DNA of 46,029 bases from an uncultured Acidimicrobiales bacterium (GTDB lineage Bacteria > Actinomycetota > Acidimicrobiia > Acidimicrobiales > SZUA-35), in assembly GCA_937958015.1 (NCBI GenBank), contig CALGOA010000041.1, positions 1 through 46,029 of the forward strand, in the 5' to 3' direction. A model generated the notes under the pieces. The model did not search any database and had not been told where the DNA came from. It saw only the letters and a program-made list of their open reading frames with translations. Positions 1 through 46,029 of the stretch are shown here, piece after piece. The position numbers and the translations under genes were made by a program. Every line of letters starts with the position of its first letter. The stretch's first letter is position 1.

Positions 1-534
1 GGCACCAATCCCGGACAGGTCGCCCCGCTGGCCGGCACCGTGCCCAACCCGGCCGACTTCGCGGACGCGTCGGCTGCGAGCGCAGCCGAGCGAGCCCTCG
101 AGTACATGGGGCTCACGGCCGGCACCGCCTTTGCCGACGTCGCCGTCGACACGGTCTTCATCGGTTCCTGCACCAACAGCCGGATCGAGGATCTTCGTGA
201 GGCGGCCAGTGTGGCCAAGGGCCGCAAAGTGGCCGAGGGAGTACGGACCCTGGTGGTCCCCGGCTCCCACGCAGTGAAGGCTCAGGCCCACGCCGAGGGA
301 CTCGATGTGATCTTCACCGAAGCCGGCTTCGACTGGCGTGAACCCGGCTGTTCGATGTGCCTGGCCATGAATCCCGACAAACTTGCCCCCGGAGAACGAT
401 GCGCCTCCACGAGCAATCGGAACTTCGAGGGCCGACAGGGGCGGGGCGGACGCACCCACCTCGTCTCCCCCGGCGTCGCCGCCGCAACCGCCGTCCTCGG
501 CCGGTTCGCCCACCCCAACGATCTGGAGGCATGA
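1..534 (+). CDS. leuC: 3-isopropylmalate dehydratase large subunit, C-terminal part
   Basis: The reading frame is open from base 1, so this is the last 177 residues of a protein that is normally about 465-470 long. LeuC pairs with LeuD to isomerise 2-isopropylmalate to 3-isopropylmalate in cytoplasmic leucine synthesis. The aconitase-family [4Fe-4S] ligands are visible: the Cys of GSCTNSR (fragment residue 57) and the two Cys of GCSMC (about 117 and 120). The fragment begins with GTNPGQV, typical of the loop before the last third of LeuC. Its stop codon lies inside the leuD start region, so the two are translationally linked. The 5' part lies outside the window. Confidence 0.97.
524..529 (+). 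promoter_or_regulatory. leuD ribosome binding site
   Basis: TGGAGG lies inside the end of leuC, 7 nt before the ATG at 537. The in-frame ATG at 531 is only 1 nt from this site, so the site favours 537 as the leuD start. Confidence 0.6.
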
Positions 535-536
535 CC

Positions 537-1106
537 ATGGAAGCAGTACAAATCGTCACCGGAACCGCGGTCCCACTCGATCGCTCCGACGTCGACACCG
601 ACCAGATCATTCCCAGCGATTGGTTGAAGCGAGTCGAGCGCACCGGGTTTGAGAAGGGTCTGTTCTCCGAATGGAAGGACGATCCCTCCTTCGTCATGAA
701 CGATGAGCGCTTTGCGGGAGCGTCGATCATGGTTGCCGGCGAGAACTTCGGAGTGGGATCCAGCCGCGAACACGCCGTCTGGGCGATCCAGCAGGGCGGC
801 TTCAACGCCGTCATTTCGCCCCGTTTCGGCGACATCTTCCGGAACAACAGCACGAAGAACGGTCTGATCCCGGTTGTTCTCTCAGCGGCAGAGGTACGCA
901 CGCTGATGGACGCAGTGGAGGCCGACCCGGATCTGGAGATCACTATCGATGTCGCCCGGCGCACGGTTGAGGTGCCCTCCATTGGATTCGAAGCGGGTTT
1001 TCCGCTCGACGATGCCACGCAGGAGCGATTCCTTCAGGGCCTCGACGACATCGGCCTGACCCTGCGCCACGCCGAAGCGATCACGGCCTTCGAAGCCACC
1101 CGATAG
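537..1106 (+). CDS. leuD: 3-isopropylmalate dehydratase small subunit
   Basis: This is the swivel-domain partner of LeuC, 189 residues from the ATG at 537, within the family's usual length. Motifs in order are PLDRSDVDTDQIIP (residues 13-26), NFGVGSSREHAVWAI (70-84) and VISPRFGDIFRNNSTKNGL (92-110), all diagnostic of LeuD. The leuC stop and the leuD start region overlap, so leuCD is one operon. An alternative in-frame ATG at 531 would add two residues but lies too close to the ribosome binding site. No terminator is evident in the short gap that follows. Confidence 0.97.
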   Translation: MEAVQIVTGTAVPLDRSDVDTDQIIPSDWLKRVERTGFEKGLFSEWKDDPSFVMNDERFAGASIMVAGENFGVGSSREHAVWAIQQGGFNAVISPRFGDIFRNNSTKNGLIPVVLSAAEVRTLMDAVEADPDLEITIDVARRTVEVPSIGFEAGFPLDDATQERFLQGLDDIGLTLRHAEAITAFEATR

Positions 1107-1218
1107 GTAGCTCGGGGCGTCTGAGCCCCTGCACAAACGACCAGTGGACACCGTCTGACGTTATTCGGGTAACTCTTTTCTGCTCAGTCGGGAACCAGAG
1201 CGCGCCGATGTACGTCTC

Positions 1219-3345
1219 ATGGGTATGAGTCGGTCAAGAAACATCGCAGCAATCGCCCTCGCCATCACCCTCGGAGCGGTCGGTTGCACCTCAGACGACC
1301 CGGACGCTTCGGCACCAAACACCACGATCGGAAGCGAGAACCTGAGCAGTGAGAACATCCTTCTCACCTCCGGGCTCCAAACCGTCGGCGACTGCGACGC
1401 ACTGCTGACCCGATTGGTCGACGAAGGCCTCGAGCGGGTCGGACCCTACGGGTTCGGCCAGGGCAACTACTGGTTCCGCGGCGGTGGCGTCCTGCTTCAG
1501 GGCGAGGACGCTATGGAGGAATCGATCGACTTCGCCCAGGCTGACGATGCATCGGCGCCGGCTGCCGATGAACGGGCCTCCAATGGCGATGAAGGGGGCG
1601 GCATTTCGGGCACGAACACCCAGGAAACCGACGTCGATGAGGCCGACATCGTGAAGACCGACGGCGACCGGATGGTGATCGTCGGCAACGGCAAGGTACA
1701 GATTCTCGACATCAGCGACGGTGCTGCGAAGCTGGTCCATTCAATCAAGATCGCCGAGTACGGCGGCGGCGGAGAGCTGTTTCTGAACGGCGACACGGCC
1801 CTGTTGATGAGCACAACGTGGGTGGAGCAGGCGTTCCCTCTCGCGGGCGATCTAGCCCGGTCATCGATTCGCCCCGCTGGAACCGAAGTCACCCGCATCA
1901 CCACGATCGATCTGGCCAACGGCACCACCGGTCGAGCGGTCGAGTTCGAGGGCAACTATCTGGCCGCCCGCGAGGTCGACGGCTCCGTTCGAATCGTCAT
2001 CCGCGCCGGGATGGGCAACTTTGGTTGGCTGTTCCCCTCCAACCCCGACACCGAGGATGCTGCGACCGAAGCGAATAAGGCTCTGCTCCGCCAGAGCACC
2101 ATCGGCGACTGGCTGCCCGCCTACCGGGTCCTCGAAGGCGGCGAGAGCGTCGATGCCGGATTGTTGTTCGACTGCGACCGCACCCACCTGCCGATGGACT
2201 TCTCAGGTTTCGGCACGATCGGCGTTCTCACCGTCGATGCCAATGACGACTTCGCCCTCACCGACTCGCTCGGCGTCGTCACCGACGGTCAAACCGTCTA
2301 CGCCTCGACCGAACGACTGACGGTGGCAACGCCCCAGTACCCCGAATGGGATCCACAAACCGGTGAGGCGGTCGATGGCGACAAGATCACCACGGCACTC
2401 CACACCTTCGACATCACCGATTCGAGTCGCACCGAATACGTCGCTAGCGGCGAGGTGGAAGGCACGATGCTCAATCAGTACTCCATGAGCGAACACGACG
2501 GTTACCTACGCGTTGCGGTGACCGGGCAGGTTGGGACCGAATGGAACGACACCGCAAGTTCGATCATCGTCCTCACCGAACAGGATGGAGCTCTGGTTCC
2601 AACCGGACGGGTGGATGGTCTCGGCGAGGGCGAACAGATCTTCGCCGTGCGGTATCAGGGCGACCTCGCCTACGTGGTCACCTTCCGACAGATCGACCCC
2701 CTGTACGCGATCGACCTGTCCGACCCCAACGCTCCGGTCACCCGGGGTGAGCTGAAGATTCCCGGCTTCTCCAACTACCTGCATCCCGTCGGTGATGGGC
2801 TGCTCTTGGGTATCGGCCAGGACGCCACCGATGACGGCCGAACCACCGGCGCCCAGGTCTCACTGTTCGACGTTTCCGACCTTGAGAATCCCACCCGGAT
2901 CGACACGTTGGCCCTCGGAAGCGAGTCGAGCAACTCACCGGTTCAGTGGGACGCTCGAGCCTTCACCTGGTTCGATGGCACCGGCATCATCCCCGTCGAC
3001 TCGTGGAACTGGAACGAAGACGGAGACGGCAACTCGGCCAGCGCTCAGATGGTTCGGGTCGAAGACAACACCCTGGTCGACGCAGGCCGCGTAAGCCACG
3101 CATCGGTCCGAGACTGCGAAATCTACGAGGAGGAATACCTCGTCGAAGAAGGGTTTGAGACCGAAGACGCCGAAGCGGAGTTCGCTGAGTCGACCCAACC
3201 GGCGGAGGAATACTGCTGGAGCCACTCCCCCAGCATCATTCGTACGGTCGTGGCGAACGGGACCCTGTACACCATCTCTTATGAAGGTCTCCAGAGCTGG
3301 GACTTTGACACCCTGGCCCCCGGCCCCTGGCTCAGCTTCAACTAA
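1219..3345 (+). CDS. Secreted beta-propeller lipoprotein (PF09826-like)
   Basis: A 708-residue exported protein. The N-terminus has a short basic stretch, a hydrophobic segment (about 9-20) and a lipobox-like end at Cys23, so it is probably a lipoprotein. The segment TNTQETDVDEADIVKTDG (about 135-152) is the hallmark of the 'secreted protein containing C-terminal beta-propeller domain' family. Repeated blade-like stretches follow, such as QILDISDG, AIDLSDPNAP and SLFDVSDLENP. The biochemical role of the family is not established. The start is uncertain: ATG codons at 1219 and 1225 are both possible and neither has a clear ribosome site. It stands alone, converging on serA. Confidence 0.85.
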   Translation: MGMSRSRNIAAIALAITLGAVGCTSDDPDASAPNTTIGSENLSSENILLTSGLQTVGDCDALLTRLVDEGLERVGPYGFGQGNYWFRGGGVLLQGEDAMEESIDFAQADDASAPAADERASNGDEGGGISGTNTQETDVDEADIVKTDGDRMVIVGNGKVQILDISDGAAKLVHSIKIAEYGGGGELFLNGDTALLMSTTWVEQAFPLAGDLARSSIRPAGTEVTRITTIDLANGTTGRAVEFEGNYLAAREVDGSVRIVIRAGMGNFGWLFPSNPDTEDAATEANKALLRQSTIGDWLPAYRVLEGGESVDAGLLFDCDRTHLPMDFSGFGTIGVLTVDANDDFALTDSLGVVTDGQTVYASTERLTVATPQYPEWDPQTGEAVDGDKITTALHTFDITDSSRTEYVASGEVEGTMLNQYSMSEHDGYLRVAVTGQVGTEWNDTASSIIVLTEQDGALVPTGRVDGLGEGEQIFAVRYQGDLAYVVTFRQIDPLYAIDLSDPNAPVTRGELKIPGFSNYLHPVGDGLLLGIGQDATDDGRTTGAQVSLFDVSDLENPTRIDTLALGSESSNSPVQWDARAFTWFDGTGIIPVDSWNWNEDGDGNSASAQMVRVEDNTLVDAGRVSHASVRDCEIYEEEYLVEEGFETEDAEAEFAESTQPAEEYCWSHSPSIIRTVVANGTLYTISYEGLQSWDFDTLAPGPWLSFN

Positions 3346-3353
3346 CCCGCATC

Positions 3354-3399
3354 GATCAGATTCGCATCGTGCCCCGCAGGGCAGGATGCGAATCTGATT
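3354..3399. terminator. Bidirectional terminator-like hairpin; copy 1 of a dispersed repeat
   Basis: A near-perfect inverted repeat lies between the convergent ends of the beta-propeller gene and serA. The outer arms (3354-3368 with 3385-3399) form about 15 pairs including one G-T, followed by a G/G mismatch, the inner stem TGCCC/GGGCA and the loop CGCA. A short T-run (GTTTTG) follows on the + strand. The core GCCCCGCAGGGCA-N5-CGAATC-N-GATTC recurs near 20815. Confidence 0.7.
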
Positions 3400-3410
3400 C
3401 GTTTTGAGAC

Positions 3411-4973
3411 CTAGACGCTGACGACGTCGACGGCGGTAATGCCGTCCTGGCTCCGCAGTTGGGATCCCAGCGACTCGTCGAAGGGCTCCTCGGTGGTGAT
3501 CACCATGAGCGCCGAGTTGTCATCGTCGCTGCGCCCGACGTTCATGTCGTTGATGTTCACACCCTGCTCACCCAGGATCGTGCCGACGATTCCGATCATT
3601 CCGGGCCGATCATCGTTTCGGATCAACAGCATGTTGTTGGCGGTGGGAACGTCGATGTCGTGGTCGTCGAGTTTGACCACCCGCGGCTCGTCCCGCAGGC
3701 CCATCACGGTTGCCGAAATGGATCGCCCGCCACCGGTGAGGGTGAGCAGGCTGACGTAGTCACGGGAGTGAGCGTTCGCGACAACGTTCAACTGAACGTT
3801 CTGTTCACCGAGAACCGTGCGGGCGTTCACGTAGCTCACCGGTTCGCCATTGTTGCGAAGCAGTCCCTTTGCTGCAGCCAGCGTGACCAGCCGGTCGTCA
3901 TAACCACCCAGTTCGCCTTCGAGGGTCAGAACGACCCGGTCCGGCAGCTTTTCGACCAGGCCGGCAAAGAGTGCACCAACCTGTTCGGCGACGGCCAGGA
4001 ACGGCTTCACGGTGCCCGGAACTTCACCGGCGTCGACATTGACGGCGTGAGGTACGAAGTCGCCCGAGAGCGCCAACTGCACCTGCTCGGCGATCGTGAC
4101 GCCGGCCCGATCCTGGGCTTCGCGAGTGGAGGCTCCGAGGTGGGGAGTCACAACAACGTCGGGGTGACCGAACAGCGGTGACTCGGTCATCGGCTCGGAG
4201 GTGAACACATCGAGGCCGGCGCCGCCGACCTTGCCTGACTGAAGTCCCTCGTGCAGTGCAACCTCGTCGACGATGCCGCCGCGGGCCACATTGATCACGC
4301 GAATGCCCTGCTTGGCCTTGGCTAGGAAGTCCGAACCGATCAAGCCGATCGTCTCGGGGGTGCGGGCCACGTGCACGGTGACGATGTCGCTCTCGGCCGC
4401 AAGTTCATCGAGCGACAGGAGGCGAACGCCGTACTGCTCGGCCCGCTCGGGCGAAATGAACGGGTCATACCCGACCAGCTTCATATCGAACGCCCGCGCC
4501 CGCTGGGCGACGAGGGACCCGATTCGGCCCAGGCCAATGATGCCGAGCGTTTTGCCGCCCAGTTCCATACCGGTCCACTTGCTTCGTTCCCATCGGCCCT
4601 GCACCAGAGCGCTATGGGCCTGGGGTGTGTTTCGGGCAGAAGCGAGGATGAGAGCCATCGTCTGTTCGGCCGCACTGAGAACGTTCGACAGCGGAGCGTT
4701 CACCACCATCACGCCTCGTGACGTCGCCGATGCAACGTCGACGTTGTCGAGACCGACGCCGGCCCGTCCGACTACCTGCAGATCCCGTCCGGCGTCGAGC
4801 ATCGCTGCAGTCACCGTGGTGGCCGAACGAATGATCAGGGCGTGGGCACCGGGGATCACCCCGTGAATCTCTTCGGGAGACAGTCCGATCTGGACATCTA
4901 CCTCGTGGCCGGCATCTCGGAGGAGATCCAAACCTGACTCGGCCAATTTCTCGGTGACTAGGATGCGCGCCAT
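3411..4973 (-). CDS. serA: D-3-phosphoglycerate dehydrogenase
   Basis: Oxidises 3-phosphoglycerate with NAD+, the first step of serine synthesis in the cytoplasm. The 520-residue length fits the long actinobacterial type with a regulatory intervening domain. The Rossmann motif GLGRIG is at 147-152 with acidic D170. The catalytic triad-like residues R231 (in ARGGIVDE), E260 and H278 (in PHLGAS) are present. The intervening (ASB) domain covers about 310-440. A C-terminal ACT domain, the usual serine sensor, starts near 447 (LLIRNDDRPGMIGIVG). It is a single gene, converging with the beta-propeller gene. Confidence 0.97.
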   Translation of the reverse strand: MARILVTEKLAESGLDLLRDAGHEVDVQIGLSPEEIHGVIPGAHALIIRSATTVTAAMLDAGRDLQVVGRAGVGLDNVDVASATSRGVMVVNAPLSNVLSAAEQTMALILASARNTPQAHSALVQGRWERSKWTGMELGGKTLGIIGLGRIGSLVAQRARAFDMKLVGYDPFISPERAEQYGVRLLSLDELAAESDIVTVHVARTPETIGLIGSDFLAKAKQGIRVINVARGGIVDEVALHEGLQSGKVGGAGLDVFTSEPMTESPLFGHPDVVVTPHLGASTREAQDRAGVTIAEQVQLALSGDFVPHAVNVDAGEVPGTVKPFLAVAEQVGALFAGLVEKLPDRVVLTLEGELGGYDDRLVTLAAAKGLLRNNGEPVSYVNARTVLGEQNVQLNVVANAHSRDYVSLLTLTGGGRSISATVMGLRDEPRVVKLDDHDIDVPTANNMLLIRNDDRPGMIGIVGTILGEQGVNINDMNVGRSDDDNSALMVITTEEPFDESLGSQLRSQDGITAVDVVSV

Positions 4974-5046
4974 GCATCAAGGATGACCCGATCAGGCCGG
5001 CGATTGCACCTCTATCAACCAAAGATGGCCAATGTCACTCGGAGTC

Positions 5047-6045
5047 CTAAATCGAAAGCCGTGACGCCAACTCGGCCGCCGCATGACGACCGCTCAGAAA
5101 TGCACCCTCAACCCGTGCCTCGCCAAACGCATCGCCGGCCAGGATCACCGGTGCGCTGGTGGTGGGAATCGACAGGAATCTCTCCGGGTGGCCGCTTCGT
5201 GGGGCCGCATATCGCCACTTCTTCACCTGGATGGCCGTGGGTGTGACCGTCCCAAGAACCCGGCCCAGTTCGGGTTGCAACCGTTCGAGAATCTCCTTGT
5301 CCTCCAGATTCCACAGGGCCGCCGACAGCGCCGGTTCGGTGTGGAACGTCAGCAGCGTCTCGGGCGAAATGCCCTTGGTGCGGTTGTCGGCGATGAAGGT
5401 GAACATCGGATCGAGCGGTTGCTGACGAGCGCCGTTGGGCCCGACGATCGATTCCACGTCATCGTCGGTGCTGATCAGTAGGGCGATCACCGAGTCGTAG
5501 GTGATGAGCAGTGCGGGGTCGGGAACTGCAACACCACCGGTCCTCAACATCTCGATGCTCTGAGGCACCGGCGAGGTCACCAGCACCGATCGGGCGTCGT
5601 CGGGGTAGCGGGAGCCAGCGTCATAGGACGCCGTAATCCCGTCGCCGGTGTCGATCAGGCTGGCGACTCGTTGGTTCACCACGATCTCGGCCCCGGCGTT
5701 CTTGACGGCTCCGGCGAGATGTTTGGCGAGCTGCGACATCCCACCCTCGGTCCGGTAGCGGGGGTGGCCATCGGCTTTGCTGGCATCGAATCCGTCGCAC
5801 CAGACCGACACGATGCCGTCGGCCTCCCACATGCGGACCGCGTCAGCGAACATCTCGGACCGAACCGTGAAGAACTGGGCGCCGTGATCGGCGACTGCGG
5901 ACCCGATGCGGCGGGTGGCGAGGCGGCCACCAACGCTGCGACCCTTATCGACCACTCGTACCGAATGGCCCTCCTCGGCGAGGGCGAGTGCCGCGGTCAA
6001 GCCAGCCATACCGGCACCGACGACAAGAACGTCAACGGCCGTCAT
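5047..6045 (-). CDS. FAD-dependent oxidoreductase, renalase/amine-oxidase-like
   Basis: A 332-residue FAD flavoprotein. The N-terminal dinucleotide fold has VVGAGMAGLTAALAL followed by VVDKGRSVGGRLATRR, the pattern of the NAD(P)/FAD amine-oxidase-like group that includes renalase-type proteins. The C-terminal APVILAGDAFGEARVEGAFLSG closes the FAD site. The substrate cannot be told from sequence. The start is ambiguous: ATG at 6045, preceded by GAGTGAG, or an in-frame GTG at 6051. It lies about 110 bases downstream of the methyltransferase gene and may share its transcript. Confidence 0.8.
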   Translation of the reverse strand: MTAVDVLVVGAGMAGLTAALALAEEGHSVRVVDKGRSVGGRLATRRIGSAVADHGAQFFTVRSEMFADAVRMWEADGIVSVWCDGFDASKADGHPRYRTEGGMSQLAKHLAGAVKNAGAEIVVNQRVASLIDTGDGITASYDAGSRYPDDARSVLVTSPVPQSIEMLRTGGVAVPDPALLITYDSVIALLISTDDDVESIVGPNGARQQPLDPMFTFIADNRTKGISPETLLTFHTEPALSAALWNLEDKEILERLQPELGRVLGTVTPTAIQVKKWRYAAPRSGHPERFLSIPTTSAPVILAGDAFGEARVEGAFLSGRHAAAELASRLSI

Positions 6046-6160
6046 GGGCACTCACTCGAATCGTCCGTCAACTCCACCGGTGCGTCTCCTCGCCTCCGAA
6101 ACCTGTTCGCCCGACAACCGTGTCGGGCTAACGGTCGCGAGGGTACAAGGTGTGGGACGT

Positions 6161-6799
6161 TCAGGCCCGACTGACCGCCGCCCAGAACCCGGTACCGGCT
6201 CGAGCGGTTCGGGCGGTCCATTCACCGGGTAGTGATGCGACGACGTCGTCGACCGGAAGATGAATCGGGGTCTGATCACCCATCGTGTTGACCCACAACA
6301 AGGTTCCGCCGGGCCGCAGGACCCGATCGACCTGCTGGGGGAACAGGAACATGTTGATGCAAAGGATCGAATCGAAGGAGTCGGCCGTGAACGGGAGTGC
6401 CGATGCGTCACCTCGGACCTGGCACGTGTGATCTCCCGGATCGTTGGCGATCATCTGCTCCGAGAGGTCGAATGCAACGTACTCGTCGACCCGCGGGCCC
6501 AGCACTTTGCCACCAGCTCCGGTTCCTGAGCCCAGTTCGAGCCATCGGGCCGAACCGAGCGACAGGCCTCCCCGTTCCACCGCATCAGACACCGGTGCGG
6601 CTTTGGTGGGATTGACGTGATCTTCGCTCCAACCCGGAGCCAACCCGTCGAAGGTGGACCGGATCCGTTCGCGGATCGACGCATCCCAACGGTCGTCGAG
6701 AGCGATCTCCCGGGTGATGATGCGGATTGGATGATCGGGACCCGCGAACGCCGCAGCCGGTTGGTACCCGGCGGCATCGGGAAGTGTGTCGATCGCCAT
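6161..6799 (-). CDS. SAM-dependent class I methyltransferase
   Basis: A 212-residue cytoplasmic protein of the Methyltransf_11 type. Motif I is LELGSGTGAGGKVL (about 87-100), an acidic residue follows in VAFDLSEQM, and the later motifs GDASALPF and RVLRPGGTLLWVN are in the usual order. The acceptor is unknown. The start ATG at 6799 follows the -10-like box TAGCTT by 6 nt, suggesting leaderless transcription. It is divergent from the DUF4032 gene over only 41 bases. Confidence 0.85.
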   Translation of the reverse strand: MAIDTLPDAAGYQPAAAFAGPDHPIRIITREIALDDRWDASIRERIRSTFDGLAPGWSEDHVNPTKAAPVSDAVERGGLSLGSARWLELGSGTGAGGKVLGPRVDEYVAFDLSEQMIANDPGDHTCQVRGDASALPFTADSFDSILCINMFLFPQQVDRVLRPGGTLLWVNTMGDQTPIHLPVDDVVASLPGEWTARTARAGTGFWAAVSRA

Positions 6800-6805
6800 G
6801 TTGCC

Positions 6806-6811
6806 AAGCTA
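6806..6811 (-). promoter_or_regulatory. -10 box, leaderless methyltransferase gene
   Basis: TAGCTT on the minus strand, 6 nt before the ATG. It fits the TANNNT pattern seen before several other genes here. No clear -35 was found. Confidence 0.4.
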
Positions 6812-6840
6812 TCTGTCGCCGTCTTAGTAGCGTGCGGGCC

Positions 6841-8097
6841 ATGGTTGCCCTCACGCTAAAAACCTCGAACCGAGCTCAACCGAACTTCCTCGAGTTCCCG
6901 TGGTCGACACCTCTGGAGCAGTGGCCCGACGAACTGGCCGTTCGCCTTCCCCGGGGTCGGCATCGGCACGTCGTTCGGTTCATCAATCATGAGGGCACGT
7001 TCTTCGCATTCAAGGAGATCAGTCCTGAGCTGGCTCACAAGGAGTTCGAGCTGCTCGAGTTCCTGAAGGAAGAGGGCCTGCCCGTGGTGGATCTGGTCGG
7101 CGTGGCCGACACCCGCACCAACGCGGACGGCGAGGAACTGGATGCGATCCTCATCACGGAGCATCTGCAGTACTCACTCCCCTACCTGTACCTGTTCGCC
7201 GGACCGGGCAGCGACGGCCTCCACGTCAAGCTGGTCGACGCACTAGCGGTCCTCCTGTGCCGCATTCATCTCGTGGGTTTTTTCTGGGGTGACTGCTCGC
7301 TTGGCAATGCCCTGTTCCGCCGAGATGCCGGGGCGCTGGTGGCCTACCTGGTCGACACCGAGACCGGAGCGACCGAGGATCGGCTCACCGATGGCCAACG
7401 GGGCCACGACCTCGACATCGCAGTCGACAATATCGCTGGCGGTCTCTACGAGCTTGAAGCTCTGGGCAAGCTCCCGGCCGATGTCGATCCGATCGATGTC
7501 GTCGACAGCCTGCGGGTTCGGTACCACGAACTGTGGAACGAGCTCACCCGAACCGATGAACTCAACGGAGACGAGTTGTACCGAATCGCTGAACGTCTGG
7601 GCCGACTCAATGAGCTGGGGTTCGACACGGCCGAGATGGAGATCCGTCAGGACGAAGATGGCCGTCGTCAGGTTCGATTCCGGCCCGTGGTGGTGGAAGA
7701 GGGTCACCATCGTCGCGAACTGCAACGGCTCACGGGCATCGAAGCTCAGGAAAACCAGGCCCGGCGTTTGTTGCGCGCACTGCACGGATACGGCGCATGG
7801 CTGGCATCGGAACCCGGTGGTTCAGAGCTGCCCGAAGCGATCGTGGCCTACCGCTGGTTGACCGAGCGATATCAGCCCACGGTGGCCAGTATCCCGCCGG
7901 AGATGACCGCCAAGCTGGATGAACCCGAGTTCTACGTGCAGGTGATCGAACACCTTTGGTATCTGTCGGAGGACCTTGGACATGACTTCGGCCTGGTCAA
8001 CGCAACCAATGACTACATCGACAATGTGCTGAGCGCTCTTCCCGAGGAGGAGGCCGTCATCGTCACCGACGAGTCGGGGATGCCGGAGGGCGCGTAA
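6841..8097 (+). CDS. DUF4032 protein with kinase-like N-terminal domain
   Basis: A 418-residue cytoplasmic protein from the ATG at 6841; upstream in-frame codons overlap the divergent gene and do not look coding. The N-terminal half resembles a RIO/InaA-like kinase fold: K58 (FAFKEI), an HLVGFFWGDCSLGNALF loop with H143, D151 and N156, and a DTE metal-binding-like D172. The C-terminal half matches the actinobacterial DUF4032 family, whose function is not known. The stop is one base from the convergent hydrolase stop. A TTGCCA (6801-6806) and TTAGTA (6824-6829) pair with a 17-base spacer could be its promoter. Confidence 0.8.
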   Translation: MVALTLKTSNRAQPNFLEFPWSTPLEQWPDELAVRLPRGRHRHVVRFINHEGTFFAFKEISPELAHKEFELLEFLKEEGLPVVDLVGVADTRTNADGEELDAILITEHLQYSLPYLYLFAGPGSDGLHVKLVDALAVLLCRIHLVGFFWGDCSLGNALFRRDAGALVAYLVDTETGATEDRLTDGQRGHDLDIAVDNIAGGLYELEALGKLPADVDPIDVVDSLRVRYHELWNELTRTDELNGDELYRIAERLGRLNELGFDTAEMEIRQDEDGRRQVRFRPVVVEEGHHRRELQRLTGIEAQENQARRLLRALHGYGAWLASEPGGSELPEAIVAYRWLTERYQPTVASIPPEMTAKLDEPEFYVQVIEHLWYLSEDLGHDFGLVNATNDYIDNVLSALPEEEAVIVTDESGMPEGA

Positions 8098-8098
8098 C

Positions 8099-8941
8099 TC
8101 AGTCGTCCGCGGCGAACCACCGACGGATCTCTTCGGCCACGAACTCGGGGTTCTCCAGTGGCCCGAAGTGAGTGAGATCTGTTTCGATAAGCGTGAGGTG
8201 ATCCGCTCGGGGTGCAACGTCCCGGGCGAGGTCACCGGGACCGCGACCGTCTGAACCGGCGGCCAGACCGAACCTGACCGTCATCGCAACGGCTGCCTCA
8301 TCTCCCCCGCACGACGCGTTTTCGTAGACCTGTGCTTCGGTCTCGGGCCGGCAGGAAATGGTGATGCCGTCCTCGGTGTCGTCGAACCCGTGATCGACGT
8401 AGCACCGGAGCGCCTCGTCGGTCAGCAGGTTCAGTGGCGGCTTGGCCTTGTAGTTGGCGAACGCCTCATCCCTTGAGGCAAAGTCGGCTCGTCGCTTTCT
8501 GGCCCCCTCGGAGATGGGGGACGGCGGCCGGTTCTCGACCCGTCGATAGAGGATCGGCTCGAATGCCCAGGCCGAAACGAACCGCTCCGGGTGTTTCGAT
8601 GCCGCAAAAGCGATGGCGGCTCCACCCATGCTGTGACCGGCGACCCGGACCGGTTGGTCCGGACTGAGGTGGTCGATGACGGCGATCAGGTCATCCCCGA
8701 ACGACCGCCAGGCGAGGTCGGCTCCATCGACCAAACGACTCTTTCCGTGGCCTCGGAAGTCGAACGAGACGCAGTGGAACCGGTCGGAGAGCAATTTGGC
8801 CAGCGGGGTCCACACCATTCCGTGGAATCCGGTGGCGTGGGCGAGAACGAGCAGGGGGCCGTCACCACCGAAGTCATGACCGGCGATCTGCACGCCCTGA
8901 GTGGAACCAACCGTGAACGACGAACTCACCACGTTGTGCAC
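8099..8941 (-). CDS. Alpha/beta hydrolase
   Basis: A 280-residue hydrolase of the alpha/beta fold. The nucleophile elbow AGHSMGGA puts Ser at 104, the oxyanion-side motif is AHATGFHG (about 34-41), and the likely catalytic His is H258 (DLTHFGP). The substrate is unknown. I chose the GTG at 8941 because the frame upstream runs into the S9 peptidase gene, whose stop is at 8949. It is the last gene of the aspC-peptidase-hydrolase operon. Confidence 0.85.
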   Translation of the reverse strand: MHNVVSSSFTVGSTQGVQIAGHDFGGDGPLLVLAHATGFHGMVWTPLAKLLSDRFHCVSFDFRGHGKSRLVDGADLAWRSFGDDLIAVIDHLSPDQPVRVAGHSMGGAAIAFAASKHPERFVSAWAFEPILYRRVENRPPSPISEGARKRRADFASRDEAFANYKAKPPLNLLTDEALRCYVDHGFDDTEDGITISCRPETEAQVYENASCGGDEAAVAMTVRFGLAAGSDGRGPGDLARDVAPRADHLTLIETDLTHFGPLENPEFVAEEIRRWFAADD

Positions 8942-8948
8942 AATAGGT

Positions 8949-10979
8949 TCACGTGGCGGCTGGGGACGAACCGTCCTCGGGCCCGGTGCGAACGTCGAGC
9001 GGTTCGATGTCGTCGGCAGCCTCAAACCCGAAGACGAACCCGTAGAACCAGAGTTCCGCCTCGTAGCTCCGAATGACATTCTGAGCCTGCCGGAAGCCGT
9101 GTTGTTCACCCTCGAAGAGCAGGTACGCATGCGGAAGACCCTTGGCAGCCACTGCAGCGACGATCGCCTCGCTCTGGTTCGGTGGCACGACCTCATCTTC
9201 GCTGCCCTGCATCACGAGTAGCGGGCAGTTCAGATCTTCGGTGTGGTTGATGGGCGAACGCTCGGCGTACACCGCTTCGGCCTCGGGCCACGGTCCGATC
9301 ATGTTGTCGAGGTATCGACTTTCAAACTTGTGGGTGTCCTCGGCCAGTGCCTTGAGGTCTGCAACACCGTAGAGACTGGTGCCGGTGGCAAAAACGGTGC
9401 TCTGTTCGAGGGCCGCCAGAACGGTGAAACCACCGGCGGAACCACCTCGAATGGCGACTCGGTGCGGGTCGACAGACCCGTGCTGGCCCAGAAACTCCGC
9501 AACTGCGATGACATCTTCTACATCGACGATTCCCCACTGCCCGTTCAGCAGCCGTCGATAGTCGGACCCGTAACCGGTGGAACCGCCGTAGTTCACATCG
9601 GCAACGGCGAACCCGCGTGAGGTCCAGTACTGAACCTTCAGGCTGAGCGCAGGCGAGCTGTGTGAGGTTGGGCCACCGTGCCCCATGACGACCAATGGAG
9701 GGAGTTCGCCCTCGGCGCCTTCCATCGACGGTCCGGTTGGCGGATAGAAGAACGCGTGGGACCGGCGACCGTTCCCGCTGGGAAACGAGATCGCTCGGGC
9801 CTCGGAGAACCAACCGGCGTCGATTCCCAAGTCGGACGGGGATCGATGCACCACGGTTTCCGCGGTGACCGGGTTGACCTGTTGCACGCTCGCGAGGGCA
9901 GAACCGGATGCGCTGACGACAAGCACCTCGTCGTCGAGTGCGGCCAGTCCCCCAATCGCAGCACAGTCGAAGTCTTCGAGCACCCAGACCGAGCCGTCGT
10001 CGGAGACGGTGGCGAGCCGGTCTTGTCCGCTACGGGTGAGCGCAACAACCAAACGACCATCGGAGAGTTCGGTCCAGCGTTGGGTCCCGAACTGCCAATG
10101 GGCGGCCCCGATCTCGCCATCGTCGAGTTCGGTCACCCACCGCGACTTGGACGATCCGGGGCTCCATCGGGCCAGGTTCCACCAGCCGTTCTCGTCCGAG
10201 CTGTAGACGAGATCGCCGTCGAGGGTCCAGTTGGCACCGTGAACTGCGAGCCGACCGCCACCGGCGACGGCCTGGGCGTTGCCCAACCGGGCATCCTCGA
10301 AGAGCGGCGCGGCCATGAGTTCAGTTCCGTCCCACGGCATGTTCGGGTGATTCCACGAGAACCAACTGAGCCAGCCACCATCGCCGGACACCCGGGGTCC
10401 CGCCACAAAGTCGGGACCGCTGACCAGAACTCGGATAGCGGAAGGATCCTCGGCGGCCGACCCGTCGGCTGGGATCGCCACGATGGCATTGGCCGCCTCA
10501 CCTCCGTTCGTCTCGAGCGTGGAGGGATAGTGATCCTCCATCACACAAACGATCCACTCACCGTCGGGGGTTTCGGTCCCATCGGCGAATCGCATTCCGT
10601 GGCGAACCTCGGGTTCTGGCGTGATCGCCACGGGGGTCGGATCCCCGTCGGGCCCGGTGGTGAATCGGTACAGACGCTGGTCGTCCCAGTTGGCGAAGTA
10701 CACGGCGCCGGGTTCACCCGGTCGGTGACCACCGAGCCACCATGCCCCGCCGCCGTATTCGTGAACCCGGGTTCGGGCGTTGAACGGCGCATCGATGCGA
10801 TCGAGACCATTCCGGACCAGAACCGTCCGCCCACCCTCGTCAGGGCGAAGCTCACTCCACCACACCTCGGCGGTTTCATCGAGACCTCTGACCGCAGGTC
10901 CTCCAACCCCGATTCCACCACTCGCTACCCGCGCCGCCGAGAGGGGCGAGGGCCAGGTGCCGAATGCCAATGCAGTCAC
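8949..10979 (-). CDS. S9 family prolyl oligopeptidase-like peptidase
   Basis: A 676-residue protein with an N-terminal beta-propeller half and a C-terminal alpha/beta-hydrolase peptidase domain, the acylaminoacyl-peptidase / dipeptidyl-peptidase layout. The catalytic triad is readable: S514 in GGSAGG, D595 in GSEDEVVPP and H627 in GEQHGF. No signal peptide is seen, so it is probably cytoplasmic. The start is a GTG at 10979, 4 bases after the aspC stop, which implies co-transcription and coupled translation. Confidence 0.92.
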   Translation of the reverse strand: MTALAFGTWPSPLSAARVASGGIGVGGPAVRGLDETAEVWWSELRPDEGGRTVLVRNGLDRIDAPFNARTRVHEYGGGAWWLGGHRPGEPGAVYFANWDDQRLYRFTTGPDGDPTPVAITPEPEVRHGMRFADGTETPDGEWIVCVMEDHYPSTLETNGGEAANAIVAIPADGSAAEDPSAIRVLVSGPDFVAGPRVSGDGGWLSWFSWNHPNMPWDGTELMAAPLFEDARLGNAQAVAGGGRLAVHGANWTLDGDLVYSSDENGWWNLARWSPGSSKSRWVTELDDGEIGAAHWQFGTQRWTELSDGRLVVALTRSGQDRLATVSDDGSVWVLEDFDCAAIGGLAALDDEVLVVSASGSALASVQQVNPVTAETVVHRSPSDLGIDAGWFSEARAISFPSGNGRRSHAFFYPPTGPSMEGAEGELPPLVVMGHGGPTSHSSPALSLKVQYWTSRGFAVADVNYGGSTGYGSDYRRLLNGQWGIVDVEDVIAVAEFLGQHGSVDPHRVAIRGGSAGGFTVLAALEQSTVFATGTSLYGVADLKALAEDTHKFESRYLDNMIGPWPEAEAVYAERSPINHTEDLNCPLLVMQGSEDEVVPPNQSEAIVAAVAAKGLPHAYLLFEGEQHGFRQAQNVIRSYEAELWFYGFVFGFEAADDIEPLDVRTGPEDGSSPAAT

Positions 10980-10983
10980 CGGT

Positions 10984-12183
10984 TCAGCCAGCGATCAGGG
11001 CGGCGAGCCGATCGAGACCCTCGGCGAGATCGTCGTCGCCAAGCGCATACGAGAACCGGCCGTAGCCGGGGGTGCCAAACGCTTCGCCGGGGACGAAAGC
11101 GACGTTCGCCTGTTGAAGCGCAACATCGGCCAATTCGAGCGTCGAGGTGACTTCCACCCCTCCGATCGTTCGACCCATGACGCCTTCAAAGCTCGGATAG
11201 GCATAGAACGCGCCTTCGGGCTTGAGGCACTCAACCCCCACGATCGAGTCGAGTTTCTGCCACATGGTCAAACGTCGACGATCAAAGTGGGTCCGCATGT
11301 CGTGTACGGCGGTGAGGTCTCCCGAGACCGCAGCAAGCGCCGCGGCCTGGGCCACGTTGCACACGTTCGAGGTCTGATGTGACTGCAGCGAGTTCAGCGA
11401 CTTGGCAACGTCGGCGGAAGCGATGATCCAGCCGACGCGCCACCCGGTCATGGCGTAGGTCTTGGCTACACCGTTCAGAATCAGGCATCGGTCGGCGACC
11501 TCGGGCACGAGCGTGGGCATGCTGTGAAATTCGTTGTCGTCGTAGACCAGATGTTCGTAGATCTCATCGGTCAACACCCAGATATCGTTCTCGGCCGCCC
11601 AGGTGCCGATCTCGATGATCTCTTCCCTGGTGTAGACCGCTCCACTGGGGTTGCTAGGGCTCACGAAGATGAGCGCCTTGCTGCGGGGGGTGCGAGCTGC
11701 TTCGAGGTCGGCGACCGTTGCCTTGAATCCGCTGTGGATCGAGGTTCCCACGAACACCGGCTCGCCGCCCGCCAAGCGGACCGGCTCGGGATAGGTAGTC
11801 CAGAACGGGGTTGGGATCATCACCTCGTCGCCGGGGTTCACAACCGCGGCGATGGCGTTGAACACGGCGTGTTTGCCGCCGTTGGTAACCACGACCTGGG
11901 AAGGATCGGCCTCGAAACCGCTGTCACGTTTGGTTTTGGCGGCGATGGCCGCCTTCAGGTCGGCCTGCCCACCGGCCGGGGTGTACTTGTGCGCCGCAGG
12001 GTTACGGCAAGCTTCGACGGCGGCCTCGACGATGTACTCCGGCGTAGCAAAATCGGGTTCGCCCGCACCGAATCCGATCACCGGCTTTCCGGCCGCCTTG
12101 AGTTCCTTGGCCTTTGCGGTGATCGCAAGAGTGGCGCTGGGAGCGATGGATCCGACACGGATGGAAACACGACCGGTTGACAT
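10984..12183 (-). CDS. aspC: Aspartate aminotransferase, class I/II
   Basis: A PLP enzyme of 399 residues, the family's normal length, exchanging amino groups between aspartate and 2-oxoglutarate. PLP-binding residues are in place: N178 in SNPSG, D206 and Y209 in TDEIYEHL, and K241 in the [16 protein letters not shown] block. The ATG at 12183 is preferred to a GTG at 12216 because the family starts here and TACCCT lies 7 nt upstream. The exact amino acid used (Asp versus related substrates) is inferred from family. First gene of a three-gene operon. Confidence 0.92.
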
Positions 12184-12190
12184 GCCGATC

Positions 12191-12196
12191 AGGGTA
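12191..12196 (-). promoter_or_regulatory. -10 box, leaderless aspC
   Basis: TACCCT on the minus strand, 7 nt before the aspC ATG. It supports the shorter start. Confidence 0.4.
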
Positions 12197-12230
12197 ACGC
12201 CGCGACCCCCGTCCACTGCTTGGATTTTGG

Positions 12231-12262
12231 CGCCGGACCGGCCTGACTTGACCGGTCCGGCG
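12231..12262 (-). terminator. Hairpin after msrB
   Basis: A perfect 11-bp inverted repeat (CGCCGGACCGG with CCGGTCCGGCG) and a 10-base loop, 17 bases past the msrB stop. No T-run follows, so termination may be weak. Confidence 0.5.
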
Positions 12263-12279
12263 TGCGTGTTACCGAGGGC

Positions 12280-12684
12280 CTAGTGCTCGGCCTCGCGTGG
12301 GGTGAAGTTGAGGCTGGCGGAGTTCATGCAGTATCGCTGTCCGGTGGGGGCCGGTCCGTCCGAGAACACATGGCCCAGATGGGCGCCACAGTTTGCACAG
12401 ACGTTTTCGACCCGTTTCATGAAGAACTTCCGGTCCTCGTGGTTCTCTATCGCTTCGTCATCGACAGGGGCGTAGAAGCTGGGCCAGCCGGTGCCACTAT
12501 CGAATTTTGCGTCACTGTCAAACAGCGGTTCATCACACACGATGCAGCTGTAGACACCGTCTGCCTTGTTGCTGTCGTAGGCGCCGCTAAAGGGTCGTTC
12601 GGTTCCGGCCTTCTGCGTTACTTCGTACTGGATATCGGTGAGTCGTTCGCGTAGTTCGGCATCATCAAAGGTCTTCTTGGCCAT
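12280..12684 (-). CDS. msrB: Peptide-methionine (R)-S-oxide reductase
   Basis: Repairs oxidised methionine in proteins by reducing the R-sulfoxide, in the cytoplasm. The 134-residue length is typical. The catalytic Cys119 is in RYCMNSASL. The structural zinc site has two CxxC pairs, C47/C50 (CIVC) and C96/C99 (CANC). The substrate pocket motif SGTGWPSF (about 63-70) and GHVF are present. No msrA is fused or adjacent. Confidence 0.97.
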
Positions 12685-12720
12685 GGCTAGGTAACGCCTA
12701 TGAGGTACCGATTGTTCCAG

Positions 12721-13689
12721 TCAGCTCACGCGTCGGGCGTCCTCGACCAGGTTGATCTCGTACAGCACCTGCTGCAGTCGATCGTCGGCCTCGATCGGCG
12801 CGAACCGTTGAGGATGTTCGGCGGTGATGCAGCTGGGGACGGGGGCCAGAATCGTCCACGGCGTCGGATGGCAGAACTGCACGACGCTGTACCGATCGCC
12901 CGGCTGATCGGGGTCGGCCACCACGCGATGCCAGCCGCTGGGAATGATGCCGTTGGTGATGTGTTCGAGCATGATCCCGGTGTTCACGATCACACCGTCG
13001 TCGGGTGGCACCGCATCGACCCACTCGTCATCCACCCGCACCTGCAGGCCTCGGGCGGTGGCCCGGGGTAGCGCGGTGATCAGGTTGATGTCGGCGTGTT
13101 CGCCGGCCCATACATGTTCCTCGCCCGGTGACAGCTCCATCGCGGGATAGTGGATTGCCCTGGTGAGCGTGGTGCCGTCGGTGGTCATGGTGTCGAAGAA
13201 CGTCTCGTCACAGCCGATGCCCAACGCAATGATCCGGAGAAAGCGGCGCTGGAGTTGTTCGACCGAGGATGCGAACTCCTGCAGCACCTCGGTGATCCCC
13301 GGCACCTGAGCCTCGGGCAGAACCTGTTCGGGATAGCGCTGGGGGTACTTGCGTTGAAGTGGGTGTCCGGCGGGAATGCCTCGACCCCAGTTCAGCATTT
13401 CCTTCCAGTCCGGCGCATCGGCAACCGCTGCGGTCTCGACCAGCAGGCCCGTGTAGCCGGTCTGGCCGAAGGTTCCCGGAGCGTGCGCCTTCGCCTTCTC
13501 CTCGGTCGGCAATTCGAAGAACTCTCGCAACATGCCGTAGGCGGTGTCGAGGAGGTCCTGGCTGATGTCGTGACTGGTGTAGACGAAGCCGGTGGCGAGG
13601 CTGCGGCTCACGCCATCGACCACGGCCTTCCGCTCGGCTGCGGTCCCGGTCTCAAACTTCAGAAGATCTACGTCGAGTATCTGAGCCAT
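12721..13689 (-). CDS. 2-oxoglutarate/Fe(II)-type oxygenase, isopenicillin N synthase-like
   Basis: A 322-residue non-haem iron oxygenase of the isopenicillin N synthase / 2OG-Fe(II) superfamily. The iron-binding triad is H198 and D200 (GEHADINLIT) and H254 (SGWHRV). R266 in RYSVVQF is the usual 2-oxoglutarate carboxylate ligand position. The N-terminal DIOX_N-like part contains the TGFVYTSH motif. The substrate is unknown. Start ATG 13689 is chosen because TACGAT lies 7 nt upstream and the extra upstream residues do not look coding. Confidence 0.85.
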   Translation of the reverse strand: MAQILDVDLLKFETGTAAERKAVVDGVSRSLATGFVYTSHDISQDLLDTAYGMLREFFELPTEEKAKAHAPGTFGQTGYTGLLVETAAVADAPDWKEMLNWGRGIPAGHPLQRKYPQRYPEQVLPEAQVPGITEVLQEFASSVEQLQRRFLRIIALGIGCDETFFDTMTTDGTTLTRAIHYPAMELSPGEEHVWAGEHADINLITALPRATARGLQVRVDDEWVDAVPPDDGVIVNTGIMLEHITNGIIPSGWHRVVADPDQPGDRYSVVQFCHPTPWTILAPVPSCITAEHPQRFAPIEADDRLQQVLYEINLVEDARRVS

Positions 13690-13696
13690 TGCCCCG

Positions 13697-13702
13697 ATCG
13701 TA
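13697..13702 (-). promoter_or_regulatory. -10 box, leaderless oxygenase gene
   Basis: TACGAT on the minus strand, 7 nt before the ATG; identical to the box before the gene starting at 37281. Confidence 0.4.
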
Positions 13703-13754
13703 CCGCTCTCACGAGATCGGGTCACCAGTGACGCAGGACCGTTTGGGTCCACCC

Positions 13755-13782
13755 TTGACAAACCGGCACGATCTCCTACGTT
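13755..13782 (+). promoter_or_regulatory. Possible promoter for the small membrane-protein genes
   Basis: TTGACA at 13755-13760 and TACGTT at 13777-13782, separated by 16 bases, on the + strand. Transcription would begin near 13789, ahead of the 29-residue ORF. Confidence 0.4.
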
Positions 13783-13854
13783 CGTAGGCATCGGAAACCA
13801 TGAGCCACCCGACGCGGACAGCTCCTTCCACGTCCAGTTCTACGAGCTCGACGA

Positions 13855-13944
13855 ATGAAACGTCGAACCGCCTTCGTCCTTGCCCTATTGATTCTGGCGA
13901 TTTTGGGCGCATCGGCGTTTCAGCTCTTTGCGCTGGCCCGTTAG
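13855..13944 (+). CDS. 29-residue single-pass membrane peptide
   Basis: A very short ORF: a basic start (MKRRT) then one hydrophobic helix (about 6-27) and a C-terminal Arg. It is followed 6 bases later by another small membrane protein in the same direction. An open frame directly upstream, ending in a stop that overlaps this ATG, reads HVQFYELDE at its end but has no clear start codon. I do not recognise the family. Support is the hydrophobic pattern, the promoter-like sequence upstream and the neighbour. Confidence 0.4.
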   Translation: MKRRTAFVLALLILAILGASAFQLFALAR

Positions 13945-13950
13945 GACCAC

Positions 13951-14172
13951 ATGCCGAAATCGCTGCCAGATCTGAGTACCCGAACGGTCTGGTGGCTCTC
14001 CCTCGCAGCGTGGGTGTTGGCCGTGGTCTGTGTCATCGGGGGCACCTGGGTCGGGCTAAACGTGAGCGCTGGACTGGGAGCGGGGATGTGGATCGCCGCC
14101 GCAGTGCTGAGCTTCCTACCGTTTCTGTCGGCGAGAACCCGACACACCGGTTGGTGGAGCCAACGCCTCTAG
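13951..14172 (+). CDS. Small two-helix membrane protein
   Basis: A 73-residue protein with two hydrophobic segments (about 13-35 and 41-59) separated by a short Gly-rich turn, and a basic C-terminus (ARTRHTGWWSQRL). It has no recognisable family. It follows the 29-residue peptide by 6 bases and probably shares its transcript. It converges on the cyclophilin gene. Confidence 0.6.
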   Translation: MPKSLPDLSTRTVWWLSLAAWVLAVVCVIGGTWVGLNVSAGLGAGMWIAAAVLSFLPFLSARTRHTGWWSQRL

Positions 14173-14207
14173 CACCGGCGTAGATGTCGCCAGCCAAGAG
14201 GAGCAGC

Positions 14208-14240
14208 GGCCCCGAACCGTGTTCAGCACGATCCGGGGCC
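14208..14240. terminator. Hairpin between convergent genes
   Basis: Stem GGCCCCG/CGGGGCC (7 bp), a 3x3 internal loop, then CGTG/CACG closing a TTCAG loop. It lies between the ends of the small membrane-protein gene and the cyclophilin gene. There is no T-run on either side. Confidence 0.5.
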
Positions 14241-14250
14241 CACTGAAGAA

Positions 14251-14823
14251 CTAGTCGTCGTGTTCGGTGATGGTGACCGTGTTCATCGTCACCGGCGATT
14301 GCGGACGATCCTGGGCGCCGGTGGGGACCTTTTCGATCTGGTCGATGATGTCCATGCCCTTCACGACCTGGCCAAACAGGCTGTAGGCCGGCGGCAGGCC
14401 GACTCCGGAGGCACCGGAGATGATGAAGAACTGGCTGCCGTTGGTGTTAGGGCCGGCGTTGGCCATTGCCAACGAACCGAGCGCGTACTGGCCGGGCTTG
14501 GGAAGTTCGTCCTGGAACCGATACCCGGGTCCGCCTCGGCCGCTGCCTTCAGGATCGCCACCCTGGCACATGAAACCCTGGATGATGCGGTGGAAGACGA
14601 GACCGTCGTAGTAGTGGTACCGAGCGAGGCTCACGAAGTTGTTCACCGTGGCCGGAGCCTGAGCGGCGTTGAGGTTGATGACAACGTCACCGAGCTCGGT
14701 ATCGCCATGGCTGATGTTCACCGTGGCGGTGTAACGCTTCGACGGGTCGATACACATGTCGAACGACGAATCGAACTTGGTCTGGCGGGCGCTGGAACCG
14801 TCGGGATTGGGGCATTCGGGCAC
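14251..14823 (-). CDS. Cyclophilin-type peptidyl-prolyl cis-trans isomerase
   Basis: Catalyses proline isomerisation during protein folding. The cyclophilin core is clear: FHRIIQGFMCQGGDP (77-91), GYRFQDE, ALGSLAMANAGPNTNGSQFFI and YSLFGQVVKGMDIID. With the GTG start at 14823 it has 190 residues and no signal peptide or membrane helix, so it is cytoplasmic. The frame stays open further upstream, but AAGGAG lies 7 nt before this GTG and the longer version would overlap the lipoprotein gene. Confidence 0.92.
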   Translation of the reverse strand: MPECPNPDGSSARQTKFDSSFDMCIDPSKRYTATVNISHGDTELGDVVINLNAAQAPATVNNFVSLARYHYYDGLVFHRIIQGFMCQGGDPEGSGRGGPGYRFQDELPKPGQYALGSLAMANAGPNTNGSQFFIISGASGVGLPPAYSLFGQVVKGMDIIDQIEKVPTGAQDRPQSPVTMNTVTITEHDD

Positions 14824-14830
14824 TTCGGGT

Positions 14831-14836
14831 CTCCTT
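14831..14836 (-). promoter_or_regulatory. Ribosome binding site of the cyclophilin gene
   Basis: AAGGAG on the minus strand, 7 nt before the GTG at 14823. It decides the start against the longer open frame. Confidence 0.65.
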
Positions 14837-14885
14837 GGAAGATGAACGTTCAAGGATAGGGCTGCAGCCGGCGAACGGCGGCCTG

Positions 14886-16172
14886 CTACGACAGCACGAT
14901 CTGATGGACCCGGTACTCCAGGGTCGCAACACCTTCGCTCGACACACCGCAGAACGAGTCGCCAACGTACAGATCGCCGTTGGTAGCGAACGCCAGCGGA
15001 ACCCGGCCCCATGTGACAAACGAATCCTGGGAGCACTCGATCTCGGCTGGTTCACCAACGCTGAGGGTTTCTCCGCTGGTGCGGTCGTACACGAGGGTTT
15101 CCAGCCCGGAGGTGTACGCGATACGGGACCCGTTGCGATTCCAGATCACGTTCAGGGAGGGGCCCTCACCCACCCGCTCGGTCGTGCCGCTGGCCAGGTT
15201 GACCACCTCGATACCGCTCGATTCCGAGTCCTCGAAGATCGAATCCCAGATCACCATTTCCGATGAGTCGGGACTGACCCGGAAGCCGCTCGCCTCGAAC
15301 CGTCGTTCGTCGTCACCCGTTCTGGCGGCGAGAACCACCGCTGGTTCAGCACCAAATTCAACATGGACCAGTTGCCCGTCAGCGGTTCGCACCGCGCCGA
15401 AGTTGAACTGCTCCAGAGTGCCCGACTGGGTTCGCTCGCCGGTCCGGGGATTCACCAGATACTCATCCACCTGAGGTCCGGTCGGCTCCTCGCCGTCCTC
15501 GACAACCTCGGCGTAGAACGCGTTTTCATCGGTGAGCATCATCGTGACGAAACCGTCCGGATTCCACGATGCGTCACCAGCGATCGCCCCGGCCACGTCC
15601 ACCGGAACCGGGTTCTCCAGTTCAAGATCGGCCGTCACGTCGAAGATCGTGATCGCTCCGAGGAAACCTTCACAACCTTGCACGTCGAGGATCTGGTCTC
15701 TTCGCATCGATGGTTTGACCGAACCCGAGAATTGGATCGGTTCCCCAGTTGCAGTCGTGGGGTTGATTCGTCCGTCGGCCCGGAGATTCACGTAGTACGA
15801 CTGCGCCTCGCCCTCACAGCCGCTGCTCTGAGGATCCAACTGCGTTCCCAGAAGGTTCCCTTCGCTGTCGGCGATGATCACCGAGGTCAGTAGCACGTCT
15901 CGATCGATCTGCTCAAACGCTTCGATCTGGGGTTCGGGGGTGGTCGTGCTGGTGGTTGTGGTGGTCGATGCGGTGGTCGCTGGAGTTGTCGTTGTCGATT
16001 CCGTCGTCGACTCGATGGCGGCGGCGGTGGACACCGTGGCCGGCGTCGTCGTGGTGGACATGGAGGTCGAGGATTCCGACGAGGTCGACGCCGTCGCCGA
16101 ACCACCGCATGCCGCCCCCACCAATGCAGCGAAAACCAGACTGAGCGCCGGGGTGCGGCGCAGAGAACACAT
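14886..16172 (-). CDS. Secreted Thr-rich lipoprotein with a propeller-like C-terminal domain
   Basis: A 428-residue exported protein. A hydrophobic signal (about 9-20) ends at Cys22, a probable lipidation site. A Ser/Thr linker (about 26-86) follows, and then a globular domain with repeated WNPDG, WNRNG and SPDSSE segments like the blades of a WD40/TolB-type propeller. No enzymatic motif is seen and the role is unknown. Start ATG 16172 puts the signal peptide at the N-terminus; the longer frame lacks one. The cyclophilin start is 62 bases downstream. Confidence 0.75.
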   Translation of the reverse strand: MCSLRRTPALSLVFAALVGAACGGSATASTSSESSTSMSTTTTPATVSTAAAIESTTESTTTTPATTASTTTTTSTTTPEPQIEAFEQIDRDVLLTSVIIADSEGNLLGTQLDPQSSGCEGEAQSYYVNLRADGRINPTTATGEPIQFSGSVKPSMRRDQILDVQGCEGFLGAITIFDVTADLELENPVPVDVAGAIAGDASWNPDGFVTMMLTDENAFYAEVVEDGEEPTGPQVDEYLVNPRTGERTQSGTLEQFNFGAVRTADGQLVHVEFGAEPAVVLAARTGDDERRFEASGFRVSPDSSEMVIWDSIFEDSESSGIEVVNLASGTTERVGEGPSLNVIWNRNGSRIAYTSGLETLVYDRTSGETLSVGEPAEIECSQDSFVTWGRVPLAFATNGDLYVGDSFCGVSSEGVATLEYRVHQIVLS

Positions 16173-16195
16173 CAGACCATTCTGGTGCAAAAGAG

Positions 16196-16243
16196 CCAGT
16201 GGATGCCGCCAATGCTCCCGCCGGCATAACCGGCATCCCCTGG
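16196..16243 (-). repeat. Inverted repeat upstream of the lipoprotein gene
   Basis: Arms of 13 bases (16196-16208 and 16231-16243) pair with one mismatch around a 22-base loop. It lies between the metY terminator hairpin and the lipoprotein start, 23 bases from the start codon, so it could be a second terminator stem or an operator. Confidence 0.4.
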
Positions 16244-16256
16244 CCCTCTCTCTGCA

Positions 16257-16288
16257 CCGAGGCACCGGGGAATCCACCGGCGCCTCGG
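16257..16288 (-). terminator. Hairpin after metY
   Basis: Twelve-base arms CCGAGGCACCGG and CCGGCGCCTCGG (one mismatch) with an 8-base loop, 8 bases past the metY stop. There is no T-run. Confidence 0.5.
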
Positions 16289-16296
16289 GAGAACTG

Positions 16297-17628
16297 TTAG
16301 ATAGCTTCTTTGGCGGCTCGGAAGCCGACCTCGAGATCTCCGAGAATGTCGTCGATCGACTCGAGACCCACGCTGAGGCGCACCAGTCCGGGCTCAACAC
16401 CGGTGGCTGACTGCTCTTCCGGAGTGAGCTGGCTGTGGGTGGTAGACGCCGGGTGAATCACCAGGCTCCGAACATCACCGATGTTGGCCACGTGGCTGTG
16501 CAGTTGCAGCGCATTCACGAACCGCTCCCCCGCCTCACGGCCGCCCTTGATGATGAAACTGGGAACCGAACCGAAACCGCGACCCTGGGTGTATTTGGTG
16601 CCTGCCTCGTGCCACGGCGACGACGGCAAACCGGCGAAGTTGACCCGTTCGACTTCCTCGCGGCCCTGCAGGAACTCCGCCACGATCTGAGCGTTCAAGA
16701 CGTGGCGCTCCATGCGAAGGCTCAGCGTCTCAAGTCCCTGCAGCATGGCGAAGCTGTTGAACGGGCTGATGGCGGATCCGAGATCGCGCAGCACCTGTAC
16801 CCGGGCCTTGGCGATGAAGGCGCCGTGACCCAGCATCGGCCAGTAGGTGAGGCCGTGATAGCTGGGGTCGGGTTGGTTGTAGTTGGGGTACCGGTCGGCG
16901 TCGGAGAATTCGAAACTGCCACCGTCGACGATGATGCCGCCCATGCTGGTGCCGTGACCACCGATGAACTTGGTGGCCGAGTGCACGACGATGTCGGCGC
17001 CCCACTCGAGCGGACGGATCAGGTATGGGCTCGCCACGGTGTTGTCGATCACGAGCGGGACTCCGGCCGCGTGGGCGACGCCGGCAACCGCTTCGATGTC
17101 GAGCACGTTGTTCTTGGGATTCCCGATGCTCTCGCCGTAGAACAGTTTGGTGTTGGGCTGCACGGCGGCAGCCCAGGCCTCAGGATTGTCCATGTCGTCG
17201 ACAAACGTCGTTTCGATCCCAAGCTTGGGAAGCGAGTAGTGGAGCAGGTTGTAGGTGCCGCCGTACAGCGCAGCGCCCGCCACGATGTGATCGCCGGCCT
17301 CGGCGATGTTCAGGATGGCGGTTGTCTCAGCGGCCTGACCGGAGGCGACGGCCAACGCACCGGGAACGCCGGCAGCGGTTTCGCTGAGGCCGTTCTCAAG
17401 CGCGGCCAGTCGTGTCTCGAGCACGCCGGTGGTGGGGTTCATCAGCCGGGTGTAGATGTTGCCGGGTTCGCCGAGGGCGAAGAGATTCGCAGCGTGGGCG
17501 GAATCCCGGAACTGATAGGCGGTGGTCTGATAGATCGGAACGGCACGGGCGCCGGTAGCCGAGTCGGGCTCCTGGCCTGCGTGAATCTGGAGGGTTTCGA
17601 ACCCAGGGGAAAGAGGTGCGTCGGTCAT
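16297..17628 (-). CDS. metY: O-acetylhomoserine sulfhydrylase (aminocarboxypropyltransferase)
   Basis: A PLP enzyme of the Cys/Met metabolism family, 443 residues, which is the longer O-acetylhomoserine sulfhydrylase length. It makes homocysteine from acetylhomoserine and sulfide. The PLP lysine is K220 in [12 protein letters not shown], with D195 in [12 protein letters not shown]-terminal [14 protein letters not shown] and [10 protein letters not shown] are typical of this subgroup. A -10-like TAGCGT lies 7 nt before the ATG, and a 9-bp palindrome lies just upstream of it. A second, related gene is at 34666-35958. Confidence 0.93.
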
Positions 17629-17635
17629 GAACCCG

Positions 17636-17641
17636 ACGCTA
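17636..17641 (-). promoter_or_regulatory. -10 box, leaderless metY
   Basis: TAGCGT on the minus strand, 7 nt before the ATG. The identical box precedes glpD. Confidence 0.4.
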
Positions 17642-17646
17642 CTGGC

Positions 17647-17673
17647 TAAACCCGACCAATTGCATCGGGTTTA
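17647..17673 (-). promoter_or_regulatory. Operator-like palindrome before metY
   Basis: Perfect 9-bp arms, TAAACCCGA and TCGGGTTTA, with a 9-base spacer. It begins 5 bases upstream of the -10 box, so a bound protein would cover the -35 region. No known regulator motif is assigned. Confidence 0.5.
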
Positions 17674-17729
17674 CCGAAATTTGCCTCAAAATGTCTGGAC
17701 CCCAAGATCTGCGTGCAGATCCGGGAGCA

Positions 17730-18521
17730 CTATCTCTGGGTGAACTCGGCTTTGCCGGGTCCGTGTTCAAGGAAACTCTTGATGCCGATCACTGCGTCGT
17801 CGGTTTTGAAGCTGGCGACGAACTCTCGCTTTTCCACTTCGATCGCATCTGCGATATCGAGGTTCAGGCCGTCCATGATCGAACGCTTGACGTTCTTCAG
17901 AGCGGCGGGACCCTTTGCGTACTGCTCGGCCATATCGAGCGCCCGATCGAAGACCTCGTCGTCGGGATGCACCTCGGACACGAGCCCGATAGCAAGCGCC
18001 TCGTCCGCTTTCACCTGCCGACCGCTGTAGTTCAGTTCCTTGCTCTTGGTGATGCCGACCAGGCGGGTAAGCCGCTGGGTGCCACCGGCGCCGGGAATGA
18101 TTCCGAGGAGAATCTCGGGCTGACCAAACACCGCACGCTCACCACAGATTCTGAAGTCGGTGCTCATACTCACTTCGCAGCCGCCACCAAGGGCGAACCC
18201 GTTGACCGCTGAGATCGTGATCTGATCCAGACCCTCAATGGCGAGGAGGGCATCGTTCAACGGATCGACCATGCCGGACGGATCGCGTTCTTCTGGTGGT
18301 CCGTCCGAAGGGAACTCGCCGATGTCGGCCCCGGCTGCGAAGAACTTCGGGCCGCCCCAAACGACGACGGCTCGAATGTCGTCGCGTCCGCTCACCTCGG
18401 TTGCAACTTCCAGCAGTTCCTTGCTCAACTGACCGCTGATGGCATTGACCTTCGGACGGTCGAGCCGAATGACGGCAACCCCGTCGCGATCGGTGTCCTC
18501 AAGCTTTACGAATTCTCCCAT
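17730..18521 (-). CDS. Enoyl-CoA hydratase/isomerase family protein
   Basis: A 263-residue crotonase-fold protein, the normal length, acting in fatty-acid beta-oxidation or related CoA pathways. The oxyanion-hole segments FAAGADIGEF (about 61-70) and ALGGGCEVSMSTDFRI (about 110-125) are conserved, as is the PEILLGIIPGAGGTQRL block with a catalytic-type Glu. The exact substrate is not readable. A matching 3-hydroxyacyl-CoA dehydrogenase lies at 35968-37281. The palindrome GATCTGC-GT-GCAGATC (17706-17721) is just past its stop. Confidence 0.9.
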   Translation of the reverse strand: MGEFVKLEDTDRDGVAVIRLDRPKVNAISGQLSKELLEVATEVSGRDDIRAVVVWGGPKFFAAGADIGEFPSDGPPEERDPSGMVDPLNDALLAIEGLDQITISAVNGFALGGGCEVSMSTDFRICGERAVFGQPEILLGIIPGAGGTQRLTRLVGITKSKELNYSGRQVKADEALAIGLVSEVHPDDEVFDRALDMAEQYAKGPAALKNVKRSIMDGLNLDIADAIEVEKREFVASFKTDDAVIGIKSFLEHGPGKAEFTQR

Positions 18522-18572
18522 GACCCTTTGCTAGCACGCAGGCCTCGCACGGACAAAGCCCCGGGCTTCGGA

Positions 18573-20150
18573 CTAGACGCTGGTCAGTCCGAGCATCTCC
18601 ATCAAGCGAGGCATGTCGGGATGCGTTAGGAGTTCATCCCGTTTGAAGATCAGGGAGAGCTTCGTACGACGGCGTAGGAAGTCATCGATTTCGGCAATCA
18701 TCTCCCGCTCTGCGAAGAGCGGCAACTCGGCCCACAACACATCGGTGTCGCCCAGGGCCGATCCCGCCAGCGACGCATCGGCTTCGATGCGTGCCACCAC
18801 GTCGTGGGCTGCGATCCCGTGACGGCGCCACAAGACCTCGGCCATGGTCTCGGCTCTCTCGATGGCCGGCTTTCGATCCAGTCCAACGCGGGCCGCAGCG
18901 GAGTAGAAGCGGGCTCGTTCCTCGTCCGAGGGCTCGCCGAACCAGTCCTCCGATGGCGCGCCGGGTCGAATTCCGAGTTCGGTGAGGGCGTCGACAACCT
19001 CGTCGCCAACGTTGAGGCAGTCGGTCAACTTGCCACCAAAGATCGACACAACCTTTGCATCCTTGTCGGTTTCGATTTCGTGTTTGCGGCTGAGCTTGCC
19101 CCAATCGACCTCGGTGTGATCGTCACCACCGCTCTCGACAACCAGTGGCCGGACCCCGGATCGTTCGCCGATGATGTCTGCCTTGGAGAGCGGTGTGGCG
19201 AGGTCGAGTCGGGAGTTGATCTGGGCCAACAGGAAGTCACGGTCTTCGTCGGTGACGCCTTCGTCGGCTACCTCGGTGCGGGTGTCGGTCGTGCCGATCA
19301 CGGATCGGTGCGCCATCGGGATCACGTAGAACAGCCGTTTGGTGTCGTCGAAGAACGCCAGGACCCGTTCGGAGTCGGTGATCCGCGGAACGATCAGGTG
19401 GATGCCCTTGCTGTAGACGATCCGGTGATCGGTCTTCAGGTCCCACTTTTCGTTCAGCCCGTCTACGAACGGTCCGGCGGCATTCACGATCGAACGCGCC
19501 GTTAGATCCATGGTCTCGTTGGTGAGCTCATCGACGATGGTGGCTTCCCAGCCATCGGCGGTGCGGTTCGAACCATTCAACGCGGCGTAGTTAGCGGCCA
19601 CCGCTCCCCCATCGAGGGCCGACCGGATGAACCCCCACACGAAGCGGGCGTCATTGTCCTTCAGGTAGGCGTCCATGTATTCGATGCCACCGCGAGCCGT
19701 GGTGGTGTTGACTACGGGCTCGGTCTTTTCGATCGCCTTCGGCCGGAAGTAGCTGGGTCGTTTGGTGAAGAAACGCCCGATACCCCAGTAACCGACGCTC
19801 CCCAGCGCAGCCAGCCACGGTGGAAACGGTGAGGACTTGTCGAGGGTTGCGAGGAACCCGATCTCGGAAATCCGGGTTGGGTACTGCCGCATAAGGTGGT
19901 TTCGCGAGGTGCACAACTTCCACACCAGCGGCAGCTCGTAGTTCTCCAGATATTTGAACCCGCCCCACACCAGGTTGGAGGATTCCTGACTGGTGAAACC
20001 AGCGAAGTCACCCCGGTCGATTACCGCCACTTTGAGGCCCCGGTCGGTCAGCGCAGCAGCGGACACCGCACCGTTGATTCCGCCTCCGACGATCAGGACA
20101 TCAAAGGTCCCGCCGTCAAGTTTCTGCAGGTTCTGGGACCGAACGGACAT
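18573..20150 (-). CDS. glpD: Glycerol-3-phosphate dehydrogenase, FAD-dependent
   Basis: Oxidises glycerol-3-phosphate to dihydroxyacetone phosphate and feeds electrons to the quinone pool, acting at the inner face of the membrane. It has 525 residues, the family length. The FAD fold is DVLIVGGGINGAVSAAAL (about 17-34), followed by TSQESSNLVWGGFKYLENYE. A DAO domain and the C-terminal DAO_C-like alpha domain (about 390-525) follow. ATG 20150 is preferred to the in-frame GTG at 20156; TAGCGT lies 7 nt upstream. Divergent from hpt. Confidence 0.93.
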   Translation of the reverse strand: MSVRSQNLQKLDGGTFDVLIVGGGINGAVSAAALTDRGLKVAVIDRGDFAGFTSQESSNLVWGGFKYLENYELPLVWKLCTSRNHLMRQYPTRISEIGFLATLDKSSPFPPWLAALGSVGYWGIGRFFTKRPSYFRPKAIEKTEPVVNTTTARGGIEYMDAYLKDNDARFVWGFIRSALDGGAVAANYAALNGSNRTADGWEATIVDELTNETMDLTARSIVNAAGPFVDGLNEKWDLKTDHRIVYSKGIHLIVPRITDSERVLAFFDDTKRLFYVIPMAHRSVIGTTDTRTEVADEGVTDEDRDFLLAQINSRLDLATPLSKADIIGERSGVRPLVVESGGDDHTEVDWGKLSRKHEIETDKDAKVVSIFGGKLTDCLNVGDEVVDALTELGIRPGAPSEDWFGEPSDEERARFYSAAARVGLDRKPAIERAETMAEVLWRRHGIAAHDVVARIEADASLAGSALGDTDVLWAELPLFAEREMIAEIDDFLRRRTKLSLIFKRDELLTHPDMPRLMEMLGLTSV

Positions 20151-20157
20151 AGACACA

Positions 20158-20163
20158 ACGCTA
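20158..20163 (-). promoter_or_regulatory. -10 box, leaderless glpD
   Basis: TAGCGT on the minus strand, 7 nt before the ATG at 20150. Confidence 0.4.
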
Positions 20164-20192
20164 CCGGTTCCGGTGCTGCCAGACTGAGCCGT

Positions 20193-20771
20193 GTGACCGA
20201 CTCAGCGACGCCCGCCGACCTGCCGCCCTTCCCCGCTGAAGGCGATCTTGGAAACGTACTCATCACCGAGGAACAGATCCAGACCCGGGTCGCCGAGCTG
20301 GGCATCGAACTGGCCCGCAAACATCAAGGCCACACACCACTTTTCGTCGCCGTGATGAAGGGCAGCGTGATCTTCGCGGCCGACCTGCTTCGGGCCTATG
20401 CGGGGCCGGTCGAGTTCGATGTGATGATCGTGTCCTCCTACGGCGATTCGCTCGAGACCAGCGGCGTGGTGAAGATCGTCAAGGATCTCGACACGTCGGC
20501 GAATGGACGCCACGTGGTCCTCGTCGAGGACATCGTCGATACCGGCCTGACGATGCAATATCTCCTCAAACACTTCGAACAGCAGGGAGCCGCATCCGTT
20601 TCGGTTTGTTCGCTGCTGGTGCGCGAGGGGCGTAGTTCCGAGCCGGTTGTCCATCATGTCGGCTTCGAGATCCCGCACGACTTCGTGATCGGCTACGGAC
20701 TCGATGCCGCTCAGATCTTCCGGAACCTCCCCTACATCGGTGTGTTCACCGGCACGGTCGACGGCCACTGA
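20193..20771 (+). CDS. hpt: Hypoxanthine phosphoribosyltransferase
   Basis: Salvages hypoxanthine and guanine with PRPP in the cytoplasm. It has 192 residues from the GTG at 20193; the open frame upstream is antisense to glpD. The PRPP-binding loop is VVLVEDIVDTGLTM, and FVAVMKGSVIFAADL and VSSYGDS are the other family motifs. The sequence CAGACT lies 7 nt before the GTG, similar to amt, and may be a variant -10 of a leaderless gene. It converges on the VOC gene. Confidence 0.94.
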   Translation: MTDSATPADLPPFPAEGDLGNVLITEEQIQTRVAELGIELARKHQGHTPLFVAVMKGSVIFAADLLRAYAGPVEFDVMIVSSYGDSLETSGVVKIVKDLDTSANGRHVVLVEDIVDTGLTMQYLLKHFEQQGAASVSVCSLLVREGRSSEPVVHHVGFEIPHDFVIGYGLDAAQIFRNLPYIGVFTGTVDGH

Positions 20772-20807
20772 GGGCTCTGTCGCCCCCGCCCTTGGCCAAT
20801 CAGGTAC

Positions 20808-20844
20808 GAATCACGCCCCGCAGGGCACGAAACGAATCGGATTC
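20808..20844. repeat. Copy 2 of the dispersed intergenic hairpin repeat
   Basis: It shares the core GCCCCGCAGGGCA-N5-CGAATC-N-GATTC with the element at 3354-3399. The inner stem GCCC/GGGC with loop CGCA is kept. The outer arms are weaker (GAATC with GATTC). Like copy 1, it lies between convergent genes. Confidence 0.5.
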
Positions 20845-20861
20845 ACTTCGGTGCGGATGAC

Positions 20862-21350
20862 CTACAGGATCGTTCCGTACATCTCACCGAGCGGGTCGCT
20901 GATCAGTTCGATTCGTTCGCCATCGGGTCCGGCGAAGTACACCGAGGTGTCGTGCACGATGAGATGGTCGATTCCCTCCGCCTCCAACGCCGCCACTGCC
21001 TTTTCCCAGTTGTTGCGGGGCACCGAGATGGCCACATGGTGGAGGCCGCCCAGAACCTCGGCATACGGTCCCATATCGAGTCCGGGGAAGTCGAAGAACG
21101 CCAGGTAGTTGCCATGGCCGATATCGAAGAAGAAGTGGGTCGAATCGGTGTAGTCCCGATTCTCGAACAACTCGGTCAACGGGAACCCGAGTAACCCCTG
21201 GTAGAAGTTGATGGTGCGCTCAACGTCGAGGCTGAGCAACGCCACGTGATGCACCCCGCGAGCGGTGGTGGGAGGCCGGTCCGATGCTGGCTTCAGGTGC
21301 GCCGATCGAAGTCGATCCCACTCAGCGGCTCTCGACGATTGTTCGCTCAT
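20862..21350 (-). CDS. VOC (glyoxalase/bleomycin resistance-like) family protein
   Basis: A 162-residue protein of the vicinal oxygen chelate superfamily with two beta-alpha-beta-beta-beta modules: one from VHHVALLSLDVERTINFY (about 33-50) and one from LHHVAISVP (about 103-111). His in each module and a late Glu (ERIELISDP) could bind a metal. The substrate is unknown. The ATG at 21350 has AGAAGG 8 nt upstream. Confidence 0.85.
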   Translation of the reverse strand: MSEQSSRAAEWDRLRSAHLKPASDRPPTTARGVHHVALLSLDVERTINFYQGLLGFPLTELFENRDYTDSTHFFFDIGHGNYLAFFDFPGLDMGPYAEVLGGLHHVAISVPRNNWEKAVAALEAEGIDHLIVHDTSVYFAGPDGERIELISDPLGEMYGTIL

Positions 21351-21428
21351 GGTGAGGACCTTCTTACCAGTAATTCGAACGATTGGTACAAATTCGAAGT
21401 ACTGATTCCGCTCAGAGCGGATCGCTTC

Positions 21429-21499
21429 TTCCTGATGGCAGCTACATCGACAGCGTTCTACCCTGCGTGAACACCGTCAGATGTAGTCACCATCAGGAA
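21429..21499 (-). repeat. Long two-part inverted repeat between amt and the VOC gene
   Basis: Outer arms TTCCTGATGG/CCATCAGGAA (10 bp, perfect) and inner arms CTACATC/GATGTAG (7 bp, perfect) are separated by a 3x3 internal loop and enclose a 31-base loop. It starts 33 bases past the amt stop, so it could end amt transcription. The large loop and lack of a T-run are unusual for that. Confidence 0.6.
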
Positions 21500-21531
21500 T
21501 TTGCAGAAGGGCAGAAGGGGTGGGTGGTGGG

Positions 21532-22743
21532 TTAGGAGTTGTAGGCCTGTTCAGCGTGGTAGGCGAGGTCGAGGCCGCGCAGTTCCTCTTCGGGATCTGA
21601 GCGCAGTCCCATGGTGGATGCCATCACGTAGGCGATGCCGTAGGTGATCACGAAGCTGTAGATGCCTACGAACACATTGGCGAAGATCTGCTCGAACAGA
21701 AGCCCAGCGCCATCACCCTCGATGAGGCCTCCTTCGAAGTCGCCACCGAGCGCCGAGGGGCTGGCGAAGACGCCGATGAGGATGCCGCCGACGAGACCAC
21801 CCACCATGTGAACACCCACAACGTCGAGGGCGTCGTCATAGCCGAACTTGTACTTGACCCGAACCGCTAGCGCACAGAGAGCACCGGCGGCAAAACCCAC
21901 CCCCATCGCGCCATGGATTCCCATGAATCCTGCACCGGGGGTGATTCCAACCAGACCGGCCACGATGCCCGATGCTGCACCGAGCGAGGTTGCGTGGCCA
22001 TCGACGATCCGCTCGACCAGCAGCCATGCGAGCATGGCAACCGCACCGGCGGTGAAGGTGTTGGCGAAGGCTTGAATCGCAACGCCGTCGGCGGCGAACG
22101 CGGAACCGGCGTTGAAGCCGAACCATCCGAACCAGAGGATGCCGGCACCGATCATGGTGAAGGGAAGGTTGTGCGGCAACATCGGCTCGTTCGGCCAACC
22201 CCGGCGTTTGCCCAGCACCAGCACTAGAGCGAGCGAGGCCGCGCCAGCTGCAACGTGCACAACGGTTCCACCGGCGAAGTCGAGGCTGCCCCGGGCGTTA
22301 AGGAACCCGCTGGCGGCGCCGTCGTCACCGTTGAACCGGAAGACCCACGCCCATGCGGGGACGAACACCAGAAGCATCCATACCGGCACGAAAACCATCC
22401 AGGCACTGAACTTCAGACGATCGGCAACAGCACCGGAGATCAGCGCCGGAGTTATCGAGGCGAAGGTGAGGGCGAAGAAGATGTCTCGAAGGTCGTCTCG
22501 GGGAACGTCGGCGAGGAAGAACGCATCGAAGGACCCGATCCATTGGTTCGTGCCGGTCGACGAAAGCGTGTAGCCGATCACGATCCAGAACACGGGGACG
22601 ATGCCCAAACAGACCATGTTCATCATCAACATGTTCAGCATGTTCTTGGAACGTGCCATGCCTCCGTAGAAAAGGGCGAGGCCCGGCACCATAAAGAGAA
22701 CCAGAGCAGCCGACGTCAGAATCCATGCGTTGTCACCATTCAC
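21532..22743 (-). CDS. amt: Ammonium transporter
   Basis: A membrane channel of the Amt/MEP/Rh family, 403 residues and about 11 hydrophobic segments, which imports ammonium. The twin-histidine pore residues are H163 (GGTVVHVAAG) and H312 (GVHMVGG). The start is a GTG at 22743. No PII/GlnK gene follows; the next feature is a long inverted repeat and then a VOC gene. Upstream lie a CAGACT -10-like box (22751-22756) and a GlnR-like site (22778-22804), which fit nitrogen-limitation control. Confidence 0.96.
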   Translation of the reverse strand: MNGDNAWILTSAALVLFMVPGLALFYGGMARSKNMLNMLMMNMVCLGIVPVFWIVIGYTLSSTGTNQWIGSFDAFFLADVPRDDLRDIFFALTFASITPALISGAVADRLKFSAWMVFVPVWMLLVFVPAWAWVFRFNGDDGAASGFLNARGSLDFAGGTVVHVAAGAASLALVLVLGKRRGWPNEPMLPHNLPFTMIGAGILWFGWFGFNAGSAFAADGVAIQAFANTFTAGAVAMLAWLLVERIVDGHATSLGAASGIVAGLVGITPGAGFMGIHGAMGVGFAAGALCALAVRVKYKFGYDDALDVVGVHMVGGLVGGILIGVFASPSALGGDFEGGLIEGDGAGLLFEQIFANVFVGIYSFVITYGIAYVMASTMGLRSDPEEELRGLDLAYHAEQAYNS

Positions 22744-22777
22744 GGTGAACAGTCTGTTGAGATCTGCGACCGACCAT

Positions 22778-22804
22778 GTTTCCAGTTTGTTGCCGCTGTG
22801 TTAA
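22778..22804 (-). promoter_or_regulatory. GlnR-like binding site upstream of amt
   Basis: On the minus strand three half-sites sit in 11-bp phase: TTAAC-N6-GCAAC-N6-GAAAC. This fits the actinobacterial GlnR box pattern GTNAC-N6-GAAAC with small departures. It lies about 35-61 bases before the amt start codon, the usual place for an activator if amt is leaderless. Confidence 0.5.
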
Positions 22805-22820
22805 CAGCCGATCGGACGAT

Positions 22821-22871
22821 CCCGACGCGATCCTGTCGGGGACGTGCCCTGTGCGGGGTAGGGACTACCCC
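22821..22871 (-). terminator. Hairpins at the end of ilvC
   Basis: Two small stems: GGGGTA/TACCCC (22855-22860 with 22866-22871), overlapping the ilvC stop, and CCCGAC/GTCGGG (22821-22826 with 22835-22840) beyond it. Neither is followed by a T-run. Confidence 0.35.
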
Positions 22872-23899
22872 TGGCCGCCCGAGGTGGCTCTGACGCTGGT
22901 GGTTCCGGCGTTGATGAACGGCATCATTTCACGCAGCTGTGCACCGACCTGCTCGATCGGGTGTTTCTTGCCGGCTTCTTCCAGCGCATGGAAGTTCTCA
23001 CGACCGCCACGACCTTCGGCGACCCATTCGTTGGCGAAGGTGCCGTCCTGGATCTCACCGAGAATGCGCTGCATTTCGGCCTTCGTTTCGCTGTTCACAA
23101 CCCGCGGGCCTCGGGTGAGGTCACCGTATTCGGCGGTGTCGGAGATGCTGTACCGCATTCCGGCGATGCCCTCCTGGTACATGAGGTCGACGATGAGCTT
23201 CAGCTCGTGCAGGCATTCGAAGTAGGCCACCTCGGGCTGGTATCCAGCCTCGATGAGGGTTTCGAACCCGGCCTGCACCAGTGCGGTGGTGCCGCCACAG
23301 AGCACGGCCTGCTCACCGAAGAGGTCGGTTTCGGTCTCTTCGGTAAACGTGGTCTCGATGATGCCGGCGCGGGCGCCTCCGATGGCATCGGCGTAGGCGA
23401 GGGCGAGCGCCTTCGCACCGCCGCTGGCATCGTTCTCAACTGCGATGAGGGCGGGTACGCCACCACCTTCGGTGTAGGTGCGGCGCACGAGGTGGCCGGG
23501 CCCCTTGGGGGCGACCATACACACGTCTACTCCTGCGGGAGGAGCGATGAGGTCGAAGCGAATGTTGAAGCCATGGGCGAAGAACAGGGCATCACCATCG
23601 TTCAGGTTCGGGGCGACACTCTCTTCGTAGATCTGCGCCATCGTGGTGTCGGGCAGGAGCATCATGATCACGTCGGCTTCGGCGACCGCATCGGCGATCG
23701 GCAGCACCTTCAGGCCTTCCGACTTGGCCTTGTCGACCGAGCCGGACTCCTTTCGGAGGCCAATACGTACATCGATGCCGGACTCCTTGAGGTTCAGCGC
23801 GTGGGCGTGACCCTGCGAGCCGTATCCGAGGATCGCCACCTTGCGTCCGGAGATCGCCGAGCGATCACAGTCGGCCTCGTAGTACATGTTTGCTGCCAT
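22865..23899 (-). CDS. ilvC: Ketol-acid reductoisomerase
   Basis: Second common enzyme of valine/isoleucine synthesis: isomerises and reduces acetolactate or acetohydroxybutyrate with NADPH and Mg2+. It is the short class I form, 344 residues. The Rossmann motif is [14 protein letters not shown] (about 24-37), followed by [11 protein letters not shown], whose Arg and Ser fit NADPH preference. [22 protein letters not shown] and [14 protein letters not shown] carry metal-site acidic residues. Start ATG 23899 has a weak AAGAGA site; the longer frame overlaps the yczE-like gene. Last gene of the ilvB operon. Confidence 0.97.
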
Positions 23900-23990
23900 T
23901 GGTTTCTCTTCTCTTGTGCTGCGAGCAGTCGGATTGCCCGCCAAATGATACGGCGACCTGACGGTGCTGCCGCAGTTGCGATTTCTAGGG

Positions 23991-24671
23991 TTAGCCCGGG
24001 GGTGGGCCGATCGGATCGATTCTGAGCCGGGCGAGGAAGAAACGAACCCAATGGCCAACGGTTGCGGCGAAGTAGACGGTCCCGAAGCCCACGGTTCCAC
24101 CGAGCAGCCAGCCCACGGCCAAAGCGGTCATTTCGATCAGGGTTCTCGCCGTCGACACCTTCATACCCCGACGTTCCAAAGCCGTCATCAGGCCGTCCCG
24201 CGGTCCGGGGCCCAACCCGGCACCGATGTAGAGACCCGACGCCAGACCGAGCAGCACCGGCGCAACTCCGAGGGCGAGCAGTCGCCACACCATCTGGTCA
24301 AGATCGGGCACGATCGCCAGAGTGATGTCGACGGCGATGCCGATCAGAACGACGTTGAGCACGGTTCCCAGGCCAATCGGCTCCTTCAACGGGATGGCCA
24401 GGATCAGCAGAGCGGCGCCGGTGAGGATCACCAACGTACCGATCGAAAGTCCGAGGCGCTCGGCTGCACCCTGGTGAAACACGGTCCAGGGGTTCGTGCC
24501 GAGTGCCGCCTCAACCGTCAACGCCAACGCCGCGCCAAACAGAAACAGGCCCGGTACGAGTTGGGCCAGGCGGCGATCGAGCGGTCGACGCAGCGTGAGG
24601 AAATAGAACGGGCCGACTCGCCGATTGCCGTCCGCGTCAATCTGACGCGGACGGGTACCGGCGGTCGTCAC
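23991..24671 (-). CDS. YczE/YitT-like integral membrane protein
   Basis: A 226-residue protein with about five or six hydrophobic segments, similar to the YczE group of conserved membrane proteins of unknown function. Characteristic stretches are [19 protein letters not shown] and [20 protein letters not shown]. Its start overlaps the ilvN stop by 4 bases and ilvC follows, so it is built into the branched-chain operon and translated in step with ilvN. A transport role linked to the pathway is only a guess from position. Confidence 0.8.
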
Positions 24672-25186
24672 GACGAGATGATGACGGGTGGTTTGCCGAT
24701 CTTGGGCAGGGCGATCCGACCGGTGCGCTGGACATCGTCGATGCCGTAGTCGCGGAGCAGGATCTCGAAGTCATCGATCTTGTCGGGTCGACCTTCGAGG
24801 CTGACCGTGAGCCGCTCGGCGCTGACGGCCAAAATGCGAGCCTCGAAGATGCCGACCAATTCGAGGATCTGACTGCGATCCCGGGCGCTGCGAACGGTGG
24901 CGATCATCAGCTCCCGTTCGACACTGGCCTCGGGGCTCAGTTCCTGGATCTCGACAACGTTGATCAGCTTGAACAGCTGCTTCACGATCTGTTCGAGGGG
25001 GGCCGATTCGACGTCGACCACGATGGTAATCCGACTAAACCGTTCGTCGTTGGTGGGAGCCACCGCAAGGCTCACGATATTGTATCCCCGGCGGGCGAAG
25101 AGGTCGGCTACCCGGGCGAGCACGCCAGCCTTGTTCTCGACCAGAACCGAAAGTGTGTGGTGACTGAGATCTCCGGGGCGGGTCAT
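24668..25186 (-). CDS. ilvN: Acetolactate synthase small (regulatory) subunit
   Basis: Regulatory subunit that activates IlvB and confers valine feedback. It has 172 residues, the typical length. The N-terminal ACT domain (about 9-85) is HTLSVLVENKAGVLARVADLFARRGYNI, split here as HTLSVLVENKAG and VADLFARRGYNI, and the C-terminal IlvN domain follows. It overlaps ilvB by 4 bases at its start and the yczE-like gene by 4 at its end. Confidence 0.97.
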   Translation of the reverse strand: MTRPGDLSHHTLSVLVENKAGVLARVADLFARRGYNIVSLAVAPTNDERFSRITIVVDVESAPLEQIVKQLFKLINVVEIQELSPEASVERELMIATVRSARDRSQILELVGIFEARILAVSAERLTVSLEGRPDKIDDFEILLRDYGIDDVQRTGRIALPKIGKPPVIISS

Positions 25187-26952
25187 GATGCGCTGCTTTC
25201 CTGAATGCGAGCCTGGGCGTCGCGCTGGGATGGATCGACGATCAGGTCGTCGTTGCTTCCGCCGGCGGGAACCATCGGGAAGACCTTCTCGGAGTTGACG
25301 CAGCGGAACTCGATCACGACCGGGCGATCGTTGATCTCGTTCGCCTTGGCGATGACCGCGTCAACCTCTTCGGGGCTCTCGACCCGGAAGGCCACACAAC
25401 CCATCGCTTCGGCCCACTTGACGTAGTCGGGCATGTCGTGGCTGAGATGGACCTCGCTGAGACGCTCTTCGTAGAACATGTCCTGCCACTGCTTAACCAT
25501 CCCGAGGTAGGCGTTGTTGAGCAGCGCCACCTTGATCGGAATCTTCTCCATGGCAGCCGTCACCAGTTCCTGGGCGGTCATCTGGAAACAGCCGTCGCCA
25601 TCGATGCTCCACACCGTGCGGTCGGGCATGCCGGCCTTGGCTCCGACGGCGGCAGGAATCGAGAATCCCATCGTGCCGAGACCACCGGAGTTAATCCAGG
25701 TGTAGGGATGATTGAACTCCCAATATTGGCTGGCGAACATCTGGTGCTGACCGACGCCGCTGGTCACGATCGTGTCCTTTGGCGCCAGATCACGAAGCCG
25801 TTCGATCACGTATTGGGGCTTGAGGAGCTCACCATCGGTCGACTGTTCGTAGGTGAGCGGGAAGGTCTCCTGCCAGCCGCTCAGCTTGGAGCGCCACGCC
25901 TGCAGGTCGGGCCGATCGTCGGGGTAACCGGCGGCCTTGAGCGAGGTGACCAACGCCTCGGTAGCGAGTCGACAGTCCGATGCGATGGCGACGTCGGCTT
26001 TGCGAACCTTGTCGTGTTCCGCGGGATCGATGTCGACGTGGATCACTTTGGCATCGGGTGCGAACCCGCCGAGTTTGCCGGTGATCCGGTCATCGAATCG
26101 GCTGCCGAGAGCGATCAGGAGGTCACTCTTCTGCATCGCGTTGACCGCGGTGTAGTTGCCGTGCATACCGGGCATCCCTAGGCAGAGTTCGTGCTCATCG
26201 GGGAATGCGCCCCGAGCCATCAGCGTGGTGACCACGGGAATTCCGGTCAGCTCGACCAGTTGCATCAACGCTTCAGCACCCCGAGCCTTGAGGACGCCAC
26301 CACCGACGTACAACACTGGTTGGCTGGCCTGGCTGATCAACTGGGCCGCTTCATCGACGAGCGTGAGATCGGGCTCGACCGAGGGCGAATAACCGGGCAG
26401 GTCGATGTGGGCGGTCTCGTAGTCGAAATCGAACCAGGCGTCGGGGTTGTTCTTGTCGACGATGTCCTTCGGGATGTCCACCAGAACCGGTCCGGGACGC
26501 CCGCTGGTGGCGATGTAGAACGCCGCCTTGATCGTGCCCGGTATGTCCTCGGCCCGGGTGACCAGGAAGTTGTGTTTGGTGACCGAGCGGGTGATTCCCG
26601 TGGTGTCACACTCCTGAAACGCATCGGTCCCGATCGCTGCCAGCGCCACCTGGCCGGTGATGCAGACCATCGGAACGCTGTCGAGCATCGCGTCCGCCAA
26701 CGGCGTCACCACATTCGTGGCGGCGGGACCACTGGTCACCATGCAGACGCCGGGCCGACCGGTGGCATGGGCGTAGCCCTCAGCCATGTGGCCTGCACCC
26801 TGCTCGTGCCGAACCAGCACGTGACGGACCGACGATTCGATGATCGGGTCGTACACGGGAAGGATCGCTCCACCGGGGTACCCGAATACCACTTCTACCC
26901 CCTCGGCTTCGAGGCTCTTGATGAGGGCTTGGGCTCCGTCCATTCGGGTCAT
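25183..26952 (-). CDS. ilvB: Acetolactate synthase large (catalytic) subunit
   Basis: Thiamine-diphosphate enzyme that joins two pyruvates, or pyruvate and 2-oxobutyrate, at the head of branched-chain synthesis. It has 589 residues. Catalytic Glu50 lies in RHEQGAGHMAEGY, after FGYPGGAILPVYD. The ThDP/Mg motif starts at GDGCFQMTAQELVTA and ends near NNAYLGM. FAD-binding central-domain motifs (FDDRITGK) are present. ATG 26952 is the family start. A leader peptide and attenuator hairpin precede it. Confidence 0.97.
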   Translation of the reverse strand: MTRMDGAQALIKSLEAEGVEVVFGYPGGAILPVYDPIIESSVRHVLVRHEQGAGHMAEGYAHATGRPGVCMVTSGPAATNVVTPLADAMLDSVPMVCITGQVALAAIGTDAFQECDTTGITRSVTKHNFLVTRAEDIPGTIKAAFYIATSGRPGPVLVDIPKDIVDKNNPDAWFDFDYETAHIDLPGYSPSVEPDLTLVDEAAQLISQASQPVLYVGGGVLKARGAEALMQLVELTGIPVVTTLMARGAFPDEHELCLGMPGMHGNYTAVNAMQKSDLLIALGSRFDDRITGKLGGFAPDAKVIHVDIDPAEHDKVRKADVAIASDCRLATEALVTSLKAAGYPDDRPDLQAWRSKLSGWQETFPLTYEQSTDGELLKPQYVIERLRDLAPKDTIVTSGVGQHQMFASQYWEFNHPYTWINSGGLGTMGFSIPAAVGAKAGMPDRTVWSIDGDGCFQMTAQELVTAAMEKIPIKVALLNNAYLGMVKQWQDMFYEERLSEVHLSHDMPDYVKWAEAMGCVAFRVESPEEVDAVIAKANEINDRPVVIEFRCVNSEKVFPMVPAGGSNDDLIVDPSQRDAQARIQESSAS

Positions 26953-27008
26953 TTTGATGATTCCTTGATTGCGATGTTTCGTTGGTTGGGTCGGCGGGTT
27001 TGAGAGCT

Positions 27009-27042
27009 GAAAAGCAAGAAAGCCTCCCCGGTTGGGAGGCTT
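27009..27042 (-). terminator. Transcription attenuator of the ilvB operon
   Basis: On the minus strand a perfect 9-bp stem AAGCCTCCC/GGGAGGCTT (27020-27042) with loop AACCG is followed by TCTTGCTTTT. This intrinsic terminator lies between the leader peptide and ilvB. A competing stem just after the leader stop (GCGC and GCTG pairing with CAGC and GCGC, about 27047-27075) could act as the pause or anti-terminator arm. Confidence 0.85.
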
Positions 27043-27071
27043 CGGCGCACGCTGGATATGGGCAGCGGGCG

Positions 27072-27119
27072 CTACACGAGTACTACTACAGAGATGACGA
27101 TGTCGGTGGTGAACTTCAT
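27072..27119 (-). CDS. ilvB operon leader peptide
   Basis: A 15-residue ORF reading MKFTTDIVISVVVLV. Eight of its last nine codons are Ile, Val or Leu, including three consecutive GTA codons, which are rare in GC-rich genomes. Stalling at these codons when branched-chain aminoacyl-tRNA is scarce would change folding of the downstream attenuator. Leader peptides of this kind control ilvB operons in Corynebacterium and Streptomyces. No clear ribosome site is seen before the ATG. The stop is 30 bases from the terminator stem. Confidence 0.85.
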   Translation of the reverse strand: MKFTTDIVISVVVLV

Positions 27120-27196
27120 CAGGGTTGAGTCAACCAGCGACAGCGAGGACATGCAACCCTTTTCGACATCTGGTTCGTCGAGTTGAGCACGGTCGG

Positions 27197-27967
27197 TCAA
27201 ACGATGGGTGGCGCCTCGGAGAATGCCGGCGAGTGGGCCGCCTCGAAGTCGCGGCGCACATCGATCTCGTCAGCCGACGACTCGGCCAGGTCCTCTGGAA
27301 AGTGGCCGATGAACCGCCAACCGGACGGGATCTCCTCGATCTCAAGACTTCCGCCGTGGGCCGCGACGATGCGGCGACCGAAATCAGCGGGATCCTCCTC
27401 ATCGGCGTCAACGGGCAGAACGGCCGATGGAGCAACGGTGCCGCCCGTAATCTCCAGCACCAGTCGGTCGCCCCGAGCTTCGATCCACAACTGGCTGACT
27501 CCGTAGCGGCGCTGGAGGTGGACCACACCCGAGTAGATCGCCGCTCGCACGAGAGCGGGATCGGCCAGAATCGGGCTGACCGTCTTGGTTTCGATATGTA
27601 GGTCGAGGCGCGGAACCAACTCTTCGGCCCATACCGAGCGCCGGTAGAGCCGCTGCACGGAACCGCCGAGTTGGGCCAGGACGGCGATCTGGTCGCGGCC
27701 CGCCTCCAATCGATGCAACGAGTCGTACAACTCGTCGACCTCCACACCATCGTCGCGGAGATCGTCAATCTCGAAGGCGAGCAGCATCAACTCCCGGCTG
27801 AGCTCGTGGTGGGTTGATCCCATCACCCGTTCCAGAATGCGTTCCCGGTCCTCAGCCCGCGTCCGCAGAACGTTGGCCGATTCCCTCGCTCGCACGTCGG
27901 CCAGGTGTTGAGAGGCTGCGGCCAGAACGAAACACAGAAAGGAGAGGGTGAACAATACGAAGGTCAT
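27197..27967 (-). CDS. Membrane-anchored protein with degenerate histidine-kinase-like core
   Basis: A 256-residue protein. One N-terminal hydrophobic helix (1-18), then a helical region (STHHELSRELMLLAFEIDDL, 51-70) that looks like a histidine-kinase dimerisation helix, and a C-terminal alpha/beta region ending in FGRRIVAAHGGSLEIEE, typical of the last part of a HATPase domain. The usual H-box Pro and a clear DxGxG are missing, so kinase activity is doubtful. Its start overlaps the stop of the upstream membrane protein by one base. No response regulator is next to it. I do not recognise a specific family. Confidence 0.6.
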   Translation of the reverse strand: MTFVLFTLSFLCFVLAAASQHLADVRARESANVLRTRAEDRERILERVMGSTHHELSRELMLLAFEIDDLRDDGVEVDELYDSLHRLEAGRDQIAVLAQLGGSVQRLYRRSVWAEELVPRLDLHIETKTVSPILADPALVRAAIYSGVVHLQRRYGVSQLWIEARGDRLVLEITGGTVAPSAVLPVDADEEDPADFGRRIVAAHGGSLEIEEIPSGWRFIGHFPEDLAESSADEIDVRRDFEAAHSPAFSEAPPIV

Positions 27968-28617
27968 CAATCGCCTCGACCGAAGAAGGGGTCGGTAATC
28001 ACGACCGGTCGTTGTGTGAATTTTCCGTCCATCGTTCGCGGAATGATCCAGAATCGCTCCGACGAGAGCGTTTCACTGGTCGCCCCAACGATGTCCACCT
28101 GCTGAACGAGCCGCCAGCGGGTGGGACGTGCGGCAGCTCGAACGGTGACCTCCACCGGCGTCAGCTTGGGATCGTTGTCGATGTTCAGACCCAACGGGAA
28201 GTTCTGAGCCCGACAACCGGCGGTGACTCCGGGGAACATCCCCTCGCTGAAGATGAACTCGGTGAGCTGCACCGTCGTGGCGGGATCCGTGGCCACAAGG
28301 CTGGCCTTGAACACCCCCTCAATATCGCGATCGAGAAGACGGAACGATGTGAGATGCAGCGTCTCCCCCATCCGCACCGCCGGGCTATAGAGGTTTCCCT
28401 CGGCGTCGGTGAACTCGGTGAGTTCGCCAATGACCGACGGGGTCGCGCCGCACTGGGCGGGGAGGTCTTCCACCGGTCGGGCTACTTCCATCGGCGCCCA
28501 TTCCGAGACCGACGGCAGCGATCGCAGTGATGCAACACCCGCAAAAGAGAAACCGATCGACAGGAAGATAAGGGTGAGCCGAACCGATTGGCTGACGAAG
28601 AGTGACCCGATGCCCAC
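27967..28617 (-). CDS. Membrane-anchored protein of unknown function
   Basis: A 216-residue protein with a single N-terminal membrane helix (about 12-30) and an outside domain of about 180 residues. Two Cys (QCGATPS and AGCRAQN) could form a disulfide. No family is recognised. The GTG at 28617 is chosen because a promoter-like pair TTGCGG-17-TAGAAC ends 7 nt before it; TTG at 28659 or GTG at 28656 are alternatives. It is translationally coupled to the kinase-like protein that follows, suggesting a sensor pair. Confidence 0.65.
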   Translation of the reverse strand: MGIGSLFVSQSVRLTLIFLSIGFSFAGVASLRSLPSVSEWAPMEVARPVEDLPAQCGATPSVIGELTEFTDAEGNLYSPAVRMGETLHLTSFRLLDRDIEGVFKASLVATDPATTVQLTEFIFSEGMFPGVTAGCRAQNFPLGLNIDNDPKLTPVEVTVRAAARPTRWRLVQQVDIVGATSETLSSERFWIIPRTMDGKFTQRPVVITDPFFGRGD

Positions 28618-28624
28618 GCTGCAT

Positions 28625-28653
28625 GTTCTAGCTTGTTGCTGCAGCTTCCGCAA
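28625..28653 (-). promoter_or_regulatory. Promoter of the membrane-protein pair
   Basis: On the minus strand TTGCGG (28648-28653), a 17-base spacer and TAGAAC (28625-28630), ending 7 nt before the GTG start. Transcription would start at or near the start codon. Confidence 0.5.
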
Positions 28654-28675
28654 CACCAAGCGGACCGGTTCCGAG

Positions 28676-28715
28676 CCACAAAAACCCAGTTGGGAGCCGC
28701 AAAGCGGCTCCCAAC
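28676..28715 (-). terminator. Intrinsic terminator of the alcohol dehydrogenase gene
   Basis: A perfect 12-bp stem GTTGGGAGCCGC/GCGGCTCCCAAC (28689-28715) with a 3-base loop, followed on the minus strand by TGGGTTTTTG. A second perfect 7-bp stem, GGGTTTC/GAAACCC with loop ACCG (28724-28741), sits between it and the gene's stop. Confidence 0.85.
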
Positions 28716-28791
28716 AGCGGAAAGGGTTTCACCGGAAACCCCAAGGTCGATCGAAACCGACAATTATCGGCTCCGGCTCGATTGAGGACCC

Positions 28792-29907
28792 TCAGTACAC
28801 GATGACACCGCGGATGTTCTTGCCGGCATGCATGTCCTCGTACCCCTGGGTTACCTCGTCGAGGGTGTAGGTCTTGGTGATCAGTTCGTCCAGCTTCAAC
28901 TGTCCGTTCTGATACATGCTGACCATCCTCGGAATATCCCGGAACATCGCCGACTCGCCGAACAACGAACCCTGAATCCGCTTCTGGAACAGCGTCAGCT
29001 CACCGGCGGGGACGGTCACGGTCGAGGTGGCGATGTTGCCAAGACCCGTCACGACCACCGTTCCGGCTTTGCGAATCGAGGTAAACGCCTCGGCCACGTG
29101 GTGATCCTCGAGTACACCCACCGTCACGATGGCCGAATCGGCCCCCTGACCGTTGGTGAGTCCCTGCGCATATTCGGTGGCGTCGGCCATGTTGTCGAAC
29201 GACTTGGTGGCACCGACCGACTCTGCGACCTCCCGCTTGAAGGCGACGGGGTCGACTGCGATCACGTTGGTTGCCCCAGCTGTTGCCGCACCTTGGACTG
29301 CGTTGATACCGATACCACCGATGCCCATCACGATCACGGTGTCGCCGGGACCAACGTTGGCACTGTTGACGGCCGAACCAAATCCGGTGCCGACGCCGCA
29401 GCCGATCAGACACGCCTTATCCAGCGGGACGTCCTTGTCGACCTTGACACACGAGTCGGCCGACACGACCGTCGTTTCGCAGAACGTGGAAATTCCACAC
29501 ATTTGTCCTGCGTCCTGTCCGTTGATCTTGGCCCGGAAGGTGCCGTCCTGGCGACTGCCGACCAGGAGCGTTGCGCCCAGGTTGCAGAGGTTCTGCATAC
29601 CCATGGCGCAGAACTCACACTTGCCACACGAGGGCAGGAATGACATGACGACGTGGTCGCCCTCCTCCCATCCGGGCGTGCCCGGCCCAACCTTCTCGAC
29701 GATTCCCGCACCCTCATGGCCACCGATCATCGGATAGATGCCCACCGGGATGTCCTCGGTTGCGATGTGATCGTCGGAGTGGCACATTCCCGACGCCACC
29801 ATCTTGATCTGCAACTCACCGGGCCCGGGGTCCTCGAACTCGATATCGACAACTTCGTACTGGCCTGGTGCCGACAGCACCGCTGCACCGCGTGTTGTGA
29901 ATCCCAC
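28792..29907 (-). CDS. NDMA-dependent (mycofactocin-type) alcohol dehydrogenase
   Basis: A zinc-dependent MDR alcohol dehydrogenase of 371 residues. The catalytic zinc region is GMCHSDDH and GGHEGAGIVEKVG, the structural zinc Cys are in PSCGKCEFCAMGMQNLC, and the nucleotide fold is VIVMGIGGIGINAVQGA. The sequence matches the actinobacterial NDMA-dependent group, whose nicotinamide stays bound and is re-oxidised through mycofactocin; that link is family knowledge. The start is GTG 29907, set by AAGGAGA 5 nt upstream. Confidence 0.88.
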   Translation of the reverse strand: MGFTTRGAAVLSAPGQYEVVDIEFEDPGPGELQIKMVASGMCHSDDHIATEDIPVGIYPMIGGHEGAGIVEKVGPGTPGWEEGDHVVMSFLPSCGKCEFCAMGMQNLCNLGATLLVGSRQDGTFRAKINGQDAGQMCGISTFCETTVVSADSCVKVDKDVPLDKACLIGCGVGTGFGSAVNSANVGPGDTVIVMGIGGIGINAVQGAATAGATNVIAVDPVAFKREVAESVGATKSFDNMADATEYAQGLTNGQGADSAIVTVGVLEDHHVAEAFTSIRKAGTVVVTGLGNIATSTVTVPAGELTLFQKRIQGSLFGESAMFRDIPRMVSMYQNGQLKLDELITKTYTLDEVTQGYEDMHAGKNIRGVIVY

Positions 29908-29998
29908 TTCAGTCTCCTTTTTTGGCCACTCAGGCCATGAGCCGTGCGCGTCCACCGTCGTGGCGGACGTCACACTAACCCTAGTCAGACCAACTCCG

Positions 29999-30018
29999 CC
30001 TGTGCCAAACGGCACAGG
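29999..30018 (-). promoter_or_regulatory. Palindrome upstream of the alcohol dehydrogenase
   Basis: Perfect 8-bp arms CCTGTGCC/GGCACAGG with loop AAAC, about 90 bases before the start codon. It could be an operator or part of the neighbouring terminator region. Confidence 0.35.
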
Positions 30019-30030
30019 TGGATATCGCGG

Positions 30031-30068
30031 CAAAAACCGGACGGCCGGTGCGCTGCACCGGCCGTCTG
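30031..30068 (-). terminator. Intrinsic terminator of the ArfA-like gene
   Basis: ACGGCCGGTG/CACCGGCCGT with loop CGCTG, extended by three further pairs including one G-T. On the minus strand it is followed by GGTTTTTG. Confidence 0.85.
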
Positions 30069-30116
30069 AAGATGATTCTGGAGCGGCAAGCCGCTCGGTT
30101 CGGCGGGAGCTACCCG

Positions 30117-31220
30117 CTAGTTCAGGGTGGTGAACTCGATTCGACGGTTGGCCTGGCGAGCCTCGACCTTGTCAGGCGTGTCACCCTTGTCGTCGGGGAA
30201 CTTCAACTGCGACTCGCCGTACCCCACCGCGGAAAGCTGGTTGGACACGCCACCGTCACGAAGTGCTGCGAGGACGGCCTCGGCTCGGGTCTGGCTCAGC
30301 ACACGGTTCGCCTCGTCGGGGCCGAGGGAATCGGTGTGGCCACCAATCTCAACGTTCGCATCAGGGAACAGGTTCAGAATCCGGATGGCCTCGTCGATCG
30401 TGGACTGAGACTCGGGCAGGATGATCGCAGTGCTGCTCTGGAACAGGATCGGCTCCAGCTCGAGGATGGCGTTGATCTCCTCGGAGGCATCGGCCTCGAT
30501 CGCCAGTTGGTCATCGGCTTCGGAGAACCCGGACAGACCCGCGATCCCGCTCTGCAGCGCACCGCCGAGAGTGGAGTTGGTGACCGAGCCGCTGAGTGTC
30601 ACGGTGGCAGGGTCGGCGCCCTCGAGCACCTCGAGCCCATCGGTGATCTGGTCGGCGCTGTAGTTCTCCGCAGCCAGATCTCGCAGGGCTTGAGCCGCCG
30701 CTTCGGAGGGGACCGTTCCTCGCAGAACGATCTGCTCATCGCTGGCTTCGACGTCGGCGGCAGCGGCTCCCACCTCGACCTCGGCGACGGTCAGTCGGTC
30801 GATGACCTCATCGACATTCGGTTGTCCTTGGATCAGGCTGAGCACCGAGGCGCGCGCAGCCTCGTCAGCCACTTCGCCCGTGGCGGTCACCACGTTGCCG
30901 TCCGCCGACAGTTCGAGTCCCTCGAAACCTTCGTTGTTGAGCAGGCTGGCAATTGCGGGCAGGTCGGGCCCAGAAACCTCGGGCTCTGGTTCAGGCTCGG
31001 TGACCGGTGGCGTTTCGATCACCTTGTCAGTGGACACCTCGGCCGGGGAGCCGAACCCGAAGAACACAAAGAGGGCGGCGAGGATTGCAGCAAGTACCGC
31101 CACGCCAGCCATGGCCCCGAAGGCCACATCACCTTCATCGGCTAGCGGGGTTGCCATCGCGGCCCGCCGTCGCTGCTTTCGCAGTTCGACCTCTTCGGCT
31201 GTTAGTTCAGTTTCTGCCAT
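30117..31220 (-). CDS. ArfA/OmpATb-like protein: membrane helix, BON-like repeats, OmpA peptidoglycan-binding domain
   Basis: A 367-residue envelope protein. A short cytoplasmic tail (1-33), one membrane helix (about 34-57), a Pro/Glu linker, then three BON-like repeats (about 84-145, 155-200, 205-243) and a C-terminal OmpA-type domain (about 255-367). The latter holds IGGHTDSLG with D297 and the later Arg R311 that bind diaminopimelate in this family. The layout matches mycobacterial ArfA, which anchors in the membrane and contacts peptidoglycan. ATG 31220 is chosen; the longer frame is antisense to aroQ. Confidence 0.85.
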   Translation of the reverse strand: MAETELTAEEVELRKQRRRAAMATPLADEGDVAFGAMAGVAVLAAILAALFVFFGFGSPAEVSTDKVIETPPVTEPEPEPEVSGPDLPAIASLLNNEGFEGLELSADGNVVTATGEVADEAARASVLSLIQGQPNVDEVIDRLTVAEVEVGAAAADVEASDEQIVLRGTVPSEAAAQALRDLAAENYSADQITDGLEVLEGADPATVTLSGSVTNSTLGGALQSGIAGLSGFSEADDQLAIEADASEEINAILELEPILFQSSTAIILPESQSTIDEAIRILNLFPDANVEIGGHTDSLGPDEANRVLSQTRAEAVLAALRDGGVSNQLSAVGYGESQLKFPDDKGDTPDKVEARQANRRIEFTTLN

Positions 31221-31265
31221 TGCCCCAATCCCAGATATCTCGGGCCTACGAAAAGACTTCGCCAC

Positions 31266-31271
31266 TATGTT
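31266..31271 (+). promoter_or_regulatory. -10 box, leaderless aroQ
   Basis: TATGTT, 8 nt before the ATG at 31280. Confidence 0.4.
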
Positions 31272-31279
31272 AGGGCCTA

Positions 31280-31735
31280 ATGACTGAGACACTGCCCGTT
31301 CCCCCTGTTCGCGTGCTTGTTTTGAACGGACCCAACCTGAACCTGCTCGGAAAGCGCGAACCCGAGGTCTACGGCACAACCAGCCTGGACGAACTGATGG
31401 ACGAACTGGTCCTGTACGGAAGCGCCGAGGGGGCCGAGATCCGCGCCGCCCAGTCCAACAGCGAAGGCGCAATCGTGGACCTTCTTCATGCGTCCCAAGA
31501 GTGGGCCACGGGCGTGATCATCAACGCCGGGGCCTATAGCCACACCAGCATCGCCATCCGGGACGCCATCAGCAGTATCGATATTCCGGTGATTGAGGTG
31601 CACATATCGAACGTGGCCGCTCGTGAGGAGTTTCGCCACCAATCGATGCTGAGCGGCGTGTGCCAGGGTGTGTTGTTCGGCTTCGGCCACAAGGGTTACA
31701 AACTCGCCGTGCAGTCATTTCTGCTGACTTCCTGA
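31280..31735 (+). CDS. aroQ: 3-dehydroquinate dehydratase, type II
   Basis: Third step of the shikimate pathway: dehydrates 3-dehydroquinate. At 151 residues it has the type II length. NGPNLNLLGKREPEVYG (about 16-32) carries the catalytic Arg26 and Tyr31. INAGAYSHTSIAIRDA and EVHISNVAAREEFRH complete the active site. It is divergent from the ArfA-like gene with only 59 bases between. The other aro genes are not in the window. Confidence 0.96.
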   Translation: MTETLPVPPVRVLVLNGPNLNLLGKREPEVYGTTSLDELMDELVLYGSAEGAEIRAAQSNSEGAIVDLLHASQEWATGVIINAGAYSHTSIAIRDAISSIDIPVIEVHISNVAAREEFRHQSMLSGVCQGVLFGFGHKGYKLAVQSFLLTS

Positions 31736-31840
31736 GACCCACGAAAGGCTTGCGGGGCGCAGAATGACCTAACGCTGGAGGGGATTTCGCCCACCGCCGC
31801 CAGCTCAAGAAACAACAAGCATGATGCCGAAGATCATCGT

Positions 31841-33646
31841 GTGAGCGGGCCCACCAAAGGCGCAGATGAGCGGGTTGAACGCTCGTGGGCTGCCTCGCCG
31901 AAGACGGCGCTAGCAGTCCGCGTCGCAATCTTCGTAATGCCGCTCGTTGCCGCTTGGCTGGTGTTGCAGACGATCGGGCCGTGGCTGATCCGACCAGAGA
32001 TTCGTTTCGGCACGTTGATCTGGATCGTCCAGGGCGCGGCCATCAGCGCCGTGACTGCGGTCGCAGTCGACCGGGTGATGGTGAGATTCCTCCCCCTCGC
32101 AACCCTGATGGGGTTCTCGTTGACGTTCCCCGACCGGGCACCGTCGCGATTCGGGGTGGCACTGAAGTCCGGATCGATGAAGCAGTTGGAGAAGCGGATC
32201 GACGAGCTTCGCCGTGATGGCCTCAGCCGAGACGTCGATCAGGCCGCCCGCGAGGCGATGGAACTTGTCACGATGTTGTCGCGGCATGACCGGCTCACCC
32301 GAGGCCACACCGAACGTGTCCGAGCCTTCAGCGATCTGATCGCCGCCGAGATGGGTCTGGACGACGATCAACGAAACAAGCTCGCATGGGGTGCTCTGCT
32401 TCACGACATCGGCAAGATCACCGTTCCCTCTGAAATCCTGAACAAGAACGGTCGGCCCAGCGATGACGAGTGGCGCATCCTTCAGAACCACCCGGCCGCG
32501 GGTGAAGCCTTCGTCGAACCGCTTGCTGCCTGGTTGGGCGAGTTCCGACTGGCCACGTCCCAGCACCACGAAAAGTGGGACGGATCCGGATACCCGCGTG
32601 GACTTCAGGGCACGGAGATCTCCCTTGCCGGTCGCATCGTTGCGGTAGCCGACGCCTACGACGTGATCACGTCGAAGCGTTCGTACAAGTCACCGATGTC
32701 CGTCGAGGCTGCCCGAGCCGAGATGATTAGATGCAGCGGCTCGCAGTTTGATCCCGCCGTGGTTCGTGCGCTGCTCAGTGCGTCGATGGGCAAACGACGC
32801 AACGCCGGGCCACTCGCATGGCTTCTCGAGCTACCTGCGATCGCCAGAACCGCAACGACCGTCGCATCGATACCTGCCGCCGCCGTGGTCACCGCCGCAG
32901 TTGCGACCGGAGCTCTCACCACACCATCCACAACGCTCAAGCCTGTCGACGCCCTCAGCTTCCCTGAATCCGAGATCACCACCACTACCCAGGCCGACGA
33001 CGTTGGGCCGACAACGACGACCGCCCAATCGATCGGATCCACGTCAACGCCCTCGAACGGAGCGGCGCCTGAAGTCACCGTTACCGCCGTGCCGACCACC
33101 ACCGTGCCGGCGTCAACAAGTTCAACCGAGCCCGCGGAAACGACCGAGGCCGGGCCCACCACCTCAACGCCTCCGACCACCACGCCTTCGCCAACCCTGC
33201 CAACGTCACTGCCGGAGATGACTCTGCTTCCAACCACCATGCCATCGACCACCATGCCTCCGACGACCGTGCCACCGGCCACGATGCCGCCGACGACCCT
33301 CCGCACGACCACCTCGCAGGCGACCACCACCACGACTCAGCCAACCACGACGACCCAACCCAAGATCCCGGTCAACGCCCGCGATGACGCCGCCTCGGTC
33401 CTTATCGTTGGGTCGGTACTGATCGACGTTCTGGACAACGACATCGAGGGTTCGGGTCCCATCGATCCAAACACGATCTCGATAGTGGACCAGCCCCTCA
33501 ACGGCTCGGTGGCGATCGAAGGCGACCAGATTCGTTATCGGCCCACAACCGTGCTGGGGGCAGATCGATTCGTCTACGAGATCTGCGACACGAACGACCT
33601 CTGCGATTCAGCAGAAGTCACCGTGACCGTGCTGTCGCTCTTCTGA
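31841..33646 (+). CDS. HD-GYP phosphodiesterase with a membrane-crossing C-terminal extension
   Basis: A 601-residue protein. Two membrane helices (about 24-45 and 55-80) precede a complete HD-GYP domain (about 135-320): H156, H188-D189 (LLHDIGKI), HHEKWDGSGYPRGL (242-255), so c-di-GMP hydrolysis is plausible. Then comes a third hydrophobic helix (about 341-360), a Thr/Pro-rich stalk (about 372-500) and a C-terminal Ig-like Big_9/cadherin-like domain (DVLDNDIEGSG). The catalytic part should be cytoplasmic and the C-terminus outside. The start is a GTG. Confidence 0.85.
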   Translation: MSGPTKGADERVERSWAASPKTALAVRVAIFVMPLVAAWLVLQTIGPWLIRPEIRFGTLIWIVQGAAISAVTAVAVDRVMVRFLPLATLMGFSLTFPDRAPSRFGVALKSGSMKQLEKRIDELRRDGLSRDVDQAAREAMELVTMLSRHDRLTRGHTERVRAFSDLIAAEMGLDDDQRNKLAWGALLHDIGKITVPSEILNKNGRPSDDEWRILQNHPAAGEAFVEPLAAWLGEFRLATSQHHEKWDGSGYPRGLQGTEISLAGRIVAVADAYDVITSKRSYKSPMSVEAARAEMIRCSGSQFDPAVVRALLSASMGKRRNAGPLAWLLELPAIARTATTVASIPAAAVVTAAVATGALTTPSTTLKPVDALSFPESEITTTTQADDVGPTTTTAQSIGSTSTPSNGAAPEVTVTAVPTTTVPASTSSTEPAETTEAGPTTSTPPTTTPSPTLPTSLPEMTLLPTTMPSTTMPPTTVPPATMPPTTLRTTTSQATTTTTQPTTTTQPKIPVNARDDAASVLIVGSVLIDVLDNDIEGSGPIDPNTISIVDQPLNGSVAIEGDQIRYRPTTVLGADRFVYEICDTNDLCDSAEVTVTVLSLF

Positions 33647-33667
33647 GGCGCCTGTCTCCTCTGGCGC

Positions 33668-33832
33668 TCAGACTGGGAGCACGAACCGAACGGGCTCGTT
33701 GAACGGGTTTAGCTCTCCGACGACCTGGGGACGCTGGTATCGCAGTGCAAACCAGGCAGCTCGGTAGGAGTCAGCCTCGATGGGAGCGCGTTCGGGCGTC
33801 CAGTCGAGGGGTTTAGTGAGAGAGCTACGCAC
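33668..33832 (-). CDS. Possible 54-residue protein downstream of a hydrolase gene
   Basis: A short ORF from GTG 33832 with protein-like composition (LDWTPERAPIEADSYRAAWF, then RYQRPQVVGELNPFNEP). It is in the same frame as the hydrolase that ends at 33863, with only ten codons between the hydrolase stop and this GTG. GGGGAGG precedes the GTG almost without spacer. It could be a separate small protein, a read-through extension or a decayed gene end. I do not recognise it. Confidence 0.35.
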   Translation of the reverse strand: MRSSLTKPLDWTPERAPIEADSYRAAWFALRYQRPQVVGELNPFNEPVRFVLPV

Positions 33833-33862
33833 CCCTCCCCATCGGCGCAGGACCGCATCGGT

Positions 33863-34669
33863 TTAGTTTGGCTCTAAGGCAAACCTGAGCAACGCTTCAC
33901 GTACGACGCGGGGCTCCTCGGTCGGGGTCATGTGACCGGCGTTCGGTAGCTCGAGAACTTCGACGTTTGGGGAACGCACCATCGCCGCCGCCATGGCCCG
34001 GCTCGAACGAGCCGGGGTCATCTTGTCCTGCAAACCGATGGCGACGAGCGCCGGGCAGGTGATGCTGGCCGCACGCGCTTCCGCCTCGTCGTAACGGACG
34101 CATGCGTTCAGATCGTTGGCCAGGACCCCAGGGCGACTTCGTTCGATCAACGCCTCCACCCCACCGGTCATCCACATGCCCGGCGTCGGGTTACGGCCGA
34201 TCCGCGAGCCGCTGGCGTGGCTCCATCCGGTCATTAGAGCACCGGCGCGGCGGACGTCGTTGCTCGCAGCATCGAGGAGGTCGGGGTGGACCGGCATGCC
34301 GGTTGCGGTGCCGAAGAGAGCGACGGACGTGACCAGAGCTGGATATCGGGTTGCGACCTCGAGCGCAATGAAGGTGCCCATGCTGTGACCGGCAATCGTC
34401 ACGGACTCGACCTTCAGCTCATCCAGTACCCGCACCAACCAGTCGGCCATTCCGGCAACGGTGGTGATCGCCGAACCTTCGCTCTGGCCATGGCCGGGCA
34501 GATCGATAGCGAGCGCTCTGACACCACGCATCGAAAGAAAGCGGGTTTGTTGGCTCCAGACGGTTCCATCCATGCCTGCGCCATGGATCAGCGCCACGGT
34601 TGGAGCACCTTCTGGAACCGAGACGCCACCGGTTCGGATTTGCACGGCCTTACCGTCGACCTGAGTCAT
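33863..34669 (-). CDS. Alpha/beta hydrolase
   Basis: A 268-residue hydrolase with the nucleophile elbow AGHSMGTF (Ser96), oxyanion-side HGAGMDG (29-35), and the likely catalytic His246 in NAGHMTP. Similar proteins include esterases and homoserine-acetyltransferase-like enzymes, but the substrate cannot be assigned. Its start overlaps the stop of the second metY-like gene by 4 bases, so it is translationally coupled to it. Confidence 0.85.
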   Translation of the reverse strand: MTQVDGKAVQIRTGGVSVPEGAPTVALIHGAGMDGTVWSQQTRFLSMRGVRALAIDLPGHGQSEGSAITTVAGMADWLVRVLDELKVESVTIAGHSMGTFIALEVATRYPALVTSVALFGTATGMPVHPDLLDAASNDVRRAGALMTGWSHASGSRIGRNPTPGMWMTGGVEALIERSRPGVLANDLNACVRYDEAEARAASITCPALVAIGLQDKMTPARSSRAMAAAMVRSPNVEVLELPNAGHMTPTEEPRVVREALLRFALEPN

Positions 34670-35958
34670 CGCTGGCTCGCCTTCAGTGCCTTCGCCAGGT
34701 CCTCGGTGATGTCGGCGGGATCCTCGAGCCCTACGGACAGTCGAATCAGGTCGTCGCTAATACCCGCCTCGACCATCGCTTCGGCGGTCAACTGGCTGTG
34801 GGTTGTGGAACCGGGATGGATCACGAGCGTCTTCGCATCGCCAACGTTGGCAAGGTGACTGGCGAGTGTCACCGACTCGATGAACTTGCGGCCCGCCTCC
34901 CGTCCACCCTTCACGCCGAAACTGAGGATGGCACCTGCGCCCTTGGGGTAGAGCCGGTGGGCCAGTGCATGATCACGATGGGACTCGACCCGAGGATGTT
35001 GAACCCAGGAGACGGCATCGTTCGCCACGAGCATGTCGATGACCGCAGCGGTGTTCGAAACGTGGCGCTGCATCCGGATCGGAAGCGTCTCGACCCCCTG
35101 CAACAACGCAAACGCATTGTGGGGGCTCATGCAGGCGCCAAAGTCGCGGAGCCCCTCAGCACGCGCTCGCATGCCCAGGGCCGACGGGCCGAACTCGTCG
35201 GCGAAGCTGATGCCGTGATACCCCTCGTAGGGTTCGGTGAGCGTCGGGAACTTGTCGTTTTGGGTCCAGTCGAACCGGCCGCCGTCGACGATTACACCGC
35301 CCAACGCCGTGCCGTGACCGCCGAGGAATTTGGTGACGCTGTGGTACACGATGTCGGCGCCGTGTTCGATCGGCCGGATCAGGTATGGCGTGGCAAAGGT
35401 GGCGTCGACCATCAGCGGAAGACCGTGAGAATGGGCAACGTCGGCGACCATGGCAATGTCCATCACCTCGATGCCAGGGTTGCCGAGCGCTTCGCCGTAC
35501 ACGATCTTTGTGTTCGGCTGAATCGCCGCCGCGATCGCTTCCGGATCGCTGATGTCAACGAAGGTGGTGGTGATCCCAAATCTCGGAAACGTGAGTTTCA
35601 TGGCGTTGTAGCTGCCGCCGTAGAGGTTCCGACTGGAGACGATGTGATCACCGGCCGAACACAACGTTGCAACTGCGAGATGAAGGGCGGCGGTACCGGA
35701 GGCGGTGCAGACTGCGCCGACGCCTCCGTCGAGCGCTGCGAGTCGTTCCTCCAACACCGCAACGGTGGGGTTGGAAATGCGGCTGTAGAGGTGGCCCGGC
35801 GCCTCCAGGTTGAACAGGGCCGACGCCTCGTCGGTGCTGTCGAAGGTATAGGACGTGGTGGCGAAGATCGGCACCGCCCGCGCGCCGGTGGCTGGATCGG
35901 GGCGTTGGCCAGCGTGAAGGCTGAGAGTGTCGAAGCGGTAGAGGTCGGGATCAACCAT
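34666..35958 (-). CDS. Second O-acetylhomoserine sulfhydrylase-like PLP enzyme
   Basis: A 430-residue member of the Cys/Met metabolism PLP family, related to the metY product at 16297. PLP lysine K210 in [16 protein letters not shown], with D185 in [15 protein letters not shown]-terminal [14 protein letters not shown] and [10 protein letters not shown] fit the sulfhydrylase subgroup. Whether it uses acetylhomoserine plus sulfide or another thiol donor is not readable. AAGGA precedes the ATG. It lies between a 3-hydroxyacyl-CoA dehydrogenase (9 bases upstream) and a coupled hydrolase. Confidence 0.88.
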
Positions 35959-35967
35959 TGTTCGTCC

Positions 35968-37281
35968 TTACTGGTCGACGGCGGGGACGGGAGCCACCGA
36001 ACCGTCAGGCATCAGCATCTCACGACCCGATGAGCTTTCGCGATAGAACGTGTCGCCACCCTCGTCGCCAAGGGTCTGGAGCATCGAAGGAACAGGACCA
36101 CCCTCTCGCTGGATGCGCTCGATGACCCGGGCCGGACCGAGGTGATCCAACATCTCGAAGGGACCCAACTTCCAGTTGAATCCCCATCGGATCGCATTGT
36201 CGACGTTGGCGATGTCATCGGCGATCTCAGGCACCAGACCGGCGGCGTACAGCAGGGTGCCTCCGAAGAGCTCCCACGCAAGATTGCCGTGAGCCGAGTC
36301 ATCGAAGACCACCTCGCCCATTGCGGTTGGCACGTTCTGGAGGTCAGGGGCGGAGGGAGCTCGCCACAGTTCCTTCTGCAGGTCGAAGGTCTCTCGTGTC
36401 TTCGACCCGTCGTCACCTCTGACGACGCGTCCAAAGCCACCCTTGTCACGGGCCTTGCGTCCCAACTGACCCCGCTCCAGCATGCGCTGCTCGACGGCCG
36501 GGAAACTCGTGAACGCATGCCCGGCATCCCCGTCGGGGAGATTCTGCGCAAGGTTCTTGCCGACCAGATCCATCACGTCGAGTCCGATCAGATCGATCAG
36601 TCCGTAGAGCCCCGTGGGCGGCAATCCCACGAGCTGACCCAGCACTGCGTCGACGGTCTCCTGCGACATCCCGTTTGCGAGATAGGGCTTCGCACGGTGC
36701 AGGCCGGCGAGCATGAAGTAACAGCCGATTCGATTGCCAATGAAGTTCACGGTGTCCTTGGCATGCACGACACCCTTCGAGAGTTCGTTTGCACCAAACG
36801 AGGCGAAGGCAGCGACGACATCGTCGGTGGTGTCTTCACCGGGTACCAACTCGAAGAGTCGCATCACCTTCACCGGGTTGAAGAAGTGGGTGATCGCAAT
36901 GTCGGAGCGAAGCCGTTGGGGCATCCCTTCGACGATCGAGCGCAGCGGGATGCCCGACGTGTTGGACGAGACGACCGAACCCGCAGATCGGACGGCTTCG
37001 ATTCGGTTGAAGAGGTCTCGTTTCACGTCGAGGTCTTCGACGATCGCCTCACAGACCCAGTCGTAGTCAGCGATCTTTGCGAGATCGGACTCGATCGTGC
37101 CGGTATCGACCAAATGGAGGTGGTCGGGATCAACCTGGGCCATCCCTCGCTCAACAGCATCGACCGACAGGTCGAGCATCAGAACCCGACACCCCGCCGC
37201 AGCGGATGCTGCCGCGATACCGGCCCCCATGGTCCCGCAGCCGATGACGGCGACTGAGGAAATCGTTCTCTCGTTAGACAT
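35968..37281 (-). CDS. 3-hydroxyacyl-CoA dehydrogenase
   Basis: An NAD-dependent dehydrogenase for beta-oxidation, 437 residues, longer than the usual 280-310 because the C-terminal helical domain appears duplicated, as in some FadB-like forms. The NAD motif is VIGCGTMGAGI (about 12-22). The catalytic dyad is H132 (THFFNPVKVM) with E144, and SNTSGIPL carries the conserved Ser and Asn. The second helical domain is near 345-400 (WGFNWKLGPFEMLDHLG). ATG 37281 follows TACGAT by 6 nt. First of a three-gene run. Confidence 0.9.
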   Translation of the reverse strand: MSNERTISSVAVIGCGTMGAGIAAASAAAGCRVLMLDLSVDAVERGMAQVDPDHLHLVDTGTIESDLAKIADYDWVCEAIVEDLDVKRDLFNRIEAVRSAGSVVSSNTSGIPLRSIVEGMPQRLRSDIAITHFFNPVKVMRLFELVPGEDTTDDVVAAFASFGANELSKGVVHAKDTVNFIGNRIGCYFMLAGLHRAKPYLANGMSQETVDAVLGQLVGLPPTGLYGLIDLIGLDVMDLVGKNLAQNLPDGDAGHAFTSFPAVEQRMLERGQLGRKARDKGGFGRVVRGDDGSKTRETFDLQKELWRAPSAPDLQNVPTAMGEVVFDDSAHGNLAWELFGGTLLYAAGLVPEIADDIANVDNAIRWGFNWKLGPFEMLDHLGPARVIERIQREGGPVPSMLQTLGDEGGDTFYRESSSGREMLMPDGSVAPVPAVDQ

Positions 37282-37287
37282 GGCGCA

Positions 37288-37293
37288 ATCGTA
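37288..37293 (-). promoter_or_regulatory. -10 box, leaderless 3-hydroxyacyl-CoA dehydrogenase gene
   Basis: TACGAT on the minus strand, 6 nt before the ATG. Confidence 0.4.
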
Positions 37294-37431
37294 GGGAGGA
37301 ACTGCACCGACCATCCACCACTTGCGACGTTGATTCGACCACTCTTACGAGCAAGAATGCACTTGATTTTGGACTCTGCGCGGCGGCTCAACAGCGCTCA
37401 GAGTTAGTTTGAGTTTTTCCTTTCGTTTTGC

Positions 37432-37461
37432 TTGACGGCGGTCCCAGACCTAGTGAAGTAT
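37432..37461 (+). promoter_or_regulatory. Candidate promoter of the structured RNA
   Basis: TTGACG at 37432-37437, then either TGAAGT (37454-37459, 16-base spacer) or AAGTAT (37456-37461, 18-base spacer). A second possible pair, TTGATT (37330-37335) and AAGAAT (37353-37358) with 17 bases between, lies further upstream. Confidence 0.4.
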
Positions 37462-37467
37462 CTCTCT

Positions 37468-37938
37468 CAAGCCCAACGGGGAGCCCGCCAAATTCCGCAA
37501 GGATGGAAGCGGTCGAGCCAGAGGGATTAGGTGAGTCCCACCTGCCGAGAGGATCTCGGGAAAGGACTGTGAGGGAGCAATCCCGAGTGGCCCGGACCCG
37601 GAAGAATCGAAGCAGCTCCTTCGTTCCCGCTTCGGCGGCGGTGAGGGGGTTCGGCACACACCTCCGGACTTGGGTCCGGCCTGCCAACACCACAGCGGTG
37701 AAGGGAGGGACTACTGCCACAGGTGCCTGCCCGTATCAGTAGAACCACCGGAATCGCTCGTTGGATCACAGGTCGACGCCTGAAAGGGAGGGCCGAAAAG
37801 GAACACTGCCCGCTGGTCTTACGACCAACGGGCAGTGGAAAACAGTCAGGAGAACGGTAACCCCGATCAGATCGACTGTGGTGGATACTCATCGCCTCAA
37901 GAACCTCGGGCCTGCGGGTCCGGGGTTCTTACTTTTTT
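37468..37938 (+). ncRNA. Candidate large structured RNA, family not recognised
   Basis: A 673-base gap with no convincing protein gene is filled with consecutive perfect small hairpins. On the + strand these are AGGTG/CACCT (37529-37543), CCGAG/CTCGG (37545-37559), GGGA-GCAA-TCCC (37573-37584), CCGC-TTCG-GCGG (37627-37638), CCGGAC-TTGG-GTCCGG (37664-37679), CTACTG/CAGTAG (37711-37742), a 15-bp stem with one mismatch and loop TTAC (37804-37837) and ACAGTC/GACTGT (37842-37879). The GNRA and UUCG loops occur only in the + reading, which sets the strand. An intrinsic terminator ends it. Hallmarks of RNase P RNA, tmRNA, 6S, SRP RNA and introns are not seen. The 5' end is estimated. It could instead be the long leader of the helicase mRNA. 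Confidence 0.55.
37899..37938 (+). terminator. Intrinsic terminator before the helicase gene
   Basis: A 14-bp stem, AAGAACCTCGGGCC with GGTCCGGGGTTCTT, including two G-U pairs, closes the loop TGCG and is followed by AC and six T. It ends 16 bases before the helicase ATG at 37955, leaving no room for a separate promoter ahead of that start. Confidence 0.85.
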
Positions 37939-37954
37939 GACGCGAGGTGGTCGC

Positions 37955-39643
37955 ATGCTCGGCGGAATCTCGTGGCAGAATCGTCCGCTCATGCCTCGCA
38001 CTCTTCGCCTTCGTCCGTGGCAACGTCAGGCCCTCACCATCTTCCAGGACACGATCGGCAGCGACTTCATGGCGGTCGCAACGCCGGGCGCCGGGAAGAC
38101 GACATTCGCTCTCACCGCCGCCCGCCTCACACTGCCCAAGGTGCAGGGCCGACTGGTGGTCGTGGCGCCTACGAAACACCTGAAGTATCAGTGGGCCAAC
38201 GCAGCCGAGCAGTTCGGCCTCCATCTCGACCCCGACTGGAAACCCGCCGACGGCCTACCTCCGGATCTTCACGGTGTCGTCACCACGTACCAACAGGCCG
38301 CTACCGCCCACCAGGAACTGGCCAGCGTCTGCCACGACGGCTTTGCGATCCTCGACGAGATCCACCATGCCGGCGACGACCGAGCCTGGGGAGCCGGAAT
38401 CACGAAGAGTTTCAACACCGCCCGCCATCGGTTGGCGCTGAGCGGCACCCCCTTCCGCAGCGACGATGCCCTGATCCCCTTTCTTCAGTACAAGGGGGGC
38501 CAGGTGGTACCCGATGTCGAGTACGGCTACGGGGATGCGTTGGGTGATGGACGCGTGGTCCGCCCGGTGTACTTCCCGCGATTCGGCGGACACATGGAGT
38601 GGACCGCACCCGATGGCGCTCAGGTCGCCGCCTCCTTCGATGATCCGCTGCCCCGGACCCATGCCAACCAACGGCTTCGCGCCGCCCTGAGTGTCGATGG
38701 CGAGTGGCTGCCGACGATCGTCCGCGAAGCCAACCAGCAGCTCATGAAGATTCGCGAACGCACCCCCGACGCCGGAGGGCTCGTCATCGCGATGGACCAG
38801 GAACACGCCAACGGAATCGTTCGCCTCCTGCGAGATCGGTTTGGCATCCGCGCCACCGTCGTGGTGAGCGAGGACCCCAACGCCTCGGCCAAGATCGAGC
38901 AGTTCTCGGCCGGCTCCGACCCCTGGGTGGTAGCGGTGCGCATGATCTCCGAGGGTGTCGACATCCCCCGCCTTCGGGTGGGGGTGTATGCGACGACCAC
39001 AACGACCGAGCTGTTCTTTCGCCAGGCCGTCGGGCGCATCGTGCGATTCACCGGCGGTCGAGGCAGGGCTTTCATGTACGTGCCCGACGATCCCCGACTC
39101 CGCCATTACGCCAACACGATCAAAGAGGTCCGGCGCCACAAGCTGGACCTCTACAAAGAAGAACGCGAGCAGGCCGAACGCGCAGAACGGAACGACGACG
39201 AGGAACAGATGTCGCTGTTCGCCGTTCACTCGGCGACGATCACCGACGCCACCCACGAGGCCGACGTCGAAGCGGCCCTACGTCAGGAGCTGGAAGAGGA
39301 CCACCTCCCGGGCGATCACATGGACGACCCGGATCGGCTACAGATCGAGGAACATCCCGAACTGCTTCTGGACCTCACCACACTTCCGCCGGTGGATCCG
39401 AACAGCAGGGTCCGACCCACCGTGCCCGGCGGCCGCAAGGAACGTGAACGGCTCCGGAGCGTCAATGCCACCTGGGTGCGTGATCTGGTGCAGGCAACCG
39501 GGCTCACCCATGCCCAGGTCAATGCCGAGCTCAATCGGCTGTCCGGCGTGAAGCGGGTATCGACGGCCACCGCAGCAGAGTTGCAGCGCCGCACCGACGC
39601 CGCGAAGGCATGGCACACCCGCGAGCTCCGCTCCCACGTCTAG
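37955..39643 (+). CDS. Superfamily II DEAD/DEAH-box helicase
   Basis: A 562-residue ATP-dependent helicase. Motifs: the WQRQAL lead-in (22-27), Walker A ATPGAGKTT (42-50), DEIH (134-137), SGTPFR (163-168), the region VRMISEGVDIP (328-338) and motif VI QAVGRIVR (357-364). The C-terminal 200 residues are acidic and then basic and could bind nucleic acid. It resembles conserved actinobacterial restriction-type/UvrB-like helicases of unknown role. ATG 37955 has GAGGTGG 4 nt upstream; ATG 37991 (MPRTLRLRPW) is a credible alternative. It lies directly behind a structured RNA and terminator, so its expression may depend on read-through. Confidence 0.85.
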   Translation: MLGGISWQNRPLMPRTLRLRPWQRQALTIFQDTIGSDFMAVATPGAGKTTFALTAARLTLPKVQGRLVVVAPTKHLKYQWANAAEQFGLHLDPDWKPADGLPPDLHGVVTTYQQAATAHQELASVCHDGFAILDEIHHAGDDRAWGAGITKSFNTARHRLALSGTPFRSDDALIPFLQYKGGQVVPDVEYGYGDALGDGRVVRPVYFPRFGGHMEWTAPDGAQVAASFDDPLPRTHANQRLRAALSVDGEWLPTIVREANQQLMKIRERTPDAGGLVIAMDQEHANGIVRLLRDRFGIRATVVVSEDPNASAKIEQFSAGSDPWVVAVRMISEGVDIPRLRVGVYATTTTTELFFRQAVGRIVRFTGGRGRAFMYVPDDPRLRHYANTIKEVRRHKLDLYKEEREQAERAERNDDEEQMSLFAVHSATITDATHEADVEAALRQELEEDHLPGDHMDDPDRLQIEEHPELLLDLTTLPPVDPNSRVRPTVPGGRKERERLRSVNATWVRDLVQATGLTHAQVNAELNRLSGVKRVSTATAAELQRRTDAAKAWHTRELRSHV

Positions 39644-39678
39644 AACGACCCTGCGCTGGTTCGAACCGCCACCGGAAG

Positions 39679-39684
39679 TACGTT
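39679..39684 (+). promoter_or_regulatory. -10 box, leaderless namZ-like gene
   Basis: TACGTT, 6 nt before the ATG at 39691. Confidence 0.4.
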
Positions 39685-39690
39685 GAAGCG

Positions 39691-40986
39691 ATGAGGCGAT
39701 GGGTCGCGATGCTGGGATTCGTCCTGCTGCTCGGTTGCACCACGAGTCAGGAGACGGCGCCACCGGCGACAACTCCCCCACCGACAACAACCTCCCCGAC
39801 CTCCACCGAGCCAGTGTCCAACCAGACCACGGCACCCACGACGACTACCGTCCCCACCCAAACCGAGGCGCTTCTCAGCCTGCTACTTGACACCGGCGCC
39901 GAACCGGTACGGGTCGGGCTGGTGGCTCATCGGGCCTCAGAACTTCCCGAAGGCCGCACCCTCGATGTTCTGGACCGAACCGATGGCATCGAACTGACCC
40001 GCATCTTCGCCCCCGAACACGGCTTGGCCGGCGATGGTGATGCCGGCGAACCGATCGATGACCAGATCGAACCCGAGACCGGCGTCGAGGTGATCAGCCT
40101 GTACGGGGAGCGCCGCGAGCCCACGCTCGACGAACTATCCGACCTCGACATCGTCGTGTACGACCTCCAGGACGTTGGTGTTCGGGCGTACACCTACATC
40201 GCGACCATGGGGTTGGTGTTCACCCGGGCCGCCGAGGCCGACGTGCCGGTGGTGGTGCTGGACCGCCCCAACCCGCAGGGTCCTGTCGTCGACGGACCCA
40301 TCAGCGAGGTGGCCGTCGGCTCGTTCCTTGCGCCGTATCCGATTCCGCTGAGTTATGGCCTCAGCTCCGGTGAGCTTGCGATGTTCATCACCGGCGAGGG
40401 GATGGTCGATGCGCCAGACCTGGATCTCCGAGTCGTGGGCCCGAGTCCGACCCTCGACGGTGTCTGGATTCCACCCAGTCCGAATCTCCCGACGTTGCAA
40501 GCGACCTGGTTGTACCCGGCTCTGGTGCCGTTCGAGGCGACCGTTCTGAGCGTGGGCCGCGGGAGCGATGAACCGTTCACGCTCCTCGGTGGTCCGCAGT
40601 TGGACGTCGACGGTGTTCTCGCCACCACCGAAGCACGACAGCTCATTGGACTGGACCTCGTGCCCACTCTGTTCACGCCCCGCAGCATCGAAGGAATGGC
40701 GCTCAACCCACGATACGAGGGACAGGCGCTACCGGGCATCTCACTCACCACGAGCGGTCCGCTCTCGGAACCGATGCGGGTCACCATCGAATTGCTCGAC
40801 GCGATCATGGACGTCACCCCGGACCGTTCCTCGGTCATCGATCGACCCGAAGTGTTCGATGTCCTCGTCGGGTCACGGGCCGTGCGTACGGCGCTGATCG
40901 AAAACCGGGATCCGTCTGAGATCGCGGCCGAATGGGCCGCCGACGTCGAGGCGTTTGAACGCCAGAGTGCTCCGTACCGTCGCTAG
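39691..40986 (+). CDS. namZ: Lipoprotein of the DUF1343 / exo-beta-N-acetylmuramidase family
   Basis: A 431-residue secreted lipoprotein: a hydrophobic signal ending in the lipobox LLLGC (Cys16), a Thr/Pro linker (about 17-60) and a DUF1343 domain. This family includes NamZ, which releases N-acetylmuramic acid from peptidoglycan fragments. Family motifs are IFAPEHGLAGDGDAG, YDLQDVGVRAYTYIATM and VLDRPNPQGP. The usual PVRHGMT-GELA block is here IPLSYGLSSGELA, without the His. ATG 39691 is chosen because the signal peptide starts there. Confidence 0.85.
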   Translation: MRRWVAMLGFVLLLGCTTSQETAPPATTPPPTTTSPTSTEPVSNQTTAPTTTTVPTQTEALLSLLLDTGAEPVRVGLVAHRASELPEGRTLDVLDRTDGIELTRIFAPEHGLAGDGDAGEPIDDQIEPETGVEVISLYGERREPTLDELSDLDIVVYDLQDVGVRAYTYIATMGLVFTRAAEADVPVVVLDRPNPQGPVVDGPISEVAVGSFLAPYPIPLSYGLSSGELAMFITGEGMVDAPDLDLRVVGPSPTLDGVWIPPSPNLPTLQATWLYPALVPFEATVLSVGRGSDEPFTLLGGPQLDVDGVLATTEARQLIGLDLVPTLFTPRSIEGMALNPRYEGQALPGISLTTSGPLSEPMRVTIELLDAIMDVTPDRSSVIDRPEVFDVLVGSRAVRTALIENRDPSEIAAEWAADVEAFERQSAPYRR

Positions 40987-41015
40987 CGGTTGAGCGCCCC
41001 AAGTCGGAGCCGCGG

Positions 41016-42857
41016 CTAGTCGAGTTTGCGGACCGCTCCGGTATCGGCGCTCGTGACCATGCTGGCATAGGCCCGAAGGGCGAGGGTCACCTTACGATGG
41101 CGGTCTCGAGGGGTAAAGGCGTCGGCACCTCGCGCCTCCTCAGCGGTTCGACGGGCAGCCAACGTGGCATCGTCGACGTCGAGGGTGATCGATCGGCTGG
41201 GGATGTCGATGCTGATCGGATCGCCCGTTTCGACCAACGCAATCGTGCCACCAGCCGCCGCCTCGGGTGAGGCGTGCCCGATCGACAGCCCGGAGGTTCC
41301 ACCGGAGAACCGACCATCGGTGAGCAACGCACACTCTTTGCCCAGTCCACGACTCTTGATGTAGGTGGTCGGATACAGCATCTCCTGCATGCCGGGTCCA
41401 CCTTTGGGACCCTCGTATCGCACGACGACCACATCGCCGCTCTGCACCTCTTCGCCGAGGATTCCCTCGACTGCGTCGTCCTGGCTTTCGTACACCCGAG
41501 CGGTGCCGGAGAAGGTGAAGTTGCTCTCGTCGACCCCTGCGGTCTTCACGATGCAACCGTTCTCGGCGATGTTTCCGTACAGGACCGCCAGGCCACCCTC
41601 GGACGTGTAGGCGTTTTCAACGTTCCGGATGCAGCCGTCTTCACGGTCCACATCGAGACTTGGCCAGCGGGTGCTCTGGCTGAACGCCACCTGAGTGGGG
41701 ATCCCGGCCGGCCCCGCGGAGAACAGCTGTTTCGCTGCGGGGGTCGCAGTAGGACGGGCGATGTCCCATTGATCCAGCGCGCTTCCCAACGAGTCGCTAT
41801 GCACCGTGGGGACGGTGGTGTCGATGAGTCCGCCCCGGTCGAGCTCACCCAGGATGCCCATGATCCCGCCGGCTCGGTGAACGTCTTCCATGTGGTACTT
41901 CTCGGTGCTCGGAGCCACTTTGCAGATGTTGGGAATCCGGCGGCTGATGGCGTCGATGTCGCTCATCGTGAAATCGTGACCGGCTTCGTGGGCGGCAGCC
42001 AGGATGTGAAGAACGGTGTTGGTGCTGCCGCCCATCGCAATATCGAGGACCATTGCGTTCTCGAACGCCGTGGTGCTAGCGATGTTGCGGGGAAGGACAG
42101 ACTCGTCGTCTTTCTCGTAGTAGCGACGAGCCAGGTCGACGATGGTGCGGCCCGCGGTCAGGAACAATTCCTCCCGATCGCTGTGAGTTGCCAGCGTCGA
42201 GCCGTTGCCCGGCAACGACAGTCCCAAGGCCTCGGTGAGACAGTTCATGCTGTTCGCGGTGAACATTCCCGAGCAGGAGCCACAGGTGGGGCAGGCCGAC
42301 CGCTCGATGGCGGCGACGTCTTCATCGCTGACGTCGGAGTTTCCGGCGCTCATCATGGCGGAGATGAGGTCGACCTTGACCTCGCCACCGGCCAGTTTGG
42401 TCTTGCCGGCCTCCATCGGCCCGCCGCTGACGAACACGGTGGGGATGTTGAGCCGCAGGGCCGCATTCAGCATGCCGGGGGTGATCTTGTCGCAGTTGGA
42501 AATACACACCAACGCATCGGCGCAATGGGCATTCACCATGTACTCGACCGAATCGGAGATCAGGTCCCGGCTGGGCAGGCTGTAGAGCATCCCGCCATGG
42601 CCCATCGCAATACCGTCGTCGACGGCGATCGTGTTGAACTCTTTCGCAACACCGCCGGCCCGCTCGATCTCACGGGCTACCAACTGGCCGAGATCTTTGA
42701 GGTGCACGTGGCCCGGCACGAACTGGGTGAACGAGTTCGAGATCGCAATGATCGGTTTGTCGAAATCGTCGTCGGTCATTCCGGTGGCGCGCCACAGGGC
42801 CCTGGCACCTGCCATGTTCCGACCGTGGGTCGTGGTACGGGAGCGATATTCAGCCAT
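41016..42857 (-). CDS. ilvD: Dihydroxy-acid dehydratase
   Basis: Third step of valine/isoleucine synthesis, removing water from the dihydroxy acid with an iron-sulfur cluster. It has 613 residues, close to the E. coli enzyme. Cys122 ([12 protein letters not shown]) and Cys195 ([16 protein letters not shown]) are cluster ligands. At the first motif it has [13 protein letters not shown] rather than the PCN-type Cys motif of [2Fe-2S] forms, so it belongs to the E. coli-like group. TAGCCT lies 6 nt before the ATG. It stands apart from the ilvBNC operon. Confidence 0.97.
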
Positions 42858-42863
42858 GGCTAC

Positions 42864-42869
42864 AGGCTA
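42864..42869 (-). promoter_or_regulatory. -10 box, leaderless ilvD
   Basis: TAGCCT on the minus strand, 6 nt before the ATG. Confidence 0.4.
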
Positions 42870-42913
42870 TTGCACGGTCGCACCGGCCCGGCAAGCGGAA
42901 ATCACGCCGACGA

Positions 42914-43465
42914 TCAACAGCGATCGGCGAACAGCGCCTTGCCCATCGCCGCCCATTCATAGATCGTGCGCCCCAGTCGCCGTCGGTTCTCGTTCACGCT
43001 GACGGCAGTTTGAATCCGCCCGTCGAAACAACGACCGAGCAACATGTGACTACGGGTGATGTGGTCATCGGCGGTTACAAGGATGACCGAATCCCAGCCC
43101 TGCGCGCTCGCTTCCGCTGCCGTGGCTCGAGCGTTTCCGAACGTCGAGCGAGGATCCGACAGCCTGCAAGCGGTTTCGAATGCGTAGTCGGACCCATCGC
43201 AGATCGCGGCCTCCAATGGACGCTGGTCACGGTCGGTCGCAATGAAGAGCACCGGGGCGAGACCCTGATCCATCAGCTCGAGCGCACGGTCGAACCGAAC
43301 GTCTTCCCTCGCCCCGCCCGGAAAGACCACGATGGCATCGGCCGGTTCAAGAATCTCGGTGACCTGAGGATTCACGAACCATCGGTTGGTCAGGAACGCG
43401 AACAACCCACCGGCAATGAGGACAGCAGAGACGAACACGAGCGAACGCTTCTTACGTTTGGTCAT
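42914..43465 (-). CDS. YdcF/DUF218 family membrane-anchored protein
   Basis: A 183-residue protein with a basic start, one membrane helix (about 8-26) and an outside DUF218 domain. Family motifs are DAIVVFPGGAREDVRFDRAL and NARATAAEA followed by VILVTADDHITRSHMLL. Members of this family take part in envelope processes, but the reaction here is unknown. A hairpin CCGACG-GCGT-CGTCGG (43495-43510) lies in the gap upstream. It is divergent from the thioredoxin-like gene across 229 bases. Confidence 0.8.
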   Translation of the reverse strand: MTKRKKRSLVFVSAVLIAGGLFAFLTNRWFVNPQVTEILEPADAIVVFPGGAREDVRFDRALELMDQGLAPVLFIATDRDQRPLEAAICDGSDYAFETACRLSDPRSTFGNARATAAEASAQGWDSVILVTADDHITRSHMLLGRCFDGRIQTAVSVNENRRRLGRTIYEWAAMGKALFADRC

Positions 43466-43694
43466 CTGGACCGGCCAGAGCTACGACAACCTCCGACGGC
43501 GTCGTCGGCACTCTGGCGCACGCAGGATTGAATCACGTCCGGAATGGTAGGCGACCACTATGGGCAGGGTCTTTCGCTCCGTTTTCGGGTCGCAGAGATA
43601 GTCACGAGGGGAATCAAACCGCTCGACGTTCGGTTCTTCGCCCCGCAAGGCCAGGAACCGGTCGGTCTTTGCGGTTGCCTACCAAGGAGTCCTC
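43466..43694. other. Intergenic region between divergent genes
   Basis: 229 bases without a convincing ORF. It holds a perfect 6-bp hairpin (43495-43510) and a weaker folded stretch near 43634-43661 (GGTTC pairing with GAACC around GCC/GGC). I recognise no known riboswitch or regulator site. The thioredoxin-like gene has a good AAGGAG site at its end. Confidence 0.4.
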
Positions 43695-44336
43695 ATGTCC
43701 CGATCCCGATTTGCTGCCGTGTCTGTCGCCGTGTTCTTCGGCGGGGCCGTAACGCTGTTCCAGCTGCGGGACACCGACTCCACCGCCACGGTAGAGGTAG
43801 CTGGAACCTCGGCGGATGAGAATGCTGCACAGGACGAACCTGTGTCAGCTCCAACCACCACTGCGCCGCTGGAGACGGCGCCGGAAAATCTGGGCCCGGT
43901 CCCAGAATTGGTCCAGCTGGACGGTTGGCTGCAGACCGACGGTGATTCGTTCGACACCGTAAAGGGTGAGGTGACGATCGTGCAGTTCTGGACCTACGGC
44001 TGTTACAACTGCACCAATACGCTCCCCCACCTTCAGGAGATTTACGCAAACCACAAAGACGACGGTTTGGAGATCATCGGTGTCCACTCGCCCGAGTTCG
44101 AACGTGAAGAGGATCCGGTTGGCATTCAGGAAGCCGCCGACCGGCTCGGTGTCAGCTGGCCGATCGCGCTCGATACCCAGAAGAAGAACTTCCGCTCGTG
44201 GCAGGGGGCCCGACGTTTCTGGCCCCGCACGTTCATCATCGATCAGAACGGCGACATCCGCTTCGACAAGATCGGTGAGGGTAAGTACCAAGAGATCGAG
44301 GCCACCGTTGCCTATCTGCTTGAGAACGGCGCCTGA
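43695..44336 (+). CDS. Membrane-anchored thioredoxin-like protein (TlpA/DipZ type)
   Basis: A 213-residue protein: an N-terminal membrane helix or signal (about 6-22), an acidic/Thr linker and an extracytoplasmic thioredoxin fold. The redox motif is C103-YN-C106 in FWTYGCYNCTNTLP, and the WPRTFIIDQNG loop carries the cis-Pro region. Its motif style matches DipZ/TlpA-like thiol oxidoreductases. AAGGAG lies 5 nt before the ATG. A CcdA-like electron donor follows 24 bases later, so the two probably work together on envelope disulfides. Confidence 0.88.
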   Translation: MSRSRFAAVSVAVFFGGAVTLFQLRDTDSTATVEVAGTSADENAAQDEPVSAPTTTAPLETAPENLGPVPELVQLDGWLQTDGDSFDTVKGEVTIVQFWTYGCYNCTNTLPHLQEIYANHKDDGLEIIGVHSPEFEREEDPVGIQEAADRLGVSWPIALDTQKKNFRSWQGARRFWPRTFIIDQNGDIRFDKIGEGKYQEIEATVAYLLENGA

Positions 44337-44360
44337 GCCGGCGAGACCGGCACGTCGGCC

Positions 44361-44951
44361 ATGCTGAACCTCTTTGGCGAGGGACTCGCCACCGCGTTCT
44401 TCCCCTGCACCCTGGTGCTCGCGGTTCCTGGACTGGCGGTCACCCTGGCCGGTCGACGGTTCGCCGGCGCAACCCTGGGCGCGTTCCTCGCCGCCTTGAT
44501 CCTCGGCTCGTGGCTCAGATTCGCGGGGTGGATCGACGTGATGCCCTCGTTGATCACCGGTGCCGGTCTTCTGCTCGCTGCCGCCCTCGTTACCCGGGGT
44601 GACGGAGACCGCTCGCTGGTCATGCGTGCGATCGCTGGCGTTGGCGCCGGTGTTGCGACAGGCTCGTTGTGGCGACCCTGCGTCGGGATCGAGTTCGGCG
44701 AGGTGCTGACCAATCTCGACACCGCCGGGCCGGTCGGCCTGGTACAGATGATCGTCTACACCGTTGGGGTCACCGCGCCGCTCATCGCTCTGGCCGGAGC
44801 CTCCCACGCAGCACCCTCGACATGGTCGGACCGCATCGGCCCCGCACTGGGCTGGTTCGGTGGCGGGGTCTTGGCGCTACTGGGTCTTGCGGTCATCGCC
44901 GGCCTCGACGAACGCGTGATCAACCGCCTCTTCCAACTCAGCAGCTTCTAA
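44361..44951 (+). CDS. CcdA/DsbD-like membrane thiol-electron carrier
   Basis: A 196-residue membrane protein with about six hydrophobic segments. The paired Cys are C16 (FFPCTLVLAVPG) and C107 (WRPCVGIEFG), the CcdA pattern. It would pass electrons from cytoplasmic thioredoxin to the thioredoxin-like protein encoded just upstream. No cytochrome c assembly genes are nearby, so general envelope thiol reduction is as likely as cytochrome work. Confidence 0.85.
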   Translation: MLNLFGEGLATAFFPCTLVLAVPGLAVTLAGRRFAGATLGAFLAALILGSWLRFAGWIDVMPSLITGAGLLLAAALVTRGDGDRSLVMRAIAGVGAGVATGSLWRPCVGIEFGEVLTNLDTAGPVGLVQMIVYTVGVTAPLIALAGASHAAPSTWSDRIGPALGWFGGGVLALLGLAVIAGLDERVINRLFQLSSF

Positions 44952-44982
44952 CCCACCGCCCCCCCTTTCCCCAAAAATCGTC

Positions 44983-45009
44983 GGGCCACCACAATTGTTG
45001 TGGTGGCCC
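44983..45009. terminator. Bidirectional intrinsic terminator
   Basis: A perfect 12-bp stem GGGCCACCACAA/TTGTGGTGGCCC with loop TTG between convergent genes. On the minus strand it is followed by GATTTTTGGGG; the + side has only a short GTTTG. Confidence 0.85.
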
Positions 45010-45060
45010 AACGCCGTTTGAGAAGAATGTGCTGTGCCGACGACAGATCGGCTCCGGCTT

Positions 45061-46029
45061 CTACACCCCGACGGGTTCGTCCTTGTCCACCACCGGGGGC
45101 GCCGGAGCGGGCGGAACATTGGCTCGCCGAGCTTCGGCGGCGGCTTCCTGACGTCGACGCCAGGCCCGATAGGCGAAGAAGGCAATCGGGAAGACCCAGA
45201 TGAACGGAAGGACGAAGCCGAGGGTGACCAGCACGATGCCGATCAGGGCGGCCAGGCCGCTCAGACCGATGCGCAGGCCTTCACCGAATCCGGGGGCGGT
45301 CTCGCGGGGGAAGACGCTGATCGACCTGTCGGCGGTCGCCTTGGCCGTGTCGGAGGCGAGTTCCGGATCGTCGGAATCGGCGGCCGGCACGGCAGTGGCC
45401 TGCACCTTGGCTGAGCTAAGGATGCGGGTGCCCTCGGCGGTGAACTCGTGAACAAAGACCAGCGTCTGGCCCGGCTCCAGCGGTTCGTCGAGGGTTCCCT
45501 CGACCAACTGCAGATCGTCCAACTCCAGATCGAGAGCGGCGTCTTGTAGATCCAGACCGACGAAGGCCGTCTCTCCCACATTGCGAACCTCAAAGCAGAT
45601 GCTCACTTCGGAACCGGTCTCGGCGCTTTCGGTCTGGGCGCCACAGTTGAAACCGCCGTCGTGACCACGATGCATGCTGGTGGCGAGGGCGATCTCGGGC
45701 GTGGGTTTCGCGGCGGGAACCGTCTCGAGCAGTGAGACGGTGATGGTGGAGAGCGCTACCTGATTCTCCAGCGTGCGGAGCTGGCCTCGCAAGGTCTCGA
45801 GGTCGGTCTCCCGGTTCCGGAGTTCATTCTCGAACGTGGCGATCTGGGTGAGGTCGGTCGCCCCTGCGAGGAAACCGCGCAGTCGTTCCACGCTCAGTTC
45901 GGTCGAGGTGATCCGGCTCTGCAGGTCAACCACCCGACCGGTGACATCGGTGGCATCGACCTGTTTCTCCACGAGGTCGCCCACTCCCGACAGCTGGTTC
46001 AGCACCCGCTGGAAATCACTCGGTGGTAC
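45061..46029 (-). CDS. DUF4349 membrane protein, N-terminus beyond the window
   Basis: The last 322 or so residues of a protein that runs off the right edge; the frame is open to base 46029. The DUF4349 signature is visible: VTGRVVDLQSRITSTELSVE, then ENELRNRETDLETLRGQL (a coiled coil) and VALSTITVSLLE. A middle domain with two Cys follows, then a membrane helix pair (GLSGLAALIGIVLVTLGFVL and IWVFPIAFFAYRAW) and a basic, Pro-rich tail. DUF4349 proteins are usually lipoproteins or membrane proteins of unknown role. A GTG at 46005 is internal, not the start. Confidence 0.85.
   Translation of the reverse strand, partial: VPPSDFQRVLNQLSGVGDLVEKQVDATDVTGRVVDLQSRITSTELSVERLRGFLAGATDLTQIATFENELRNRETDLETLRGQLRTLENQVALSTITVSLLETVPAAKPTPEIALATSMHRGHDGGFNCGAQTESAETGSEVSICFEVRNVGETAFVGLDLQDAALDLELDDLQLVEGTLDEPLEPGQTLVFVHEFTAEGTRILSSAKVQATAVPAADSDDPELASDTAKATADRSISVFPRETAPGFGEGLRIGLSGLAALIGIVLVTLGFVLPFIWVFPIAFFAYRAWRRRQEAAAEARRANVPPAPAPPVVDKDEPVGV

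Follow-up and report, generated by a model that had tools for sequence, protein, structure and literature searches.

A putative new family of large structured RNAs in Acidimicrobiia is encoded by a stand-alone gene with a covarying 3' core

The window analyzed here, a stretch of 46,029 nucleotides of DNA from an uncultured Acidimicrobiales bacterium, encodes at positions 37432-37939 what sequence comparison identifies as a stand-alone structured RNA gene with a predicted transcript of ~470 nt. The sequence-only reading of this DNA had suggested that a new class of noncoding RNA may be present, a view that our analysis supports: none of the outcomes it named as refuting was observed. Given the lack of an Rfam match, the strong covariation and the presence of homologues across several families, we are highly confident that the RNA represents a new noncoding RNA family specific to the Acidimicrobiia. 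Here, 'new' refers to the lack of a match to any described family by sequence and structure; the function may still prove to be of a known kind, e.g. binding of RNA polymerase.

The RNA gene resides in a gap that is bordered on one side by the divergently oriented gene of a 3-hydroxyacyl-CoA dehydrogenase (minus strand, start at ~37281). A helicase gene follows on the plus strand, whose likeliest start is the ATG at 37991. The mechanically derived open reading frame of this helicase begins at 37835 and crosses the terminator of the RNA, with similarity to its relatives setting in only from around amino acids 14-62. The sequence-only reading had found no protein gene in the gap, and our analysis agrees with this view: employing tblastn, the three open reading frames of the gap gave short and broken matches ending at the conserved RNA helices, no frame was conserved in the relatives, and the flanking genes end or start outside of the RNA. 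No protein-coding signature was found in the interval. Moreover, the predicted transcripts measure 478, 535, 764 and 887 nt inside one genus, which counts against a protein-coding gene. In the window, the predicted transcript spans 37467 to 37939 on the plus strand, its start (± 3 nt) being deduced from the -10 box and its end from the U-run. Given the conservation of the promoter within the genus, the earlier estimate of ~470 nt holds as a prediction.

The individual elements from which a structured RNA had been proposed could all be located, i.e. the TTGACG at 37432-37437, the GGGA-GCAA-TCCC hairpin at 37573-37584, the UUCG-loop hairpin CCGCTTCGGCGG at 37627-37638 and an intrinsic terminator (37899-37938) composed of a 13-bp stem (37899-37930) and T6 (37933-37938). 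The chain of hairpins as a whole fared less well: its elements exist, but several of them, such as the GCAA hairpin, are not conserved even within the genus, and the UUCG hairpin is conserved in part. The latter belongs to a fast-evolving, hairpin-rich middle domain (37543-37803, plus strand) that is enclosed by a long-range helix (P1, see below). The folding energy of the RNA is modestly better than expected by chance (MFE z = -2.04, with 5 of 100 dinucleotide shuffles being as good). This score alone is too weak as proof of structure, which comes instead from the comparison of homologues and their covariation. Conservation is found in the 3'-terminal 150 nt and in P1. Outside of these, the RNA is hypervariable in sequence and length, with predicted transcripts of ~345-890 nt across the family. 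A terminator of its own was present in every copy inspected, and a promoter could be recognised in most.

A blastn search in 61 relatives detected the locus in 14 genomes and located the highest conservation in the 3' part (37790-37945). This conserved core consists of three helices, the GGUGGAU motif and the terminator, arranged in the order H1, H2 enclosing the inner hairpin H3, GGUGGAU and terminator, all on the plus strand. Helix H1 (37804-37837) reads CACUGCCCG-C-UGGUC-loop-GACCA-A-CGGGCAGUG and comprises 8 bp, a conserved C.A mismatch and 5 bp; 93% of the cells of its 13 pairs are paired and 8 pairs show compensatory changes. Helix H2 (ACAGUC/GACUGU) together with the enclosed H3 occupies 37842-37879, with compensatory changes in four of the six H2 pairs. 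The hairpin H3 itself (37855-37865) has the form CGG-UAxxx-CCG with a loop beginning with UA, and all three of its pairs show compensatory changes. Next in line, the nearly invariant GGUGGAU and the adjoining ACUCAUC (37880-37893) form the 3' strand of P1. The terminator covaries as well, with compensatory changes in 11 of 12 modelled pairs in a 41-sequence alignment. Over all pairs, compensatory double changes were observed in 18 of 32 consensus pairs of a 14-sequence MAFFT alignment, which was not fitted to any model, and in 26 of 34 pairs of the 41-sequence alignment, which was fitted to the covariance model and in which 93.1% of cells are paired. The covariation score of the latter (0.505) clearly exceeded that of shuffles (0.178 ± 0.010) and of slid controls (≤ 0.085). 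Conservation and covariation among related genomes are thus both strong.

The long-range helix P1 pairs GGUGGAU and the bases following it with a segment in the 5' half of the RNA, which in the window is GGUGAGUCCCACC at 37530-37542 (plus strand). RNAalifold applied to separate subclades (the window's genus g1, g8, g11b and f23) recovered P1 independently in all four. The partners change in concert, as seen for GAG/CUC, GAA/UUC and GGACGAG/CUCGUCC, and the loci L061 and L064 carry GACGGA along with a matching partner. As RNAduplex energies that include large loops told nothing about P1, we turned to an ungapped-leaning complementarity score, compared with dinucleotide shuffles. Over 40 sequences, the pairing of cognate strands surpassed that of dinucleotide-shuffled ones (mean z = 0.91; t-test p = 1e-4). 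It also surpassed the pairing of strands exchanged among genomes (permutation p = 2e-4). Using one sequence per clade, the test still yielded p = 1e-3 to 4e-3. About half of the sequences show this signal clearly; in others, it cannot be seen. Judging from these comparisons, P1 appears to be real across the RNA family; the support is good but falls short of proof for every member. Since GGUGGAU is nearly invariant even though its pairing partner varies, its sequence would seem to matter beyond the formation of P1.

Of the 39 genomes examined from the window's bacterial family, 31 contain the RNA according to a covariance model (R1), usually as one copy. Two copies were seen in some genomes (G006, G016 and G032), and G013 carries a further one at the end of contig C13 (L198). 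Searches across the class, the phylum and a sample of families placed the RNA in f1 and in at least six families beyond the window's own (f3, f7, f19, f23, f27 and f46), all of one order, with Ilumatobacter nonamiensis YM16-303 (L122) and Ca. Microthrix parvicella (L138) among the carriers. Other classes of the phylum gave no credible match in a search that scored few candidates per genome, so that absence outside of the family is not firm; scoring more candidates gave the same picture (credible matches 6/40, a seventh match being weak). Many families of the order have no detectable copy, and this patchy presence argues against an essential universal role. Furthermore, a DNA-pattern scan of GTDB filtered with a second covariance model (R2) confirmed 55 loci, all labelled as Acidimicrobiia, Acidimicrobiales, Ilumatobacter(aceae), Microthrix or with unspecific Actinomycetota names. 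No copy was found in phage, plasmid and viral collections, where two viral contigs matched the DNA pattern and failed the covariance model. Weak R2 matches in other classes (L090-L093) were likewise discarded, as they represent generic GCCCGCCGG...CCGACGGGC hairpins and the remainder of the core is missing. Such hairpins, generic terminators of actinobacteria, possess the C.A mismatch that is conserved in H1 (G.U on the opposite strand), which gives rise to weak antisense and cross-class matches of the model.

In the window's genus, the syntenic order is dehydrogenase, RNA and helicase. The neighbours in other genera are unrelated and include an SDR, an ABC transporter, an acyl-CoA dehydrogenase, OmpA, GGDEF/EAL and FAD oxidoreductase genes. 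Because the neighbours differ between genera, we conclude that the RNA is a gene of its own and not a leader of the helicase gene, and that the helicase is an incidental neighbour. A leader or riboswitch acting in cis on the helicase could have been suspected from the window, where the RNA immediately precedes this gene in the same orientation. A terminator with its U-run separates the two, however, and in G001 (L022, 1122-2578) genes for a MerR regulator and an aldo/keto reductase intervene between the terminator and the helicase. With no constant downstream gene, this reading is refuted by the changing context and retains a close to negligible probability.

We compared the RNA with described families. 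Searches against Rfam 15 returned no match at gathering score in the window and none with E < 1 in the gap; a permissive search of the gap gave only two chance-level matches (E of 2.3 and 4.6). Across 34 relatives, the RNA likewise matched no Rfam family, the only matches being two unrelated tRNA genes. The sequence-only reading had been unable to equate the RNA with RNase P RNA, tmRNA or 6S RNA, and indeed none of these matches the locus: RNase P RNA (RF00010) of this genome is encoded elsewhere (G000:C223, 258 bits), as is tmRNA (RF00023/ARAGORN; none in the window, G000:C84 with 88 bits), and 6S RNA (RF00013) has no match at the locus and none reaching the cut-off in any of 10 genomes of the order. 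The niche of a 6S-like RNA is therefore open. With OLE, GOLLD and ROOL, the RNA shares its large size, its high degree of structure and a function that is hard to guess from sequence; it matches none of their Rfam families, however, was not found on phages or plasmids and combines a short conserved 3' core with a hypervariable remainder. The papers searched contained no description of a comparable structured RNA from Acidimicrobiia.

The promoter of the RNA gene (37432-37461, plus strand) consists of the -35 element TTGACG (37432-37437), an 18-bp spacer and the -10 element AAGTAT (37456-37461). It is conserved in G001, G002 and G004 and aligned with TTGACC...TAtgaT of the other genera. At 33 loci of these other genera, the -35 element TTGACC is found directly behind a series of ordered boxes with the consensus ...CCGGTGGACAACCGGTGGAnAA...TTCTGGGGACAACnAAGAAATCCTGnGGAnAACCCTGGGGATT..gAAAAAcctCTTGACC. 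Up to six boxes (GTGGAcAAC) occur in the same orientation at fixed positions, 11-22 bp apart, and none in reverse orientation was seen at these loci. We counted 64 boxes within 3.6 kb of upstream DNA and 5 within 97.7 kb of flanking DNA (17.6 versus 0.05 per kb), i.e. an enrichment of ~350-fold at the RNA promoter over its surroundings. A two-box pattern had 19 matches in 39 genomes, 16 of which coincide with this RNA gene, the two copies of G032 and the second, partial copy of G013 among them. Both G032 copies keep the box array. The window's own genus lacks the array at the RNA gene. Its place is occupied by a dyad, GACTCTG-N20-CTCAGAGTT (37372-37405), upstream of the promoter and conserved in the four members of the genus. 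The RNA gene can therefore do without the array.

The boxes resemble DnaA boxes, and similar sequences (TGTGGACAAC, TGCGGACAAC and GGTGGATAAC) are present at dnaA loci of the same order. An upstream cluster of DnaA-box-like sites, as expected of a DnaA-regulated promoter, is thus present in the other genera and not in the window's genus. Linkage of the RNA gene to oriC was considered and rejected, as dnaA lies far away in complete genomes. From the similarity of the boxes, we tentatively consider DnaA a possible factor behind promoter control, although the assignment is doubtful. Since the window's genus has the dyad instead of the array, DnaA control is a lead for the RNA family and not a property of the copy in the window. 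A more far-reaching proposal, by which a large regulatory RNA would be synthesized under direct control of DnaA via the ordered box array, so that the replication state would be coupled to gene expression in much of the Acidimicrobiia, strikes us as rather unlikely.

With regard to its role, we give about an even chance to an RNA that acts in trans and is bound by protein, because the gene is independent of its neighbours, is usually present in one copy, has a dedicated promoter and encodes a compact, conserved core within a variable scaffold. The variable 5' and middle regions would form this scaffold around the 3' core (H1, H2/H3 and GGUGGAU), which P1 would hold together and the intrinsic terminator would release. 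The core is the putative binding site of a protein partner, and the RNA may serve as a ribonucleoprotein regulator or scaffold, broadly like 6S or Ms1, that is independent of its neighbours and exerts no control over them. The dedicated promoter would set the amount of the RNA: in most genera, the DnaA-box-like array suggests an RNA level tied to DnaA or to the replication or growth state, and in the window's genus the different dyad may have taken over from the array as operator. As contact of GGUGGAU, a protein is our first choice and base-pairing with mRNA the second. The latter would turn the RNA into a trans-acting sRNA, with GGUGGAU as a seed for AUCCACC in mRNAs that is normally masked by P1 and unmasked by a switch. 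The near invariance of a motif whose varying P1 partner need only pair would fit such a seed, as would its position just upstream of the terminator, where many sRNAs carry theirs. Against this, GGUGGAU is engaged in P1 with compensatory changes, including the GACGGA variants with their matching partners, and in size and degree of structure the RNA goes far beyond the usual sRNA; we thus regard this reading as unlikely.

Quite unlikely, in our judgment, is that the RNA binds RNA polymerase as a strongly diverged 6S/Ms1 RNA or as a direct substitute for its function. The open 6S niche and a stand-alone, usually single-copy gene with a dedicated promoter would be in line with it, and 6S RNA is itself a stand-alone regulatory RNA of bacteria, which is a functional analogy only. 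Ms1 (MTS2823/scr3559) is likewise a stand-alone structured RNA, found in Actinobacteria without 6S, fast in its sequence divergence and encoded by a single gene with its own promoter and terminator. Its sequence diverges so much that BLAST misses it between genera (PMC9130861). However, 6S RNA is a rod of ~180-200 nt with a central bubble. Ms1, also rod-shaped with a central bubble, measures ~300 nt, and its synteny with a HAD-IB hydrolase is conserved (PMC9130861). The Acidimicrobiia RNA, in contrast, folds into a P1-closed multi-helix core within ~345-890 nt. Its neighbours are different, as Pfam analysis of 26 neighbouring genes identified no HAD hydrolase, and the phylum search gave no credible match in other classes. 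Alternatively, the DNA itself might be the functional element, i.e. a locus for DnaA titration or replication control (datA-like or iteron-like) with an incidental transcript. Up to six boxes in the same orientation that are nearly unique in each genome point in this direction, and datA, DARS and oriC also feature clustered DnaA-box-like sites, here upstream of a promoter in most genera. In contrast to those clusters, the array is not located at oriC, is attached to a conserved RNA gene and has boxes that all point the same way and keep fixed distances from the -35 element. Moreover, the covariation sits in RNA pairs, terminator included, and the window's genus kept the RNA and lost the boxes, which renders this explanation highly improbable.

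Acidimicrobiia are abundant in the sea, in soil and in activated sludge. A large RNA gene that is conserved between an Ilumatobacter isolate and Microthrix and has a multi-box promoter of its own speaks for a so far unrecognised layer of regulation in these organisms. Should the boxes bind DnaA, the initiation of replication would be tied to a noncoding RNA in a way that can be tested. With the covariance models, the RNA family should be easy to annotate. Lastly, the window contains CATCCACCAC (GTGGTGGATG on the minus strand) at 37312-37321, just upstream of the dehydrogenase start and conserved in all four genus members. This element has the same letters as GTGGTGGAT of the RNA and is possibly a regulator site or a target.
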